Part shown: one piece after another, positions 1 to 64,000 of the stretch
Numbering within the stretch: position 1 is the first letter of the stretch
How the letters are laid out: the number at the start of each line of letters is the position of its first letter
NCBI RefSeq assembly: GCF_014199205.1
Contig: NZ_JACIJD010000002.1
Span: 1-64,000 of the forward strand
DNA from: Muricoccus pecuniae
Lineage (GTDB): Bacteria; Pseudomonadota; Alphaproteobacteria; Acetobacterales; Acetobacteraceae
Length of the DNA: 64,000 nt
Reading direction: 5' to 3'
Position numbers and translations under genes: made by a program
The notes under the pieces: generated by a model
Seen by the model: the letters and a program-made list of their open reading frames with translations, nothing else
The model's database searches: none
What the model was told of the DNA's origin: nothing

Positions 1-88
1 GCCCAGCTTCCCCGCCCTCACCGACGACGAACTCGACCGCGTCCAGCACGCACTCCGGGCCGCCCTCCAGGCACAGGGGAAGGGGTGA
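1..88 (+). CDS. DegT/DnrJ/EryC1-type aminotransferase, C-terminal end (partial)
   Basis: Only the last 28 codons are present, in the frame that stops at TGA 86-88. The tail begins PSFPALTDDELDRVQHALR, which resembles the usual C-terminus of PLP-dependent sugar aminotransferases of the DegT/DnrJ/EryC1 family (a proline-phenylalanine-proline-like turn, then an acidic helix that closes the fold). Such enzymes make amino sugars for surface polysaccharides, which fits the Wzm/Wzt exporter genes immediately downstream on the other strand, two bases after this stop. The identification rests on a short tail only, so another enzyme with a similar end is possible. Confidence 0.5.
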   Translation, partial: PSFPALTDDELDRVQHALRAALQAQGKG

Positions 89-90
89 GG

Positions 91-837
91 TCAGGCCACC
101 TCGGACAGCATCGCTGAGATCACCGGCTCCACGGGGCCGTCGGCCACGATGCGGCCGGCATCCAGCCGGATGGCGCGGGTGCACCAGCGCCGGGCGATGT
201 CCATGTCATGGGTGGCGATCACCATGATGTCGGCGCCGGAGATAAGGTTCACCAGCCTTGCCTCGGCCTTCTCCATGAAGGCGGCGTCGCCGGCCATGAA
301 CCACTCGTCCATCAGCAGGACCTGCGGCTGCATGGCGGTAGCGATGGCGAAGGCCAGGCGGATGGACATGCCGGCCGAGTAGCCCTTGATCGGCACGTCC
401 ATGAATTCGCCGAGCCCCGCGAAGGCCGTCACCTCCTCCTCCAGCGCTGCCTGCCCGGCCAGGTCGAGGTTCCGGTAGAGGGCGCGCAGGCGGACATTCT
501 CCCGCCCCGTGCTGTCCGGATCCATGCCGGCGGCGGGGTCGATGAGGGAGCCGACCGAGCCCTCGATCCGCAACTCTCCTCCCACGGGTTCGTAGATCCC
601 GGCGAGCGAGCGGAGCAGCGTCGTCTTGCCCGCGCCGTTGCGGCCGACCAGCGCGACCCGCTCCCCGGACTCGATGCGGAAGTTGAGGTCGCGCAGGGCG
701 CTGACCACCACGCGGTTCGCCTCGTCCGTCCGCACGCGCACGGCGGCCCGGGCCAGGAGGCGCTTCTTCAGGCTGCGCGCGCCCAGGTGGTAGAGCGGGA
801 ACTCGACCCGCAGGTCCTTCGCTTCGATACGGGCCAT
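91..837 (-). CDS. wzt: Polysaccharide/O-antigen ABC transporter ATP-binding protein (Wzt/KpsT type)
   Basis: A 248-residue cytoplasmic ATPase that powers export of a lipid-linked or capsular polysaccharide across the inner membrane. Visible motifs are Walker A GRNGAGKTTLL (about residues 68-78), the signature YSAGMSIRLAFAIAT and Walker B LLMDEWFMAGD, the last two being typical of the Wzt/KpsT/TagH branch. It lacks the C-terminal carbohydrate-binding domain of long Wzt proteins, so it is the short type that does not select a capped chain end. I chose the ATG at 837 because the upstream in-frame extension lies inside the permease gene in another frame. It begins 4 bp after the permease stop, so the two are translated together. 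Confidence 0.88.
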   Translation of the reverse strand: MARIEAKDLRVEFPLYHLGARSLKKRLLARAAVRVRTDEANRVVVSALRDLNFRIESGERVALVGRNGAGKTTLLRSLAGIYEPVGGELRIEGSVGSLIDPAAGMDPDSTGRENVRLRALYRNLDLAGQAALEEEVTAFAGLGEFMDVPIKGYSAGMSIRLAFAIATAMQPQVLLMDEWFMAGDAAFMEKAEARLVNLISGADIMVIATHDMDIARRWCTRAIRLDAGRIVADGPVEPVISAMLSEVA

Positions 838-841
838 GAGC

Positions 842-1684
842 CTAAACCCAGAAGGCCAGCCGCCCGCGGAAGCGGACGAAGAAGGCGAGGGACACGGCGC
901 CGAGCGCCAGGGTGTAGAGGATGGCCGCCAGCCAGACGAGGGGCTGGCCCCCGCCCTCGACCAGCGGGCCGCGGATCGTCTCCAGAAGCGCGTAGAAGGG
1001 ATTGAGCGGAAGCCACACGGCAAGGTCCTTCAGAAGCTCCGGCTTCCAGAGAATCGGCGTGAGGAAGAAAGCGAGCTGCATGACGTTCGCCACGATTGGG
1101 GCGATGTCGCGGAACCGCGCGCAGAGCATTCCCAGCAGGATCGAGGCGAAAAACGCGTTGGCCAGGAGGAGGCCGATGCCCACGAGGGCCAGCAGCGCCT
1201 CGGGGCCGGGAAGATGGCCGAAGAGGAGGAAGACCAGCGGGATGAGGGGCAGGCTGTGCGCCGCGGTCAGCCCGTTGCGGAACACGCTGCGCAGGGCGTG
1301 GACGGTGAACGGGATGCGGAGCTGCCGGATCACGCCCTCCGCGCTCGTCATCGAGGTGCAGGCATCCGTCACCATGCCGGCGAGGATATTCCAGACCACG
1401 AGGCTGACGGTGAGATGCGGCAGGTACTCGCCCAGGCTGAGCCCGAGGAGCCGGGAATAGAGAAGCCCCAGCCCCATCATCATCAGGACCGTCGAGAGGG
1501 TCATCCAGAACGGCCCGATCACGGAGCCGCGGTAGCGGTTCCGCAGATCGAGTCTCGCGAGAGCCCAGGCCAGCCGCCAGGAGGCGAAGCCCTTTCGCAG
1601 GTCGGCGCGCGCCAGCTCCGCGCGGCGCGGCGCGGCGGCGTTGAAGGCGTAGGTATCGGGGGCGAGGAGCGGGCCTGCGAGCAT
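842..1684 (-). CDS. wzm: Polysaccharide ABC transporter permease (Wzm/KpsM type)
   Basis: A 280-residue inner-membrane protein of the ABC-2 family. After a basic cytoplasmic N-terminus (residues about 20-60, with the re-entrant WALARLDLRNRYRGSVIGPFW stretch typical of KpsM/RfbA proteins) there are about six hydrophobic segments, including LSLVVWNILAGMVTDAC and FLTPILWKPELL, the conserved late-helix motif of the family. With the ATPase encoded 4 bp downstream it should form the exporter for O-antigen or capsule. The DegT aminotransferase tail at the window edge supports a surface-polysaccharide locus continuing to the left. Confidence 0.85.
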   Translation of the reverse strand: MLAGPLLAPDTYAFNAAAPRRAELARADLRKGFASWRLAWALARLDLRNRYRGSVIGPFWMTLSTVLMMMGLGLLYSRLLGLSLGEYLPHLTVSLVVWNILAGMVTDACTSMTSAEGVIRQLRIPFTVHALRSVFRNGLTAAHSLPLIPLVFLLFGHLPGPEALLALVGIGLLLANAFFASILLGMLCARFRDIAPIVANVMQLAFFLTPILWKPELLKDLAVWLPLNPFYALLETIRGPLVEGGGQPLVWLAAILYTLALGAVSLAFFVRFRGRLAFWV

Positions 1685-1707
1685 CGGGCGGGCCTATACA
1701 CCGGCCA

Positions 1708-1738
1708 GTGCCCCGCCGGCCAGCGCCGGGCGGGGCAC
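1708..1738 (-). terminator. Stem-loop after the glycine-zipper lipoprotein gene
   Basis: Arms GTGCCCCGCC (1708-1717) and GGCGGGGCAC (1729-1738) are perfectly complementary over 10 bp, with a further GGC/GCC pairing inside the loop. It lies 10 bp beyond the stop of the minus-strand gene ending at 1749. No U-run follows on the minus strand, so termination efficiency is uncertain. Confidence 0.45.
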
Positions 1739-1748
1739 CTGGGTCCGG

Positions 1749-2369
1749 CTACCGGTAGACGACGCCGGGCGTGGCGCCATATCCCGCCGGAGCGCCATAG
1801 GCGGGCGGTGCGCCATAGGCGGGCGGCGCGTAGCCGCCGGGCGGGGCATAGGCGCCGGCCGGTGCATAGGCCGTCGGCGGCGGCCCGCCGGCGGCGCGGC
1901 TGAGCCGGGTGCGGTCGCCGCGGGAGATCACGACGCGGTCCCCGGCCTGCAGCCCCTCCTCGTTCGTCTGCACCGTCTGGAAGTCGCCGCCCGTGTCCTC
2001 GCGCACGGTGAACTCCACGGCCTGGGCGGTGCTGACGCCGGACCCCAGGGCATTGCCGGCGAGCCCACCGAGCAGTGCCCCGCCAAGCCCGCCCAGCACG
2101 TTCGAGCGGGGGTCGCCGCCGATGAAGGAGCCGGCCACGCCGCCCGCCACGGCGCCCGCGGCCGTTCCCAGGCCGCTGCCATTGCCCCGGACGGTTACGG
2201 GGCGGGTGCCCACGATGGTTCCATAGGAAACGGCCGCCGTGCGGCCGATTGCGGCGGTCGTATAGGTGCCGCCGGTCTGCTGCGGCGCGCAGGCGGCGAC
2301 GCCGCCGGCGAGAACAGCAACCGCCAGGCCGGCGCGCATGATCGAGAGGGAGCGGTGACGGACGGGCAT
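1749..2369 (-). CDS. Glycine-zipper (17 kDa antigen/SlyB-like) outer-membrane lipoprotein
   Basis: A 206-residue predicted lipoprotein. The N-terminus MPVRHRSLSIMRAGLAVAVL leads to a lipobox VAAC, so the mature protein should start at Cys28 and be anchored in a membrane. The middle (about residues 65-115) is a glycine zipper with repeated GxxxG spacing (GTAAGAVAGGVAGSFIGG and GLGGALLGGLAGNALG), the hallmark of the Rickettsia 17 kDa antigen/SlyB family thought to sit in the outer membrane. The C-terminus is rich in Pro, Ala, Tyr and Gly (PPAYGAPPAYGAPAGYGA). The start is fixed by GGAGG 5-6 nt upstream of the ATG. The gene diverges from the transglycosylase across a 288-bp spacer in which I see no further gene. 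Confidence 0.8.
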   Translation of the reverse strand: MPVRHRSLSIMRAGLAVAVLAGGVAACAPQQTGGTYTTAAIGRTAAVSYGTIVGTRPVTVRGNGSGLGTAAGAVAGGVAGSFIGGDPRSNVLGGLGGALLGGLAGNALGSGVSTAQAVEFTVREDTGGDFQTVQTNEEGLQAGDRVVISRGDRTRLSRAAGGPPPTAYAPAGAYAPPGGYAPPAYGAPPAYGAPAGYGATPGVVYR

Positions 2370-2657
2370 GGCATTCCTCCGGAAAAGGATGAGTAAACGC
2401 GAAGATCGAGTGTTCGGCTGACTCCGACCAGCCCCGCTCAATATTCCGATACATGCGGCGGGCCAGTCTTCCCTGCGATTCTGCCGCCACAAGGCCGCAA
2501 AGTCTCCTTGCCGCGGCCGCAAGCATCCGTTAGCCCTGGCAACGCGAGAGTTGATCGCAACCGGCGGTGGCCGGCGGTGGCGCGTGGGGACGCGGTGCCG
2601 TTGGCTTCCCGCGCCCGCCGGGCAACCGGCAGGGCAGAGGACAGGGGGTTGAGGGGG

Positions 2658-4169
2658 ATGAGCCTGATCGCTCATGGCGCATTCGCGCCGAGCCTGCGCG
2701 CGGCGAGCGCGTCCGGCCTGCACGCGGTGAGTGCGCCCGGCCTGCGCCGAGGCGCGCGGGCCCTGGCCGTGATGTCGGTGGTGGCGGCGCTGGCGGCCTG
2801 TGGCAGCCAGCCCCAGACCGGCCCGACCACCAGCTACCGCTCCGCCGCTTCCAACCGACCGGCCAGCTACGATCCGCCCGGTCCCTCCTCCGATCCCTGG
2901 GGCCCCTATATCCGCGAGGCCTCGGGCCGCTTCGACGTGCCGGAGCGCTGGATTCGCGAGGTGATGCGCCAGGAGAGCGGCGGCCGCCTCAGCGCCACCT
3001 CCCGCGTCGGGGCGATGGGGCTGCTGCAGCTCATGCCCGGCACCTATTCCGAGCTGAATGCCAGGCACGGGCTGGGGGACGACCCCTACCACCCCTGGTC
3101 GAACATCATGGCCGGCACGGCCTATATCCGCGAGATGTACGACCTCTACGGCTCGCCGGGCTTCCTCGCGGCCTATAACGGCGGCCCGAAGCGCCTGGAG
3201 AACTATCTCTGGGCCGGTGGCCGCATGCCGGAGGAGACGCGCAACTACGTCGCCCGCATTGGCCCGCGCATCCAGGGCGCGCATCCCAGCCGCCGCGCGC
3301 CGGACGAGGTCTACGCCGCCGCCGATATCGGCCTGAACCCGCCGTCCCGCCGGACGGGCGATCCGGGCACCATGCTCGCCCTGCGCGAGCAGCGTCGCGC
3401 CGTGGACCCCGGCATCCAGCCCGTGCAGCTCGCCGGCACCGTCATCCGCATGGAGCCGATCCCGGACGGCTCGACCTATGCCGAGTCCTCTGCGCCCGCG
3501 CCGGTGCCGGCCCAGCCGCAGCTCGCCCAGACGCAGCTCGCCTCGCTCGGCCCCAACGTCATCCGCATGGAGCCGATCCCCGACGGCTCCACCTACTCGC
3601 GCGAGCCCGCGCCTGTCGTGGTTTCGCGGATGGACCCCATCCCCGATGGCTCCACCTACTCGCGGGAGCCCGCGCCGGTGGTGGTGTCGCGGATGGAGCT
3701 GATCCCCAACCCGCCCACCCCCGCCGCGGCCCCGATGTCCCCGCCCTCGCGCCCCTTCGCCGTCGCACAGGCCGAGGCGCGCCCCTCCGCGCCCGAGCGC
3801 CCGGCGCAGCGCGGCTTCTTCCTCGTTCCCCCGGCGCAGGCCGGCACGCTCCCGGCTCCGGTGGCGCGGCAGAACGGCATGCCCCCGGGCGTGATGCGCG
3901 CCGGCGTTCCCTCCGCTCCCGCGGCTTCCGGCAGCTGGGCGATCCAGGTCGGGGCCTTCGCGAGCGAGAATCTGGCGCGCGACGCCGCCGGCCAGGCGCG
4001 GAGCGGCGCCGGGAACGGCAGCCTCTCCGTCACCCCCGTCGCGCAGGGCCGTGGCACGCTGTACCGCGCGCGGGTCACTGGCCTCTCGCGCGACGCGGCG
4101 CAGAGCGCCTGCGACCGCCTGCGCGCGCGCGGCAGTTGCATGGTGATCTCGCCCGACGCGCAGGGCTGA
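2658..4169 (+). CDS. Lipoprotein lytic transglycosylase with C-terminal SPOR domain
   Basis: A 503-residue envelope enzyme predicted to cleave peptidoglycan glycan strands. The lipobox LAAC puts the lipidated Cys at residue 48 after an unusually long n-region. The SLT domain covers about residues 85-205, with the catalytic Glu at residue 106 in MRQESGG, plus GAMGLLQLMP and AAYNGG motifs. A Pro-rich linker (about 215-410) carries repeated RMEPIPDGSTY motifs. The last 80 residues (from GSWAIQVGAFAS) form a SPOR domain that binds denuded glycan at division sites. The ATG at 2658 is preceded closely by GAGGGGG. The layout resembles RlpA/MltC-type septal enzymes, but the repeat linker is distinctive. 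Confidence 0.85.
   Translation: MSLIAHGAFAPSLRAASASGLHAVSAPGLRRGARALAVMSVVAALAACGSQPQTGPTTSYRSAASNRPASYDPPGPSSDPWGPYIREASGRFDVPERWIREVMRQESGGRLSATSRVGAMGLLQLMPGTYSELNARHGLGDDPYHPWSNIMAGTAYIREMYDLYGSPGFLAAYNGGPKRLENYLWAGGRMPEETRNYVARIGPRIQGAHPSRRAPDEVYAAADIGLNPPSRRTGDPGTMLALREQRRAVDPGIQPVQLAGTVIRMEPIPDGSTYAESSAPAPVPAQPQLAQTQLASLGPNVIRMEPIPDGSTYSREPAPVVVSRMDPIPDGSTYSREPAPVVVSRMELIPNPPTPAAAPMSPPSRPFAVAQAEARPSAPERPAQRGFFLVPPAQAGTLPAPVARQNGMPPGVMRAGVPSAPAASGSWAIQVGAFASENLARDAAGQARSGAGNGSLSVTPVAQGRGTLYRARVTGLSRDAAQSACDRLRARGSCMVISPDAQG
3441..3710 (+). repeat. In-frame repeats in the transglycosylase linker
   Basis: The motif RM(E/D)PIPDGSTY occurs three times, followed by a degenerate RMELIPNP copy. 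The second and third form a near-exact 63-bp (21-residue) tandem unit, 3564-3626 and 3627-3689, that also contains SREPAPVVVS. This looks like recent in-frame duplication of a linker segment. Confidence 0.8.
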
Positions 4170-4200
4170 GCGGCAAGGCCCAACGCTACCCACGAACGAG

Positions 4201-4236
4201 AAAGGCCGGGGAGGGATCCCCGGCCTTTTCTTTTTC
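4201..4236 (+). terminator. Intrinsic terminator after the transglycosylase gene
   Basis: AAAGGCCGGGGA and TCCCCGGCCTTT form a 12-bp perfect stem with a 4-nt loop, followed by TTTTC and TTTTTCC. It lies 31 bp after the stop of the plus-strand gene and 18 bp before the end of the convergent metQ gene, so it insulates the two. Confidence 0.85.
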
Positions 4237-4253
4237 CGTGCCCAGCCCGGCCC

Positions 4254-5072
4254 TCAGCTGCCGGAGACGACGGCGCCCCCGAAGCTCCGCTCGACGAAGG
4301 CCTTCACCGCCGGATCCGCGTAGCCCGCCGCGAGCCGGGCGGCCCAGGGGGCCTGCGCGTCGGCGCGGCGCACCACGACGAGGCAGGTATAGGGGTTGGT
4401 CCTCGCGCCCTCGGCCGATTCCGCGACGAGGCTGTCGCGCCCGGGCTGCAGCCCGGCGGGCACGGCGTAGTTGCCGGTGATGGCGGCGGCGTCCACGTCG
4501 TCCAGCGCGCGGGCGATGGTGGCGGCCTCCAGCTCCACGACGCGGATGCGCTTGGGGTTCTCGGTGATGTCGGCCACGGTCGCCCGGAAGTCGGCGCCGG
4601 GGCGTAGCCTGAACAGCCCGGCCTCGGCCAGCAGCACGAGGGCGCGGCCGCCATTGGTCGGGTCATTCGGGATGGCGACGCGGGCGCCGCTCGCCAGCTC
4701 GTTCAGCGACTTCACCTTGCGGCTGAACACGGCCATGGCCGTCAGCACCGTCTTGCCGACGGGCACGAAGTCGTAGCCGCGCTGCGACTTCTGGGCGTCC
4801 AGGAAGGGCTGGTGCTGGTAGGTGTTCGCGTCGATCTCGCCGCCCTGCAGGGCCACGTTGGGCTGGATAAAGTCGGAGAACTCCGTGATCCGGACGACGA
4901 AGCCGTCCTTGGCGAGGGTGTCGCGCACCTGCTCGAGCACCTGGGCATGGACCCCGGACGTCACCCCGGCGCGGAGCGGGCGGGCCGCGGTGCCGATGGC
5001 GGCACCTTGGGCGAGGGCGCCGCGCGCGAGCAGCAGCGCGGGGGCGGCGAGGAGGAGGGGGCGGCGAAGCAT
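4254..5072 (-). CDS. metQ: MetQ/NlpA-family methionine ABC transporter substrate-binding protein (copy 2)
   Basis: A 272-residue periplasmic binding protein of the NlpA family. A signal peptide (about residues 1-21, ending GALAQ) has no lipobox Cys, so the protein is probably soluble. Family motifs include FIQPNVALQGGEIDANTYQH, VAIPNDPTNGGRAL and the ITGNYA segment near the hinge. It is the last gene of the metNIQQ operon, 17 bp after the first metQ copy, with AAAGGA before its ATG. The two copies share the same motif order throughout but differ in many residues, so they probably bind related but distinct ligands. The usual ligand of the family is D- or L-methionine; other sulfur compounds are possible. 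Confidence 0.85.
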   Translation of the reverse strand: MLRRPLLLAAPALLLARGALAQGAAIGTAARPLRAGVTSGVHAQVLEQVRDTLAKDGFVVRITEFSDFIQPNVALQGGEIDANTYQHQPFLDAQKSQRGYDFVPVGKTVLTAMAVFSRKVKSLNELASGARVAIPNDPTNGGRALVLLAEAGLFRLRPGADFRATVADITENPKRIRVVELEAATIARALDDVDAAAITGNYAVPAGLQPGRDSLVAESAEGARTNPYTCLVVVRRADAQAPWAARLAAGYADPAVKAFVERSFGGAVVSGS

Positions 5073-5089
5073 GGCGTGATCCTTTCGGG

Positions 5090-5890
5090 TCAGAAGGCGG
5101 GGACGACGGAGCCCTGGAACGTGGCCTGGACGAAGTTCTTCACCTCGTCATTCTGATAGGCCGCGAGCAGGCGCCGCACCCAGGGGGCGTCCCGGTCCGG
5201 CTGCCGCACGACGATGAGGTTGGCATAGGGGCTGTCCGCCCCCTCGATGGCGATGGCGTCCCGAACGGGGTTCAGCCCGGCATTGATGGCGTAGTTCGTG
5301 TTGATCGCGGCCAGTTCCACCTCTTCCAGCGCGCGGGGGAGCTGCGCGGCCTCCAGCTCCACCACGCGGATGCGGCGGGGGTTGGCGGTGATGTCGGCCA
5401 CCGAGGCGGTGTGGTCGGCGCCCTCCTTCAAGCCGAAGAGCCCGGCCCTGGCCAGCAGCACGAGGGCGCGCCCGCCATTGCTTGGGTCGTTCGGGACCGC
5501 CACGCGGGCGCCGGCCGGCACCTCGCCCGGCGCCTTGTGGCGGCGGGAGTAGAGGCCCATCGGGAAGATCATGGTCTTGCCGACGGAGACCAGCGGCAGC
5601 CGCCGGTCCCGCACCGCCGCGTCCAGGAAGGGCTGGTGCTGGTAGGAGTTGGCGTCGAGGTCCCCGGCGGCGAGGGCCGCGTTGGGCTGGATGTAGTCGG
5701 TGAACTCGACGATGCGGAGGACGAGCCCGTCCCGTGCCGCGATCTCGCGCACCTTCTCCATCGTCTGGGCATGCGGCCCGGCGGTGACGCCGATGCGGAG
5801 CGGGCGCGCGGCCGTTCCGATATCCTGCGCTAGGGCGGCGGCGGGGGCGAGGGCGGCGAGGGCCGCGAGGGAACGGCGTGTGACGGGCAT
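5090..5890 (-). CDS. metQ: MetQ/NlpA-family methionine ABC transporter substrate-binding protein (copy 1)
   Basis: A 266-residue secreted binding protein whose Ala-rich signal peptide ends near AALAQ (about residue 22). It carries the same motif set as its neighbour: YIQPNAALAAGDLDANSYQH, VAVPNDPSNGGRAL and INTNYAINAG. It follows metI by 17 bp. The ATG at 5890 was chosen because signal-peptide features begin there; the longer open frame upstream runs antisense to no real gene but overlaps metI. Together with MetI and MetN it should form a complete importer for methionine or a related amino acid. Confidence 0.87.
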   Translation of the reverse strand: MPVTRRSLAALAALAPAAALAQDIGTAARPLRIGVTAGPHAQTMEKVREIAARDGLVLRIVEFTDYIQPNAALAAGDLDANSYQHQPFLDAAVRDRRLPLVSVGKTMIFPMGLYSRRHKAPGEVPAGARVAVPNDPSNGGRALVLLARAGLFGLKEGADHTASVADITANPRRIRVVELEAAQLPRALEEVELAAINTNYAINAGLNPVRDAIAIEGADSPYANLIVVRQPDRDAPWVRRLLAAYQNDEVKNFVQATFQGSVVPAF

Positions 5891-5907
5891 TGTTCTTCTC
5901 CCAGATG

Positions 5908-6573
5908 TCAGCGCCGGCTGAAGCGCCGGACGAGGAGGTCGCCCAGGGATTGCAGCCCCTGAACAAAGATGATGAGGATCAGCACGACGGTGGCCATCAC
6001 CTCCGGCATGAAGCGCTGGTAGCCGAAGCGGATGCCGAGATCGCCCAGCCCGCCGCCGCCGATCGCCCCCGCCATGGCGGAGTAGCCGACCAGCCCGACG
6101 AGGGTGACGGTGATGGCCGCGATGATGCCGGGCAGGGCCTCGGGCACCAGCACGCGCGTCATGATCTGGGTGCGGGTGGCGCCCATGGCGCGGGCGGCCT
6201 CGATCACGCCGCGGTCCACCTCGCGCAGCGCGTTCTCGAAGAGGCGCACGATGAAGGCGGTGGCGGCCAGGGACAGCGGCACGAGCGCCGCCGTGGTCCC
6301 GATGGAGGTACCGGCCACCAGCCGCGTGAAGGGCACGATCGCCACCATCAGGATGATGAAGGGCGTGGAGCGGATGGCGTTCACCAGCAGCCCGATCGGC
6401 CGGTTGACCCAGCCGTTCGGGGCCAGGCCGCCTGGCGCGGTGGTGTGCAGCAGCAGGGCGAGCGGCAGGCCGAGGGCGATCGCGACCACGGCGCCGCCGA
6501 AGGTCATCAGCAGGGTCTGCCAGGCGGCCTCGATCAGGAGGTCCGTCAGCGCGGGCGGCAGCCAGGGGATCAT
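5908..6573 (-). CDS. metI: Methionine ABC transporter permease
   Basis: A 221-residue inner-membrane permease with about five transmembrane segments. The EAA-type cytoplasmic loop is visible as AARAMGATRTQIMTRVLVPEA, contacting the ATPase; GYSAMAGAIGGGGLGDLGIR is the conserved MetI late-helix region. Length and motifs match MetI. Its ATG overlaps the metN stop by 4 bp (ATGA at 6570-6573), implying coupled translation. Confidence 0.92.
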   Translation of the reverse strand: MIPWLPPALTDLLIEAAWQTLLMTFGGAVVAIALGLPLALLLHTTAPGGLAPNGWVNRPIGLLVNAIRSTPFIILMVAIVPFTRLVAGTSIGTTAALVPLSLAATAFIVRLFENALREVDRGVIEAARAMGATRTQIMTRVLVPEALPGIIAAITVTLVGLVGYSAMAGAIGGGGLGDLGIRFGYQRFMPEVMATVVLILIIFVQGLQSLGDLLVRRFSRR

Positions 6574-7634
6574 GCCGGGTCCTCCCCGATCTCGGTGACG
6601 TCGAGGCCCAAGGCCCGCATCCAGGCCGTGGCCTCCGCGATGGCGGCGGGCGGGCCATAGGCGGCGAGCGCCATGAGGCCGTAGGGTTCCGCCCCGATCG
6701 CGTCGATGCGGCCGGAGACGATGTTCAGGTCCAGCCCGTAGCGGCGGGAGGCCTCGCTGACCACGGCACGGGTGGAGGAGGGACCGGCGAAGAGCACCTG
6801 CAGGAGCCGCCGCTCCTCCCCCGGATTCGCGTCGGGCAGGCGGGCCACCGTGCCGGGCGGCACGACATGGCCGATCACCTCGGAGACGAAGCGGCGGGTG
6901 GTGGCGTGGGCGGGGCGGGTGAAGACGTCGAAGACGCGGCCCTCCTCGATCACGCGCCCGGCCTCCATCACGGCCACCCGGTCGCAGATGGCCTTCACCA
7001 CGGCCATCTCATGGGTGATCAGCAGCACCGTGAGGTCCAGCCGGTCGCGGATGGAACGGATGAGGGAGAGGATTTCCTCCGTCGTCTCGGGATCCAGCGC
7101 GCTCGTCGCCTCGTCGCAGAGGAGGATGCGGGGGCGGGAGGCGAGGGCGCGGGCGATGCCCACCCGCTGCTTCTGCCCGCCCGAGAGCTGGGCGGGGTAG
7201 TAGTCCCGCCGCTCCTCCAGCCCGACGAGCGGCAGAAGCTCGGCCACTCGCGCCTCCCGCTCGGCCTTCGGCACGCCGGCGATCTCCAGCGGGAAGGCGA
7301 TGTTGCCCGCCACGGTGCGGGCGGAGAGCAGGTTGAAGTGCTGGAACACCATGCCGATGCCCCGCCGCGCCCCGCGCAGGGCGGCCTCGTCCAGCGAGGT
7401 GATCTCCTGGCCCAGCACGGTCACGCGGCCCGAATCCGGCCGCTCCAGCAGGTTCACGCAGCGGAGCAGGGTGGATTTGCCCGCGCCCGAGCGGCCCACA
7501 ATGCCGAAGATCTCCCCCGGCGCGACCTCAAGGGAAACCCCGTCCAGCGCCCAGAGCGGCGTGCCGCGCCCGCGGAACTCGCGGGTCAGGCCGTGCAGGG
7601 ATATGGCCGGCCGCGGGCCGGGATCGTCGGGCAT
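6570..7634 (-). CDS. metN: Methionine ABC transporter ATP-binding protein with NIL domain
   Basis: A 354-residue ATPase. The nucleotide-binding domain (about residues 10-250) has Walker A GRSGAGKST, signature LSGGQKQRVGIARAL, Walker B ILLCDEATSALD and switch His in THEMAVV. The C-terminal NIL domain (about 275-354, from RRLLQVLFAG) is the regulatory domain that binds methionine and shuts down transport in MetN proteins. The ATG at 7634 is the first gene start of the operon, after a leader of about 165 nt from the predicted promoter. Upstream in-frame extension is rejected as leader sequence. Confidence 0.92.
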   Translation of the reverse strand: MPDDPGPRPAISLHGLTREFRGRGTPLWALDGVSLEVAPGEIFGIVGRSGAGKSTLLRCVNLLERPDSGRVTVLGQEITSLDEAALRGARRGIGMVFQHFNLLSARTVAGNIAFPLEIAGVPKAEREARVAELLPLVGLEERRDYYPAQLSGGQKQRVGIARALASRPRILLCDEATSALDPETTEEILSLIRSIRDRLDLTVLLITHEMAVVKAICDRVAVMEAGRVIEEGRVFDVFTRPAHATTRRFVSEVIGHVVPPGTVARLPDANPGEERRLLQVLFAGPSSTRAVVSEASRRYGLDLNIVSGRIDAIGAEPYGLMALAAYGPPAAIAEATAWMRALGLDVTEIGEDPA

Positions 7635-7787
7635 GGTGCGGACCCTGAAGGGGATGGAAGGGCGGTCAGGCCCGCGGGGTCTGCCACGAGGGGCGGCGCT
7701 CGGAAACCGTCCGGGCCGCCATTCGGACCCTGGCTCGATCCCGGCGGCAGCGCGGCGCCTGCCGTGGCGAAATTTCTCCTGAATTCT

Positions 7788-7810
7788 GGCGTGATTTTCG
7801 GAATCGCACC
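7788..7810 (-). promoter_or_regulatory. Inverted repeat overlapping the metN promoter -10
   Basis: On the minus strand GGTGCGATT and AATCACGCC pair over 9 positions (one mismatch, one G:T) around a short CCGAA loop. It overlaps the predicted -10, so it could be a repressor operator or the start of a leader hairpin. I could not match it to a SAM riboswitch consensus. Confidence 0.35.
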
Positions 7811-7835
7811 TAAGGCGCGCGTGCAACGCTGTCAA
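7807..7835 (-). promoter_or_regulatory. Sigma-70-type promoter for the metNIQQ operon
   Basis: On the minus strand TTGACA (7835-7830) is followed after exactly 17 nt by TAGGTG (7812-7807). The -35 is a perfect consensus, and the site lies in the spacer between metN and the divergent oxidoreductase gene. Transcription would start near 7800. Confidence 0.6.
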
Positions 7836-7872
7836 CGCGCCCGGGTTGCCCCGGACCCTGCCGGGCCGCACC

Positions 7873-9000
7873 ATGGCCCGCATGGACATCCAACGCTTCG
7901 AGGCGCTGGTGGTCGGCGCCGGCATCGGCGGCGCGACGGCCGCGGCCCATCTCGCCCCCACCCGCCGCACGGCCCTCATCGAGGCGGAGGAGAGCGCGGG
8001 CTATCACACCACCGGCCGCTCCGCCGCGATCTGGATCCTGAACTACGGCACGGCGGACGCGCAGAGTCTCACCGCGGCCTCGGGCGACTTCTTCCGCAAC
8101 CCTCCGCCGGGCTTCGCGGATGCGCCGCTGATGGCACCGCGCCCCGTCGTCCATCTCGCGCCCGAGGATCAGGTCCCGGCGCTGGAGGCGCTGATGGCGC
8201 GGGGGGAGGGGATCGAGCCGATCACGCCCGGGGCCGTGCGCGCCATGGTGCCGGCGCTGCGGCCGGGCTACGCGGTGGCGGCCGCGATCGAGCGCAACGC
8301 CTTCGACATGGACGTGGCCGCGCTGCATGCCGGCTTCCTTCGCCTCCTGCGCGCCCATGGCGGCGTGCTCGCCCTGCGGCGGAGGGCCGGGCGCCTCTGG
8401 CATGAGGGCGGGGCCTGGCATGCCGAGACCCGGGACGGCACGGTCTTCGCCGCGCCCGTGCTGGTGAATGCCGCGGGCGCCTGGGGGGACGAGGTCGCGC
8501 GCATGGCGGGGGTGGCCCCGCTCGGCCTGCAGCCGAAGCGGCGCACGGCGCTGATCGTCGATCCCGCGCCCCACGACGTCACGGCCTGGCCTCTGCTCGG
8601 CGACGTGGCCCATAGCTGGTACGCCCGGCCGGAGGCGCGCAGCAAGCTGATGGTCTCCCCGGCCGACGAGACCGACAGCGATCCCCTGGACGCCCAGCCG
8701 GACGAGCTGGACGTGGCCATCGCCGTGGACCGGTTCGAGACGGCGCTCGACATCCCCGTGCGCCGGGTGGAGCACCGCTGGGCCGGGCTGCGGACCTTCA
8801 CCCCCGACCGCGGCCTGGCCATCGGTCCCTCTGGCACGCCGGGCTTCTTCTGGAACTGCGGCCAGGGCGGCTACGGCATCCAGACCGCGCCCGCCGCCGG
8901 GCGGCTGCTGGCGATGCTGGTGAACGGGGAGGACCCCGAAGGCCTGCGGGACGTGGTGCCCCTCGTCGATCCCCGCCGCTTCGCAAAGGTGACCGCATGA
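7873..9000 (+). CDS. FAD-dependent D-amino-acid/glycine oxidoreductase (DauA-like)
   Basis: A 375-residue flavoprotein of the DAO (glycine/D-amino-acid oxidase) family. The Rossmann FAD-binding motif VVGAGIGGATAAAHLA lies near residues 10-25, and VNAAGAWGDEVARMAGV and the C-terminal FFWNCGQGGYGIQTAPAAG match the FAD/substrate-binding ends of the family. The sequence pattern is closest to D-arginine dehydrogenase-type enzymes that oxidise D-amino acids to 2-oxo acids and pass electrons to a quinone. Its stop overlaps the start of a PLP-dependent dehydratase (ATGA, 8997-9000), so the two probably act in one amino-acid degradation route. ATG 7873 or 7882 are both possible starts. Confidence 0.75.
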   Translation: MARMDIQRFEALVVGAGIGGATAAAHLAPTRRTALIEAEESAGYHTTGRSAAIWILNYGTADAQSLTAASGDFFRNPPPGFADAPLMAPRPVVHLAPEDQVPALEALMARGEGIEPITPGAVRAMVPALRPGYAVAAAIERNAFDMDVAALHAGFLRLLRAHGGVLALRRRAGRLWHEGGAWHAETRDGTVFAAPVLVNAAGAWGDEVARMAGVAPLGLQPKRRTALIVDPAPHDVTAWPLLGDVAHSWYARPEARSKLMVSPADETDSDPLDAQPDELDVAIAVDRFETALDIPVRRVEHRWAGLRTFTPDRGLAIGPSGTPGFFWNCGQGGYGIQTAPAAGRLLAMLVNGEDPEGLRDVVPLVDPRRFAKVTA

Positions 9001-9971
9001 CCGAGCTTCCCACCTACGAGGATGTCCGCGCCGCGGCGGCGCGGCTGGCCGGGCGGGTCGTCCGCACGCCGATGCTCCGCCATCCCCTACTGGACTCCCT
9101 GACGGGCGGCACGGTGCTGGTGAAGCCGGAGCCGCTCCAGCGCACCGGCTCCTTCAAGTTCCGGGGGGCGACGAATGCCGTGACGCGGCTCTCCGCCGCT
9201 CAGCGCGCGGGCGGGGTGGTGACCCATTCCTCCGGCAACCACGGCCAGGCGATCGCCTGCGCCGCCGCCTCCGAGGGGGTGCGCGCGCTGATCGCGATGC
9301 CGGAGGATGCCCCCGCCATCAAGGTGGAGAGCACCCGGCGCTGGGGCGCGGAGATTATCCATTTCGACCGGCTGGGCACGGACCGCGACGCGCTGGCCGA
9401 CCGGCTGGCCGAGGAGCGCGGCGCCGCCCTGATCCCGCCCTTCGACCATCCCGACGTGATCGCGGGCCAGGGAACCGTCGCTCTGGAGCTGATCGAGGAT
9501 GCGGCCGCCGCCGGGCTCCGCATGGACGCGCTGGCCGTCTGCACCGGGGGCGGGGGGCTGGTCGGCGGCTGCGCCCTGGCCGTGGAGGGCATGAGCCCGG
9601 GCACGGAGGTCTTCGCCGTGGAGCCGGAAGGCTGGGACGACACCGCCCGGTCGCTTGCCGCCGGCGAGCGGCTGCGGGCGGACGGCAAGGGCTCCACCTT
9701 CTGCGACGCGCTGCTCTCGATCGCCCCGGGGCGGATCACCTTCGCGGTGAACCAGCCCCGGCTGGCCGGCGGTGTCGCCGTGACGCCGGACGAGGTGCTG
9801 AAGGCGATGCGCTTCGCCTTCGATCACCTGAAGATCGTCGCAGAGCCGGGCGGCGCGGTGGCGCTGGCCGCCGTCCTGGCGGGGCATGTCCCCGCCAGGG
9901 GCCGCACGGTCGGCGTGGTGATCAGCGGTGGGAACGTGGACCCCGCCGTCTTCGCGCGCGCCCTGGCCTGA
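8997..9971 (+). CDS. PLP-dependent threonine/serine (hydroxyaspartate) dehydratase
   Basis: A 324-residue fold-type II PLP enzyme. The lysine that binds PLP is in QRTGSFKFRGA (about residues 46-56); SSGNHGQA holds the substrate/cofactor carboxylate loop, and GGGGLVGG binds the PLP phosphate. No C-terminal ACT domain is present, so it is the short, non-feedback-inhibited type, like serine/threonine dehydratases, 3-hydroxyaspartate ammonia-lyases and serine racemase. Coupling to the upstream D-amino-acid oxidoreductase suggests catabolism of a hydroxy or D-amino acid. Exact substrate cannot be told from sequence. Confidence 0.82.
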   Translation: MTELPTYEDVRAAAARLAGRVVRTPMLRHPLLDSLTGGTVLVKPEPLQRTGSFKFRGATNAVTRLSAAQRAGGVVTHSSGNHGQAIACAAASEGVRALIAMPEDAPAIKVESTRRWGAEIIHFDRLGTDRDALADRLAEERGAALIPPFDHPDVIAGQGTVALELIEDAAAAGLRMDALAVCTGGGGLVGGCALAVEGMSPGTEVFAVEPEGWDDTARSLAAGERLRADGKGSTFCDALLSIAPGRITFAVNQPRLAGGVAVTPDEVLKAMRFAFDHLKIVAEPGGAVALAAVLAGHVPARGRTVGVVISGGNVDPAVFARALA

Positions 9972-9987
9972 GCCGGGGCGCGAGGGC

Positions 9988-10524
9988 TCAGGAGTAGCCC
10001 TTCTCCTCGCGGTCCGCGGCGGCCGCCTCCTGCGTCTCGGCGCCGATATTCTTCGTCGTACTGCCCGCCTCTCCGGTGCCCGAGCCCTGGTTGCCCGGGC
10101 CCTGGCTGCCGGAGCTCTGCGAGCCGCCGCTCCCGCCGGAGCCGGCCGCGGCGCCGCCCTCGGCCGGGCGGAAGTCGAAGTTGCCGCCCTCGCTCTGCCA
10201 GGTCTGCACGGTCAGCACCTTCGCGCCGCCCTTGCTCTCGTGCGGGCCATGCACCACGCCCTTGGCGTGAGTGAGAAAGGCGCCGACCGAGAGGGGCTCG
10301 CCGGCCTCGATCAGGTCGCCCTCCAGCACGTAGTGCATCTCGGACCCGGCCTCGTGGTAGTGCGCGGGGATCACCCCGCCCGGGGGCAGGTGGACAATGG
10401 AGGTGACCACCCCCTTGTCCCGGTCCTCGTTCAGGATCTGGATCCGGAACTCGCCGGTCGCGCCGGGGATCTCGAAGGGAACCGCCTCGCCCGCCTGGGC
10501 CATCCGCAAGCCGCTGTCTGCCAC
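9988..10524 (-). CDS. Cupin-domain protein with low-complexity Gly/Ser tail
   Basis: A 178-residue protein. A single cupin barrel (about residues 30-115) shows the metal motif HYHEAGSEMHYVLEGDL (His, His, Glu, His) and the second motif VVHGPHESKG. After that comes an unusual disordered tail (about 125-178) rich in Gly, Ser and Gln, ending in an acidic/basic stretch. I chose a GTG start at 10524 because GGAGG lies 5 nt upstream, whereas the ATG seven codons later has no Shine-Dalgarno sequence. Cupins of this size are often ChrR-like or dioxygenase-like; the function is unknown here. Confidence 0.72.
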   Translation of the reverse strand: MADSGLRMAQAGEAVPFEIPGATGEFRIQILNEDRDKGVVTSIVHLPPGGVIPAHYHEAGSEMHYVLEGDLIEAGEPLSVGAFLTHAKGVVHGPHESKGGAKVLTVQTWQSEGGNFDFRPAEGGAAAGSGGSGGSQSSGSQGPGNQGSGTGEAGSTTKNIGAETQEAAAADREEKGYS

Positions 10525-10609
10525 TGTCGCCTCCGCTCGTTCGAGCGGAACGAACGTGGCGGTGGATCGGGAAGTTGCCAGGGGCGGTCGCGGCCTCGCC
10601 CGGGAGAAC

Positions 10610-11344
10610 CTAGCGCGGCACTCCCGCCGCCCAGGCCGCGATCCGTTCCGCCGCCACTTCCCACCCCGCATCGAGCATGACGAGGTGCCCGGCCCCGGAC
10701 AGGACCTCCACCGGAACGCCGTGCCAGGCGGCGCAGCGCTCCACGGCATCGCGCGGGATGAGGCGGTCGTGCTCCGCGGCCTGCACCAGCACGGGGCGGC
10801 CGTGGACCCAGCCGGGGACAATGGGCTGCGGCATCTGCGCCTCCATCAGCGCGGCCGGAGATTCGTGGCCGAGCCGGGACGCGTAGCGGAGGGCGGCGGC
10901 CGGATCCATCGCGGGGCCGAACAGCCCGCGCAGCACGGCGGGGGAGGGTTCGCCCGGCCCCGTCATCCGCGCCACCTCGTTCCAGAGGACGGGGTCGGAA
11001 GCGACCAGATGCGCGTTGGCCCACCACAGCCCTTCCGGCGGCACGGGGGCGATGAGGGCGGCGCCGCGCACCCGGGGATCGTCCAGCAGGCGCTGCCCGA
11101 TCAGCGCCCCCAGCGAGTGCCCGACCAGCAGCGCCGGCCCGCGCACCAGGGCGGCGCGCACGGCGGAGAGCCGGTCATAGAGGGTGTGCCCGTCCAGCGT
11201 CAGGGCCTCGCAGGGGTGCCCGGCGGCCGCGAGGCGCTGGGCGAAGCCCTCGGCCCAGATCCAGGGGCCACAGGCCGCGCCGTGCAGCAGGAGCAGCCGC
11301 GCGCGGGCCGGCTGCCCCGCCGGCGGGTCGAAGCGGGGGTTCAT
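10610..11344 (-). CDS. Alpha/beta hydrolase
   Basis: A 244-residue alpha/beta-hydrolase-fold protein. The oxyanion-hole motif LLLLHGAACG comes early (about residue 18), the nucleophile elbow GHSLGA near residue 95, and the catalytic His probably in AGHLVMLDAGWE near the end. It has no signal peptide, so it is cytoplasmic. Its ATG overlaps the stop of the upstream antiporter by 4 bp. The substrate (ester, lactone or thioester) cannot be predicted. Confidence 0.78.
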   Translation of the reverse strand: MNPRFDPPAGQPARARLLLLHGAACGPWIWAEGFAQRLAAAGHPCEALTLDGHTLYDRLSAVRAALVRGPALLVGHSLGALIGQRLLDDPRVRGAALIAPVPPEGLWWANAHLVASDPVLWNEVARMTGPGEPSPAVLRGLFGPAMDPAAALRYASRLGHESPAALMEAQMPQPIVPGWVHGRPVLVQAAEHDRLIPRDAVERCAAWHGVPVEVLSGAGHLVMLDAGWEVAAERIAAWAAGVPR

Positions 11345-13065
11345 GCGCCGAGCCCGGCCGCGGCGGCGTCCGCCACGCGGCGGCGGCGCAGCGCGTCCAC
11401 CGTGGACTGGGCAAGTCCCGCCGCCACTCCCATGCGCTGAAGCGCGAAATCGGCGATTCCCAGGGCAACCTCCCTTTCCCCCATCACGGCAAGGCCGGTG
11501 GAGTCCTGATGTCGAAGCCAGTCCACCTCGGCATCCTGATGGGCGCGCACCGTCACCGCGAGCCCGGGATTGGCGGCCTGCGCCAGCTCCACGACCCGCC
11601 GCGCCTCCCAGGCGAGGGGCAGGGTGACGATCAGCAGCCGGGCGCGGACGACCCCGGCTGCCTCCAGCATCTCGGGCTGGGTGGCATTGCCCCAGAGCAC
11701 GGGCACGCCCTGCGCGCGGAGCATCCCGGCCCGCTGGCGGTCGTCCTCCACCACGATGACGGGCAGGTCGTGGCGGCGCAGCGCGGCCGTCACCAGCACG
11801 CCCACCCGGCCGTAGCCGACCACGATGGCGTGCCCCTCCGGCCGGTGCGGGACGGCGCGGAGGCGCTCCTCGCTCTCATGGGCCGGGCGGGACCTGTCCG
11901 GCATCCGGGCGGCGAGCGCCGCAAAGGCCCGGAAGGTGAGGGGCATGAGGAGGATGGCGCCGAAGCTGCCCAGCAGGATCGGGCCGCGCAGGGCGGAGGG
12001 CAGGATGCCCTGCCCGATCGCCAGCTCCATCAGCACGAAGGAGAACTCGCCGATCTGGGCGAGGGCGGCGGCGACCGTCGCGGCGGTCGCGGGCGGAACC
12101 CGCAGCGCGACGAGGAGGAGCAGGGTTCCGCCCCCCGTGCCGAGCAGCACCACGGCGAGCGCGAGCAGGGAGACCAGCGGCGCGTCCAGCACCGAGCGGG
12201 GATCGAGCAGCATGCCGACCGAGACGAAGAAGATCGCCGCGAAGATCCGCTGCAGCGGCAGCGTCTCGGCCGCGGCCTGGTGGCCGAGGTCGCTCTCGCC
12301 CAGCACCACGCCCGCGAAGAAGGCGCCGAGGGCGAAGGAGACGCCGAAGAAGGTGGAGGCGCCGAAGGCCACGCCGAGCGCGACCGCGACGACGGCCAGG
12401 GTGAACAGCTCCCGCGAGCCGGAGCGGGCCACCCTCTCCAGCCCCCAGGGCAGGGTGCGCCGGCCCACCACCAGCATCAGCGCCGCGAAGCTGGCGAGCT
12501 TCGCGACGGCGAGGAGGGCCGCGCCCGCGATCCCGTCATGCCCGCCGGAGGCCGCGGGCACGAGAACGAGGCCGAGCACCACCAGCAGGTCCTGCAGGAC
12601 GAGCCAGCCGAGCGCGATCCGCCCCGCCTCGCCCGAGAGCCGCACGCGCTCTTCCAGTGCCCGGGTGGCGACGGCGGTGGAGGCGATGGCGAGGGTCAGG
12701 CCGAAGACGAGGGCCGGGCCGAGGCCGAGGCCGGGCAGGGCCATGGCGAGCGCGGCGCCGAGCAGGGTGCTGATCGCCACCTGCGCCGTCGCCCCGGGCA
12801 CCGCGACCCGCCACACCGCCAGCAGGTCCCGCGAGCGGAAATGCAGCCCGACGCCGAAGAGGAGGAGCCCGACCCCCACCTCGGCCATGGTGCTGGTGAA
12901 GGCGCCGTCGATGCTGACACCGGGCGTGTTCGGGCCCACCACCACGCCCGCCACGAGGTAGCCGACCAGCGGCGGCATCCGCAGCAGCCGCGCCGCGAGC
13001 CCGAAGAGGAAGGCGACGGCGAGGCCGATGACGAGGCTGGCGAGGAACGGCGGCGCGTGATGCAT
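11341..13065 (-). CDS. KefB-type monovalent cation:proton antiporter (CPA2) with RCK domain
   Basis: A 574-residue membrane protein. Residues about 5-385 make roughly 12 hydrophobic segments with the CPA2 motif LVGYLVAGVVVGPNTPG near the start. Residues about 410-530 form a cytoplasmic TrkA-N/RCK domain beginning HAIVVGYGRVGVLV, a Rossmann nucleotide-binding site that gates K+/H+ exchange. The order is that of KefB/KefC/YbaL. It should help set cytoplasmic pH or K+ content and may respond to electrophiles. AAGGGA precedes the ATG. The alpha/beta hydrolase follows in the same operon. Confidence 0.85.
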   Translation of the reverse strand: MHHAPPFLASLVIGLAVAFLFGLAARLLRMPPLVGYLVAGVVVGPNTPGVSIDGAFTSTMAEVGVGLLLFGVGLHFRSRDLLAVWRVAVPGATAQVAISTLLGAALAMALPGLGLGPALVFGLTLAIASTAVATRALEERVRLSGEAGRIALGWLVLQDLLVVLGLVLVPAASGGHDGIAGAALLAVAKLASFAALMLVVGRRTLPWGLERVARSGSRELFTLAVVAVALGVAFGASTFFGVSFALGAFFAGVVLGESDLGHQAAAETLPLQRIFAAIFFVSVGMLLDPRSVLDAPLVSLLALAVVLLGTGGGTLLLLVALRVPPATAATVAAALAQIGEFSFVLMELAIGQGILPSALRGPILLGSFGAILLMPLTFRAFAALAARMPDRSRPAHESEERLRAVPHRPEGHAIVVGYGRVGVLVTAALRRHDLPVIVVEDDRQRAGMLRAQGVPVLWGNATQPEMLEAAGVVRARLLIVTLPLAWEARRVVELAQAANPGLAVTVRAHQDAEVDWLRHQDSTGLAVMGEREVALGIADFALQRMGVAAGLAQSTVDALRRRRVADAAAAGLGA

Positions 13066-13156
13066 CGGACATCCCTTGTCGCAGCCGGCGGGGGCGAGGG
13101 CCAGGGCGGATCGGTGGAGGGACGGTGGCCTTTTCGCGGCGCTCCCCGGCCCTCTC

Positions 13157-14059
13157 TCAACCGAGGAGGACGAGCACCACGCTCAGTACGATCAGCACCG
13201 CGCCGGCCGCATCGCGCGGCTTGATCGGCTCGCGCAGGTACCAGCGGCCGAAGGCGAGGGTGAAGACGATCTCCACCTGCCCGACCGAGCGCACCAGGGC
13301 GACGGGCGCGAGGGCGAAGCCGGTGAACCAGCAGGCGGAGCCGAGCGCCGAGAGCAGTCCCACCGGCGCCGCGTTCCGCCAGTTCCGGAACACCTGGCCC
13401 AGCGAGGCCGGCTCCCGCGCCAGCAGCCAGCCGCCCTGCATCACCGTCTGCATCACGTTGGTGACGACGAGGGTGCAGAGCGCGCCCAGCACGGGGTCCG
13501 GCGCCGCCAGCTCCTGGTTCGCCGCGCGGATCGCGATTCCCGTCAGGCCGAAGCAGGCCCCGGCGGCGATGCCGCAGAGCGCCGCCGGCTGCGCCGTGGC
13601 CCTGAGAGCCTGGTGCAGGCCCGAGACCTGCCCCGCCAGGGAGAGCCACAGCACCGCGAGGACGCCGAGGCCGATCCCCGCCCAGGCCAGGGGGGAGAGG
13701 TGCTCGCCCAGCAGGATGATGGCGAAGATCGCGCCCTGCAGCGCCTCGGTCTTGGAATAGGCGGTGCCGACGGCGAAGCCGCGCGGGGCAAAGGAGGCGA
13801 TGAGGAGGACGGTGCCGAAAATCTGCAGCAGCCCACCGACCGCGCAGAGGGCCAGGACTTGCGGCCCGAAGGCGGGCAGGGTGCCGCCCGTCGCCCACCA
13901 CCAGCCCGCCAGCAGGGCGAGGCCGGGCGGCAGGCCGTAGAGGTAGCGCACCACGGCCGCGGCGTTCAGCGAGAGCGCCCCGCGGAGCTTCTGCTGGAGC
14001 GCGGTGCGCCAGCACTGGAAGAGCGCCGCGGTGAGGGTGGCGCCGAGCCAGAGCGGCAC
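13157..14059 (-). CDS. DMT-superfamily (EamA) transporter
   Basis: A 300-residue inner-membrane protein with about ten hydrophobic helices in two similar halves, the EamA arrangement; the last helix is preceded by LREPIKPRDAAGAVLIVLS. The start codon is GTG (14059) with GGAGGGG about 9 nt upstream. EamA proteins export amino acids, nucleotides or other metabolites; no substrate is suggested by the neighbours. It lies in the same direction as the antiporter gene but is separated by 91 bp. Confidence 0.75.
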   Translation of the reverse strand: MPLWLGATLTAALFQCWRTALQQKLRGALSLNAAAVVRYLYGLPPGLALLAGWWWATGGTLPAFGPQVLALCAVGGLLQIFGTVLLIASFAPRGFAVGTAYSKTEALQGAIFAIILLGEHLSPLAWAGIGLGVLAVLWLSLAGQVSGLHQALRATAQPAALCGIAAGACFGLTGIAIRAANQELAAPDPVLGALCTLVVTNVMQTVMQGGWLLAREPASLGQVFRNWRNAAPVGLLSALGSACWFTGFALAPVALVRSVGQVEIVFTLAFGRWYLREPIKPRDAAGAVLIVLSVVLVLLG

Positions 14060-14280
14060 GGGGTTCAGCCCCTCCGGGCAGGCGAGGGGAGGGGGGCGCG
14101 GCGCATCGGTGCGGGGTCACTCCGGTCGGGCGCGCAGGGTCGGCCGGGCCTCCCGCCCCGTCAACCGGCGCAACCCCGCGTGGAAGGTCCCGTTCGGAGG
14201 GGGTGCCCCACGGAAGGGCGCGGCGCTCCGGGCCCTTGCCCCCGGCAACGGCCGCCCGATCCCCCCGCGACGAGGATGCC

Positions 14281-16071
14281 ATGGCGAAGAAGGTCGGCGA
14301 TTTCTTCTGGGAGCGGCTGCACCAGTGGGGGGTGCGGCGAGTCTTCGGCTATCCCGGGGACGGGGTGAACGGGCTGCTCGCCGGCCTCCAGCGCTTCGGC
14401 ACCGATAAGATCGAGTTCGTCCAGGCGCGGCACGAGGAAATGGCGGCCTTCATGGCCGTCGCCCATGCCAAGTTCACCGGCGAGGTCGGCGTCTGCCTCT
14501 CCACCAGCGGCCCCGGCGCCACGCATCTCATCACCGGCATGTACGACGCGGCCGGGGACCATGTGCCGCTGCTCGCCATTGCCGGCCATACCGGCCGCAC
14601 CGCGATCGGCGGCCACTACCAGCAGGAGGTGGACCTGCTGACGGCCTTCAAGGACGTGGCCAGCGGCTTCGTGCAGCAGGCGACGGTGCCCTCGCAGATG
14701 CGGCACCTGATCGACCGCGCCATGCGCACCGCCATGGCCGAGCGCCGCGTCACCGCCCTCATCGTGCCGAACGACCTGCCCGACGAGCCCTATGAGGACC
14801 CGCCGCACAAGCACAACACGATCCATTCCGGCGTGGGCTGGACCCCGCCCCGGGTCATCCCGCGCGACGAGGACCTGCGCCGCGCGGCCGAGGTGCTGAA
14901 TGCCGGCAAGAAGGTCGCCATCCTCGTCGGCGCCGGGGCGGCGGGCGCGGTGCCGGAGCTGATCGCGGTGGCGGACAGGCTCGGCGCCGGCGCGGCCAAG
15001 GCGCTTCTCGGCAAGACCGTGCTGCCTGACGACCTGCCCTGGGTCACCGGCACCATCGGCCTGCTCGGCACCCGGCCGAGCTGGGACCTGATGATGGAGT
15101 GCGACACGCTCCTGATGGTCGGCTCCAGCTTTCCCTGGTCGGAGTTCCTGCCGAAGGAGGGCCAGGCGCGCGGCGTGCAGATCGACATCCAGCCCGCCAT
15201 GCTGAGCCTGCGCTACCCCATGGAGGTGCCGCTCTGCGGCGACGCCGCGGAAGCCCTCCGCGCCCTCCTGCCCCTGCTCGAGCAGAAGACGGACACCTCC
15301 TGGCGCGAGCGCATCGCCGAGGGGAGAGAGGACTGGTTCGACTTGCTGGAGAAGCGGGCCGCGGCCTCCGCCGATCCGGTCAACCCGCAGCTCCCCTTCC
15401 AGGAACTGTCGAAGCGCCTGCCGGACCGCGTCATCCTCACCAGCGATTCCGGTTCCTGCGCCAACTGGTACGCGCGCAACCTCCAGATCCGCGAGGGGAT
15501 GATGGGCTCCCTTTCCGGCAGCCTCGCGAGCATGGGGGCCGCCGTTCCCTACGCGATCGCGGCGAAGATGGCGCATCCCGACCGGCCCGTGATCGCGATG
15601 GTGGGCGACGGCGCGATGCAGATGAACAACATGGCCGAGCTGATCACCGTCGGCGCCCATTGGAGGAAGTGGTCCAACCCCACCTGGATCTGCCTCGTCC
15701 TCAACAACCAGGACCTGACGGAGGTGACCTGGGAGCAGCGGGTGATGGAGGGGATGCCGAAGTTCGAGGAAACGCAGCGCATCCCCGACTTCCCCTATCA
15801 CCGCTTCGCCGAGCTGGCCGGGCTGCGCGGCATCTTCGTGGACGACCCCGCGAAGGTGCCCGAGGCCCTGGACCAGGCCCTCGCCTCCGACCGCCCGGTG
15901 GTGCTGGAGATCCGGACGGACCCGAACGTACCGCCCCTGCCCCCGCACACCACGGTCGAGCAGGCGCTCCACTTCGCCAAGGCCCTGGCCGGCGATCCGG
16001 AGAAGGGCAGCGTAATCCTCGACACCGCGAAGCAGGTCATCAACGCCGTGCTGCCCGGCGGGAAGGGCTGA
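14281..16071 (+). CDS. Thiamine-diphosphate-dependent enzyme, pyruvate oxidase/acetolactate synthase family
   Basis: A 596-residue ThDP enzyme with the usual three domains: Pyr (about 1-165, cofactor-activating Glu in QARHEEMAAFMA), central Rossmann-like (about 195-335) and PP (about 370-560). The PP domain has the Mg2+/ThDP motif VGDGAMQMNNMAEL closed by NNQDLTEVTWEQR. The pattern resembles PoxB-like pyruvate dehydrogenase (quinone) or the broad group of thiamine pyrophosphate-requiring proteins, rather than IlvB, since no small subunit gene is nearby. It probably decarboxylates pyruvate or a similar 2-oxo acid. A preceding spacer of 221 bp holds nothing I recognise. Confidence 0.82.
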   Translation: MAKKVGDFFWERLHQWGVRRVFGYPGDGVNGLLAGLQRFGTDKIEFVQARHEEMAAFMAVAHAKFTGEVGVCLSTSGPGATHLITGMYDAAGDHVPLLAIAGHTGRTAIGGHYQQEVDLLTAFKDVASGFVQQATVPSQMRHLIDRAMRTAMAERRVTALIVPNDLPDEPYEDPPHKHNTIHSGVGWTPPRVIPRDEDLRRAAEVLNAGKKVAILVGAGAAGAVPELIAVADRLGAGAAKALLGKTVLPDDLPWVTGTIGLLGTRPSWDLMMECDTLLMVGSSFPWSEFLPKEGQARGVQIDIQPAMLSLRYPMEVPLCGDAAEALRALLPLLEQKTDTSWRERIAEGREDWFDLLEKRAAASADPVNPQLPFQELSKRLPDRVILTSDSGSCANWYARNLQIREGMMGSLSGSLASMGAAVPYAIAAKMAHPDRPVIAMVGDGAMQMNNMAELITVGAHWRKWSNPTWICLVLNNQDLTEVTWEQRVMEGMPKFEETQRIPDFPYHRFAELAGLRGIFVDDPAKVPEALDQALASDRPVVLEIRTDPNVPPLPPHTTVEQALHFAKALAGDPEKGSVILDTAKQVINAVLPGGKG

Positions 16072-16074
16072 GCC

Positions 16075-16461
16075 CTATCCCCTCAGCCTCTCGGAGAGGA
16101 TGCGCTGGGCCAGCGCCGCGGCACCCCCGCCGCGGCGCAGGCTGAAGGACCAGGGATCCGCGCCCGCGCGGTCCCAGATCCGCAGCTCCTCGTCGAGATC
16201 GAGCGTCCCGCCGGTCTCGACCGAGAAGCGCAGGACGGAGCGGTAGGGGACACTGACCACGGCGGTCTTCGAGCCCGTCACGCCCTGCCGGTCCATGATC
16301 AGCAGCCGCCAGTCGGTCAGGGCGAAGCCGTCCCGCACGGTGCGGAAGGCGGCGAGCACCGTCTCGTCCGGCAGCAGGGCCTGGAGGAAGCGCTCGCCCA
16401 GCGCTTCCGGCGCCACCTGTCCGGCATCGCCCGTCACGGCGCCCAGCAGCTTGCCCAGCAT
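16075..16461 (-). CDS. Bacterial PH-domain protein
   Basis: A 128-residue single-domain protein resembling the bacterial pleckstrin-homology-like (YvbH-type) family: LLPDETVLAAFRTVRDGFALTD is followed by the strand LLIMDRQGVTGSKTAVVSVPY. These form a small beta-sandwich often found as oligomers; the biological role is not settled. It converges on the ThDP enzyme gene with only 3 bp between stop codons. GGAGGAGAG precedes its ATG. Confidence 0.7.
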   Translation of the reverse strand: MLGKLLGAVTGDAGQVAPEALGERFLQALLPDETVLAAFRTVRDGFALTDWRLLIMDRQGVTGSKTAVVSVPYRSVLRFSVETGGTLDLDEELRIWDRAGADPWSFSLRRGGGAAALAQRILSERLRG

Positions 16462-16637
16462 GGTCTCTCCTCCCGAAGCGGCGGAAGGTTAGGTTGTTTC
16501 CGCGGGGGACCGAAATCCCCGCCTCGCACGGCGCGGCCTCGCCCGGGATCTCGCCCGCTCACATCTTCGTCCGCCGCCCCGCCCGTGGCCCGTCCGTGCC
16601 CCATCTTCGCCGCAGCCACGGCGGAGCATCGGCCCCT

Positions 16638-17330
16638 ATGAGACGCACCTTCCTCACCGCATCCCTGGCCCTTCCCTTTCTCGCCGCCAGGGCCGGCGCG
16701 CAGCCCGCGCCGGTCTTCGCCGGCCCCGGCACGCTGCTCCGCCTCTCGGAGACCGCGGAGGTCACGCGCGTGCCGGACGAGGTGCAGGCGCTGCTCCGCT
16801 TCGAGGCGCGCGATTCCGTCGCCGCGGCCGCGCAGGCGGGCGTGAACCGGGCCATGGCCGCCGCGCTGGAGACGGCGCGCGGCACCGCCTCCGTGACAAC
16901 CACCACCGGCGCCCCCTTCACCTGGCGGCAGGAGGACCCGCCGCGCTGGGTTTCCAGCCAGACCCTCGCGCTGCGTGGCAAGGAACAGGCGCCGATCCTG
17001 GAGCTCGCGGGCGCGCTGCAGTCCCGGGGCTTCGCCCTGGGCGGGATCCAGCACACCCTGGCGCGCGAGACGGCGCGTGCGGCGCGGCAAGAGGCGGCCT
17101 CGATGGCGCTGGAGGCCCTGCGCCGCCGCGCCGAGGCCGTGGCATCCCAGATGGGCATGAGGGTGGAGCGAATCGCCGAGATCCAGCTCGAGGCGCCCGA
17201 TCCTCCCGCGCCCCGGCCGATGCTCGCGCAGGCCATGGCGGCCCGCGCCGCCCCGGCGCCCGTCGCCCAGGCCGAGGACGTGGTGGTGACGGCCACGGTG
17301 GCGGCCGCGGTGGTGCTGGCGCCGAACTGA
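16638..17330 (+). CDS. SIMPL-domain (DUF541) periplasmic protein
   Basis: A 230-residue protein with a signal peptide (MRRTFLTASLALPFLAARAGAQ). The body resembles the SIMPL/DUF541 family: beta-strand ETAEVTRVPDEVQALLRFEA, a long helix with repeated Ala, and a C-terminal strand pair (VVVTATVAAAVVLAPN). Family members in Brucella and Helicobacter (BP26-type, oligomeric channel-like) are periplasmic or outer-membrane-associated. The upstream open frame was rejected because the signal peptide starts at this ATG. Confidence 0.75.
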   Translation: MRRTFLTASLALPFLAARAGAQPAPVFAGPGTLLRLSETAEVTRVPDEVQALLRFEARDSVAAAAQAGVNRAMAAALETARGTASVTTTTGAPFTWRQEDPPRWVSSQTLALRGKEQAPILELAGALQSRGFALGGIQHTLARETARAARQEAASMALEALRRRAEAVASQMGMRVERIAEIQLEAPDPPAPRPMLAQAMAARAAPAPVAQAEDVVVTATVAAAVVLAPN

Positions 17331-17399
17331 CCCATCCTGCTCGGGGGTGGGGGCCGGCCGCGCGGGACGGCCGGGCCGGCGCGTGCCATAAGCCCGCCG

Positions 17400-18263
17400 A
17401 TGTCGCCCATCCTCGCCGGCCTGCTGCTCCAATGCGCGGCCATCGCCCTGTTCGTCGCGCTGGACACGGTGACGAAGCTCCTCACCGCCCACTACCCCGT
17501 GCCGCAGATCATCTTCCTCCGGTTCCTCTTCCACACGCTGGTGGTGGCCCTGGCCCTGCGGCTGGCCACGGGCCGCCTTCCCTGGCGGAGCCGCAGGCCG
17601 GGGTTGGAGACCGTTCGGAGCCTCACCCTGCTCGCGGCCAACCTGCTCTTCGTCATCGCCCTGTCCTACATCCCCCTGGCCGACGCCTCCGCCGTCACCT
17701 TCGCCTCGCCCATCTTCACCGCCGGGCTGGCCGCGCTCTTCCTCGGGGAGATGGTGGGGCGCCGGCGCTGGGTGGGCATCGGGATCGGGCTGGCCGGGGT
17801 GATGCTCGCGCTGCGCCCGCCCTTCCTGACGGGCGAGACCCCGCACTGGGCGCTGTTCCTGCCCCTGGGCACCGCGGCCTTCTTCGGGGCCTACCAGATC
17901 CTGACCCGCAAGCTCTCCACCGTGGACGGGCCCGGCACCATCATCCTCCATACCGGCCTCGCCGCCGGGGCGGTGGCGGGGCTGGCCCAGCCCTTCGTCT
18001 GGCAGCCGCCGGCGGCCTGGGCCTGGCTGCTGGTGATGCTGGCCGGGATCTTCGGCTCGGCCGGCCACTACCTCCTGATCCAGGCCTATTCCCGGGCGCC
18101 CGCCAGCATCCTGGCGCCGATGACCTACACCCAGCTCGTCTGGGCCACCCTCTCCTCCGCCCTCTTCTTCGGGGACCCGCCCGACCGCTGGACGATGCTG
18201 GGCGCCGCCGTGATCGCGGCTGGCGGGATCGTCATGGGCTGGCCGGAGCGGCGCCGGGGCTGA
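17400..18263 (+). CDS. DMT-superfamily (EamA) transporter
   Basis: A 287-residue inner-membrane protein with ten hydrophobic segments in two EamA halves; LSYIPLADASAVTFASPIF and YSRAPASILAPMTYTQLVW are the paired fourth-helix motifs typical of the family (as in RhtA/S-adenosylmethionine-type exporters). It is a second, distinct DMT protein in this window and not a close copy of the one at 13.2-14.1 kb. Substrate unknown. It precedes the enoyl-CoA hydratase gene by 63 bp. Confidence 0.8.
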   Translation: MSPILAGLLLQCAAIALFVALDTVTKLLTAHYPVPQIIFLRFLFHTLVVALALRLATGRLPWRSRRPGLETVRSLTLLAANLLFVIALSYIPLADASAVTFASPIFTAGLAALFLGEMVGRRRWVGIGIGLAGVMLALRPPFLTGETPHWALFLPLGTAAFFGAYQILTRKLSTVDGPGTIILHTGLAAGAVAGLAQPFVWQPPAAWAWLLVMLAGIFGSAGHYLLIQAYSRAPASILAPMTYTQLVWATLSSALFFGDPPDRWTMLGAAVIAAGGIVMGWPERRRG

Positions 18264-18326
18264 TGAGCCCCCGTTGACCGCGCCCGCGCCCCGCCACAGC
18301 CTGCGCCGACGGAACGGGAGGACGGA

Positions 18327-19106
18327 ATGGCCGATTACGGGATGATCCGGGTGGAGACGCGCGGCAAGGTGGGGCTGATCACGCTCGACCGGCCCTCGGC
18401 GCTGAACGCCCTCTGCGATCAGCTGATGACCGAGGTCGGGCAGGCGCTCCGGGCCTTCGAGGCCGATGACGCGATCGGGGCCATCGTGCTGACGGGCAGC
18501 GAGAAGGCCTTCGCCGCCGGGGCCGACATCAAGGAGATGAAGGACCGCACCTATCCCGCCGTCCATTTCGAGGACTTCATCGGCACGAAGTGGGAGACGG
18601 TCCTCACCATCAGGAAGCCGGTGATCGCGGCGGTGGCGGGCTTCGCCCTCGGCGGCGGCTGCGAGCTGGCCATGATGTGCGACATCATCCTCGCGGCCGA
18701 GAACGCGAAGTTCGGCCAGCCCGAGATCAAGCTGGGCATCATCCCCGGTGCCGGCGGCACCCAGCGGCTGATCCGGGCCGTCGGCAAGTCCAAGGCCATG
18801 GACCTCATCCTGACCGGGCGGATGATGGACGCCGCCGAGGCCGAGCGCTGCAACCTCGTCACCCGCGTGGTGCCGGTGGAGTCGCTCCTGGACGAGGCCG
18901 TGAGGATGGGCGAGGCGATCGCCTCCTTCTCTCTCCCCTCCGTCGTCATGGCCAAGGAGGCGGTGAACGCCGCTTATGAGATGACCCTGCGCGAGGGGGT
19001 GCGCTTCGAGCGCCGCCTTTTCCACAGCCTCTTCGCGACCGAGGACCAGAAGGAGGGCATGTCGGCCTTCGCCGAGAAGCGCAAACCCGCCTTCCGGAAC
19101 GCGTGA
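18327..19106 (+). CDS. Enoyl-CoA hydratase
   Basis: A 259-residue crotonase-family enzyme that hydrates trans-2-enoyl-CoA in fatty-acid or amino-acid oxidation. The oxyanion-hole motifs are [10 protein letters not shown] (about residue 65) and [15 protein letters not shown] (about residue 105). Both catalytic acids of true hydratases are present: the Glu of [10 protein letters not shown] and the Glu of [15 protein letters not shown]. The C-terminal [10 protein letters not shown] matches the CoA-binding tail. GGGAGG precedes the ATG. It is followed by the rpsT promoter. Confidence 0.9.
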
Positions 19107-19127
19107 GGGAGGGGGCGAGCTCTTTCC

Positions 19128-19156
19128 TTGACTCCCAGGGGGGCTGTGGATAGAAC
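19128..19156 (+). promoter_or_regulatory. Promoter of rpsT
   Basis: TTGACT (19128-19133), a 17-nt spacer, then TAGAAC (19151-19156). This is an excellent sigma-70-type match 70 bp before the rpsT start and just after the enoyl-CoA hydratase stop. Confidence 0.7.
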
Positions 19157-19226
19157 GCCCCCCTTCCCGCGGCTGCCCCAGGCGGTGCGCGTCCCGAGAA
19201 CATTTCGACTGGTATCCCTAAGGCCC

Positions 19227-19499
19227 ATGGCGAACACCGCTTCCGCGCGCAAGCGCATCCGGCAGATCGAGAAGCGCACCGAGCGCAACCGCGCCCGCCG
19301 CTCGCGCGTCCGCACCTTCCTGCGTGCGGTCGAGGACGCGATCACCGGCGGCGACAAGGCGAAGGCCCAGGAGGCGTTCCGCCTTGCCCAGCCCGAGCTG
19401 CAGCGCGCCGCCGACAAGGGCGTGACGCATGACAACACGGTGGCGCGCAAGCTCTCGCGCCTGTCCGCGCGGATCAAGGCGATCGGCGCCGCCGCCTGA
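19227..19499 (+). CDS. rpsT: 30S ribosomal protein S20
   Basis: A 90-residue basic helical protein that binds 16S rRNA in the small subunit. The N-terminus [20 protein letters not shown] and the motif [12 protein letters not shown] are diagnostic. The longer upstream frame is rejected because the S20 N-terminus begins at ATG 19227. It has its own promoter and terminator and sits directly ahead of dnaA, as in many alphaproteobacteria. Confidence 0.96.
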
Positions 19500-19565
19500 C
19501 AAGTGAGGGGCGCCAGCACGGCGCCCTCCGCCAAGTCATGACCAAGTAGACCTGTGATGCGGATG

Positions 19566-19600
19566 CGTCACGGTGCTTCCGCGCCGTGGCGTTTTTCTTT
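19566..19600 (+). terminator. Intrinsic terminator between rpsT and dnaA
   Basis: CGTCACGG (19566-19573) pairs with CCGTGGCG (19584-19591) over 8 bp (one G:T), followed at once by TTTTTCTTT. A second GC hairpin (GGGCGCC/GGCGCCC, near 19508-19526) lies upstream without a U-run. dnaA must therefore have its own promoter downstream. Confidence 0.75.
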
Positions 19601-19602
19601 GC

Positions 19603-19652
19603 GCCGGGTCTCTGGTCTGCCGGGCCGGGTTTGCCGGGTCTGGTCTGCCGGG
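19603..19652 (+). repeat. Imperfect tandem repeat upstream of dnaA
   Basis: A 22-bp unit at 19603-19624 recurs as a 20-bp unit at 19633-19652, differing by one missing CT. Each unit begins GCCGGGTCT and ends TCTGCCGGG. It lies between the rpsT terminator and the dnaA start, in the region where the dnaA promoter must be. Confidence 0.7.
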
Positions 19653-19753
19653 AACGTGTTTGGCGTTGGCCGCTCCCGGGGCCGCAAGTTACCTTTCAGG
19701 ATAGAGGGGGCGCCCGCGGCGACGTGGGCGCTAAGGGGCAGGGGGTGGATCGC

Positions 19754-21244
19754 ATGCCGGATCAGCACGCCAATGCCACGTCCGCCGTCCCGGCCTCGGG
19801 CCTGCCCGACGGGGCGCGGCTGGACGCCGCCTGGGCGCGCATCCGAGGCCGCCTGCGCGAGGAGGTGGGCGAGGCCGAGTATCGCACCTGGCTGCGCCAG
19901 CTCACCCTGGCCGGGGTGGAGGACGAGGAGGCGGTGATCCATGTCCCCACCCGCTTCCTCAGGGACTGGTTGCGCGGCCAGTACGGGGACCGGCTGAGGG
20001 CGCTGTGGCAGGCCGAGTCGGTCGGCGTGCGCCGGGTGGATATCCGCGTCGCCTCCCCCGCCGACGGGGCGCGGGCCGCCGCCGCGGAAGCCCCCGCCGT
20101 CGTGGACGGCGCCGAATTGGCCGAGCCGCTGGCCGCGACCCGCCCGGCGGGCGAGATCCGCGCCGAGGCCGCGAGGCCCGAGGCCCGCAGCGCCGACTCC
20201 CGTAGTGATTGGGCCGCGCCGCTCGATCCCCGCTTCACCTTCGACAGCTTCATCGTCGGCAAGCCGAACGAGTTCGCCCATGCCTGCGCGCGCCGCGTGG
20301 CCGAGAAGCCGAACTCGCCGGGCTTCAACCCGCTGTTCCTCTATGGCGGGGTGGGGCTGGGCAAGACGCATCTGATGCATGCGATCGCCTGGGCGATCCG
20401 CGAGCCGCAGGCGGGCGGGCCGGGCCGCTCGGTGGCCTACATGTCCGCCGAGAAGTTCATGTACCGCTTCATCGCGGCGCTGCGCTCGCAGAGCACGATG
20501 GAGTTCAAGGAGAGCCTCCGCTCCGTCGACGTGCTGATGATCGACGACCTGCAGTTCCTGATCGGCAAGGACAACACGCAGGAGGAGTTCTTCCACACCT
20601 TCAACGCGCTGGTGGACCAGGGCAAGCAGATCGTCGTCTCCTCCGACAAGCCGCCGAGCGACCTCGCGGGGCTGGAGGACCGGCTGCGGACGCGGCTGGG
20701 CTGCGGTATGGTGGCCGACATCCACGCGACCACCTACGAGCTGCGCATCTCGATCCTGGAGAGCAAGGCGAACACCGCGCAGGTGGACGTGCCGGCGCGG
20801 GTGCTGGAGTTCCTGGCGCACAAGATCACCTCGAACGTGCGCGAGCTGGAAGGGGCGCTGAACCGCCTCATCGCCCATGCGAACCTTTTCGGCCGGCCGG
20901 TGACGCTGGAATCCTGCCAGGAGGTGCTGCACGACATCCTGCGCGCCCATGACCGGCGGGTGACGATCGAGGAGATCCAAAAGCGGGTCGCCGAGCACTA
21001 CAACATCCGCCTGACCGACATGTCCTCGGCCCGCCGCGCGCGGAACGTGGCGCGGCCGCGGCAGGTGGCGATGTATCTCTCGAAGCAGCTCACCTCCCGC
21101 TCCCTCCCCGAGATCGGCCGGCGCTTCGGCAACCGCGACCACACGACGGTGATGCACGCCGTCTCCCGCGTCGCGGAGCTGATGCAGGGCGATGCCGGCT
21201 TCGCCGAGGATGTCGAGCTTCTCCGGCGGATGCTGGAGACCTGA
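19754..21244 (+). CDS. dnaA: Chromosomal replication initiator protein DnaA
   Basis: A 496-residue initiator. Domain I (about 20-105) begins AWARIRGRLREEVGEAEYRTW; an Ala-rich domain II linker follows (about 105-160). Domain III is the AAA+ ATPase starting FTFDSFIVGKPNEFA, with Walker A GGVGLGKTHLMHAI (about 197) and Walker B LMIDDLQFL. Domain IV holds the DnaA-box-binding helix-turn-helix with signature GRRFGNRDHTTVMHA. ATG 19754 is preceded by GGGCAGGGGG; GTG at 19745 is an in-frame alternative. No TTATCCACA-type boxes are seen in the upstream spacer, so oriC is probably elsewhere. Confidence 0.95.
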   Translation: MPDQHANATSAVPASGLPDGARLDAAWARIRGRLREEVGEAEYRTWLRQLTLAGVEDEEAVIHVPTRFLRDWLRGQYGDRLRALWQAESVGVRRVDIRVASPADGARAAAAEAPAVVDGAELAEPLAATRPAGEIRAEAARPEARSADSRSDWAAPLDPRFTFDSFIVGKPNEFAHACARRVAEKPNSPGFNPLFLYGGVGLGKTHLMHAIAWAIREPQAGGPGRSVAYMSAEKFMYRFIAALRSQSTMEFKESLRSVDVLMIDDLQFLIGKDNTQEEFFHTFNALVDQGKQIVVSSDKPPSDLAGLEDRLRTRLGCGMVADIHATTYELRISILESKANTAQVDVPARVLEFLAHKITSNVRELEGALNRLIAHANLFGRPVTLESCQEVLHDILRAHDRRVTIEEIQKRVAEHYNIRLTDMSSARRARNVARPRQVAMYLSKQLTSRSLPEIGRRFGNRDHTTVMHAVSRVAELMQGDAGFAEDVELLRRMLET

Positions 21245-21245
21245 G

Positions 21246-21267
21246 AGGGGGGGGCTTTCGGCCCCCT
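21246..21267. terminator. Convergent hairpin between dnaA and the oxidoreductase gene
   Basis: AGGGGG (21246-21251) and CCCCCT (21262-21267) flank a short loop. It sits between the dnaA stop and the stop of the opposite-strand gene, overlapping the latter by two bases. No U-run on either side. Confidence 0.4.
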
Positions 21268-22273
21268 ACCACTCCACCCCGATCTTGCCGAAGTGCTTGC
21301 CGGACTCCTCGTGCCGGAAGGCCTCGGCGAGATCCTCCAGCGGGAAGCTCCGGTCGATCACGGGGCGCAGCGCGCCGTCATCCAGGGCGCGCACGAAGTC
21401 CTGCTGGTGGCGCCGGCTGCCGACGATCAGCCCTTGCAGCCGCGCATGCCTCGCCATCAGCGCCGCGGTGGGCACCTCGCCCGCCCGGCCGGTGAGCACG
21501 CCGATGAGCGAGATATGCCCGCCCACCCGCACGGCCGCGATGGACTGGGCGAGGGTGCCGGGCCCGCCGACCTCCACCACATGGTCCACGCCGCGCCCGC
21601 CGGTGAGGTCGCGCGCCCGGGCGCCCCATTCCCCCTCCTGGCGGTAGTTGATTACCTCATCAGCGCCGAGGGCGCGGGCACGCTCCAGCTTCTCGTCGGA
21701 GGAGGAGGTGATGATCACCCGCGCGCCCATCCGCCTGGCGAGCTGGAGCGCGAAGATGGACACCCCGCCCGTGCCGAGGGCGAGGACCGTGTCCCCCGGC
21801 TTCAGCCCGCCATCCACCACCAGCGCCCGCCAGGCCGTGAGCCCGGCCGTGGTGATGGTCGCGGCCTCCACATGGCTGAAGCCCCGCGGCGCGCGGGTGA
21901 AGGCAGTGGCGGGGCGCACGGCCACCTCCTGGGCGAAGCCGTCGATGCCGTCGCCGGGGGTGCGGGAGAAGTTGTCGATCTCCGGCGGGCCGTCCTGCCA
22001 GTCCGGGAAGAAGCAGGAGACGACGTGGTCGCCGGGGCGGAAATCCGTCACCCCCGTGCCGACCGCCTCCACCACCCCTGCGCCGTCGGACATCGGCACG
22101 CGCCCGTCCTCGGCCCGGGCCCGGCCACTGGCGACGCCGTAGTCGTGGAAATTCAGCGAGCTGGCATGGAGGGCGACCCGGATCTCGCCCGGGCCGGGCG
22201 CGCCGGGGTCAGGGCGCTCCACCCTCTCCAGCCTCTCCAGCCCGCCGGGGGCGCGCACCACCATCGCTCGCAT
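21266..22273 (-). CDS. NAD(P)-dependent zinc-type alcohol dehydrogenase/quinone oxidoreductase (MDR family)
   Basis: A 335-residue medium-chain dehydrogenase/reductase. The GroES-like domain (about 25-125) contains SSLNFHDYGVASG and SDGAGVVEAVGTGVTDF; the Rossmann domain has ALGTGGVSIFALQLARRMGA and ends EESGKHFGKIGV, a typical MDR tail. The catalytic-zinc Cys of true alcohol dehydrogenases is not seen at its usual place (N-F-H-D instead of C-x-T-D), so it is probably a zinc-free quinone oxidoreductase-like enzyme. It interrupts dnaA-dnaN on the opposite strand. GGAGAGAG precedes the ATG at 22273. Confidence 0.85.
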   Translation of the reverse strand: MRAMVVRAPGGLERLERVERPDPGAPGPGEIRVALHASSLNFHDYGVASGRARAEDGRVPMSDGAGVVEAVGTGVTDFRPGDHVVSCFFPDWQDGPPEIDNFSRTPGDGIDGFAQEVAVRPATAFTRAPRGFSHVEAATITTAGLTAWRALVVDGGLKPGDTVLALGTGGVSIFALQLARRMGARVIITSSSDEKLERARALGADEVINYRQEGEWGARARDLTGGRGVDHVVEVGGPGTLAQSIAAVRVGGHISLIGVLTGRAGEVPTAALMARHARLQGLIVGSRRHQQDFVRALDDGALRPVIDRSFPLEDLAEAFRHEESGKHFGKIGVEW

Positions 22274-22441
22274 GGCTCTCTCCGCATCGATCCCCGTTCG
22301 AACGCGCGGGGCGGGGAGGGGTGTCCGTGCGGGGTGCGGAAAGGCCGCATTCCCGGCCCGAGTCTTCACGCCGAGTTTTCAGGATGATAGAGGGCTCATC
22401 CGGGGGGCTGTCGCCTCCAGCGCGTTACGGGGGTGGCGGCG

Positions 22442-23569
22442 ATGAAGTTCACGGTGGACCGGGCGGTGCTCCTCAAGGCTCTCGCCCATGTCCAGAGCGT
22501 GGTGGAGCGGCGCAACACCATCCCCATCCTGGCCAATGTGCTGCTCGACGCCGCCGAGGGCCGGCTCCGCCTGACCGCGACCGACATGGAGATCGCGATC
22601 GTCGAGGAGGTGGGCGGCATCGAAGTCGGGCGCGAGGGTCGCTGCACGGCGCCCGCCGCAACCCTGTTCGAGATCGTCCGCAAGCTGCCCGACGGGGTGA
22701 AGGTGGAGCTGGACCACCGCGGCGGGGACGCCCCGCTGGCGCTGCGCGCCGGCCGCTACAACACGAGCCTGATGGTGCTGCCGGTGGAGGACTTCCCCTC
22801 CATGACCGAGGGCAAGCTCCCCCACAAGTTCAGCGTCACCGCCGGCATGCTGCGGGACCTCGTGGACCGCACCCGCTTCGCCATCTCCACGGAGGAGACG
22901 CGCTACTACCTCAACGGCATCTACCTGCACGCGACCGAGGTGGACGGCACGAAGGTGCTGCGCGCGGTGGCGACGGACGGCCATCGCCTCGCCCGCGTGG
23001 AGGAGCCGCTGCCCGATGGGGCCGAGGGCATGCCGGGCGTGATCGTTCCCCGCAAGACGATCGCCGAGTTGCGCAAGCTGGCCGAGGAGACGGTGGACGA
23101 GATCGAGATGCGGCTCTCCGACACGAAGCTGCAGGTGAAGCTCGGCAGCGTCACCCTCACCAGCAAGCTGATCGATGGCACCTTCCCGGACTATGAGCGC
23201 GTGATCCCCAAGGGGAACGACCGGCTCCTCTCCGTGGACAAGAACGCCTTCGCCGCCGCCGTGGACCGCGTGGCCGCGATCAGCAGCGAGCGCTCGCGCC
23301 CGGTGAAGCTGTCACTGGAGAAGAACCACCTCCTCCTCACCGCCGCCTCGCCGGACCAGGGGCAGGCGCAGGAGGAGCTGGAGGGCGACACGGTGGCCTA
23401 TGACTCCGCCCCGCTCGAGATCGGCTTCCAGGCCCGTTACCTCAAGGACATCACGGACCAGGTGGACGGGCAGGTGGAGTTCCGCTTCGCCGACGGCTCC
23501 GCCCCCACCATCGTGCAGGACGCCTCCAAGCCCGAGGCCCTCTACGTCCTGATGCCGATGCGGGTCTGA
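22442..23569 (+). CDS. dnaN: DNA polymerase III beta subunit (sliding clamp)
   Basis: A 375-residue clamp that encircles DNA and tethers polymerase III. The start MKFTVDRAVLLKALAHVQSV, the internal RYNTSLMVLPVEDFPSM and the C-terminal YVLMPMRV (the P-x-R end of the clamp that lines the peptide-binding groove) are diagnostic. Three topologically similar domains of about 125 residues fit the length. The ATG at 22442, not the one three codons earlier, matches the family N-terminus. recF follows after 123 bp. Confidence 0.95.
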   Translation: MKFTVDRAVLLKALAHVQSVVERRNTIPILANVLLDAAEGRLRLTATDMEIAIVEEVGGIEVGREGRCTAPAATLFEIVRKLPDGVKVELDHRGGDAPLALRAGRYNTSLMVLPVEDFPSMTEGKLPHKFSVTAGMLRDLVDRTRFAISTEETRYYLNGIYLHATEVDGTKVLRAVATDGHRLARVEEPLPDGAEGMPGVIVPRKTIAELRKLAEETVDEIEMRLSDTKLQVKLGSVTLTSKLIDGTFPDYERVIPKGNDRLLSVDKNAFAAAVDRVAAISSERSRPVKLSLEKNHLLLTAASPDQGQAQEELEGDTVAYDSAPLEIGFQARYLKDITDQVDGQVEFRFADGSAPTIVQDASKPEALYVLMPMRV

Positions 23570-23668
23570 CCCCGCGCCTCTCCGACGGGCCGCCCCGCCC
23601 CTTCCGGCCGCGCCGGGCCGGGGGCAGGGCCGGCACGGCGGGCAGCGGGGCGCCCATCCCCCTCGGTA

Positions 23669-23696
23669 CCCCCTCCGCGTGACCCCCTCCGCGTGA
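23669..23696 (+). repeat. 14-bp tandem duplication at the recF start
   Basis: The unit CCCCCTCCGCGTGA occurs twice in exact tandem (23669-23682, 23683-23696) with a partial third copy to 23704. The second copy contains the probable recF GTG start; the GTG of the first copy is out of frame. Confidence 0.8.
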
Positions 23697-24838
23697 CCCC
23701 CTCCCTCCGCCTGACGCGCCTGCAGCTGCAGGACTTCCGCAACCACGCCCGCACCGCCCTGCGCGTCTCCGCGGGGATCGTGGTGATCGCGGGGGAGAAC
23801 GGGTCGGGCAAGACGAACCTCCTGGAGGCGATCAGCCTGCTCGGCCCCGGGCGCGGGCTGCGCGGCGCGCGCATCGCCGATCTCGGCCGTCATGTGGGGG
23901 AGGAAGGCCTGCCCTGGGCCGTCTCCGGCCGCTTCGAGGGGCCGGAAGGGGAGTTCGACCTCGGCACCGGCACCGCCCATGACGGCCCCGCCGAGAAGCG
24001 CGCCTTCCGCCTGAACGGCGAGCCCGTGCGGACCCAGGCGGAGCTTGGCCGGCTCGTGGCCGCCGTCTGGCTCACCCCGCAGATGGACCGGCTGTTCCAG
24101 GAGGCCGCCTCCGGCCGCCGCCGCTTCCTCGACCGCCTGGTCTGGGCGCTGGACCCGAACCATGCCCGCGAGGTCTCGGCCTATGAGAACGCGATGACCC
24201 AGCGCAACCGGCTCCTGGCCGAGACGCGCGAGGGAGGGCGCGCGGAGCCCCGCTGGCTGGACGGGCTGGAGGACGCCATGGCCCGGCACGGCGTGGCCCT
24301 CACCGCCGCCCGGCGCTCGCTGATCGCCCAGCTCAACGGCGCCCTGGCCGGAGGCGTCGCCGGGGCCTTCCCCGCCGCGCTCTGCGCCCTGGAATGCGAG
24401 ACGGCCGCCGCGCTGGAGACGCAGTCCGCCCTGGCCGTGGAGGACGGGCTGCGCGAGACCCTGGCCGCCCGCCGGGGCCGGGACGCCGCGGCGGGCATGG
24501 CCCTGGCCGGCCCGCATCGCTGCGACCTCCGCCTCTCCCATCTGCCCAAGGGCGTTCCGGCGGAGCTGTGCTCCACGGGCGAGCAGAAGGCGCTGCTCAT
24601 CTCCACCGTGCTCGCCCATTCCGCCTTGATCGCCGCCCTGCGCGGCTTCGCGCCGCTGCTGCTGCTGGACGAGATCGCGGCGCACCTGGATGCCACCCGG
24701 CGGGAGGCCCTGTTCGCGGCCCTCGCCGCCCTGCCTGCCCAGAGCTTCCTGACCGGGACGGAGCCGGGGGTCTTCGCCTCCCTCGACGGGGTGGCGGAGC
24801 TGTTCTCGATCGGCCCAGAGGGCGTGGCGCCGGGCTAG
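23693..24838 (+). CDS. recF: DNA replication and repair protein RecF
   Basis: A 381-residue SMC-like ATPase that helps load RecA at gaps. It shows the RecF N-terminal pattern LRLTRLQLQDFRNHARTAL, Walker A AGENGSGKTNLLEA (about residue 30), signature LCSTGEQKALLIS and Walker B LLLLDEIAAHLD. The start is taken as GTG 23693 since the conserved beta-strand begins a few codons later and no in-frame ATG lies between. No good Shine-Dalgarno sequence is visible, and the start falls in a tandem repeat, so expression may be weak or coupled. Confidence 0.92.
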   Translation: MTPSLRLTRLQLQDFRNHARTALRVSAGIVVIAGENGSGKTNLLEAISLLGPGRGLRGARIADLGRHVGEEGLPWAVSGRFEGPEGEFDLGTGTAHDGPAEKRAFRLNGEPVRTQAELGRLVAAVWLTPQMDRLFQEAASGRRRFLDRLVWALDPNHAREVSAYENAMTQRNRLLAETREGGRAEPRWLDGLEDAMARHGVALTAARRSLIAQLNGALAGGVAGAFPAALCALECETAAALETQSALAVEDGLRETLAARRGRDAAAGMALAGPHRCDLRLSHLPKGVPAELCSTGEQKALLISTVLAHSALIAALRGFAPLLLLDEIAAHLDATRREALFAALAALPAQSFLTGTEPGVFASLDGVAELFSIGPEGVAPG

Positions 24839-24982
24839 GGGGCTATCCTCTCCGCGCTACACGTCTGCCGGGAGCCCTTCCGGGCGGGCTCAACCCGGCT
24901 CGGCCGATTTCCCTTGCAGATCCACTATTTCGGCGTCCCAACCATGGCTTCGCGCGCGCGGAATCCTTATATTGCAGCCTGA

Positions 24983-27493
<2,511 letters not shown>

Positions 27494-27498
27494 GACCG

Positions 27499-27546
27499 TG
27501 CCGGGCGGGGACGGCAGGGAAGCCGCCGCCCGCCCGGTGCATTTTC
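27499..27546 (+). terminator. Intrinsic terminator after gyrB
   Basis: CCGGGCGGG and CCCGCCCGG pair perfectly over 9 bp around an inner CGGC/GCCG helix, followed by TGCATTTTCC. It lies just after the gyrB stop. Confidence 0.65.
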
Positions 27547-27623
27547 CGGCCCGGGGGCCTTCAACGCGCCGGCAAATCCGGTCACCTTCCTCTCCATCCG
27601 TTCCGCACGGCTGAGGAAGCCCC

Positions 27624-28250
27624 ATGAAGCTCTACTACTCCCCCGGCGCCTGCTCGCTCGGCATCCACATCCTGCTCGAGGAGATCGGCAAGCCCTACGA
27701 GCTCTCGCTCGTGGCGCTGAAGGAGGGGGCGCAGCACGGGGCTGAGTACACGGCCGTGAATCCGAAGTCGAAGGTGCCTGCCCTCGACACCGGGGATGGC
27801 GGCCCGGCGCTCACGGAGTTTCCGGCGATCGCGGCCTTTCTCGCCATAGCCAATCCCGAGGCGGGGCTGGTACCGCGCGACGCCCTCGGCCAGGCCCGCG
27901 CCCTGGAGGCGGTGGACTACGTCACCGGCACGATCCACCCGCACGCCTTCACTCGCCAGTTCCGGCCGAACGTCTTCTCCCTGCGGGAGGAGGACCATCC
28001 CGCCGTCATCGAGCAGGCCCGCGCCAATGCGGACAAGTTCTTCGGCGTGGTCGAGAAGATCTGGCGCGGGGACACCTGGCTGCTGCCGCAGGGCTTCTCG
28101 ATTGCCGATGCCGCGCTCTTCTTCGTCGAGTACTGGCAGGCGAAGCGCGTGGGCGGCCCGCTGCCGCCGAAGCTCGACGCGCATCTCAAGGCGATGCTGG
28201 AGCGGCCGGCGGTGAAGCGCGCGCTGGAGCAGGAAGGCCTCTCGGCCTGA
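27624..28250 (+). CDS. Glutathione S-transferase (beta-class-like)
   Basis: A 208-residue cytoplasmic transferase. The N-terminal thioredoxin-like domain begins MKLYYSPGACSLGIHILLEE, with the beta-class Cys10 that can bind glutathione, then NPKSKVPAL (cis-Pro) and LTEFPAIAAFLA. The helical C-terminal domain contains GFSIADAALFFVEYWQ, the N-capping motif of GSTs. It conjugates or reduces electrophiles with glutathione. GAGGAAG precedes the ATG. A GC-rich hairpin (about 28255-28279) lies just past the stop without a U-run. Confidence 0.88.
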   Translation: MKLYYSPGACSLGIHILLEEIGKPYELSLVALKEGAQHGAEYTAVNPKSKVPALDTGDGGPALTEFPAIAAFLAIANPEAGLVPRDALGQARALEAVDYVTGTIHPHAFTRQFRPNVFSLREEDHPAVIEQARANADKFFGVVEKIWRGDTWLLPQGFSIADAALFFVEYWQAKRVGGPLPPKLDAHLKAMLERPAVKRALEQEGLSA

Positions 28251-28344
28251 CGCAGCCGCGGGCCCCCGGCCCGCGTGGCAGGACATATCCGAAGAGCGAA
28301 GGGCACGGGAGGGCGCGGCATCGCCCGTCCCCGTGCGATGGCCG

Positions 28345-28917
28345 ATGACGAACGAACCGAATCCCGTCTCCTTCTGGTTTCTCCGCCATGGCGAGACCGA
28401 CTGGAACGCCCGCATGCTCTCCCAGGGGCAGGTGGACATCCCGCTCAACAGCGTCGGCCTCGCCCAGGCCGGGCGGGCGGCGGAGGCGCTGGTGGGGAAG
28501 GGGATCCGCTCCATCCACGCCAGCACGCTCACCCGCGCCCGCGTCACGGCCGAGATCGTGGCCGCGCGGCTGGAGCTGCCCGTGACGCTGGACCCCGAAC
28601 TCGTCGAGTGCGCCTTCGGCGTGCAGGAAGGCCAGGAGATGTCCGCCTGGTTCCAAGACTGGATCGACGGCACCACCACGCCCGAGGGCGCCGAGCCCTT
28701 CGCCGATCTCCGCGCCCGCGCCGTGCGCGCCATCAACCGCGCGACAGCGAGCCCCGGCCCCGTGCTGGTGGTGGCGCATGGCGCCCTCTGGCGCGCCTTC
28801 CGTCAGGCGGCCGGGCTGGAGGCGAATATCCGCACGCCCAACGCCCTGCCGCTCCTGGTGGAGCCGCCCGGGGGCGACCGGGGCTGGCACTTCACCCCGG
28901 CCGAGCTGGGCGCCTGA
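28345..28917 (+). CDS. Histidine phosphatase family protein (phosphoglycerate-mutase-like)
   Basis: A 190-residue enzyme with the branch-1 histidine phosphatase motif FLRHGETDWNA near the start (His that becomes phosphorylated, plus Arg), SIHASTLTRARVTAE (second Arg) and VVAHGALWRAF (second catalytic His). Probable substrates are sugar phosphates or phosphorylated metabolites; it is too short for cofactor-dependent glycolytic mutase. ATG 28345 is used; GTG four codons upstream is possible. Confidence 0.82.
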   Translation: MTNEPNPVSFWFLRHGETDWNARMLSQGQVDIPLNSVGLAQAGRAAEALVGKGIRSIHASTLTRARVTAEIVAARLELPVTLDPELVECAFGVQEGQEMSAWFQDWIDGTTTPEGAEPFADLRARAVRAINRATASPGPVLVVAHGALWRAFRQAAGLEANIRTPNALPLLVEPPGGDRGWHFTPAELGA

Positions 28918-28942
28918 CCGACGCCTTATCCGGCGCCCCCGG

Positions 28943-29836
28943 TCACCGTTGAGTGCGGGGGCAGAAGAAGCTGCTGCGCCCGGCCTGGACGATGCGCTGC
29001 ACCCCGGGGCAGGCGGGCGGGCCGGGGCAGCGCGGGCAGGGCTGGCCGAGCCGGTCATAGACCTCGAAGCGCTCCTGGAAGCGCCCGATCTCCCCGTCGC
29101 TGCGGACGTAGTCGCGCAGGGAGGAGCCCCCGGCCTCGATCGCCTCCGTCAGCACGGACTTGATCGCCGGCACCAGCCGCGCCGCCCGCGCCCCGGGCAC
29201 GGTGCCCGCGAGGCGGCGGGGCGAGATGCCGGCGCGGAACAGCGCCTCGGCGACGTAGATGTTGCCCAGCCCCGCGACGACGCCCTGGTCCAGCAGCGCC
29301 GCCTTGATCGGCGTGTTCTTCCCGGCGAGGGACCTCGACAGGGTGGCGGGGGTGAAGCCCTCCTCCAGCGGCTCCGGCCCCATGCCGGCCAGCAGCTTGT
29401 GGCGGTCCTCTCCCTCTGTCGGCATGAGGTCCACGCAGCCGAAGCGGCGGGGGTCCTGGAAGCCCACGCGCCAGCCATGCCCGGTTTCGAGCATCAGGTG
29501 CTCGTGCGCCAGCCCGTCGCCTCCTCCGCGCGCGTCGGAGAAGGCGCCCTGCGGCGCAATCCGCGGCACCGGCCCCTCACCGGGCGGGCGGGCCACCATG
29601 CGGCCGGACATGCCGAGATGGATCAGCGCCGACTCCCCGCCGGAGAGCCGCATCAGCATGTATTTCCCGCGCCGCCGGAACCCCTCCACGCGGCGGCCTG
29701 ACAGGCGCTCGGCCAGCATCTCGGGGAAGGGCCAGCGCAGGCCGGCGCGGCGGGTCTCGGCGCGGGCGATCGTCTGGCCGGTGAGCACGGCGGAGAGGCC
29801 GCGCATCACGGTTTCCACCTCGGGCAATTCAGGCAT
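28943..29836 (-). CDS. mutM: Formamidopyrimidine-DNA glycosylase (Fpg/MutM) with altered zinc finger
   Basis: A 297-residue base-excision-repair enzyme removing 8-oxoguanine and formamidopyrimidines. The N-terminal PELPEVETV provides the catalytic Pro and Glu; RRGKYMLM has the conserved Lys, and [20 protein letters not shown] is the helix-two-turn-helix. The C-terminal finger is unusual: CPRC, then an inserted segment with one extra Cys (GPPACPGV), and finally FFCPRTQR, where Thr replaces the fourth Cys. The extra Cys may complete the zinc site. The gene diverges from ggt; in many alphaproteobacteria mutM diverges from ubiE instead. Confidence 0.93.
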
Positions 29837-29891
29837 GGCCTGGATATGGTGCCGCGCGCATAGTTTCGTCCACGCCCGACGGAGGAACGCC

Positions 29892-31604
29892 ATGCGCCCC
29901 AGCCATCTGGTCGCCGCGTTGCTGCTCGCCGCCCCGCTCGGCGCCCCGGTGCCGGGTGCCCTGGCCGCGGAAGCGCCCACCCGCGCCGCGCGCCAGATGG
30001 TCGCGGCCGCCCATCCCCTGGCTGCCGGGGCAGGGCTGGACATGCTGCGCGCGGGCGGAACGGCGGCCGATGCCGCGGTGGCGGCCCAGGCCGTGCTCTC
30101 CGTGGTCGAGCCGCACGCGACCGGCCTGCTGGGCGGCGCGCTCCTCCTGCACTGGAGCGCCGGGGCGCGGCGGCTGGACGGCTACGAGGGCATCGCCTCC
30201 GCCCCCGCCGCCGCCACCTCCCGCCTGATCGAGGCCCCGGACGGCACGCGGGTGGGCGCCGCGACGGTCGCGCGCTCCGGCCGTTCCGCGGGGGTGCCGG
30301 GGAGCCTGCGGATGCTCGCCCTCGTCCATGCCGATCACGGGCGCCTGCCCTGGCGCGACCTCCTGGCCCCCGCGATCCGCGCGGCGGAGAGGGGATTTCC
30401 CCTGCCGCCCGGCCTGCACCGCGCCCTTCTCGCCCGCTCGGCGGAGCTGGTGCGCGACCCGGAGATCCGCGCGATCTTCTTCGGCGCGGAGGGGCAGCCG
30501 CTTCCGCCCGGCACGCTCATCCGCAATCCCGCCCAGGCCGAGGCCCTGCGCCTGCTGGCTGCGGAGGGGCCGGACGCCCTCTACACCGGCCCGCTCTCCC
30601 GCGCGGTGCTGGATTCCGTCTCGCGCGAGCCGGTCCCGGGATGGATGGCGGCCGGCGACCTCGCCGCCTATCAGGCGAAGCGCCGCGAGCCCGTCTGCAG
30701 CAACGCCTTCGGCCGCCAGGTCTGCTCCGCCTCCCCGCCCTCCTCGGGCGGGATCGCCGTGCAGCAGCAGCTCGGCCTCATGGACCGGCTGGGCATCGCC
30801 CGGCTCGCCCCGGATTCGCCCGAGGCGGCACACCTTATCCTTGAGGCCAGCCGCCTCGCCCTCGCGGACCGGCGCCGCTGGCTGGGCGACCCGGACCGCG
30901 TGCCCGTGCCCACCGGTCCCCTCGTCTCCCCGAGCTATCTCGCGAGCCGTGCCGGGGCGGTGCGGCCGGGGCAGGCCATGGAGACGGTGGCCGCCGGCAA
31001 CCCGATGGAGCGCCACGGCGCCCTGCCCGCCGCCTCGGACCCGCTGGCGCTGGCCGGCACCTCCCATGTTTCGGTCGTGGACGGGGCGGGCAACGCGATC
31101 GCCTTCACCACCACCAACAACCTCAACTTCGGCGCCGAGCGGCTGGCCGCCGGCATCGCGCTGAACAACGGGCTCACCAACTTCGCCGCCGATCCCGGCC
31201 CGCCAGAGGCTCCCGCCTTCAACCGCTTGGAGGGTGGCAAGCGCCCCGTGACCACCATGGCCCCCACCATCGTCCTCGGGGCGGACGGGGCGCCGGAGCT
31301 GGTGGTGGGCGCGGGAGGCGGGGCGCGCATCGTCGATTCCGTCGCGGTGGCGGTGGTGGAGGTGCTGGCCTGGGGCGCCGACGCCCGCCGCGCCACGGCC
31401 CGGCCGCGCATCGGTGCCCAGAACGGGGCGGAGGAGCTGGAGGCTGGCACCCCCGCCGCGGCCCTGGTGGAGCCCCTGCGCGCCATGGGCCACAGGCCCG
31501 TGGTGGCGGAGATGAACACCGGACTGCAGATCATCCGCCGCGTCCCCGGCGGCTGGGAGGGCGCGGCCGATCCCCGCCGGGATGGCGCCGCGCTGGGTGA
31601 CTAG
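29892..31604 (+). CDS. ggt: Gamma-glutamyltransferase
   Basis: A 570-residue periplasmic Ntn-hydrolase precursor that cleaves gamma-glutamyl bonds such as in glutathione. It has a signal peptide (about residues 1-26, ending GALAAE). Autocleavage should occur before Thr390 in [14 protein letters not shown], separating a large and a small subunit; the position matches Thr391 of the E. coli enzyme. The small subunit shows TTTNNLNFG and the oxyanion/loop region [23 protein letters not shown] precedes the ATG. It diverges from mutM across 55 bp. Confidence 0.9.
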
Positions 31605-31647
31605 CCCCGGCGTGACGCGGCGCGCCCCCGGGCCTATCTTCCCGCCC

Positions 31648-32391
31648 ATGCCCCAGAACGACACGATCGACTTCGGCTTCACCCCCGTCCCCCGCGCCGA
31701 GAAGGCGGGGATGGTGCGGCAGGTCTTCGACAGCGTGGCGCCGAAATACGACGTGATGAACGACCTGATGTCGCTCGGCCTGCACCGGGTCTGGAAGCGC
31801 ATCTTCGTCAACGCGATCGGAGCCGGCCCGCGCGACACGCTGCTCGACCTCGCCGCCGGCACGGGCGACATCGGCTTCCTGGCGAAGGAGCGCGGGGCCG
31901 GGCGGGTGATCCTGGCCGATATCAACCACGCCATGCTCGCTGTGGGGCAGGGCAGGGCGCTCGGCCGGGGCTTGGCCGCTGGGCTCGACTTCGTCTGCTG
32001 CGATGCGGAGCGGCTGCCCTTCCCTGACCGCTCCGTGGAGCGCGTCTCCATGGCCTTCGGGCTGCGGAACTGCACGGACAAGGACGCCGTGCTGCGCGAG
32101 GCCCGCCGCGTGCTGCGGCCCGGCGGGAAGCTCTTGGTGCTGGAGTTCTCCCGCCTGCAGGTCGCCGCGTTCGATCCGCTCTACAACGCCTGGAGCTTCA
32201 AGGCCCTGCCCGCGATCGGTGCGCGGGTGGCCCGGGATTCCGAATCCTACCGCTACCTCGCCGAGAGCATCCGCATGATGCCCGATCAGGAAGCGCTCTC
32301 CGGCATGTTCCGCGCGGCGGGGCTGGAGCGGGTGACGCATCGCAACCTCTCCGGCGGCATCGTCGCCATCCATTCGGGCTGGCGGCTGTGA
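31648..32391 (+). CDS. ubiE: Ubiquinone/menaquinone C-methyltransferase UbiE
   Basis: A 247-residue SAM-dependent methyltransferase of ubiquinone synthesis. Motifs: VFDSVAPKYDVMNDLMSLG (family signature 1), the SAM site LLDLAAGTGDIGF and FGLRNCTDKDAVLREARRVL (signature 2). The end matches UbiE (GGIVAIHSGW). Its stop overlaps the GTG start of coaBC (32388-32391). In most alphaproteobacteria ubiB lies between ubiE and coaBC; it is missing here. Confidence 0.95.
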   Translation: MPQNDTIDFGFTPVPRAEKAGMVRQVFDSVAPKYDVMNDLMSLGLHRVWKRIFVNAIGAGPRDTLLDLAAGTGDIGFLAKERGAGRVILADINHAMLAVGQGRALGRGLAAGLDFVCCDAERLPFPDRSVERVSMAFGLRNCTDKDAVLREARRVLRPGGKLLVLEFSRLQVAAFDPLYNAWSFKALPAIGARVARDSESYRYLAESIRMMPDQEALSGMFRAAGLERVTHRNLSGGIVAIHSGWRL

Positions 32392-33830
32392 CCCTTTCCG
32401 GCAAGCGCGTCCTCCTCATCGTCTCGGGCTCCGTCGCGGCCTATAAGGCGCTGGAGCTCGCGCGCCTGCTGGGCAAGGCGGGCGCGGCCGTCACCGGCCT
32501 GCTGACCGCGGGCGGGGCACGCTTCGTCACGCCCCACGCGCTCCAGGCAGTCACCAACCGGCCCCTCGCGGAGAGCCTCTGGTCGCTGGAGGAGGAGGCC
32601 GAGCGCGGCCATATCCGCCTCGCGCGCGAAACCGACCTCGTCGTGGTCGCCCCCGCCTCGGCCGACCGCCTCGCGCGCATGGCGGCGGGCATGGCGGACG
32701 ACCTGGCCGGCGCCGCCCTGCTGGCCTGGGGCGGCCCCGTCCTCGTCGCGCCCGCGATGAATCCGAGCATGTGGTCCCACCCGGCGACGGGGGCGAATGT
32801 CGCCACCCTCATGGCGCGCGGCGTAACCTTCGTCGGCCCCGAGGACGGGCCGATGGCCGAGGCGGAGAGCGGCACGGGCCGCCTCGCCGAGCCGGCCAAC
32901 ATCCTCGCCGCCATCACCGCCATCCTGTCGGACCCCGAGCACGGGGCGCCGGACTTCGCGCTGGAGGATGCGCTGGACGCGGCCATCGCCGCGCAGGAGG
33001 GCCGCCCGGCCCCGGCCCCGGCGCGCCGCGGTGGCGGCAGCCCTTCCAGCTTCAGCGACGGCCATCCCCACGCCGCCGACCATCAAGCCGACCCCTCCGA
33101 AGCCGCGCCCTCGACCTTCTCCGCCTCCCAGGCCGCGACCGCGGGCCCCGCGCCGCACGCGCTGCGCGGCACGGCGCCCGGTGCCCTGCCCCTCTCGGGC
33201 CGCCACGTCCTCGTCACCTCCGGCCCGACGCATGAGCCGCTGGACCCCGTGCGCTACCTCGCCAACCGGTCCTCCGGAAAGCAGGGCCACTCCATCGCCG
33301 CCGCCCTCGCGGCGCTGGGTGCCCGCGTCACCCTCGTCTCCGGCCCCGTGACGGTCCCCGACCCCGATGGGGTGACGGTGATGCGCGTGGAGACGGCGCG
33401 GGAGATGCTCGCCGCCTGCGAGGCCGCGCTGCCCGCCGATGCGGCGGTCTTCGCCGCCGCCGTCGCGGACTGGCGCCCCGCCGACCCCGCGCCGCAGAAG
33501 ATGAAGAAGCCGGCCGACGACGCCGCGCCGCCGCTGGCGCTCGTGCCGAACCCGGACATCCTCGCCACCCTCTCCCGCCATCCCCGCCGCCCGCGCCTCG
33601 TCATCGGCTTCGCGGCCGAGACGGAGCGCGTGATCGAGCACGCCCGCGCGAAGCTCGCCCGCAAGGGCTGCGACTGGATCGTGGCGAACGACGTGTCCGG
33701 GGACGCGATGGGCGGGGCGGAGAACACCGTCCACCTCGTCACCGCCAACGGGGTGGAGGACTGGCCGCGCCTGCCGAAGGTGGAAGTCGCCGCCCGTCTT
33801 GCGGACCGCGTGGCCGAGGCGCTGGCATGA
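32388..33830 (+). CDS. coaBC: Bifunctional phosphopantothenoylcysteine decarboxylase/phosphopantothenate-cysteine ligase
   Basis: A 480-residue fusion enzyme for two steps of coenzyme A synthesis. The CoaC half (about 1-185) is a flavoprotein with [15 protein letters not shown], catalytic His in [30 protein letters not shown] and [10 protein letters not shown]. The CoaB half (about 265-480) has [25 protein letters not shown] and KMKKPADD. Between them is an Ala/Pro/Ser-rich linker (about 200-262) longer than usual, with no predicted fold. The start is GTG, overlapping the ubiE stop by 4 bp. Confidence 0.94.
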
Positions 33831-34282
33831 GCCGCCGCGCGACCATCCGGGTGCTGCGCCTGCCCCATGCCGCCGACCTGCCGCTCCCGTCCTACGCGAC
33901 TGAGGGCGCGGCGGCGATGGACCTGCTGGCGGCGGTGGAGGCCCCGCTCGCTATCCCGCCTGGCGGCCGCGCCCTCGTGCCCACCGGCCTGCGCGTGGCC
34001 CTGCCGCCCGGGCATGAGTGGCAGATCCGCCCGCGCTCCGGCCTCGCGCTGAAGCACGGGATCGTCCTGCCTAACTCCCCCGGCACGATCGACGAGGACT
34101 ACCGCGGGGAGGTTCAGGTCATCCTCCTCAATGCCGGCACGGAGCCCTTCACGGTGGAGCGCGGCATGCGCATCGCCCAGGCCGTGCTGGCCCCGGTGAC
34201 GCATGGCGATTTCGAGGAGGTGGCGGAGCTGCCGGAAACGGCGCGCGGGGCCGGCGGCTTCGGCAGCACGGGCACGCGCTGA
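33827..34282 (+). CDS. dut: Deoxyuridine 5'-triphosphate nucleotidohydrolase
   Basis: A 151-residue trimeric dUTPase that removes dUTP and supplies dUMP for thymidylate. All five motifs are visible: [44 protein letters not shown] and the mobile C-terminal arm GGFGSTGTR. Its ATG overlaps the coaBC stop by 4 bp, so ubiE-coaBC-dut form one coupled operon. Confidence 0.96.
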
Positions 34283-34323
34283 GAGCGCTTGCCCCGCGGC
34301 GCCCGACGGCCGACATCACCCCC

Positions 34324-35118
34324 ATGGACGGCCCCGCACCCCCCGACCTCGACTTCACCGAGGACGAGCTTCACCGCTACTCCCGTCACATCCTCCTCGG
34401 CGAGGTCGGCGCCATCGGCCAGGCGCGGCTGCGGCAGGCGCGGGTGCTGGTGGTGGGCGCGGGCGGCCTCGGCTCGCCTCTCGCCCTCTACCTCGCCGCG
34501 GCAGGGGTGGGCACGATCGGGCTGGTGGACCACGACACGCTGGAACTCTCCAACCTCCAGCGGCAGATCGCCCATCGCACGGACCGCGTCGGCCAGCCGA
34601 AGGTCGAGAGCATGGCGGCCGCGCTGCGCGCCCTGAACCCGCTGGTGACGGTGGAGCCCCATCTCCGTCGGCTGGACGAGGCGGCGGCGCGCGACCTGGT
34701 CCCCCGCTACGACCTCGTCTGCGACGGCACGGACAACTTCCCCACGCGCTTCCTCCTCGGCGATCTCTGCCACCATCTCGCGCGCCCGCTCGTCTCGGCG
34801 GCGGTGCTGCGCTTCGAGGGGCAGCTCTCCACCTTCAAGTCGCATCTCGGCGCCCCGCATCCCTGCCACCGCTGCCTCCACCCGGAGCCGCCGCCGCCCG
34901 GCCTCGTCCCCTCCTGCGGGGAGGCGGGGGTGCTCGGCGCCGTCACGGGCGTGATGGGCACGTTGCAGGCGACGGAGGTGCTGAAGGAGATCCTCGGCAT
35001 CGGCGATTCCATGTCCGGCCGGCTCCTGCTCTGGGACGCGCTGGACAGCCGCTTCCGCACCATCCGCCTCCGGCGGGACCCGGCCTGCGCGCTCTGCGGG
35101 GGCGGGGAGGGGGCGTGA
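34324..35118 (+). CDS. moeB: MoeB/ThiF/HesA-family adenylyltransferase
   Basis: A 264-residue E1-like enzyme that adenylates the C-terminal Gly of a small ubiquitin-like sulfur carrier (MoaD or ThiS). The start has YSRHILLGEVGAIGQ and ATP loop GAGGLGSPLALYLAAAGVG; DHDTLELSNLQRQIAH and DGTDNFPTRFLL are family motifs. Two CxxC pairs (CHRC and CALC) bind zinc. The rhodanese domain of MoeB-R proteins is absent. It is coupled by a GTGA overlap to a DsrE-like sulfur-relay protein, which supports a sulfur-transfer role. Confidence 0.88.
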   Translation: MDGPAPPDLDFTEDELHRYSRHILLGEVGAIGQARLRQARVLVVGAGGLGSPLALYLAAAGVGTIGLVDHDTLELSNLQRQIAHRTDRVGQPKVESMAAALRALNPLVTVEPHLRRLDEAAARDLVPRYDLVCDGTDNFPTRFLLGDLCHHLARPLVSAAVLRFEGQLSTFKSHLGAPHPCHRCLHPEPPPPGLVPSCGEAGVLGAVTGVMGTLQATEVLKEILGIGDSMSGRLLLWDALDSRFRTIRLRRDPACALCGGGEGA

Positions 35119-35486
35119 CCCCCCTCGGCATCCTCATGCGCGGGGCGGGGCACGAGCCGGCGCACTACGCCCTCGTCCTCGCCACGGCGGCGGCGGCGAT
35201 CGGCCGCCCCGTCACCCTCTTTGCTACCAATGCGGGCCTCGCCCTGTTCCGGCGCGACGGCGTGCTGCTGGGGGATCCGCGCGAAGGGCGGCTCGCCGAG
35301 CGCGGCGTCGCCGGCATCGCCGCGCTGCTGGAGGCGGCGACGGATCTCGGCATCCGGCTCATCGCCTGCGAGGCCGGGATGCGCGCGGAGGGGATCGAGC
35401 CGCCCGATCTCATCGGGGAGGTGCAGGTGGCGGGGGTCGTCACCTTCCTGGAGGCCGTCGGCGGCGGCCAGATGCTGTCGCTTTAG
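35115..35486 (+). CDS. DsrE/DsrF/TusD-like sulfur-relay family protein
   Basis: A 123-residue protein starting with GTG that overlaps the moeB stop. The fold pattern beta-strand LGILMRGAGH, helix, VTLFATNAGLALFRR, then LIACEAGM with Cys85 matches the DsrE/DsrF/YchN family, in which that Cys carries a persulfide. A late VVTFLEAVGGGQML strand-helix end also fits. Pairing with MoeB suggests sulfur delivery to molybdopterin, thiamine or tRNA, but this is inference. Confidence 0.75.
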   Translation: MTPLGILMRGAGHEPAHYALVLATAAAAIGRPVTLFATNAGLALFRRDGVLLGDPREGRLAERGVAGIAALLEAATDLGIRLIACEAGMRAEGIEPPDLIGEVQVAGVVTFLEAVGGGQMLSL

Positions 35487-35538
35487 GCCACACGAAGTCT
35501 TGACCAAAGGGGGCCGGTTTGCGCGTGATCGGGGCCTG

Positions 35539-36414
35539 ATGAAACGCCTTCTCGCCATGCTGCCCCTCCTGCTCGCGCCCTCCGCCCAGGCCTGGGCACA
35601 GGCCGCCGGAAGCCTGCCGCCGCCGGTCCCGCGCGGGGGGGCGGCCGCCCCCCAGCAGCCCGCCGCGCCGTCTTCCGCCGCACAGCCAGGTGCTGCCGCG
35701 CCGCGCCGGCCGGCGGCTCCGCCCGCGCCGCGCCCCACGCTGCCCCGGGAGGCGGGTGCCCCGGCGCCGGCCCGCCCCTCGGCCCAGCCCGCCCGGCCGA
35801 GCGAGCGCCGGGCCGAACCGGCGCAGGGCGCCCAGCCACGCGGGGCCGGTTCGCAGCCAGCCCAGCCCAACCGCCGGCGGGCGGCGGCCGGTGCTGCAGC
35901 GGGTGCCGCGGCGGGCGCGGCCGCGGGGGCCGCCGCACCGGCCCCCCAGCCCGCGCCCGCGCCGCCGGAGCCGCAGCCCACGGTGGGCTCGGTCACCAGC
36001 CTGCCCCTGCCGCGCTTCGCCGCGCTGCGGGCCGAGGAGGTGAACATGCGCACCGGCCCGGGCACCCGCTATCCGATCGAGTGGACCTATCAGCGGCGCG
36101 AGCTGCCCGTGCAGATCGTGCGCGAGTTCGAGCTCTGGCGCCGGATCCGGGACATGGAGGGCACGGAGGGCTGGGTTCACCAGTCCAACCTCACGGGGCG
36201 CCGAACCTTCGTCGTCACCGGGGAGGAGCGGGTGCTGCGCCGCCGCGCGGAGGACGGCGCGAATGTCGTCGCGCGGCTCAAGCCCGGCGTGCTCGGCCGC
36301 ATCCGCCTCTGCGAGGCCGGGCAGGTCTGGTGCGAGGTTCAGGTCGGCGAGCACCGCGGCTGGATGCGGCGGACGGAGTTCTTCGGCGCCATGCCCGAGG
36401 AGGAGGTGAAATAG
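35539..36414 (+). CDS. Secreted SH3-domain protein with Ala/Pro-rich linker
   Basis: A 291-residue protein with a signal peptide (MKRLLAMLPLLLAPSAQAWA). A long low-complexity region (about 22-155) rich in Ala, Pro and Arg includes five GAAA-type units. The C-terminal half holds one bacterial SH3 domain (FAALRAEEVNMRTGPGTRYP through EGWVHQSNLTGRR) and a second, weaker repeat (VLRRRAEDGANVVARLKPG to HRGWMRRTEFFG). Such proteins bind cell-wall peptides. The ATG at 35539 was chosen because the signal peptide begins there. Confidence 0.8.
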   Translation: MKRLLAMLPLLLAPSAQAWAQAAGSLPPPVPRGGAAAPQQPAAPSSAAQPGAAAPRRPAAPPAPRPTLPREAGAPAPARPSAQPARPSERRAEPAQGAQPRGAGSQPAQPNRRRAAAGAAAGAAAGAAAGAAAPAPQPAPAPPEPQPTVGSVTSLPLPRFAALRAEEVNMRTGPGTRYPIEWTYQRRELPVQIVREFELWRRIRDMEGTEGWVHQSNLTGRRTFVVTGEERVLRRRAEDGANVVARLKPGVLGRIRLCEAGQVWCEVQVGEHRGWMRRTEFFGAMPEEEVK

Positions 36415-36517
36415 CCCGCGTGAGGCTCGTTTCTCCCCGCGGCCGTCTTGCCGCCCGCGCAGCCCGCGCTCTATCCCTCCCGGCGATCCGGCCAGGGGCC
36501 GGCGCGGGGGAGAGGTC

Positions 36518-37489
36518 ATGACACGTTCGCACCGGTTCGGCCGCCGGCCGGTCCTGGCCCTGTCCGCGGCGCTGGGCCTGATGGCCGGGAGCGCGAGGGG
36601 GCAGGGGGCGCCGCTGCGCCTCGTCGTCGGCTTCCCCGCCGGCACCACGCCCGACACGCTGGCACGTCTCTACGGCGCCTCCCTCTCGGCGACGCTCGGG
36701 CAGCCGGTGGTGGTGGATAACCGCGTCGGCGGCGGCGGCATCCTGGCGGCCGAGGGCGTCGCCCGCGCGGTGCCGGACGGCAACACCCTCTTCGTGGCGG
36801 GCAACGGCCCGATCTCCATCAACCGCCACCTGACCGACCGCCTGCCCTTCGACCCCGACGCCAATTTCCGGCCCATCGGCTTCCTCGGCATCTCCATGCA
36901 GGTGCTGGTGGTCCGCCCCGGCCTCGCCACGGACCTCGCCGGCTTCCTCGCGGCGGCGCGGGAGCGGGATGTGAACTACGGCAGCGTCGGCGCCGGCTCG
37001 GCCAGCCATCTCCTCATGGCCGGGCTCTCGGCGACGGCCGGGCTGAAGGCCCAGCACGTTCCCTACCGCGGGGCGCCCCAGGCACTGATCGAGATCGCCT
37101 CCGGCCGGCTGGACGCGATGGTGGCCGCGATCGGCTCCGCCCTGCCGCTCATCCGGGAAGGGAAGGTGATCCCCCTCGCGGTCACCGGCCCGGCGCGGGA
37201 CCCGCTCCTCCCGGCGGTGCCGAGCTTCGACGAGGCGGGCCTGCCCGGCTTCGTCCTTCCCGTCTGGAACGCCCTCTTCGCGCCGCGGGCGACGCCGGAT
37301 GCGGCGGTGGCGCGCATCGCCGCCGCCCTCGCCGAGGCGCAGCGGGACGAGGCCGTGCGCCGGGGCGTGACGGCCGCCGGCTTCTCCGTCGAGGCGCGCG
37401 ACCCCTCGGCCATGGCCGCCTTCATCTCGGCCGAGAGCGCGCGCTGGGGCGAGATCGCGAGGGCCACGGGGGTGCGCCTGACCGATTGA
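36518..37489 (+). CDS. Tripartite tricarboxylate transporter substrate-binding protein (TctC/Bug family)
   Basis: A 323-residue periplasmic binding protein with a signal peptide (to about residue 29, SARGQ). Bug-family motifs: LRLVVGFPAGTTPDTLAR, GQPVVVDNRVGGGGILAAE and VNYGSVGAGSASHLLMAGL, with VPYRGAPQALIEIASGRLDA in the second lobe. TctA/TctB membrane genes are absent nearby, as is common for the many orphan Bug proteins of Acetobacteraceae and Burkholderiales. Ligand unknown, probably a carboxylate. Confidence 0.85.
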   Translation: MTRSHRFGRRPVLALSAALGLMAGSARGQGAPLRLVVGFPAGTTPDTLARLYGASLSATLGQPVVVDNRVGGGGILAAEGVARAVPDGNTLFVAGNGPISINRHLTDRLPFDPDANFRPIGFLGISMQVLVVRPGLATDLAGFLAAARERDVNYGSVGAGSASHLLMAGLSATAGLKAQHVPYRGAPQALIEIASGRLDAMVAAIGSALPLIREGKVIPLAVTGPARDPLLPAVPSFDEAGLPGFVLPVWNALFAPRATPDAAVARIAAALAEAQRDEAVRRGVTAAGFSVEARDPSAMAAFISAESARWGEIARATGVRLTD

Positions 37490-37594
37490 ATCGGGGCCGG
37501 AGCATGATCGTGCCGCGTGTGCTCGATTTCACGGGGCCGCGATCCGGTCTAGTATGGGCCGCCGCCACACAGTCCCTGCCGAGCCCGTCATCTC

Positions 37595-39460
37595 ATGCCT
37601 GACCTGCTCCACTTCCAGGAGCGCGACCGCCTCCTCGCCTCCCTGCGCCGCCTGCTGCGACAGGTGAGCCTGGATGGCCAGCCCCTCACCGGGCTCGCGA
37701 ATCACAGTGCCGCGGGGGCGCCGCTCCTCACCCGCGACAACGCGCTGGCCGCCGAGCTGATGGCGATCCCGGCCGTGCGCGCCGCCGACCCCGCCATGGC
37801 CGACGCCGTGCTGTCCTTCGTGACGGCCATGGTGGAGGAAGGGGGAGCGCCCTCGCGCGGCGTGCCTCCGCCCGCCCCGCCGCGCGCTGAGATCCTGCGC
37901 GCCGACCCACGTGACCTGCGGGTGGTGACGCCCTGGCACGAGTTCACGGGGGATCTCGCCCATGGCGTCCTGCGCCAGCGGATGCGGGGCGACAGCCGGG
38001 CGCGGGACGTGCTGCACACCGGCAACATGATCCGGCTCCGCCTCCAGGGCGGCCTGCCCGGGCTGATCGGCCACCTCTCGCTGCGCGCCCGCACCCTCGA
38101 CATCGAGGAGGCGGTCACCGCCCAGGGCGTGCAGCCCGAGGGGGCGGGAGTGCTGATGTGGCACGAGAGTACCCTCGTGCTCCGGCCCGTCCCGGGGCTT
38201 CGCATCGCGGCCGGCACGATCCGCTACGAGTACCGCGCCACGGCCGCCGACCCCGTCCTGCGCCTGACCGTGACCCTGCGAGCGGGGCCGAGGGCGGGGC
38301 TGACCGACCTGCGCCTGACGACGGCGCTGGACGCGCTGTCCGAGGGCGCCGCGCCCCCGGCCTATCTGTCGGTCGGGCGCAGCGGCACCCAGTCCCGTCG
38401 CCCGGCCGGGCCATTCGCCGAGGAGGAGGTGCTCTCCACCGGCCCCACCGACTCCCTTCATCTCTGGAGCGCGGGACCGGAGGATGAGGCGCTGGCCCTC
38501 CATATCCGCCCGCGCGCCGGTGAGGCGGTGTTCAATCTGCGGCTCCAGTCCCGGGGGGGCGTGCCCCACTGGCTCGTGCTGCGCCACACCCTGCCGGACC
38601 TGCCGCGTAGCGGGACGGCGACGCTGCGCGAGGACCGGCTGCTCGCGCGCGGCGTGGTGCCCGGCACGCCGGAGGCGGCGCTGCGCCTTCTCCGCGCGCC
38701 CGAAGCCCTGGCCGGCCGCGATCCCGGCCAGACCGGGCCGGGCGCCCCGCTGGCTGCCATGGCCTCCGTGCTGCTGAACGCCCCCGGCTTCGCGCAACCC
38801 TTTCCGCGGGAGCGGCTGGCCCGCCTGCGCGAGGTGCTGGAGCGCCAGCTCGCGGCCCTGCCGGACGAGGAGGGGGAGGTGCTTCCCATCTCCGAGCTGG
38901 CGCCGGTCGCCGTCGCGCTCGATGCCGTCTGGCGGGCCGGCGGATCCCCGCGGGACCGCCGGCGCCTGCGCCAGGTTCTCGGCCAGATCACCGCGGCCGC
39001 CTCCGCGGACGGCGTGATCGGGACGGGGCTGGCGGAGCACGGGTCGGCGATGCTCGCCCTCGCTCGCGGCGCCTCGCTCATTCCCGAGCCCTGGGTGGCG
39101 GAGGCGCTGGGGCGCGCCGTCCTGGCGCTGGACCCCGCCGGTCCTTCCCTTCTCGGGCTGGAGGGGGCGCAGCCCGTCCCGACGCGGGCGCTCGCCGCCC
39201 TGCTTCGCGGGCTGCGCGCGGTGGAGGTCCTGGCCGGCACGGGCCGCGTCGCGTTGGAGGCGGAGGTGCTGGCGCGGGCGGTGGTGGCGAGGGATGCCTG
39301 CCTCCAGGGCCTCGCCGGCCGGCTGCGCTCGCAGGAGGACCGGCTCGACGTGCTGCCCGGCGGGGTGGGCGAGCCCGACGCCGCCAGCACTGCCGCCCTG
39401 CTCCTCGGGGTGCTCTCGCCCGATGAGGTGGCCTTCTCCGCGGGTGACGTCGCGGCTTGA
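37595..39460 (+). CDS. Unassigned 621-residue protein
   Basis: I do not recognise this protein. It has no signal peptide or clear membrane segment. An N-terminal helical part (about 1-85), a middle part (about 100-330) with alternating strand-like segments (for example LHTGNMIRLRLQGGLPGLIG and DSLHLWSAGPEDEALALHIR), and a helical, Leu/Ala-rich C-terminal half (about 350-621) can be seen. The layout of a beta-rich domain plus helical repeat resembles some polysaccharide-active proteins, but no catalytic motif stands out. Codon use fits the neighbours. The DUF2272 lipoprotein gene starts 5 bp after its stop, so the two are very likely cotranscribed. Confidence 0.8.
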   Translation: MPDLLHFQERDRLLASLRRLLRQVSLDGQPLTGLANHSAAGAPLLTRDNALAAELMAIPAVRAADPAMADAVLSFVTAMVEEGGAPSRGVPPPAPPRAEILRADPRDLRVVTPWHEFTGDLAHGVLRQRMRGDSRARDVLHTGNMIRLRLQGGLPGLIGHLSLRARTLDIEEAVTAQGVQPEGAGVLMWHESTLVLRPVPGLRIAAGTIRYEYRATAADPVLRLTVTLRAGPRAGLTDLRLTTALDALSEGAAPPAYLSVGRSGTQSRRPAGPFAEEEVLSTGPTDSLHLWSAGPEDEALALHIRPRAGEAVFNLRLQSRGGVPHWLVLRHTLPDLPRSGTATLREDRLLARGVVPGTPEAALRLLRAPEALAGRDPGQTGPGAPLAAMASVLLNAPGFAQPFPRERLARLREVLERQLAALPDEEGEVLPISELAPVAVALDAVWRAGGSPRDRRRLRQVLGQITAAASADGVIGTGLAEHGSAMLALARGASLIPEPWVAEALGRAVLALDPAGPSLLGLEGAQPVPTRALAALLRGLRAVEVLAGTGRVALEAEVLARAVVARDACLQGLAGRLRSQEDRLDVLPGGVGEPDAASTAALLLGVLSPDEVAFSAGDVAA

Positions 39461-39465
39461 GGGGC

Positions 39466-40326
39466 ATGAAGCGGCGCGCCCTGTCGCCTCTCCGGGCGCT
39501 GCTGACCGCCCTGGCTCTCTCCGCCTGCGCCGCGCCGCCGGCCGAGAGGCTGGAAGCGCCGGTCGCCTATCCGCCCTCGGTCCGGGCCAGGATCCTGAGG
39601 ATCGCCGAGGCGGAATGGAGGGAGTGGGGCGGCCTCGTCGCCGGCCCGAGCCTCCCGCGTCTCCTCCCCGGCGCGGAGGGCGGGACGGAGGCCTTTCCCC
39701 GGGTTCTCGCCTACTGGCGAGCGGTGCCCGAGGCAGAGGCGGCCGCCGCCATCCGCCGCAACCGCGCCCTGTGGTCCGCGCGCCTGGCCGGCGCTGCCGG
39801 GGCCGATGTGTGGTCCGAGCCCGCCTGGTCCGCGGCCTTCGTGTCCTACGTCATGCGCGCGGCAGGGGTGGACGAGCGGGAGTTCCACGCTTCCGCCTCC
39901 CACGCCTTCTATCTCGACGCCATGCTGCGCGACGCGCGCGACTTCCCGGCCCAGGCGCCCTTCCTGCCGCATGACCCCTTCGGGCGGGCGCCGGAGCCGG
40001 GCGACCTCGTCTGCGCCGACCGGTCATCCCGGCCGCTCCCCTCCTGGCGCGAGCGCGTGCCCGAAGCCGGACGGTTCCGCCCCATGCACTGCGACATCGT
40101 GCTTCATGCCGAGGCGGGGATGGTCCAGGCGATCGGCGGGAATGTGGCCGATGCGGTGACTCTGACGATGTATCCGACCGACCTCGCCGGGCGCCTGCTC
40201 CCGCGCGCCGCGGGGGAGCCGGTGATCTTCGCGGTCATGGAAAATCGCCTGGGTGCATTGCCGCCATTTCGTCGAGAGCCGGCGATCGCCTTGCGATTGG
40301 GGGAAGTGAACCGCAGAGCGGAATAG
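39466..40326 (+). CDS. DUF2272-domain lipoprotein
   Basis: A 286-residue predicted lipoprotein (lipobox LSAC, Cys21). The body resembles DUF2272: DVWSEPAWSAAFVSYVMRAA (about residue 108) and GRFRPMHCDIVLHAEAGMVQ followed by IGGNVADAVTLTMY. These segments resemble the core of CHAP/NlpC-like amidase folds, but the usual Cys nucleophile position holds Ser, so enzymatic activity is uncertain. The last 30 residues, in a more AT-rich stretch, may be an add-on. It probably acts at the cell envelope with the upstream unknown protein. Confidence 0.75.
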   Translation: MKRRALSPLRALLTALALSACAAPPAERLEAPVAYPPSVRARILRIAEAEWREWGGLVAGPSLPRLLPGAEGGTEAFPRVLAYWRAVPEAEAAAAIRRNRALWSARLAGAAGADVWSEPAWSAAFVSYVMRAAGVDEREFHASASHAFYLDAMLRDARDFPAQAPFLPHDPFGRAPEPGDLVCADRSSRPLPSWRERVPEAGRFRPMHCDIVLHAEAGMVQAIGGNVADAVTLTMYPTDLAGRLLPRAAGEPVIFAVMENRLGALPPFRREPAIALRLGEVNRRAE

Positions 40327-40402
40327 TAAGGTTTAATTCGGGTTTGCACGGAAAATACGGCAAAGCCTGGAACGCTACTCTCTCAATCTCCGGGGCGCGC
40401 TC

Positions 40403-40430
40403 TCGACAATGCGCAGGAGAAAGCGATATT
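40403..40430 (+). promoter_or_regulatory. Possible promoter of the H-NS-like gene
   Basis: TCGACA (40403-40408), 16-nt spacer, GATATT (40425-40430). Five of six and four of six consensus positions match. It sits in a relatively AT-rich 183-bp spacer. Confidence 0.4.
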
Positions 40431-40449
40431 CCGCCGGGGATGAATGATT

Positions 40450-40471
40450 CGCCCGGCCAGCATGCCGGGCG
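40450..40471 (+). promoter_or_regulatory. Hairpin in the 5' leader of the H-NS-like gene
   Basis: CGCCCGGC and GCCGGGCG form a perfect 8-bp stem with a CAGCAT loop, ending 38 nt before the start codon. Without a U-run it is more likely a leader structure than a terminator. Confidence 0.4.
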
Positions 40472-40509
40472 TTCCGACCCTCAAGACGTTATATCAGGGA
40501 TTAGCCGAC

Positions 40510-40890
40510 ATGCCCGAGGCACACGAATCCTCCCAGAAGCGCAAGGCCGCTTTCGACCTGGATTCCATGACGGCGCAGGAACTGACCGCGTTGATCGAGG
40601 CCGCTGAGGCGAAGCGGTCGCAAAAGCAGGACGAAGCCCGGACCGCGCTGATCGAGGAATTTCGGAACAAGGCCGCTCAGCTCGGCCTGGAACTGGAGGC
40701 CCTGCTTCCGGCCGGCATCACCCCGCCGAGCGCAACGCCGTCCCGCCGCACCCGGCGGGATGCCGGTGGCACCGTCGCGGCGCGTTTTCGTGGGCCGAAT
40801 GGCGAAACCTGGAGTGGGCGCGGTCGCATGCCGAAGTGGCTCTCTGCCCAGGAAGCGCAGGGCCACAAGCGCGACGAATTCCGTATCTGA
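40510..40890 (+). CDS. H-NS-family nucleoid protein
   Basis: A 126-residue DNA-binding protein. An N-terminal coiled-coil oligomerisation part (about 10-60, DLDSMTAQELTALIEAAEAK) is followed by a basic linker and the C-terminal DNA-binding domain ARFRGPNGETWSGRGRMPKW, the R-G-R/P-W core of the H-NS/MvaT-like histone family. Such proteins coat AT-rich, often horizontally acquired DNA. The coding region and its flanks look less GC-biased than the neighbours. AGGGA lies about 9 nt before the ATG. An upstream in-frame ATG at 40444 lies before the leader hairpin and is less likely. Confidence 0.85.
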   Translation: MPEAHESSQKRKAAFDLDSMTAQELTALIEAAEAKRSQKQDEARTALIEEFRNKAAQLGLELEALLPAGITPPSATPSRRTRRDAGGTVAARFRGPNGETWSGRGRMPKWLSAQEAQGHKRDEFRI

Positions 40891-40907
40891 GGCAGGGTGG
40901 GACGGAT

Positions 40908-40954
40908 CGCTTCCGGGAAGTTTTCGCTGAAAAGGTAATACTGTCCCGGAAGCG
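40908..40954. repeat. 11-bp perfect inverted repeat with nested hairpin after the H-NS-like gene
   Basis: CGCTTCCGGGA (40908-40918) and TCCCGGAAGCG (40944-40954) are exact inverse complements. The 25-nt spacer holds a second, AT-rich hairpin, TTTTC-GCT-GAAAA (40921-40933). No U-run follows. It could be an unusual bidirectional terminator, an RNA element or a small mobile remnant. Confidence 0.6.
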
Positions 40955-40965
40955 TACTCGGTGAA

Positions 40966-41002
40966 TGCCCACCGGACCACTACCGTCGTGGTAGGTGGGG
41001 CA
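40966..41002. repeat. Second nested stem-loop between the H-NS-like and epimerase genes
   Basis: TGCCC (40966-40970) pairs with GGGCA (40998-41002); inside, CCACTACC pairs with GGTAG(G)TGG with one bulged G around a GTCGT loop. It lies 11 bp after the first inverted repeat and 56 bp before the end of the convergent epimerase gene. Confidence 0.5.
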
Positions 41003-41058
41003 TGCACGAACTGTTCGGCCGGTTTGATGTCCTGAAGCGGCTACGGCCTGTGCTGGCG

Positions 41059-41937
41059 TCAATCGCCAGCGGGTAGAAGTCGGACCGACCAGCGGAAGCT
41101 TGCCGACTGGCCCGCCTCTAATTGCGTGATGCCCGGCTTGGCTGAGAATTCATCATCCCAGCCAAGCGGCGCGGCGGTGCCGCACCACGGCTCCAGGCAG
41201 AGAAAGCCGGCGCCGGGTTTCGACCATAGGCCGAGATCACCATAGCCTTCCCATTCCATTTCCAATGCGGCGTTGCCGGATGAGAAACGGATCCGGCGTC
41301 CGGGAAAGCCGGGCAGGACAATCGCGTCGCGCTCGAAAAGGCTGTCCTGCACGGGAAGAGTGCCGTCCTTCAGGGGGATATCCTCCCGGGCATCCACCAG
41401 CCCATCCGTCAGGCGACGGGCCGCGAGCACTTCCTGATCAAGTCCGGGGAAGAGGAGGCTGTGCCCCTCGCGTGAGGCCGCGCCTGGTAGCGGCCAGGCA
41501 AAGGCCGGATGGGCCCCGATCGAGAAGGGCAGGGGCGCCTTCCCCGGATTCGTGACCGTTGCGGTGCAGGCGAGCGCTCCACCCCCCACCCGCCACTCCA
41601 TGTCGAGGACGAAGGAGAAGGGAAAGGTCTCCCTCGTCGCGGCGCTGTCCGCGAGGCGCAGGCGGCAACCATCCGTATCACGGCCGACCCAGTCGAACCG
41701 GCTGTCCCGCGCGAAGCCATGCTGGGTGAGGCGGTGGGCCTTGCCACGATACCGTAACCTGTCATTCGGCAGGCGCCCGACGATAGGGAACAGGACCGGG
41801 GCGTGGCGCGGCCACTCCGGCCCGGCTTGCCAGAGCCATTCCTGCCCTCCCGGGTCGCGCAGCGAGCGCAACTCCGCTCCGTCGGCCGAGATGATGGCAG
41901 AGAGGGCCTCGTCACCGAAGCGGTGGAGATCGGTCAT
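41059..41937 (-). CDS. Aldose 1-epimerase family protein (LacX-like)
   Basis: A 292-residue cytoplasmic galactose-mutarotase-fold protein. Motifs: WPRHAPVLFPIVGRL, HGFARDSRFDW (first catalytic-region His), FSIGAHPAFAWPLPG (second His) and CLEPWCGTAAPLGW with the catalytic Glu. This pattern is that of the LacX/YeaD-like subgroup rather than classical GalM. GGAGG precedes the ATG at 41937. The substrate may be a hexose or hexose phosphate. Confidence 0.85.
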   Translation of the reverse strand: MTDLHRFGDEALSAIISADGAELRSLRDPGGQEWLWQAGPEWPRHAPVLFPIVGRLPNDRLRYRGKAHRLTQHGFARDSRFDWVGRDTDGCRLRLADSAATRETFPFSFVLDMEWRVGGGALACTATVTNPGKAPLPFSIGAHPAFAWPLPGAASREGHSLLFPGLDQEVLAARRLTDGLVDAREDIPLKDGTLPVQDSLFERDAIVLPGFPGRRIRFSSGNAALEMEWEGYGDLGLWSKPGAGFLCLEPWCGTAAPLGWDDEFSAKPGITQLEAGQSASFRWSVRLLPAGD

Positions 41938-42029
41938 GCCTCCTGGATGCGCCGGTCGCCTCGGACCCGCAACCCGGCGCGGCGCCGCGCGTCCCTCCAG
42001 AAGGTGTTCCCCCACCTCGCGGAGGTTCG

Positions 42030-42602
42030 ATGCTGCAAGTTCTTCCCGCTGCTCTCGGGCGCGCAATGTCCGGGCTGCGGCCCGGGATCAACGCGCTTCT
42101 CTTCGCCGAGGTGAATGTGCCGGCCGTGATCGAGGTGACCAGCCCGGCCTTCACAGCGGGTGGCCGGCTCCCGGCCCTCTACACGGCCGACGGGCCGGGA
42201 CTCTCCCCACCGCTGGCCTGGCGCGGTGTGCCGCGGGGGACGGCATCGCTCGTCCTGGTGGTGGAGGATGCCGACAGCCCGACGCCGCGTCCCCTCATCC
42301 ACGCCGTCGTCACCGCGCTCCCGCCCGGGGATGGCGGGCTCGCGGCCGGTGACCTCCCCAGGCCTGGGGAGCCCGGATTGCCGGGGCTGGGAATGGGTCG
42401 GAACTCTTACTTCCGGAAGGGCTGGCTCCCGCCAGATCCGCCGCCCGGTCACGGGCCCCATCGCTACGCGTTTCAACTCTTCGCGCTGCGCCAGCCTCCC
42501 GCCTCGCTGGCGGGCTGGCAGGGCCGGAGCGCCCTGCGCCGGGTGTTCCGGGAGGGCGCTCTCGCGAAGGGATGCCTGATCGGCACCTGCGCGCGCCCCT
42601 GA
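42030..42602 (+). CDS. YbhB/YbcL-type PEBP (Raf kinase inhibitor-like) protein
   Basis: A 190-residue phosphatidylethanolamine-binding-protein-fold protein. The ligand-pocket motifs are ALYTADGPGLSPPLAWRGVP, VVEDADSPTPRPLIHAVV and GPHRYAFQLFAL. The N-terminal helix MLQVLPAALGRAMSGLRPG matches the longer members of this family, which supports ATG 42030 over the later one. Biochemical role in bacteria is not established. Confidence 0.82.
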   Translation: MLQVLPAALGRAMSGLRPGINALLFAEVNVPAVIEVTSPAFTAGGRLPALYTADGPGLSPPLAWRGVPRGTASLVLVVEDADSPTPRPLIHAVVTALPPGDGGLAAGDLPRPGEPGLPGLGMGRNSYFRKGWLPPDPPPGHGPHRYAFQLFALRQPPASLAGWQGRSALRRVFREGALAKGCLIGTCARP

Positions 42603-42609
42603 AACTCTT

Positions 42610-42634
42610 GCCGGAGGGCTGAGGGCCCGCCGGC
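42610..42634. terminator. Convergent stem-loop between the PEBP gene and a microprotein gene
   Basis: GCCGG-A-GGGC (42610-42619) pairs with GCCC-G-CCGGC (42625-42634) with one central mismatch. It lies between the stop codons of genes on opposite strands. Flanking T-runs are short. Confidence 0.45.
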
Positions 42635-42644
42635 TCGGAATGGC

Positions 42645-42767
42645 CTAGCCCAGGATCTCCTGCACGATCTGGCGGATCTCGGCCTCGCTCAGCGTGCCGG
42701 CCGGCACGGGGCGGGGAGCGAGAACCGGCAGGCGCGGGGCTGGCCGGGTATTCATGATGGTCTGCAT
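42645..42767 (-). CDS. 40-residue microprotein
   Basis: A 40-residue open frame too short for most gene finders: it starts MQTIMNTRPAPRLPVLAPRP and ends in the amphipathic helix SEAEIRQIVQEILG. AAGAAGAAA lies 3-11 nt upstream of its ATG, and a convergent stem-loop follows the stop. No signal peptide or membrane segment. The Pro-rich head plus short helix might bind a partner protein. Function unknown; I keep it because spacing, ribosome site and terminator agree. Confidence 0.5.
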   Translation of the reverse strand: MQTIMNTRPAPRLPVLAPRPVPAGTLSEAEIRQIVQEILG

Positions 42768-42930
42768 CGTTTCTTCTTTCGTTGGCCCCGCGGCGCGGTC
42801 ACGTCGCACGGGCGATGCCGAACAGGCAGAGCTTCCTCCCCCAATGGGGCGGCGGCAAGCCAATTCGTGTTGTGATCGTGACGATTTCTGTCGGGGCACC
42901 TGCCCGTCACGCAGCAGGGCCCATGCGGAA

Positions 42931-42962
42931 CGGGTGCCGCAGGCCTTCGGCCGCAGCACCCG
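42931..42962. terminator. Long GC-rich stem-loop downstream of the cold-shock gene
   Basis: CGGGTGCCGCAGGCC (42931-42945) and GGCCGCAGCACCCG (42949-42962) pair over 14 bp with one G:T and one bulged A around a TTC loop. For the minus-strand gene ending at 43000 it is a likely terminator, though no U-run follows; the plus strand has TTTCTT a few bases later. Confidence 0.45.
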
Positions 42963-42999
42963 CCCGTTTCTTGTCCGGGGCGGAGGTCCGCCCGGCCGC

Positions 43000-43206
43000 T
43001 CAGCCCATCTGCAGGTTGGCGGCGGACATCTTGCCCTTCGGGTCCTTCTGGACCTCGAAGGAAACCTTGTCGCCCTCGTTCAGGCCGCGGAGGCCTGCGC
43101 GGGTCACGTCCGAGATGTGGACGAACACATCCTTGGAGCCATCATCCGGCTGGATGAAGCCGTAGCCCTTGGTTGCGTTGAACCACTTGACGGTTCCGGT
43201 AGCCAT
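43000..43206 (-). CDS. cspA: Cold-shock protein (CspA family)
   Basis: A 68-residue single-stranded nucleic-acid-binding beta-barrel. It starts [20 protein letters not shown], containing RNP1 (KGYGFI), followed by RNP2 (VFVHI). Such proteins melt RNA secondary structure; some are cold-induced, others constitutive. It diverges from pnp, also an RNA-metabolism gene, across 513 bp. Confidence 0.95.
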
Positions 43207-43719
43207 CGATCGCGTATCTTTCGGTAGAGGTTGCCCGGGCCGGGGCACGGGGCACAAGCCCGGGCGAGAAACCGGCAACTGGCGGCCCGGCGTCCCTGGT
43301 CGGATCGGCGGACGGACTGGGCCAGCACTGGCCAGATCAAAGTGGGGACCGGATGGACGGATTGCAACCCGCGCCGCCCATCCGCGCGTTTTCCCTGGCC
43401 TTCCGGGACAGGAGAGGTCATATAGCCGCCCGCTGGGTGGGATCATGTGGATTCCGCCCGCCTTCCGCGCATGCGGTGGGCTGACAGGAACGGCCGCGGC
43501 GCGGCGTTTCCGGCCACATGGAATCCGCCGCGCGGGAACGCGCGCCGGACCGCCCCGCCCCAGCGGGCGGAGCCCATGCCGCCCGAGACGCCGGGCATCC
43601 CGGACCCCGCAGGGAGATGACCTCCACGGGCAGGGCAGGCGCAGAGACCCTTCATCCCGCCCGTGTCGCATCACCGCCCCGCCGGCAATCCGGCCAGACG
43701 GGGCCGACAGGACGTACGC
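43207..43719. other. 513-bp intergenic region between cspA and pnp
   Basis: No convincing gene on either strand. On the minus side a long leader for cspA is likely; on the plus side the pnp leader contains a hairpin near its start. Imperfect direct copies of a GGATTCCGCC-like word occur near 43449 and 43519. rpsO, which often precedes pnp, is not here. I could not identify promoters with confidence. Confidence 0.6.
43676..43704 (+). promoter_or_regulatory. Hairpin in the pnp leader
   Basis: GCCCC-GCCGG (43676-43685) pairs with CCGGC (43690-43694) and GGGGC (43700-43704) with a bulge, ending 15 nt before the pnp ATG and just ahead of the ACAGGA ribosome site. In E. coli pnp is autoregulated through a leader hairpin cut by RNase III; the same here is inference. 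Confidence 0.4.
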
Positions 43720-45951
43720 ATGTTCGACAACTACTACCGCAAGGACATCGACTGGGGCGGCAAGAAGCTGACCCTCGAGACCGGCAAGATCGCCCGCCAG
43801 GCCGACGGCGCCGTGCTGGCGCGCCTGGGCGACACGATCGTCCTCTGCACCGTGGTCGGCGCCCGCTCCGTGAAGCCGGGCCAGGACTTCTTCCCCCTGA
43901 CGGTGAACTACCAGGAGAAGGCCTTCGCCGCCGGCAAGATCCCGGGCGGCTTCTTCAAGCGCGAGGGGCGTCCCTCCGAGGCCGAGACCCTCATTTCCCG
44001 CCTGATCGACCGCCCGATCCGCCCCCTCTTCCCCGAGGGCTTCCGGAACGAGGTCCAGGTCATCGCGACCGTGCTCTCGCACGACATGGAGAACAGCCCT
44101 GACATCGTGGCGCTGGTCGGCTGCTCCGCCGCCCTGACGATCTCGGGCATTCCCTTCTTCGGCCCGATCGCCGCCGCCCGCGTCGGCTACGCCGCCGGCG
44201 AGTACGTCCTCAACCCCACCATCGAGCAGATCAAGACGAGCGAGCTCGACCTCGTCGTCGCCGGCACGGCCGAGGGCGTGCTGATGGTGGAGTCCGAGGC
44301 CAAGGAGCTGTCCGAGGCGGTAATGCTCGGCGCCGTGGAGTTCGGCCACAAGGCGTTCCAGCCCGTCATCCAGGGCATCATCGAGCTGGCCGAGCGTGCC
44401 GCCAAGGAGCCCTGGGCGCTGACCGAGGCGAGCGAGGCCGAGCGCGCCCTGAAGGCCCGCATCTCCGAGATCGGCCGCGCCGACATGGCGGAGGCCTATA
44501 AGGAGACGGTGAAGCAGGCCCGCTACGCCAAGGTGGGCGAGGTCAAGAAGCGGATCGCCGAGCAGCTGACGGCCGAGGGCACCGACCCCGCCGCCGCCAA
44601 GGGCCTGATGAAGGATCTCGAGGCCGACGTCGTCCGCAACACGATCCTCGACACCGGCATCCGCATCGACGGCCGCGACACGAAGACCGTCCGCCCGATC
44701 GTGGCCGAGGTCGGCATCCTGCCGCGCGCCCACGGTTCCTCCCTCTTCACCCGCGGCGAGACGCAGGCCTTCTGCGTGGCCACCCTTGGCACGGGCCAGG
44801 ACGAGCAGATCATCGACGCCCTCGCGGGCGAGTACCGCGAGGACTTCATGCTGCACTACAACTTCCCGCCCTACTCCGTGGGCGAGACGGGCCGCATGGG
44901 CTCCCCGGGCCGCCGCGAGGTCGGGCACGGCAAGCTCGCCTGGCGCGCCGTGCACCCGCTGCTGCCGGAGAAGGAGAAGTTCCCCTACACGATCCGCGTC
45001 GTGTCGGAGATCACGGAGTCCAACGGCTCCTCCTCCATGGCGACCGTCTGCGGCACCTCGCTCTCCCTGATGGATGCGGGCGTTCCGCTGAAGCGCCCCT
45101 GCGCCGGCATCGCCATGGGCCTGATCAAGGAGGATCGCGGCTTCGCCGTGCTCTCCGACATCCTGGGCGACGAGGACCATCTCGGCGACATGGACTTCAA
45201 GGTGGCCGGTTCCGAGCAGGGCATCACCGCCCTGCAGATGGACATCAAGATCACCTCGATCACCTTCGAGATCATGCGGATCGCGCTCGACCAGGCGAAG
45301 GACGGCCGCCTGCACATCCTGGGCGAGATGTCCAAGGGGCTCTCGGGCTCCCGCAACGAGGTGGCGGCCACCGCGCCGCGCATCACGGTCATCAACGTGC
45401 CGAAGGACAAGATCCGCGAAGTGATCGGCACCGGCGGCAAGGTGATCCGCGAGATCGTCGAGCAGACCGGCACGAAGATCGACATCGAGGATGACGGCAC
45501 GATCAAGATCGCGTCCTCCAGCCAGGAAGCCACCCAGGCCGCGATCGACCGCATCCGCGGCATCACGGCCGAGGCCGAGGTGGGCGGGATCTACAACGGC
45601 ACGGTGGTGAAGGTGGCCGACTTCGGCGCCTTCGTGAACTTCCTCGGCGCCAAGGACGGGCTGGTCCACATCTCCGAGCTCGGCCAGGATCGCGTGGCCC
45701 GCACGGGCGACGTCGTCTCCGTCGGCGACAAGGTGAAGGTGAAGGTCATCGGCTTCGACGACCGCGGCAAGGTGAAGCTGTCCATGCGCGTGGTGGACCA
45801 GCAGACCGGCGCCGACATCACCGACCAGGTCGGCGCCAAGCGCCCCCGCGCCGAGGGCGAGGAGGGCGGCGAGCGCTCCGACCGCGGTGACCGTGGGGGC
45901 GACCGTCCCCGGCGTGACCGTGGGGATCGCCCCCGCCGCGACAACTACTGA
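43720..45951 (+). CDS. pnp: Polyribonucleotide nucleotidyltransferase (PNPase)
   Basis: A 743-residue 3'-5' phosphorolytic exoribonuclease. Two RNase PH-like cores (about 10-140 and 310-535) flank a helical domain; the second core has [17 protein letters not shown] and [18 protein letters not shown] with the catalytic acidic residues. The KH domain contains [12 protein letters not shown] and the S1 domain [20 protein letters not shown]. The last about 35 residues are a charged Arg/Gly/Asp tail ([17 protein letters not shown]), longer and more repetitive than usual. The start [16 protein letters not shown] fits the alphaproteobacterial family. Confidence 0.96.
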
Positions 45952-45960
45952 GGTCCGACG

Positions 45961-45988
45961 CGCGGAGCCGCGTGATCGCGGCTCCGTG
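45961..45988 (+). terminator. Stem-loop after pnp
   Basis: CGCGGAGCCGCG and CGCGGCTCCGTG pair over 12 positions (one G:T) with a TGAT loop, 9 bp after the pnp stop. AAAAG rather than a U-run follows, so it may act as a 3' stabiliser as much as a terminator. Confidence 0.45.
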
Positions 45989-46098
45989 AAAAGAACGTGG
46001 CGCCGGGACCGGGGACTGTTCTATTCCCCGGACCCGGCCCATATGCGGGCCGCGAGGCGGCTCACCCGCTGCTCCGGTATCCAGGAAAGAAGACGGCC

Positions 46099-47499
46099 TT
46101 GAAGGCGATCAACACCATCCGCATGGGCGGTGCCGACGTCCTCCCCCTCGTTGAGGGCGGAAAGGGCGTTTCCGCCTCCAACGGCGCATCCTGCGGCCAA
46201 TGGGCCGCCGAAGGCGGGGTCGGCACCTTCTCGGCCGTGAACGCCGACAGCTACGACGCCGAGGGGCGCATCATCCCCCAGGAATACCGGGGCAAGACCC
46301 GGCGCGAGCGGCACGAGGAGTTGGTGGCCTATGGCATCGCCGGCGGCATCGCCCAGGCGCGCGAGGCCTATGAGCGCTCCAACGGCCAGGGGCGCATCCA
46401 CGCCAACATCCTCTGGGAGATGGGCGGGGCGGAGCGCGTGGCGCGCGGGATGCTGGAGGGGGCCCGCGGCCTGATCCACGGCATCACCTGCGGCGCCGGC
46501 ATGCCCTATCGCCTGGCCGATATCGCGCGGGAATACCGCATCCACATCTACCCTATCGTCTCCTCCTCCCGCGCCTTCTCGGCGCTGTGGAAGCGCGCCT
46601 ATTCCAAGGCTTCCGAGTGGCTGGGCGGCGTGGTCTACGAGGACCCCTGGCTGGCCGGCGGCCATAACGGCCTGTCCAACTCCGAGGACCCCCGCAAGCC
46701 GGAGGCCCCCTATGCCCGTGTGCTGAAGCTGCGCCAGCAGATGCGCGAGTTCGGCCTGGGCGAGGTACCGATCATCATGGCCGGCGGCGTCTGGTGGCTG
46801 GAGGAGTGGGAGGACTGGATCGACAATCCCGAGCTCGGCCCCATCGCCTTCCAGTTCGGCACCCGCCCGCTGGTGACGCGCGAGAGCCCGATCCCGGATG
46901 CCTGGAAGCAGCGCCTGCTGACGCTCAAGCCCGGCGACGTCTCCCTCCAGAATTTCTCCCCTACCGGCTTCTACAGCAGCGCGGTGCGGAACGACTTCCT
47001 GCGGGAGCTGGAGGCGCGCAGCCAGCGCCAGGTGGCCTACACGGCCGAGCCGATCGGCGAGCACTCCGCCACCTACGGCGTCGGCCCCCGCAAGCGCCCC
47101 GTCTACCTCGTGCCGGGTGACCTGGAGCGGGTGATGAGCTGGGAGGCCCAGGGCTTCACCGAGGCGCTCCGCACGCCCGACGAGACGCTGATCTTCGAGA
47201 CGCCGGAGGCGAGCCGCGAGATCCTGGCCGACCAGGTGGCCTGCATGGGCTGCCTCTCCCAGTGCCGCTTCTCCAACTGGGCGCAGCACACGGACGACCA
47301 TTCCAACGGCAAGAAGGCCGATCCCCGCAGCTTCTGCATCCAGAAGACGCTGCAGGACATCGGCCACGGTGGGGATCCCGAGCGGAACCTCATGTTCGCC
47401 GGCCACAACGCCTTCCGCTTCGGGCAGGACCCGTTCTACTCGAACGGCTTCATCCCGACGGTGAAGGAGCTGGTCGGGCGGATCATGACGGGGCGCTAG
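46099..47499 (+). CDS. Nitronate-monooxygenase/PfaD-like FMN protein
   Basis: A 466-residue TIM-barrel flavoprotein of the 2-nitropropane dioxygenase (nitronate monooxygenase) family. Segments such as GITCGAGMPYRLADIAREY, AGGHNGLSNSEDP and VPIIMAGGVWWLEEWEDWI match the FMN-binding pattern. A Cys cluster CMGCLSQCRFSNW, late in the sequence (about residue 390), is not usual for simple nitronate monooxygenases. I prefer a TTG start at 46099 (LKAINTIRMGGADVLPLVEG) with AGGAAAGAAG just upstream; ATG 46123 is the alternative. Substrate uncertain. Confidence 0.78.
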   Translation: MKAINTIRMGGADVLPLVEGGKGVSASNGASCGQWAAEGGVGTFSAVNADSYDAEGRIIPQEYRGKTRRERHEELVAYGIAGGIAQAREAYERSNGQGRIHANILWEMGGAERVARGMLEGARGLIHGITCGAGMPYRLADIAREYRIHIYPIVSSSRAFSALWKRAYSKASEWLGGVVYEDPWLAGGHNGLSNSEDPRKPEAPYARVLKLRQQMREFGLGEVPIIMAGGVWWLEEWEDWIDNPELGPIAFQFGTRPLVTRESPIPDAWKQRLLTLKPGDVSLQNFSPTGFYSSAVRNDFLRELEARSQRQVAYTAEPIGEHSATYGVGPRKRPVYLVPGDLERVMSWEAQGFTEALRTPDETLIFETPEASREILADQVACMGCLSQCRFSNWAQHTDDHSNGKKADPRSFCIQKTLQDIGHGGDPERNLMFAGHNAFRFGQDPFYSNGFIPTVKELVGRIMTGR

Positions 47500-47512
47500 C
47501 GCCCGTCCTTCC

Positions 47513-47545
47513 CCCGCGGCGCGTCCCGCCGCGGGTATCCTCTTC
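47513..47545 (+). terminator. Stem-loop after the nitronate-monooxygenase-like gene
   Basis: CCCGCGGCG (47513-47521) and CGCCGCGGG (47527-47535) form a perfect 9-bp stem with a CGTCC loop, followed by TATCCTCTTCT. The stop codon itself lies in a 14-bp perfect palindrome GGGCGCTAGCGCCC. Confidence 0.5.
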
Positions 47546-47646
47546 TGGGCGCCGATCCCTGCCGCGGGGAGGTTGCGGCGCGCCCAGCGTCCGCGCACCC
47601 TCCTCCCGATGGCCGGCCACGATGCCGGCCCGGGAGGGATTCCACG

Positions 47647-49608
47647 ATGCGATACCGGATCTCGGGCGCGCTCGCGCCTCTGGCCGTTACCCTTGCGCTC
47701 ACCCTTCAGCCTGCCCCCGCCCGGTCGGAGGTGACGCGCTTCGAGGTGGTCTCGCGGGACGGGGCGGCCCTGGGTGGCCGAACCTTCGGCGGCTGCGGCG
47801 CGGCGGAGAAGATAACGGCCCGCGCGACAATCGCGCTCGACCCCGCCGATCCGCGCAACGCCGTCATCGCCGATATCGATCGCGCGCCCCGCAACGCCGG
47901 GGGCCGGGTGGAGGCGACGACCGATGTCGTCATCCTCCGGCCCGCCTGCCCCAGCGGCACCCTTCTCTTCGAGGTCGTGAATCGCGGCCGCAAGCTCCTG
48001 CCCGCCTGGGCGCAGGATGCGGAGGCCGGCGGCGCGCTCCGCCTCGCGGCGCCGGAGGATGCGGGCAACGGCTTCCTGCTGGAGCGGGGATACACCCTTG
48101 TCTGGGCGGGCTGGCAATTCGACACCCCGGCAGGCCCCGACCTGCTGCGGATCGAGGTGCCGACCGCCGCGGGCATCACCGGCCCCTCGCGGGAGGAGTT
48201 CACCTTCACCGACACGGCCACGCCGAAGCGGGTGACCCTTTCCTATCCCGCCGCCGAGCGCGGCTCCGCCCGGATCACCCTGCGCGACCGCACCGACCTG
48301 GAACGGATGACGCCCGAGGGCCTCGCCCTGCGCTTCGTCGACGACACCACGGTGGAGATCGACCGCCTCTCCGGTGTCGCCCCGGGCGCGCTCTACGAGA
48401 TCACCTACACCGCCCGCGATCCCCGCCTTTCCGGCATGGGGCTGGCCGCCATGCGGGACGTCACCTCCTTCCTCCGGCGCGAGACCGGCCCGGCGAACCC
48501 CCTGGCCGCCGGGGGACGGACCGGCATCGACCGGGCGGTGGGCCTCGGCATCTCCCAGTCCGGGCGCGCCCTCCGCGACCTGCTCTATTTCGGGATGAAC
48601 GAGGACGAGGCCGGCCGGATCGTCTTCGAGGGGGTGCTGCCGATCATCCCCGGCGCCCGCCGCAGCTTCACCAACGCCCGCTTCGCGCAGCCCGGGCGCA
48701 ATCCCGGCCCGCAATACGACCGGCTCTACCCCGTGCTCGCCTTTCCCTTCACCTATCCCGTGCTGGAGGACGGTCTCAGCGGCAAGCGGGACGGCATCCT
48801 CCTGCGCTGCCGGCTGAACAACACCTGCCCGAAGATCATCCACCTCGATTCCGAGTTCGAGTTCTGGGGATCCCAGGCCAGCCTGCTCGTGACCGACACC
48901 AGGGGGAACCACCTTGACCTCCCGCCGGATGTCAGGATCTATCTTCTCTCCGGCGCGCCGCACGGGAATCCCCCGAATGCCGTCTCCCGGCCAAGCGCTG
49001 CCTGCGTGATGCCACTCAATCCCATCAATGGCGGACCGGCCCTGCGCGCGCTGCTCGTGGCGATGGAAGCTTGGCTGCGGGTGGGCACCGAGCCGCCGGC
49101 GAGCCGCTTCCCCATGCGCGCGCATGGCACGCTCGTGCCGGCCGCCCAGGCCTATCCTGCCATTCCCGGCCTGCCCTATCGCGGGCAGCTCGTTCGCGCC
49201 GACCTGATCGAGCAGGCCGCGCCGCTGCCCGAGGTCCGCGGCAGCTACCCCCTCTTCGTGCCGCGCGCGGGGCTGGACGGGAACGCGATCGCCGGCATCC
49301 GCCTGCCGCTCATCGAGGCGCCGCGCGCCACCTATGTCGGCTGGAACGCCCAGGCCGGGGCCGAGGGACCGCAGGAGATCTGCACGCAGGTGGGCGGAGT
49401 CGTGCCCTTCGCCGCGACGAGGGCGGAGCGCGAGGCCGCGCGCGACCCGCGCCCCTCGCTGGAGGAGCTCTATCCGAGCAACGAGGCCTACCTCTCCGCG
49501 GTGAGGGCCGCGACGGAGCGGCTGGTGTCCGAGCGCCTGCTCCTGCCCGCCGATGCCGAGGAGGCGATCCGCGCGGCGGGGGAGGGAAGGCTGGCGCGGC
49601 TGCGCTGA
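47647..49608 (+). CDS. Large secreted alpha/beta-hydrolase-domain protein
   Basis: A 653-residue secreted protein with a signal peptide (about 1-27, PAPARSE). The first third (about 28-200) is beta-rich (FEVVSRDGAALGGRTFGG, RPACPSGTLLFEVVNRG). The hydrolase core follows, with a nucleophile elbow GISQSGRALRDLLYFGMNED near residue 300 and FTYPVLEDGLSGKRDGIL; several Cys pairs suit the periplasm. This matches the alpha/beta hydrolase domain-containing family (Abhydrolase_10 type). An HGNP segment near residue 438 may carry the catalytic His. Substrate unknown, possibly an ester from the environment. Confidence 0.8.
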   Translation: MRYRISGALAPLAVTLALTLQPAPARSEVTRFEVVSRDGAALGGRTFGGCGAAEKITARATIALDPADPRNAVIADIDRAPRNAGGRVEATTDVVILRPACPSGTLLFEVVNRGRKLLPAWAQDAEAGGALRLAAPEDAGNGFLLERGYTLVWAGWQFDTPAGPDLLRIEVPTAAGITGPSREEFTFTDTATPKRVTLSYPAAERGSARITLRDRTDLERMTPEGLALRFVDDTTVEIDRLSGVAPGALYEITYTARDPRLSGMGLAAMRDVTSFLRRETGPANPLAAGGRTGIDRAVGLGISQSGRALRDLLYFGMNEDEAGRIVFEGVLPIIPGARRSFTNARFAQPGRNPGPQYDRLYPVLAFPFTYPVLEDGLSGKRDGILLRCRLNNTCPKIIHLDSEFEFWGSQASLLVTDTRGNHLDLPPDVRIYLLSGAPHGNPPNAVSRPSAACVMPLNPINGGPALRALLVAMEAWLRVGTEPPASRFPMRAHGTLVPAAQAYPAIPGLPYRGQLVRADLIEQAAPLPEVRGSYPLFVPRAGLDGNAIAGIRLPLIEAPRATYVGWNAQAGAEGPQEICTQVGGVVPFAATRAEREAARDPRPSLEELYPSNEAYLSAVRAATERLVSERLLLPADAEEAIRAAGEGRLARLR

Positions 49609-49627
49609 GCCCCTCTCCGCGCCGATC

Positions 49628-50977
49628 TCAGCCCGCCCGGAGCGCCCCCTCCACCGCGCGGGCGACAGCGAGCAGCCGCCGGTCGCCCCCGTGCTCGCCC
49701 GTGAGCATCAGCCCGACCGGCGCCTCTCCCTCCGCATGGCAGGGCAGGCTGATGGAGCAGCGGTCGAGGAAGTTGCCCACGGCCGTGTTCCGCAGCAGCA
49801 GGAGGTTGACGCGGTTGAAATCCTCCACCGCCTCCAACTCCGCGATGGAGGGCGGGGTCAGGGGGCAGGTGGGGGCGACGATCGCGTCGAAGGGTGCCGT
49901 GCGGGGGGCGATGGCGGCGATGATCCGCGCCCTCTCGCTCATCAGGGCGATCAGCTCCGCCGCCGTCATGGAGGAGCCGCGCTCGATGCGCGCGAGGATC
50001 ATGGGGTCGTAGAGCTCGCGCGAGCGGCCGATCAGCTCCCGGTGCAGCGCCCAGGCCTCCGAGGCCGCGAAGCCGCCCGTGGCATTGGCCGCGGGGATCT
50101 CGGCGAGTTCGGGCAGGGCGACGTCGATCAGCTTCGCCCCCGCCGCCTCCAGGCGCCGCAGGGCGATGTCGAAGGCGGCGATGACCGCCGGCGCCAGCCC
50201 GTCGAAGAGGTAGGTGGCGCTGGGCAGGCCGAGGCGCAGCCCTTCCAGCGGCATGGGGGAGGGCGGGGCCGCCCCCTCCTCCCCGGCCATCACCGCGTCC
50301 AGCACCGCGCAGCAGGCGGCGCTCGGGGCCAGCGGCCCGATGCTGTCCAGCGTGGTGGAGAGCGGGAAGGCCCCGGCCGTCGGCACGCGGCGCGCGGTCG
50401 GCTTGAAGCCCGTGATGCCGCAGAGCGCGGCCGGCACGCGGCAGGACCCGCCGGTATCCGAGCCGATCGCCCCGAAGCCCATCCCGTCCGCCACGGCCAC
50501 GGCGGCACCGGAGGAGGAGCCGCCCGGCACGCGCCCCGTGGAGCGGTCGTAGGGCGCGCGAGGCGTGCCGTGATGGGGGTTCAGCCCGGTGCCGGAGAAG
50601 GCAAACTCGACCATGTTCGTGCGGCCCAGCACCACGAAGCCCGCGCGCTCCAGCCGCGCGATGGCGGGGGCGGTAGCGGTGGCCGGCGTCTCGTTCCGCC
50701 GGGCGAGGGAGCCCGCCGCCGTCACCACCCCGGCCTGGTCGAACAGGTCCTTGATGCTGATCGGGATGCCGGCATAGGGGCTGGGGGCCCGCCCCGCCCC
50801 GCGCAGCAGGTCCATCGCGCGGGCCGCCGCCCGCGCTTCCTCCGTCTGCACCGCGACGAAGGCGCGCGAGCCCTCTCCCCCGGGGTCCGCGATTCGGGAG
50901 AGCGCCTCCTCGACGAGCTGTTCGGAGCCTGTCTCGCCGGCCGCCAATGCGCGGGCCGCGTCCTCGATGGTCATCAT
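49628..50977 (-). CDS. Amidase (amidase-signature family)
   Basis: A 449-residue hydrolase of the amidase-signature family. The Ser-cisSer-Lys triad is visible: Lys in PISIKDLFDQAG (about 73), cis-Ser in GRVPGGSSSGAAVAVADG and nucleophile Ser in GSDTGGSCRVPAALCG. It has neither a signal peptide nor GatA-type partner genes, so a stand-alone amide or urea-derivative hydrolase is likely. The ATG at 50977 (or 50974) begins the family-like N-terminus. It diverges from the TRAP operon and shares its 152-bp control region. Confidence 0.87.
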   Translation of the reverse strand: MMTIEDAARALAAGETGSEQLVEEALSRIADPGGEGSRAFVAVQTEEARAAARAMDLLRGAGRAPSPYAGIPISIKDLFDQAGVVTAAGSLARRNETPATATAPAIARLERAGFVVLGRTNMVEFAFSGTGLNPHHGTPRAPYDRSTGRVPGGSSSGAAVAVADGMGFGAIGSDTGGSCRVPAALCGITGFKPTARRVPTAGAFPLSTTLDSIGPLAPSAACCAVLDAVMAGEEGAAPPSPMPLEGLRLGLPSATYLFDGLAPAVIAAFDIALRRLEAAGAKLIDVALPELAEIPAANATGGFAASEAWALHRELIGRSRELYDPMILARIERGSSMTAAELIALMSERARIIAAIAPRTAPFDAIVAPTCPLTPPSIAELEAVEDFNRVNLLLLRNTAVGNFLDRCSISLPCHAEGEAPVGLMLTGEHGGDRRLLAVARAVEGALRAG

Positions 50978-51023
50978 GCCCCGAGGATGCGGCGTGGATG
51001 ACGCGACCGCAATGCGAGCGCCG

Positions 51024-51062
51024 TTGACAGGGACGCACCGGCCGAAGCAACTTGTATGACAA
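51024..51062 (+). promoter_or_regulatory. GntR/FadR-type operator and -35 element before the TRAP-uronate operon
   Basis: TTGTATGACAA at 51052-51062 fits the FadR-subfamily GntR operator consensus TNGTNNNACNA exactly and is nearly palindromic (ACTTGTATGACAACT). A perfect TTGACA lies at 51024-51029; a clear -10 is not seen, but the operator would lie close to the transcription start, as for a repressor. It is 67 bp before the first TRAP gene and also upstream of the divergent amidase. Confidence 0.6.
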
Positions 51063-51129
51063 CTAGAGGGGCGGCCGGCAGCGGTTCCCCCCATAGGGAA
51101 GAACCCCCCTGAACACCGGGAGACTGTCC

Positions 51130-52116
51130 ATGACCATCCATGCCCCCCGCCGGGCCGTGCTGCTCGGCGCGCTCGCGGCGCCCTTCATCGCCAATCCGGC
51201 GAAGGCGCAGACGATCACCCTGCGCTCCGCCGACGTGCATCCCGACGGCTACCCGACCGTCGAGGCCGTCAAGTTCATGAGCAAGCAGATCGAGGAGAAG
51301 TCGGGCGGCCGCGTGCGCGTCCAGGTCTTCGGCTCCCGCCAGCTCGGCGAGGAGAAGGACACGCTGGAGCAGACGCGCTTCGGCGTGATCGACCTCAACC
51401 GCGTGAACTCGGCCAGCCTGAACTCGCTGGAGCCGGCGACCGTGATCCCCGGCCTGCCCTTCCTGTTCCGCAGCGAGGACCACATGCACCGCGTGCTGGA
51501 CGGCGCGATCGGCGACGACATCGCCTCCGGCCTGATGCGGCACAACCTGATCCCGCTGGCCTATTACGACAGCGGCGCGCGCAGCTTCTACACCCGCGCC
51601 AAGGCCATCAACGAGCCGGGCGACCTGCGCGGGCTGAAGATCCGCGTGCAGCCCAGCGACATGTGGGTGGCGATGATGCGCGCCTTCGGCGCGAACGCGA
51701 CGCCGCTGCCGACGGGCGAGGTCTATTCCGCCCTGCAGACGGGCGTGGTGGACGGGGCCGAGAACAACTACCCGTCCTACCAATCCTTCCGGCACTTCGA
51801 GGTGGCGAAGTTCTACTCCGTCTCCGAGCACTCCATGGCGCCGGAGCTGCTGGTCATGGCCAAGCGATCCTATGACCGCCTGCCGAAGGAGCTGCAGGAC
51901 CTCCTGCGCCAGGCCGCGAAGGACAGCGTGCCCGAGATGCGCCGCCTCTGGCAGGCCCGCAGCAACGAGGCGAAGGCCGCGGTGATCGCCGCCGGGGCCC
52001 AGATCAACACGATGAACAAGGAGCCCTTCGAGCGGAACATGGGCCCGGTCTACGACCAGTTCGTGAAGGACGCGCGGATGAAGGGCATCGTGTCGCGCAT
52101 CCGGGAAACAGCCTGA
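51130..52116 (+). CDS. dctP: TRAP transporter substrate-binding protein (DctP family)
   Basis: A 328-residue periplasmic binding protein with a twin-Arg-like basic start and signal peptide (MTIHAPRRAVLLGALAAP to about residue 27). DctP motifs: LRSADVHPDGYPTVEAVKFM, VQVFGSRQLGEEKD, YYDSGARSFYTRAKAIN and the ligand-carboxylate Arg in LKIRVQPSDMWVAMMRAFGA. The gene starts the operon with the two membrane subunits and a uronate dehydrogenase, so its ligand is probably glucuronate or galacturonate. Confidence 0.92.
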   Translation: MTIHAPRRAVLLGALAAPFIANPAKAQTITLRSADVHPDGYPTVEAVKFMSKQIEEKSGGRVRVQVFGSRQLGEEKDTLEQTRFGVIDLNRVNSASLNSLEPATVIPGLPFLFRSEDHMHRVLDGAIGDDIASGLMRHNLIPLAYYDSGARSFYTRAKAINEPGDLRGLKIRVQPSDMWVAMMRAFGANATPLPTGEVYSALQTGVVDGAENNYPSYQSFRHFEVAKFYSVSEHSMAPELLVMAKRSYDRLPKELQDLLRQAAKDSVPEMRRLWQARSNEAKAAVIAAGAQINTMNKEPFERNMGPVYDQFVKDARMKGIVSRIRETA

Positions 52117-52118
52117 TC

Positions 52119-52652
52119 ATGGTCCACAACGCGCAGCGCGGCCTCTCGGCCGCGCTCGACGCCATCTGCCGCGTCGCGCTCTTCGTCTCGGGCATCGCCC
52201 TCATCGCGATGACGGTCATCGTGGCCTATGCCGTCTTCGGCCGGTTCGTCCTCAACGACACGCCCGCCTGGGCGGAATCGGCCGCGCTGCTGCTGATGGG
52301 CTGGATGATCATGGGCGCGGCGGCGGTTGGCGTGCGCGAGGGCTTCCACATGGGCTTCGACACGCTGAAGTCCGTGCTGCCGGCCGCCATCGGCCGCATC
52401 TTCGACGTGATCTCGGACCTCTGCATCACCGCCTTTGGCATCGGCATGGCCTGGTTCACCGGCGAGCTGGCGCTGGAGGTCGCCGACACCACCCTCCCCA
52501 CGATCGGGCTGAACGGCGCGGTGGAATACGTCCCGCTCATGCTCGGCGGCGTGCTCATCACCCTTTTCGGGATCGAGCGGCTCCTCGCCCATGCGGCCGG
52601 CCACCTCGCTCCGGCCGACCAGCATCCCCACCCCATCCTGACCGACGCCTGA
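52119..52652 (+). CDS. dctQ: TRAP transporter small permease (DctQ family)
   Basis: A 177-residue inner-membrane protein with four hydrophobic helices; AYAVFGRFVLNDTPAWAESAA is the family motif between the first two. It starts 2 bp after the dctP stop and joins DctM to form the membrane unit of a Na+-driven transporter. Confidence 0.9.
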   Translation: MVHNAQRGLSAALDAICRVALFVSGIALIAMTVIVAYAVFGRFVLNDTPAWAESAALLLMGWMIMGAAAVGVREGFHMGFDTLKSVLPAAIGRIFDVISDLCITAFGIGMAWFTGELALEVADTTLPTIGLNGAVEYVPLMLGGVLITLFGIERLLAHAAGHLAPADQHPHPILTDA

Positions 52653-52674
52653 GCGCGCCGCAGAGGCCCCCATC

Positions 52675-53955
52675 ATGGACATCGCCGTCCTGCTCGGCAG
52701 CTTCACGCTGCTGCTGCTGATCGGCACGCCGGTCGCGTTCGCGCTCGGCATCGCCGCCTTCGTCACCGTTCTCTGGATGGACCTGCCCGCGGTGGTCGTG
52801 TTCCAGCAGATCGTCTCCGGCATGAACATCTTCTCCATGCTGGCCATCCCCTTCTTCGTCTTCGCCGGCGACCTCATGATGCGCGGCCAGATCGCGGACC
52901 GGCTGGTGGCGCTCGCCTCCGCCATGGTCGGCCACCTGCGCGGCGGGCTGGGGCAGGTGAACGTGGTGGCCGCCACGCTGTTCGGCGGCGTCTCGGGCTC
53001 GGCGGTGGCCGACGCCTCGGCGGTCGGCGGCGTGATGATCCCGCAGATGCGCGCGCGCGGCTACGCGCCGGACTACGCGGTGAACGTCACGGCCAATGCG
53101 GCGCTGATCGACCTGCTGATCCCGCCCAGCCACAACATGATCCTCTACGTCATCGCCGCCGGCGGCGCGATCTCGGTGGCCGATCTCTTCACCGCCGGGC
53201 TCATCCCCGGCGCGTTGCTGATGTTCGCCATCATGTTCGCCGCCTGGCTGGTCGCGGTGCGCCGCGGCTATCCGCGGGAGAAGTTCCCCGGCTTCGTCGT
53301 GCTGCTGCGGCTGCTGGTGGCCGCGCTTCCCGGCCTGATGCTGATCGTCATCATCTTCGCCGGCGTGCGCTCGGGCATCTTCACCGCGACCGAGAGCGCC
53401 TGCGTGGCCGTGCTCTACGCGCTGCTGGTGATCGGGCTGGTCTATCGCAGCCTGAGCTGGGAGGGCTTCCGGGAGGCGGTGCTGGGCGCCTGCCGCACCA
53501 CGGGCATGGTGCTGCTCATCATCGGCACCGCCTCGGCCTTCGGCTGGCTAATGGCGCTGATGCAGGTGCCGGCCACCACGGTCGCCTTCATGAAGAGCAT
53601 CACCTCCGACCCGCTGATGATGCTGCTGCTGATCAACGTCGCCCTGCTGGTGCTCGGCACCTTCATGGACATGGCGCCGCTGATCATGATCGGCACCCCG
53701 GTCTTCCTGCCCGTGGCGGTCGCCGCCGGGATGGATCCCGTGCAGTTCGGCATCGTGCTGATCCTGAACCTCGGCATCGGGCTGATCACCCCGCCCGTCG
53801 GCCCGCTGCTCTTCGTGGCCTGCGCCGTGGGCAAGGTCTCGATGTGGGAGGCGACCAGGACCAGCGCGCCCTTCTACCTCGCCAGCTTCATCGTCCTGCT
53901 GATCGTGACCTATGTTCCCTGGGTCTCGCTCTGGCTCCCTTCCGTCTTCCGCTGA
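52675..53955 (+). CDS. dctM: TRAP transporter large permease (DctM family)
   Basis: A 426-residue ion-coupled permease with about twelve hydrophobic segments. Motifs: IPFFVFAGDLMMRG, NVVAATLFGGVSGSAVADAS (substrate/Na+ site region), IPPSHNMILY and LITPPVGPLLFVAC. It follows dctQ by 22 bp and completes the transporter. Confidence 0.93.
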   Translation: MDIAVLLGSFTLLLLIGTPVAFALGIAAFVTVLWMDLPAVVVFQQIVSGMNIFSMLAIPFFVFAGDLMMRGQIADRLVALASAMVGHLRGGLGQVNVVAATLFGGVSGSAVADASAVGGVMIPQMRARGYAPDYAVNVTANAALIDLLIPPSHNMILYVIAAGGAISVADLFTAGLIPGALLMFAIMFAAWLVAVRRGYPREKFPGFVVLLRLLVAALPGLMLIVIIFAGVRSGIFTATESACVAVLYALLVIGLVYRSLSWEGFREAVLGACRTTGMVLLIIGTASAFGWLMALMQVPATTVAFMKSITSDPLMMLLLINVALLVLGTFMDMAPLIMIGTPVFLPVAVAAGMDPVQFGIVLILNLGIGLITPPVGPLLFVACAVGKVSMWEATRTSAPFYLASFIVLLIVTYVPWVSLWLPSVFR

Positions 53956-53962
53956 GGCTCTG

Positions 53963-54805
53963 ATGACCGACAAGACCCGCCCCGTCCTGCTCACCGGGGC
54001 GTCCGGCAACCTCGGGCGGGCCCTCGCGCCCGCCCTGGCGAAGGCCGGCTACATGCTTCGCCTGACCGACATCTCCCCCTTCCCGGACACCGTGCCGGAG
54101 GGGGCGAGCTTCACGCGGGCCGACCTGAACGACGGCGTGACGATGCTGCGCCTCGCCGAGGGCTGCCAGGCGATCCTGCATTATGGCGGCATCAGCACCG
54201 AGCACCCGTTCGAGGTGGTGCTCGGCCCGAATCTCCGCGGCCTCTACCACGTCTACGAGGCAGCCCGGCGCGAGAAGGCACGCGTGCTCTTCGCCAGCAG
54301 CAACCACGCCATCGGCTTCCACGAGCGGCCCGAGGGGAATGGCGAGCTGCTGGATGCCGACTGCGCATTCCGCCCCGACAGCTTCTACGGGCTCTCCAAG
54401 GCCTATGGCGAGCTGATGGGCCGCCTCTACTGGGACAAGCATGGGGTGGAGAATCTCAACCTCCGCATCGGCTCCTCCTTCCCCGAGCCGGTGGACCGGC
54501 GGATGCTCTCCACCTGGCTCTCCTACGCCGATCTCGCCCGGCTGATGGAGAGGTTCCTGGAGGCGCCGCGCATCGGCCACGCCGTGGTCTGGGGCGCGTC
54601 GAAGAACCCCGCGACCTACTGGGGCAAGGACCACCGCGACCGCATCGGCTGGGAGCCGGAGGACACGGCCGATACCTTCAGCGACAAGGTCGGCAGCAAG
54701 GTCTCCGGCGACCCGGTGACGGAGCGCTACCAGGGCGGCGGCTACACCGCGATGGACTACACCCGCGACAAGCCCTCGCCGAAGGACGCTTTCGCGCTGG
54801 ACTGA
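53963..54805 (+). CDS. udh: NAD-dependent uronate dehydrogenase
   Basis: A 280-residue short-chain dehydrogenase (extended SDR). NAD-binding LLTGASGNLGRALAPALAKA begins near residue 8. Motifs VLFASSNHAIGFHERPEG, FYGLSKAYGELMGRLYWDK (Tyr142, Lys146) and VVWGASKNPATYWGKDHR closely match the pattern of Agrobacterium-type uronate dehydrogenase, which oxidises galacturonate or glucuronate to the aldaro-lactone. It overlaps nothing and follows dctM by 7 bp, linking uptake and first oxidation. Confidence 0.88.
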   Translation: MTDKTRPVLLTGASGNLGRALAPALAKAGYMLRLTDISPFPDTVPEGASFTRADLNDGVTMLRLAEGCQAILHYGGISTEHPFEVVLGPNLRGLYHVYEAARREKARVLFASSNHAIGFHERPEGNGELLDADCAFRPDSFYGLSKAYGELMGRLYWDKHGVENLNLRIGSSFPEPVDRRMLSTWLSYADLARLMERFLEAPRIGHAVVWGASKNPATYWGKDHRDRIGWEPEDTADTFSDKVGSKVSGDPVTERYQGGGYTAMDYTRDKPSPKDAFALD

Positions 54806-54809
54806 TCCC

Positions 54810-55649
54810 GTGCTGGAGATCGCGGGCGGCGCCTGGAGCGCCGCCCTCCTGCCCGCGCAGGGCGGCGCCCTGGCCCGCCTCGCGCATGATGGCCGGGACG
54901 TGCTGCATCCGCTTCCCGAAGGCGCCGATCCCAACAACAGCTGGGCCGGCGCCTTTCTCATGCTGCCCTGGACCAACCGGCTCGACCGGGGCCGGCTGCC
55001 CTATCCCGGCGGTGTCCACCACTTCCCCTGCAACCGCGTCGCCGAGGCGACCGCGCTGCACGGCCTCTCGCGCGAGCATCCCTGGCGCATCGAGGAGGTG
55101 TCGCCCGGGCGCGCCGTGCTGGCGCAATCCATTGCCGACGGACCCTACTGCTACGAGGCGCGCGTCGAGGTGGCGCTGGGCGAGACCTTCTCCATCGCGC
55201 TCGCCGTCACCAACACCGGGGCGGAGGGCACGCCGTTCGGCACGGGCTGGCATCCGTTCTTCACGCGCCCGCCCGGCACGCGCCTGTCCTTCCGTGCGGG
55301 CGGCACGCTGACCCGCGACGCGCGCAACCTGCCCACCGGCTGCGCTCCTTCGGACGGCCTCGACGGCGGGGAGGAGGTCTTCGGTGGCCTCGACACGCAT
55401 TTCGTCGGATGGGACGGCAACGCGCGCCTGCAACTCGGCGATATGCCCTTCACCCTGATCGGCGAGGAGGCGTGGTCCCGCAACATCCAGGTCTTCGCCC
55501 CTCGCGGCGCCACCATTCTCTGCGCCGAGCCGGTGAGCCACGTGCCGGACGCGGCGAACCGGCCGCAGCTCGCGCGCTTCGGCGCGATGCGTCGCCTCGC
55601 GCGTGGCGAGTCGATCACGGGCCGCGCGGTGCTGCGCGCGGGGATGTGA
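54810..55649 (+). CDS. Aldose 1-epimerase (mutarotase) family protein
   Basis: A 279-residue galactose-mutarotase-fold protein starting with GTG 4 bp after udh. Motifs: LMLPWTNRLDRGRLPYPGGV, ALHGLSREHPWRIEE (first His), FGTGWHPFFTRPPG (second His) and VFAPRGATILCAEPVSHVPD with the catalytic Glu. In this operon it probably interconverts anomers of the imported uronate so that the dehydrogenase receives the form it needs. Confidence 0.85.
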   Translation: MLEIAGGAWSAALLPAQGGALARLAHDGRDVLHPLPEGADPNNSWAGAFLMLPWTNRLDRGRLPYPGGVHHFPCNRVAEATALHGLSREHPWRIEEVSPGRAVLAQSIADGPYCYEARVEVALGETFSIALAVTNTGAEGTPFGTGWHPFFTRPPGTRLSFRAGGTLTRDARNLPTGCAPSDGLDGGEEVFGGLDTHFVGWDGNARLQLGDMPFTLIGEEAWSRNIQVFAPRGATILCAEPVSHVPDAANRPQLARFGAMRRLARGESITGRAVLRAGM

Positions 55650-55710
55650 CGCTGCCGAAACCCTGGGGATTCGCGCGGCGTTCGTCAGCGATCTCACGGA
55701 GGATCGCGGC

Positions 55711-56523
55711 ATGGCGTCCGGCACGGCGAAGAGGACCGACCCGAAGCTCTGGGACAAGGTGAAGGCGCGCGTCATGCGCGGCACCAAGGGCGGCGACGCC
55801 GGCGAGTGGTCGGCGCGCAAGGCGCAGCTCGCCGTGCAGGAGTACAAGAAGGCGGGCGGGGGCTACGAGGGTGGCAAGAAGGAGGACAACCACCTCGTCC
55901 AGTGGGAGAAGGAGGAGTGGGGCACCAAGTCCGGCCGCAAGAGCAAGGACACCGGCGAGCGCTATCTCCCCCGCAAGGCGCGGGAGTCGTTGAGCGACGA
56001 GGAGTACGCCCGCACCACGGCCAGCAAGCGGCGCGACACGGCCAAGGGCGAGCAGTTCTCCCGCCAGCCGGCGGATGTGGCGCGCAAGACGGCGAAGGCG
56101 CGGGACACCGGCCGTTCCGCGCCTGCCAGTCGCGCGGGCAAGACTCAGAAGGAGCCTGCCGCGCCGCCCCGCGCGCGCGGGGCGGCGAAGACGAAGACAT
56201 CGCGCACGGCCTCGACGACCGCGCGTAAGGCGCCGCCCCGGCGCGCCGCCGCGGCCAAGGCGTCCCCGGCCCGCAAGGCATCCCCGGCGGCCAAGGCGCC
56301 CGCCAAGTCCGCCGCCGCGCGCAAGCCCGCCGCGGCACCGGCCGGGCGCAAGGCAGCGCCAGCCCGACGGGCGGCGCCGGCCGCCGGAACCGGCGCGAAG
56401 CCGGCCACGAGGAAGGCAGCCACGAAGAAGCCGGCGGCCGCGAAGCCTGCGGCACGCCGTTCCTCCTCCACCCCGGCCGCGCGCGGCACGCGCCCTGCCT
56501 CGCCGAGGACGAAGCGCCCATGA
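55711..56523 (+). CDS. DUF5872 protein with histone-H1-like basic tail
   Basis: A 270-residue basic protein. The N-terminal domain (about 1-125) resembles DUF5872: TDPKLWDKVKARVMRGTKGG, SARKAQLAVQEYKKAGGGYE, VQWEKEEWGTKSGRKS and LPRKARESLSDEEYARTTA. From about residue 128 it is a Lys/Ala/Arg/Pro-rich tail with dozens of KA, AK and RKA words, like bacterial histone-H1 proteins (HctB/AlgP-type), expected to bind DNA or RNA. GGAGG lies about 8 nt before the ATG. Its stop overlaps the next start by 4 bp. Confidence 0.82.
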   Translation: MASGTAKRTDPKLWDKVKARVMRGTKGGDAGEWSARKAQLAVQEYKKAGGGYEGGKKEDNHLVQWEKEEWGTKSGRKSKDTGERYLPRKARESLSDEEYARTTASKRRDTAKGEQFSRQPADVARKTAKARDTGRSAPASRAGKTQKEPAAPPRARGAAKTKTSRTASTTARKAPPRRAAAAKASPARKASPAAKAPAKSAAARKPAAAPAGRKAAPARRAAPAAGTGAKPATRKAATKKPAAAKPAARRSSSTPAARGTRPASPRTKRP

Positions 56524-57515
56524 CGGAGACGGACGACCCCCGGGAGATCCTCGGCGCTTTCCGCGAGGCGGTGAATATGTCCGCCTCGGCGCTCAAGGAG
56601 TGGCTCGGCACCGAGGAGAGCCGCTCGGTCGGCATCACGCCGGAGGGCGAGCACGAGTCCATTGGGCATGAGAGCGGGGTGCATATCGTGCGGCTGCTCG
56701 AGGCCGGGCTCTCGGATCCCTCTGAGGAGGATCTGGCGCATATGCGGAAGGTGGTGGGCTACGTGCACCGCCATCTCGCCCAGCGGCCCGAAGGCGATGT
56801 CGAGCACACGCGCTGGCGCTACAGCCTGATGAACTGGGGCCATGATCCCCTGAAGGACGCCGCCCCCGCGAAGCCGGCCCGCGCCAGGCGCGCGCCTGCC
56901 CCGGCGCGCGGGACGGGGGCGGCACGCGCGACGGTGACGCGGCGGACGGCTCGCGAGGCGCCGGAGCCGGCCCCGCGCAAGGCGGTCGCGAGAACCGGGC
57001 GCAAGCCTGCCGGAACGGCGGCACGCAAGCCGGCGGCCCCGTCCGCGCGCTCGGTGGCGGAGCCCGCGGCGGCGCGCAAGGCACCCGGGAAGGAGCCGGC
57101 GGGGGCTGCCGGGCGCGGCGGCGCTGCCTCCTCCGGTCGCCGCGCAGCGAAGAGCGGCGCGGCCGGAACGGCGGCACGCAAGGCGGCGGGGACGGGCAAG
57201 CCGGCGGCTCCCGGCAAGGCCAAGGGCCGTCCTGCCGCGGCCAGGCCTGCCGCCAAGTCCGCGACGGCCCGCAAGGCCCCAGCGAAGGCCCCGGCCAGCA
57301 AGGCCACCACGAAGGCCCCGGTCCGTAAGGCCCCTGCGAAGGCTCCGGCCCGCAAGGCCCCCGCGAAGGCTCCGGCCCGCAAGGCCAAGGATGCGGCAGC
57401 CCCCGCGAAGGGAGCGGGTGGCCGCACAGCCGCCGCCAAACCCGCCCCGCGGTCCTCGTCGGCCCACAAGGCACCCTCCGCCCGCCGCCCCACATCTGGA
57501 ACGCCGCGTCGCTGA
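56520..57515 (+). CDS. DUF3140 protein with histone-H1-like basic tail
   Basis: A 331-residue protein. The N-terminal domain (about 1-117) resembles DUF3140: FREAVNMSASALKEWLGTEE, HESIGHESGVHIVRLLEAG, AHMRKVVGYVHRHLAQRPEG and TRWRYSLMNWGHDPLKD. The rest is a long Lys/Ala/Pro/Arg tail ending in four 9-residue repeats. No enzymatic motif is known for the domain. Coupled translation with the DUF5872 gene and the shared tail type suggest that both act on the same nucleic-acid or nucleoid target. Confidence 0.82.
   Translation: MTETDDPREILGAFREAVNMSASALKEWLGTEESRSVGITPEGEHESIGHESGVHIVRLLEAGLSDPSEEDLAHMRKVVGYVHRHLAQRPEGDVEHTRWRYSLMNWGHDPLKDAAPAKPARARRAPAPARGTGAARATVTRRTAREAPEPAPRKAVARTGRKPAGTAARKPAAPSARSVAEPAAARKAPGKEPAGAAGRGGAASSGRRAAKSGAAGTAARKAAGTGKPAAPGKAKGRPAAARPAAKSATARKAPAKAPASKATTKAPVRKAPAKAPARKAPAKAPARKAKDAAAPAKGAGGRTAAAKPAPRSSSAHKAPSARRPTSGTPRR
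57282..57389 (+). repeat. Four in-frame 27-bp repeats in the DUF3140 gene
   Basis: Four consecutive units encode AKAPASKAT, TKAPVRKAP, AKAPARKAP and AKAPARKAK. The last two units are identical at DNA level over the first 24 bases, indicating recent unit duplication. Confidence 0.9.
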
Positions 57516-57567
57516 CACGGCGGCGCGGCGGGTTCCACCCGCCTCCTCCATGGCGCAGGATGCCCTC

Positions 57568-58701
57568 ATGGAGGACGCGCTCATCCTCGGGGCCGGGATC
57601 ATGGGCCTCTCGACCGCCTTCGCGCTCGACGCGGCCGGCTACCGCGTCACGGTGATCGAGGGCGATCCGGTTCCCAACCCGCGCGGCTCGTCGGTGGACG
57701 ACCACCGCCTCATCCGCCACGCCTACGGCGCCTCCCTCGGTTACATGCGCATGGTCGAGAGGGCCTATTCGGCCTGGGACGCCCTATTCGACGCGCTCGG
57801 CGAGCGCCCCTATGCCGAGACGGGCGTGCTCGCCCTGGCGGCCGGCGCCGCTTCCGATGCGGGCTGGATCGCCGCCAGCCGCCGCTCGCTGCGCGGCGAC
57901 GACCACGCCGTGGAGGACCTCGCGCCCGGGCGCCTCGCGAACCTTTACCCCTGGCTGAATCCTGACGGACTGTCCGATGCCTTCCGCACCCCGCGCGGCG
58001 GCGTGCTGATGGCCCGGCGCATCGTCGCCGCCCTCGCGCGCCATCTTGAGGCGCGCGGCACGTGCTTCGTCAGCGCGCGCGCCACGGGGATCGATCCCGC
58101 CCGTGCCCGCCTCACCCTCTCGGACGGCCGGGTGCTGGAGGCCGGGCGGCTCGTCGTCGCGGCCGGGCCCTGGGCGCCGCGTCTGGTCCCCGGCCTCGCC
58201 GCGCGCGTCACGCCCTCCCGCCAGATCGTCGTCTATCTCGATCCGCCGCCCGCGCAGCGGGAGGCCTGGGCCGCCGCGCCCATGATCCTGGACCTCTCGG
58301 AGGATGGCGGCTTCTACGCCGTGCCGCCCGTCGCTGGCACCGGGCTGAAGATCGGCGACCACCGCTTCTCCCTCGCCGGCGACCCGGACGACCCGCGCCC
58401 CGCCACGGCGGAGGAGCGGGACGGCATCCTCGCGCTCGCGATGCCCCGCTTGCGCGACGCGGCGTCCTACCGCGTGCTGGAGGCGCGCGCCTGCTACTAC
58501 GACGTGGAGCCGGAGGAGCGCTTCGTGGTCGAGCCCCTGTCGGAGCGCTGCGTGGTCATGAGCGGCTTCTCCGGCCACGGTTTCAAGTTCGGCCCGCTGC
58601 TCGGCCGCGCCGTGGCTGCGGCGCTGGCCGATCCCGCCCGCATGGCCGCCCTGCCGCGCTGGGCGGCGGGGGAAGCGAGAGAGCAGGACGTCGCCGCATG
58701 A
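57568..58701 (+). CDS. FAD-dependent oxidoreductase (sarcosine/N-methyl amino acid oxidase-like)
   Basis: A 377-residue DAO-family flavoprotein. The FAD motif LILGAGIMGLSTAFALDAAG starts at residue 4; SSVDDHRLIRHAYGAS resembles the flavin-binding region of monomeric sarcosine oxidase/MTOX proteins; VMSGFSGHGFKFGPLLGRAV is the conserved C-terminal motif of that group (with Lys at the flavin-linked region). ATG 57568 has AGGA about 9 nt upstream; ATG 57550 is an alternative. Its stop overlaps the acyl-CoA dehydrogenase start by 4 bp. Substrate is probably a secondary or tertiary amine. Confidence 0.8.
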   Translation: MEDALILGAGIMGLSTAFALDAAGYRVTVIEGDPVPNPRGSSVDDHRLIRHAYGASLGYMRMVERAYSAWDALFDALGERPYAETGVLALAAGAASDAGWIAASRRSLRGDDHAVEDLAPGRLANLYPWLNPDGLSDAFRTPRGGVLMARRIVAALARHLEARGTCFVSARATGIDPARARLTLSDGRVLEAGRLVVAAGPWAPRLVPGLAARVTPSRQIVVYLDPPPAQREAWAAAPMILDLSEDGGFYAVPPVAGTGLKIGDHRFSLAGDPDDPRPATAEERDGILALAMPRLRDAASYRVLEARACYYDVEPEERFVVEPLSERCVVMSGFSGHGFKFGPLLGRAVAAALADPARMAALPRWAAGEAREQDVAA

Positions 58702-60281
58702 ACGCCGCCGAATCCCTCACCTTCGCCCTCAACCGGCTGCACGATCTGCCCGGGCTCTCCGCCCGCCTCGGCACGCCGCTGGCGGAGGAGGACATCGCCG
58801 CCATCCTCGACGAGGCCGCGCGCTTCGCGGAGGAGCGCATCGCTCCCGGGCGGATGGAGGCGGACCGCCAGGGCTGCCGGCTGGAGAACGGGCGCGTCCG
58901 CACGCCGGCCGCCTATGCCGCCCTGCTGAAGGACTGGCAGGAGGCCGGCTGGCAGGGCGTTGCCGCCCCGGCGGAGCATGGCGGCCAAGGCCTGCCCCAC
59001 GCCCTCTGGGCCGCCGTCTTCGAGCTGGCCAGCTCCGCCGACATGGCCTTCGCGCTCATGCCCATGCTGACGGCCGGCGCGGTCGAGCTGCTCTCCCACC
59101 ATGCCAGCCCGGACCAGGCCGCGCGCTTCCTGCCGCCCCTGATCGCCGCCAGCTGGAACGGCACGATGTGCCTCACCGAGCCGCAGGCGGGGAGCGACCT
59201 CTCCGCCGTCCGCACCCGGGCCGTGCCGGACGGGCAGGGGGCGTTCCGCATCACCGGCAGCAAGATCTACATCACCTGGGGCGAGAACGAGCTGGCGGAG
59301 AACACGCTCCACCTCGTCCTCGCCCGCCTGCCGGACGCGCCGGCGGGCTCGCGCGGCATCTCCCTCTTCGCCTGCCCGAAGATCCTGCCGGACGGGCGGC
59401 GCAACGGCGTTCGCTGCGGCGGGATCGAGCACAAGCCGGGGATCCACGCCTCGCCCACCTGCACCATGGTCTTCGAGGAGGCCGAGGCCGAGCTGGTGGG
59501 GGAGCCGCATCGCGGCCTGCCCGCCATGTTCGCCATGATGAACGCCGCCCGCCTCGCCGTGGGGGTGGAGGGCGTGGGCCAGTGCGCCCGCGCGACGGCG
59601 CTGGCCGAGGCCTATGCCGCTACCCGCGTCCAGTCCGGCCGCCCGATCGCCGAGCACCCCGATGTCGCCCGCATGCTGGGGGAGATGCGCGCGGTGACGG
59701 CCGCCGCCCGGCTCCTCGCGCTGGACTGCGCCGTGTCCCTGGACCGCGCGAGGGCCGGGGATGAGGGGGCGGAGACGCGCCTCTCGCTCCTCACCCCCAT
59801 CGCCAAGGCCTGGTGCACCGACCGCGGCGTGGAGGTGGCCGGGCTCGGCATCCAGGTCCATGGCGGCGCCGGCTACGTGGAGGAGACGGGCGCCGCCCAG
59901 ATCTGGCGGGACGCGCGCATCGCCCCGATCTACGAGGGCACGAACGGCATCCAGGCCATGGACCTCGTGGCCCGCAAGCTGCCGCGCGACCTCCCCGCCT
60001 TCCTCGCCCTGCTGGACGAGGCGGCCGCTGCCGACCCCGTGCTGAAAACCCCCGCCCGCGCCCTGGCCGACACGGCGCGCTACCTCGCCGAGGCCGGGCC
60101 CGATCAGGTCGGGGCCGCCGCGGCGCCCTTCCTCGACGCCGCGGGATGGGTGCTGGGTGGTGCCTGGCTCGCCCGCGCTGCCGCCGCGGAGCCCGGCCTT
60201 GCGCGGGAGGCCGGCTTCTTCCTGCGCCGGCTCCTGCCGCGCGCCACGGCCCGGCTGCTGGAGGCCATGGCGCCTGCCTGA
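58698..60281 (+). CDS. Acyl-CoA dehydrogenase
   Basis: A 527-residue flavoenzyme of the acyl-CoA dehydrogenase family, the longer FadE-like type with a C-terminal extension. Motifs: GTMCLTEPQAGSDLSAVRTR (flavin/substrate site), HKPGIHASPTCTMVFEEA, GVEGVGQCARATALAEAYAA and GGAGYVEETGAAQIWRDARI with YEGTNGIQAMDL near residue 410; the catalytic Glu is expected in the YEGTNG motif. It oxidises acyl-CoA to enoyl-CoA. It is translationally coupled to the preceding amine oxidoreductase. Confidence 0.9.
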   Translation: MNAAESLTFALNRLHDLPGLSARLGTPLAEEDIAAILDEAARFAEERIAPGRMEADRQGCRLENGRVRTPAAYAALLKDWQEAGWQGVAAPAEHGGQGLPHALWAAVFELASSADMAFALMPMLTAGAVELLSHHASPDQAARFLPPLIAASWNGTMCLTEPQAGSDLSAVRTRAVPDGQGAFRITGSKIYITWGENELAENTLHLVLARLPDAPAGSRGISLFACPKILPDGRRNGVRCGGIEHKPGIHASPTCTMVFEEAEAELVGEPHRGLPAMFAMMNAARLAVGVEGVGQCARATALAEAYAATRVQSGRPIAEHPDVARMLGEMRAVTAAARLLALDCAVSLDRARAGDEGAETRLSLLTPIAKAWCTDRGVEVAGLGIQVHGGAGYVEETGAAQIWRDARIAPIYEGTNGIQAMDLVARKLPRDLPAFLALLDEAAAADPVLKTPARALADTARYLAEAGPDQVGAAAAPFLDAAGWVLGGAWLARAAAAEPGLAREAGFFLRRLLPRATARLLEAMAPA

Positions 60282-60382
60282 GCTTTCACGCCTTCGCCAT
60301 CCGGGGATTGCGGTGCGATGAACACCTTGCGCGTTCCCCATCCGCCCAAACATCCTGCGCGCCCCCTGCTGCCGGAGTCCGT

Positions 60383-61930
60383 GTGAACGCCCTGAGCCGC
60401 CCCGCCTTGCGCCCCGAACGGCCGCATGCCGTCGTCATCGGGGCCGGTCCCGGTGGACTCGCCTCCGCCATGCTGCTGGCCGCGCGGGGGCTGCGCGTGA
60501 CGGTGCTGGAGAAGGACCGGGTCATCGGCGGCCGCAGCCGCACGGTGGAAGGGGAGGGCGGCTACCGCTTCGACCTCGGCCCCACCTTCTTCCTCTATCC
60601 CCGCATTCTCGGCGAGATCTTCGCCGAGTGCGGCACCCGGCTGGAGGACGAGGTGGAGCTGATCCGCCTCGACCCCCAGTACCGCCTGGTCTTCGAGAAT
60701 GCCGCCGGCCACGTCACGCTGGACGCGACGCCCGACCTCGCGCGGATGGAGGCGGAGGTCGCGAAGATCGACCCGCGCGACGCCGCCGGCGTGCGGCCCT
60801 TCATGGAGGAGAACCGCCGCAAGCTCGCCGCCTTCCGCCCCGTGCTGGAGCGCGCCTTCACCCGCGCGGCCGACGTGATGGGGGCGGACATGCTGCGCGC
60901 CCTGCCCCTGCTGAAGCCCGGCCGCTCGGTCGATGCCGACCTGCGCCGCTTCTTCCGCGACCCCCGGACGCGGCTCGCCTTCTCCTTCCAGTCGAAATAC
61001 CTGGGGATGAGTCCGTTCCGCTGCCCCAGCCTCTTCACCATCCTCTCCTTCCTCGAATACGAGCACGGCGTGTTCCATCCCCGCGGCGGCTGCGGCAGCG
61101 TGGCCTCGGCCATGGCGCGGGTGGCGGCCGATCTCGGCGTGGAGTTCCGCTTCGAGACGCCGGCCGAGCGCATCCACTTCGACGGCAACCGCGCGACGGG
61201 GGTGGAGGCCGGCGGGCGCCGCCTCGACGCCGAGGCCGTGGTAATGAACGCCGACTTCGCCCATGCCATGCCGCGCCTCGTGCCCGATGCGATCCGCCGC
61301 AAGTGGTCCGATCGCAAGATCGGGCGCGCGCGCTACTCCTGCTCCACCTTCATGCTCTATCTCGGCGTGGAGGGAACCTTCCCGGACCTCGCCCACCACA
61401 GCATCCTCCTCTCCGAGGACTACCAGCGGAACATCAAGGAGATCGAGGACGGCACGGTGCCTGACGTGCCCTCGCTCTACCTGCACAATCCCGTCGTCAC
61501 CGACCCGACCATGGCGCCTCCCGGCCATTCCAGCCTCTACCTGCTGGTCCCCGTGCCGAACCTGACGCACGGGCACGAGTGGAGCGAGGCGGACACCGCG
61601 CGCTACCGCAGGCTCGCGCTCGACCGGCTGCGCACCCTGGGCGTGCCCGACATCGAATCCCGCATCCGCTTCGAGAGGGTGGTCACGCCGCGCGACTGGC
61701 GCGACGAATTTGCCGTGGGTTATGGCGCCACCTTCAACCTGGCGCATGATCTCCGGCAGATGCTGATGTTCCGTCCAGGCAACCGCTTCGGCGACACGCA
61801 GGGCCTCTACCTCGTCGGTGGCGGCACGCATCCCGGCTCCGGCCTGCCCGTGATCTACGAGGGCGCGCGGATCAGCGCCAACCTCCTGCTGCGCGACCTC
61901 GGGCGCGCGCCCGTCTCCACGAGGATCTGA
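60383..61930 (+). CDS. crtN: CrtI/CrtN-family phytoene (diapophytoene) desaturase
   Basis: A 515-residue FAD-dependent carotenoid desaturase. The dinucleotide motif AVVIGAGPGGLASAMLLAAR, the following EKDRVIGGRSRTVEGEGGYR and FDLGPTFFLYP are typical of CrtI/CrtN; the C-terminal signature YLVGGGTHPGSGLPVIYEGA is also present. The start is GTG 60383 with GGAG about 5 nt upstream. Two such genes in a row followed by an acyltransferase resemble the C30 diapocarotenoid clusters of Methylobacterium and relatives, so a CrtN-like role is inferred; C40 desaturation cannot be excluded. Confidence 0.8.
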   Translation: MNALSRPALRPERPHAVVIGAGPGGLASAMLLAARGLRVTVLEKDRVIGGRSRTVEGEGGYRFDLGPTFFLYPRILGEIFAECGTRLEDEVELIRLDPQYRLVFENAAGHVTLDATPDLARMEAEVAKIDPRDAAGVRPFMEENRRKLAAFRPVLERAFTRAADVMGADMLRALPLLKPGRSVDADLRRFFRDPRTRLAFSFQSKYLGMSPFRCPSLFTILSFLEYEHGVFHPRGGCGSVASAMARVAADLGVEFRFETPAERIHFDGNRATGVEAGGRRLDAEAVVMNADFAHAMPRLVPDAIRRKWSDRKIGRARYSCSTFMLYLGVEGTFPDLAHHSILLSEDYQRNIKEIEDGTVPDVPSLYLHNPVVTDPTMAPPGHSSLYLLVPVPNLTHGHEWSEADTARYRRLALDRLRTLGVPDIESRIRFERVVTPRDWRDEFAVGYGATFNLAHDLRQMLMFRPGNRFGDTQGLYLVGGGTHPGSGLPVIYEGARISANLLLRDLGRAPVSTRI

Positions 61931-61932
61931 CG

Positions 61933-63531
61933 ATGTCCAAGGTTGCGATCATCGGCGGCGGTCTCGGCGGCCTCGCCGCTGCCTGCGTCGCCCAGGCCCG
62001 CGGCCATCAGGTCACGCTCTTCGACAAGAACGAGTGGCTCGGCGGCAAGGCGGCGGTGCTGCATCTCGACGCGCCGCACGAGCCGGGCGGGCGCAACGGC
62101 GGCAGCTTCCGCTTCGACATGGGGCCGACGATCCTCACTGTCCCCCGCGTGCTGCGCCGCATCTTCGCCGAGGCCGGGCGCGAGCAGGCGCGCGACCTGC
62201 CGCTGATCCGCCTCGACCCGCAGTGGCGCTGCTTCTTCGAGGACGGCACGCGCATCGACCTCCGCGAGAACGTGGAGGCGATGGCGCGCGACATGGATGA
62301 GTTCGCGCCGGGCAACGGCGCCGGCTACCGCGAATTCCAGCGCATGTCGGAGAACCTGCACCGCATTTCCGAGGGCTTCTTCTTCTGGAAGTCCGTGGAG
62401 GGAATCGGCGACACGATCGACTTCCGCGCCAACATGCGCGCCGACACGCTGAAGGACGTGATGGCGCTCGGCATGGGCAAGCGCGTGGCGAAGGTGATCC
62501 GCGGCCATGTGCCGGATGCGCGCCTCGCCCAGATGCTGGACCATTACTGCCAGTATGTCGGCTCCTCCCCCTACCTCGCCCCCGCCGTGCTGTGTAGCAT
62601 CGGCGACATGCAGGCGAGCGAGGGGATCTGGTACCCCGTCGGCGGCACGCGCGCGGTGGCGGAGGGGTTGGCCAAGCTGGCCGAATCCCTCGGCGCCGAG
62701 CTGCGCCCGGGCACGGAGGTCACGGGCCTCGACCTCCGCGAGGGCGGCACGCGCGTGGCGGGCGTGGTGGCGAAGGGGCAGACGATCCCCTTCGACGCCG
62801 TCATCTCCAACATGGACGCCATCCGCACCTACAAGGAGCTGGTGGGGGGCAAGACGGGCCGGAAGTACGAGAAGAAAGGCTTCGAGCCCGCCTGCTCCGG
62901 CGTCGTGCTCTATCTCGGGCTGAACAAGCGCTACGACCACGTCGCGCATCACGACTTCGTCTTCTCCCGCGACGCGGAGGAGGAGTTCGACGCGATCTAC
63001 AAGAAGGGCATTCCCGCGCCCGATCCCACCGCCTATCTCGCCGCCCCCTCGGCCACCGATCCGACCGTGGCGCCGGATGGCGGGGAGGCGCTCTACGTCC
63101 TCGTCCACACGCCGCACCTGCGCCCCGGCCAGGACTGGTCGAAAATGTTCCCGGCCTATCGCCAGACGATCCTCGACAAGCTGAAGCGCACGGCAGGGAT
63201 GGAGGACATCGAGGAGCGCATCGTCGTCGAGCGCGCCCTCACGCCCCAGGATATCCACGACCGTTACAAGGTGCTGGACGGCGCCATCTACGGCCTGGCC
63301 TCCCACGGAGCCTGGACGGGCGCCTTCAAGCCGGGCAACCGTTCGAAGGCGGTGAAGGGGCTCTACCTCGCCGGCGGCGCCGCGCATCCCGGGCCGGGCA
63401 TGCCGATGGTGATGATGTCCGGCTGGATCGCGGCCGACGCGATGGACCAAGACATGGGCGGCCGGGGCATGAGCGAGGCCGCGCGCCTCGCCGGCACGCG
63501 GGACGCCCCCCTGCCCCAGGCGGCGGAGTAG
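61933..63531 (+). CDS. CrtI-family carotenoid desaturase/oxidase (CrtP/CrtNb-like)
   Basis: A 532-residue flavoprotein starting 2 bp after the first desaturase. FAD motif AIIGGGLGGLAAACVAQARG, the region RFDMGPTILTVPRVLRRIFA and the end YLAGGAAHPGPGMPMVMMSG place it in the CrtI family, on a different branch from its neighbour. Paralogues in tandem in C30 pathways act as terminal oxidases giving aldehyde or acid ends (CrtP/CrtNb). The exact step, second desaturation or end oxidation, cannot be decided from sequence alone. Confidence 0.78.
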   Translation: MSKVAIIGGGLGGLAAACVAQARGHQVTLFDKNEWLGGKAAVLHLDAPHEPGGRNGGSFRFDMGPTILTVPRVLRRIFAEAGREQARDLPLIRLDPQWRCFFEDGTRIDLRENVEAMARDMDEFAPGNGAGYREFQRMSENLHRISEGFFFWKSVEGIGDTIDFRANMRADTLKDVMALGMGKRVAKVIRGHVPDARLAQMLDHYCQYVGSSPYLAPAVLCSIGDMQASEGIWYPVGGTRAVAEGLAKLAESLGAELRPGTEVTGLDLREGGTRVAGVVAKGQTIPFDAVISNMDAIRTYKELVGGKTGRKYEKKGFEPACSGVVLYLGLNKRYDHVAHHDFVFSRDAEEEFDAIYKKGIPAPDPTAYLAAPSATDPTVAPDGGEALYVLVHTPHLRPGQDWSKMFPAYRQTILDKLKRTAGMEDIEERIVVERALTPQDIHDRYKVLDGAIYGLASHGAWTGAFKPGNRSKAVKGLYLAGGAAHPGPGMPMVMMSGWIAADAMDQDMGGRGMSEAARLAGTRDAPLPQAAE

Positions 63532-63536
63532 CCGCC

Positions 63537-64000
63537 ATGGCGGAGGCGTCCCCGCTCGCGCTCCGGGACGCGCGGCTCTTCGCCTTCTTCCACCTCGTCT
63601 TCACCCGCTTCTTCCGCCGCCACATGGGCGCGCTGCGCATCCCCCCCTGGGGCATGCCGCGGGAGGAGGCGGGAAGGCCGCTGATCGTGCTGGCCAACCA
63701 TCCCTCCTGGTGGGACGGGGTGGCCTTCATGCTCCTCGCCGCTCGCCTCTTCCCCGGGCGCCAGGTCTTCATCCCGATGGAGGCGGCGGCGCTGGCGAAG
63801 TACCGCTTCATGCGCCGCCTCGGCGTCTTCGGGATCGAGCCGGGGCCGCGCGGGGCCGTCGCCTTCCTCCGCACCGCGAAGGAGGTGCTGGGCGCGCGCC
63901 GGACGATGCTCTGGATGAACGCCCCCGGCCGCTTCCAGGACGTGCGGGAGCGCCCGGTGGCCATCGCCCCCGGCGTGACCCGGCTCGTGGAGATGGCGCC
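63537..64000 (+). CDS. PlsC-like acyltransferase, 5' part (partial)
   Basis: The first 154 codons of an acyltransferase running off the window. It begins MAEASPLALRDARLFAFF and contains the catalytic HxxxxD motif in VLANHPSWWDGVAFM (about residue 54) and the PlsC-type FIPMEAAALAKYRFMRRLGV. In C30 carotenoid clusters an acyltransferase (CrtO of Staphylococcus type) adds a fatty acid to the glycosylated carotenoid; the position here fits that role. A general 1-acylglycerol-phosphate acyltransferase is the alternative. Confidence 0.7.
   Translation, partial: MAEASPLALRDARLFAFFHLVFTRFFRRHMGALRIPPWGMPREEAGRPLIVLANHPSWWDGVAFMLLAARLFPGRQVFIPMEAAALAKYRFMRRLGVFGIEPGPRGAVAFLRTAKEVLGARRTMLWMNAPGRFQDVRERPVAIAPGVTRLVEMA

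Follow-up and report, generated by a model that had tools for sequence, protein, structure and literature searches.

A DUF5872-DUF3140 gene pair with histone H1-like tails as a candidate stress-response module of Alphaproteobacteria

In a stretch of 64,000 nucleotides from the genome of Muricoccus pecuniae (64 kb, hereafter the window), two adjoining genes encode members of Pfam families DUF5872 and DUF3140, neither of which has an assigned function, and comparison across genomes indicates that the two families are joined into one previously undescribed module. A functional link between DUF5872 and DUF3140 is strongly supported by overlapping genes, gene fusions, co-occurrence in genomes and a shared promoter type, and the pair seems to be induced by the general stress response. 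Two unknown families would thus become one testable stress-response module that spans Alphaproteobacteria and recurs as a pair in Pseudomonas, and the module predicts a partner, a mode of regulation and a type of target for both families.

The preliminary description of this DNA had reported two tandem reading frames that overlap at ATGA and that each end in a tail rich in Lys, Arg, Ala and Pro. This arrangement was reproduced to the exact coordinate, with gene A running from ATG 55711 to a stop codon at 56521-56523 and gene B from ATG 56520 to a stop codon at 57513-57515. The features of the locus are as follows.

55657..55682, + strand: variant of the EcfG-type promoter, GAAACC-N16-CGTT, 54 nt 5' of the gene A ATG (motif match)
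55698..55702, + strand: ribosome-binding site GGAGG, 8 nt 5' of ATG 55711 (sequence)
55711..56523, + strand: gene A, 270 aa, DUF5872 domain and basic H1-like tail (domain profile, composition)
55711..56106, + strand: DUF5872 domain, aa 1-132, net charge +12 (profile and all-alpha model)
56107..56520, + strand: gene A tail, 138 aa, net charge +36, at the position of the relatives' Rho_N domain (composition)
56520..56523, + strand: ATGA stop/start overlap, predicted translational coupling (sequence)
56520..57515, + strand: gene B, 331 aa, DUF3140 domain and basic H1-like tail (domain profile, composition)
56520..56855, + strand: DUF3140 domain, aa 1-112, net charge -9 (profile and six-helix model)
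56856..57512, + strand: gene B tail, 219 aa, net charge +49, with RKAPAKAPA repeats inside (composition)

The position of GGAGG supports ATG 55711 rather than GTG 55603 as the start of gene A. Both tails have nearly the same composition (26% Lys+Arg, 35% Ala and 14% Pro over 138 aa in gene A; 25%, 35% and 14% over 219 aa in gene B), and among the 54 predicted genes of the window these two alone have a Lys/Arg-rich segment combined with Ala, Pro, Gly, Thr and Ser. Neither a sigma-70 promoter nor a terminator rose above chance level at the locus. Gene order and sequence similarity (82-87% identity in DUF5872) place this genome close to Roseomonas/Pararoseomonas (Acetobacteraceae). A small gene at about 40444-40887 of the window, also named in the preliminary description, is H-NS-like by appearance; no tie between it and the DUF5872-DUF3140 pair was found.

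Gene B is a member of PF11338 (DUF3140), with an E value of 1.8e-32 and 112 bits against a cut-off of 25 in a Pfam scan; most members seen stop at an NWGHDP motif, whereas those of the window's clade are tailed. Residues 1-100 of gene A match PF19197 (DUF5872) with 32.7 bits, above the cut-off of 27.5, and its N-terminal 130 residues match PHROG 14910 with an E value of 4e-27. Pfam reported no PF19197 match for full-length gene A, probably because of the composition bias of the tail. The profile score thus places gene A in a family that spans giant viruses, phages and bacteria, in which viral forms are a single domain and bacterial forms also have a Rho_N domain or basic tail, frequently together with DUF3140 as a partner. 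Since most bacterial members escape the Pfam DUF5872 profile when genomes are searched, we used a home-made profile, A1, and excluded from the DUF5872 counts those A1 matches that cover the Rho_N end alone (E around 1e-4). In genes A and B Pfam gives DUF5872 and DUF3140 alone: no phasin or granule domain, no winged-helix or other named histone domain (linker histone or HC1 type) and, in gene A, no Rho_N domain, though relatives carry one. Judging from the sequences, the likeness of the tails to histone H1 is one of composition alone.

Confident AlphaFold models were obtained for both domains from alignments of 78 (DUF5872) and 35 (DUF3140) sequences. The DUF5872 model is all-alpha (pLDDT 86.6), with a pTM of just 0.54 that makes the arrangement of its helices less certain, and the DUF3140 model is a six-helix fold (pLDDT 93.4, pTM 0.85). 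Searches of the PDB by sequence and structure gave no clear solved-structure match for either domain (Foldseek E >3 in each case; best VIA Z scores of 3.5 and 3.0), an absence that is no proof of a new fold. Conservation is far stronger in the folded domains than in the arms attached to them, and the domains' opposite net charges are compatible with direct contact. In the DUF3140 alignment, His50, Arg84, His108 and Asp109 are invariant besides Trp and Gly in a domain that is otherwise variable, and they could form a ligand or metal site.

We scanned 84,980 species genomes, which yielded 451 DUF5872 relatives, and examined the loci of 80. In Acetobacteraceae (including Roseomonas), Rhodospirillaceae, Aurantimonadaceae, Beijerinckiaceae and Pseudomonas (oryzihabitans, matsuisoli), DUF5872 is the gene immediately upstream of DUF3140; the pair was also seen in Mangrovicella and Stutzerimonas. 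An exact 4-nt overlap, ATGA or GTGA, is present in 21 of the 32 non-fused pairs and is kept as far as Pseudomonas. Five Roseomonas-type relatives also have the pair with domain and tail, one of them with the gene A tail only; given these relatives and the frequency of the overlap, the arrangement is not due to chance. In three loci the two domains form a single reading frame. The fusions in L006 and L011 are followed by a basic tail (322 and 351 aa, respectively), and that in Roseococcus L070 has hardly any linker, no tail and no Rho_N. Because L006 and L011 fall among the Rho_N-bearing pairs on the tree (97/99 support) and L070 with the Roseomonas clade, there were at least two fusion events. 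The fused frame of L006 still contains the start codon of DUF3140, so a separate product is possible there. Decaying pairs were also seen, with DUF5872 truncated in L010 (G112) and DUF3140 frameshifted in L014 (G049).

The two families also keep company when their genes are apart. Of 120 Acetobacteraceae genomes, 14 carry DUF3140 and 13 a full DUF5872; 10 genomes have both, 3 DUF5872 only, 4 DUF3140 only and 103 neither (Fisher p 2e-9), and in most of those with both, DUF5872 is immediately 5' of DUF3140. Methylobacterium, Sphingomonas and Aureimonas have DUF5872 genes with no adjoining DUF3140. DUF3140 is found elsewhere in 32 of the 40 genomes whose DUF5872 lacks a DUF3140 neighbour, against a background of 2/337 genomes in a class-wide sample. 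Testing within Sphingomonas alone removes much of the effect of kinship, and there DUF3140 occurs, at a distance from DUF5872, in 32/37 genomes with DUF5872 and in 38/164 others (p 8e-13; both 32, DUF5872 only 5, DUF3140 only 38, neither 126). The dependence is one-sided: DUF5872 is rarely without DUF3140, and DUF3140 is often alone (the 38 Sphingomonas genomes and also G102, G021 and G088). Roseomonas L055 and L056 have DUF5872 without DUF3140, and neither gene is strictly required for persistence of the other.

Regarding regulation, the upstream regions of 85 bacterial DUF5872 genes were searched without supervision for pairs of spaced tetramers, and the search ranked GAAC-N17-GTTG first, with 20 genes, compared with 8-11 genes for the best dyads in shuffled controls; GGAA-N18-GTTG, CAAC-N17-CGTT and AACC-N16-CGTT ranked next. 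We identify this dyad as the putative EcfG promoter, which has been described as GGAAC-N16-CGTT in Sphingopyxis, where AAC is nearly invariant, GCAAC is the second commonest -35 box and the -10 box is flexible (PMC7083833), and as GGAAC-N17-20-GTT in S. melonis (PMC6599016). We then counted GGAAC-N16/17-NGTT within 150 bp upstream, taking other genes of the same loci as controls. The motif precedes 36/66 alphaproteobacterial DUF5872 genes versus 18/1261 control genes (p 8e-39) and 11/35 unlinked DUF3140 genes versus the same controls (p 3e-11); the contrast is conservative because the control genes include a few shadows of the same promoters, and the p values, which overstate independence because close relatives (many Methylobacterium) are counted, are to be read as strong rather than literal. 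Upstream of the Pseudomonas genes the GGAAC-type motif is absent, and to our knowledge Pseudomonas has no EcfG.

In the window, GAAACC-N16-CGTT is the sole match to G[GCA]AACC-N16-CGTT on both strands of the 64 kb; its -35 box, GAAACC, is a variant one mismatch away from the GGAAC type. Roseomonas relatives have GCAACC-N16-CGTT at the same place, with a diverged spacer sequence. The window's genome (locus L222) has genes for a PhyR-like protein, an ECF sigma factor, NepR and an HWE-type kinase side by side, in what looks like a complete PhyR-NepR-EcfG locus. The sigma factor, PhyR-like and HWE-kinase-like frames were identified by eye, and the NepR profile match (E 1e-4, 25.1 bits) is slightly below the cut-off of 25.7. 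The likeness to the EcfG (PhyR-NepR) regulon comprises the promoter motif, a site within 100 bp of the start and the regulator locus in the genome. The S. melonis EcfG regulon includes Ku and topoisomerase IB, and around 40% of it is without assigned function (PMC6599016); DUF5872 and DUF3140 are not found by name in the main text of the two regulon papers (PMC6599016, PMC7083833). The published S. melonis promoter sequence had no match among 295 Sphingomonas genomes. The PhyR-NepR-EcfG locus of the window's genome also has GCAACC-N16-CGTT 60 bp upstream of a gene whose product looks ElaB/YqjD-like.

The arms of the two proteins differ between clades. In most pairs from other clades than the window's, the C-terminal part of DUF5872 is a Rho_N (SAP-like) domain (26.2 bits against a cut-off of 24.9) and DUF3140 has no tail after NWGHDP; in 25/25 pairs with Rho_N, DUF3140 has 0-8 residues past its domain. 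Roseomonas-type pairs have no Rho_N, and their tails are 125-159 aa with 27-32% Lys+Arg on DUF5872 and 219-279 aa (about 200-300) on DUF3140, except in L051, where DUF3140 ends at once. Pairs without Rho_N carry basic tails, with one clear exception, the L070 fusion, which has neither arm, and the tree requires at least two independent changes from the Rho_N to the Rho_N-less form. The basic tail thus looks like a substitute for another nucleic-acid-binding arm, Rho_N, and its repeated exchange would offer a natural experiment on disordered basic tails in bacteria. Solitary DUF3140 genes of Acetobacteraceae (L009, L012, L013) have long basic tails too, and the tails of L006, L011 and L013 contain GAAGRTAAAAKGGR-type repeats. 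In four Pseudomonas loci (L084, L098, L113, L128) a second protein matching a Rho_N-type profile is encoded about 6.6 kb downstream of DUF5872.

These results bear on the preliminary description in several ways. It had asked whether the two domains co-occur across genomes, which they do both linked and unlinked, and whether the overlap is conserved in relatives, which it is. The joint role it proposed gains support from the overlap, the fusions, the unlinked co-occurrence and the stress promoter, but the parallel tails on which it had based that role are clade-specific; most relatives are tailless, with DUF5872 ending in Rho_N instead, so the tails are neither the defining feature nor the basis of the pair. 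Its suggestion of a chromatin-like or stress-protective role is strengthened by the EcfG-type promoters and by the exchange of Rho_N for tail, with DNA binding itself a prediction.

No paper in the literature searched mentions DUF3140, and one mentions DUF5872, as a giant-virus gene in a table. The closest known design is that of AlgP and PhaF of Pseudomonas, in which a helical N-terminal domain is likewise followed by a long disordered Lys/Ala/Pro tail, with a link to starvation and a tail that binds DNA (PMC9239181). Unlike AlgP and PhaF, the present pair has no phasin-type domain, consists of two coupled proteins that are each tailed and has its tail in place of the Rho_N of relatives. Since it shows none of the phasin, histone or H-NS domains, the pair belongs to no named family of nucleoid-associated or tether proteins; at present the best reading of the sequences is that it works like one.

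We give an even chance to the proposal that DUF5872 and DUF3140 are subunits of one EcfG-controlled stress complex whose arms bind nucleic acid and which protects DNA or aids its repair. The general stress response would lead to synthesis of both subunits, translational coupling or fusion would keep their amounts equal, and the two domains, DUF5872 basic and DUF3140 acidic, would bind each other. The arms (ancestrally Rho_N on DUF5872, and in the window's clade a disordered Lys/Arg/Ala/Pro tail on each protein) would bind nucleic acid, most likely the chromosome and without sequence specificity, and the complex may coat, bridge or compact DNA, thereby protecting it or aiding repair in starvation, desiccation or oxidative stress. 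Computation has shown the pair, its coupling and fusions, the co-occurrence, the replacement of the arm and the stress promoters; from these we infer that the two proteins form a complex, that its target is DNA and not RNA, and that it protects or compacts rather than tethers. The H1-like tails and a few neighbouring genes for DNA enzymes speak for a DNA target, but no repair family recurred in the systematic scans of neighbours. Further points that weigh against the proposal are the ability of Rho_N domains to bind RNA, the lack of a solved structure similar to either domain, the persistence of each gene without the other, the armless L070 fusion and the variant -35 box of the window. A fuller version, which we put forward tentatively and at somewhat less than even chance, is a two-subunit stress-induced chromatin complex with two new folds, one half of it common with phages and giant viruses, in which H1-like tails repeatedly replaced the Rho_N arm while the core was kept.

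The strong conservation of the folded bodies is expected with a specific partner, and it makes a tether the strongest rival, albeit an unlikely one: the DUF5872-DUF3140 body would hold a cargo (a granule, stress enzyme or membrane site) that the Rho_N or H1-like arm ties to the nucleoid. AlgP and PhaF, with the architecture described above, tether polyphosphate and PHA granules, respectively, to the nucleoid in Pseudomonas (PMC9239181). Against a tether stand the lack of a phasin or granule domain in either protein and of a recurrent granule gene nearby in our neighbour scans. Slightly less probable is a module acting on RNA: attached to RNA or ribosomes through Rho_N or the basic tails, the pair would serve in the hibernation, storage or annealing of RNA during stress. 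Both RNA and DNA are ligands of Rho_N domains, and that of the Rho factor binds RNA; Rho_N is present on DUF5872 of the relatives, DUF5872 is Lys/Arg-rich, and disordered tails of basic residues are equally suited to RNA. However, tails of the H1-like Ala/Pro/Lys kind typify bacterial proteins that bind DNA (PMC9239181), and some neighbours encode DNA enzymes, namely topoisomerase IB (L211), radical-SAM/UdgX proteins (L212, L066) and exonuclease III (L214). The radical-SAM/UdgX and exonuclease III neighbours, together with Ku (L215) and a predicted stress regulon shared with Ku-LigD (PMC6599016, PMC7083833), would also suit a dedicated DNA-repair accessory (for example in non-homologous end joining or base damage) that is not a structural nucleoid protein; yet they are scattered and anecdotal, none recurs as a repair family systematically adjoining DUF5872 or DUF3140, and we regard this reading as improbable to the same degree as the RNA module.

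By far the least probable is that DUF5872 is a captured phage gene and DUF3140 its controller, neutralizing or redirecting it in a toxin-antitoxin-like or anti-phage role. DUF5872 is indeed common in viruses (at least 595 viral contigs, and also pelagiphages, roseophages and cyanophages), DUF3140 is absent from 80 viral DUF5872 loci and from all phage records, and the charges of the two domains are opposite (+12 and -9). But viral and bacterial DUF5872 form separate, well-supported groups on the tree, so that the bacterial genes were not captured recently; control by a stress sigma factor and the existence of fusions misfit a toxin-antitoxin pair, DUF5872 survives without DUF3140 in several genomes, and PADLOC gave no match. 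A phage origin of the pair was rejected on the absence of DUF3140 from phages and viral loci, and a defence system on the PADLOC result. The function of DUF5872 would bear on viral genomes too, since this domain is common in marine phages and present in algal giant viruses.

Operon partners besides DUF3140 were considered and rejected, as the neighbours of the 80 DUF5872 loci (blastp clusters) reflect ordinary genus synteny and scans of 89 and 98 neighbours showed no recurrent Pfam family. DUF2945 was likewise rejected as a general DUF3140 partner, being found only in L211 and L214. Streptomyces plasmid L211 carries DUF3140 and DUF2945 with a 4-nt overlap, followed by topoisomerase IB (5753-5986, 5983-6324 and 6369-7388), so DUF2945 takes the partner's place there in a like arrangement. 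A radical-SAM DNA repair/UdgX pair is divergent from DUF5872 in Alsobacter soli (L066, 7232-8575 and 8717-9856) and adjoins DUF3140 on a Caballeronia plasmid (L212, 6393-9049), and in Phaeobacter L217 DUF5872 is about 5 kb from UdgX. Exonuclease III in L214 and Ku in L215 are further isolated DNA-enzyme neighbours.

The DUF5872 model matches those of viral proteins, among them short phage proteins and the DUF5872 protein of Chrysochromulina ericina virus. The two N-terminal helices of the model are found again within large viral proteins. In Roseobacter phage CRP-13 (L220) DUF5872 is split at about residue 54-56 into two genes that overlap by 4 nt (2956-3141 and 3138-3548) and correspond to phrog_17747 and phrog_14910. 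Judging from two-piece matches, DUF5872 is also split in some pelagiphages.
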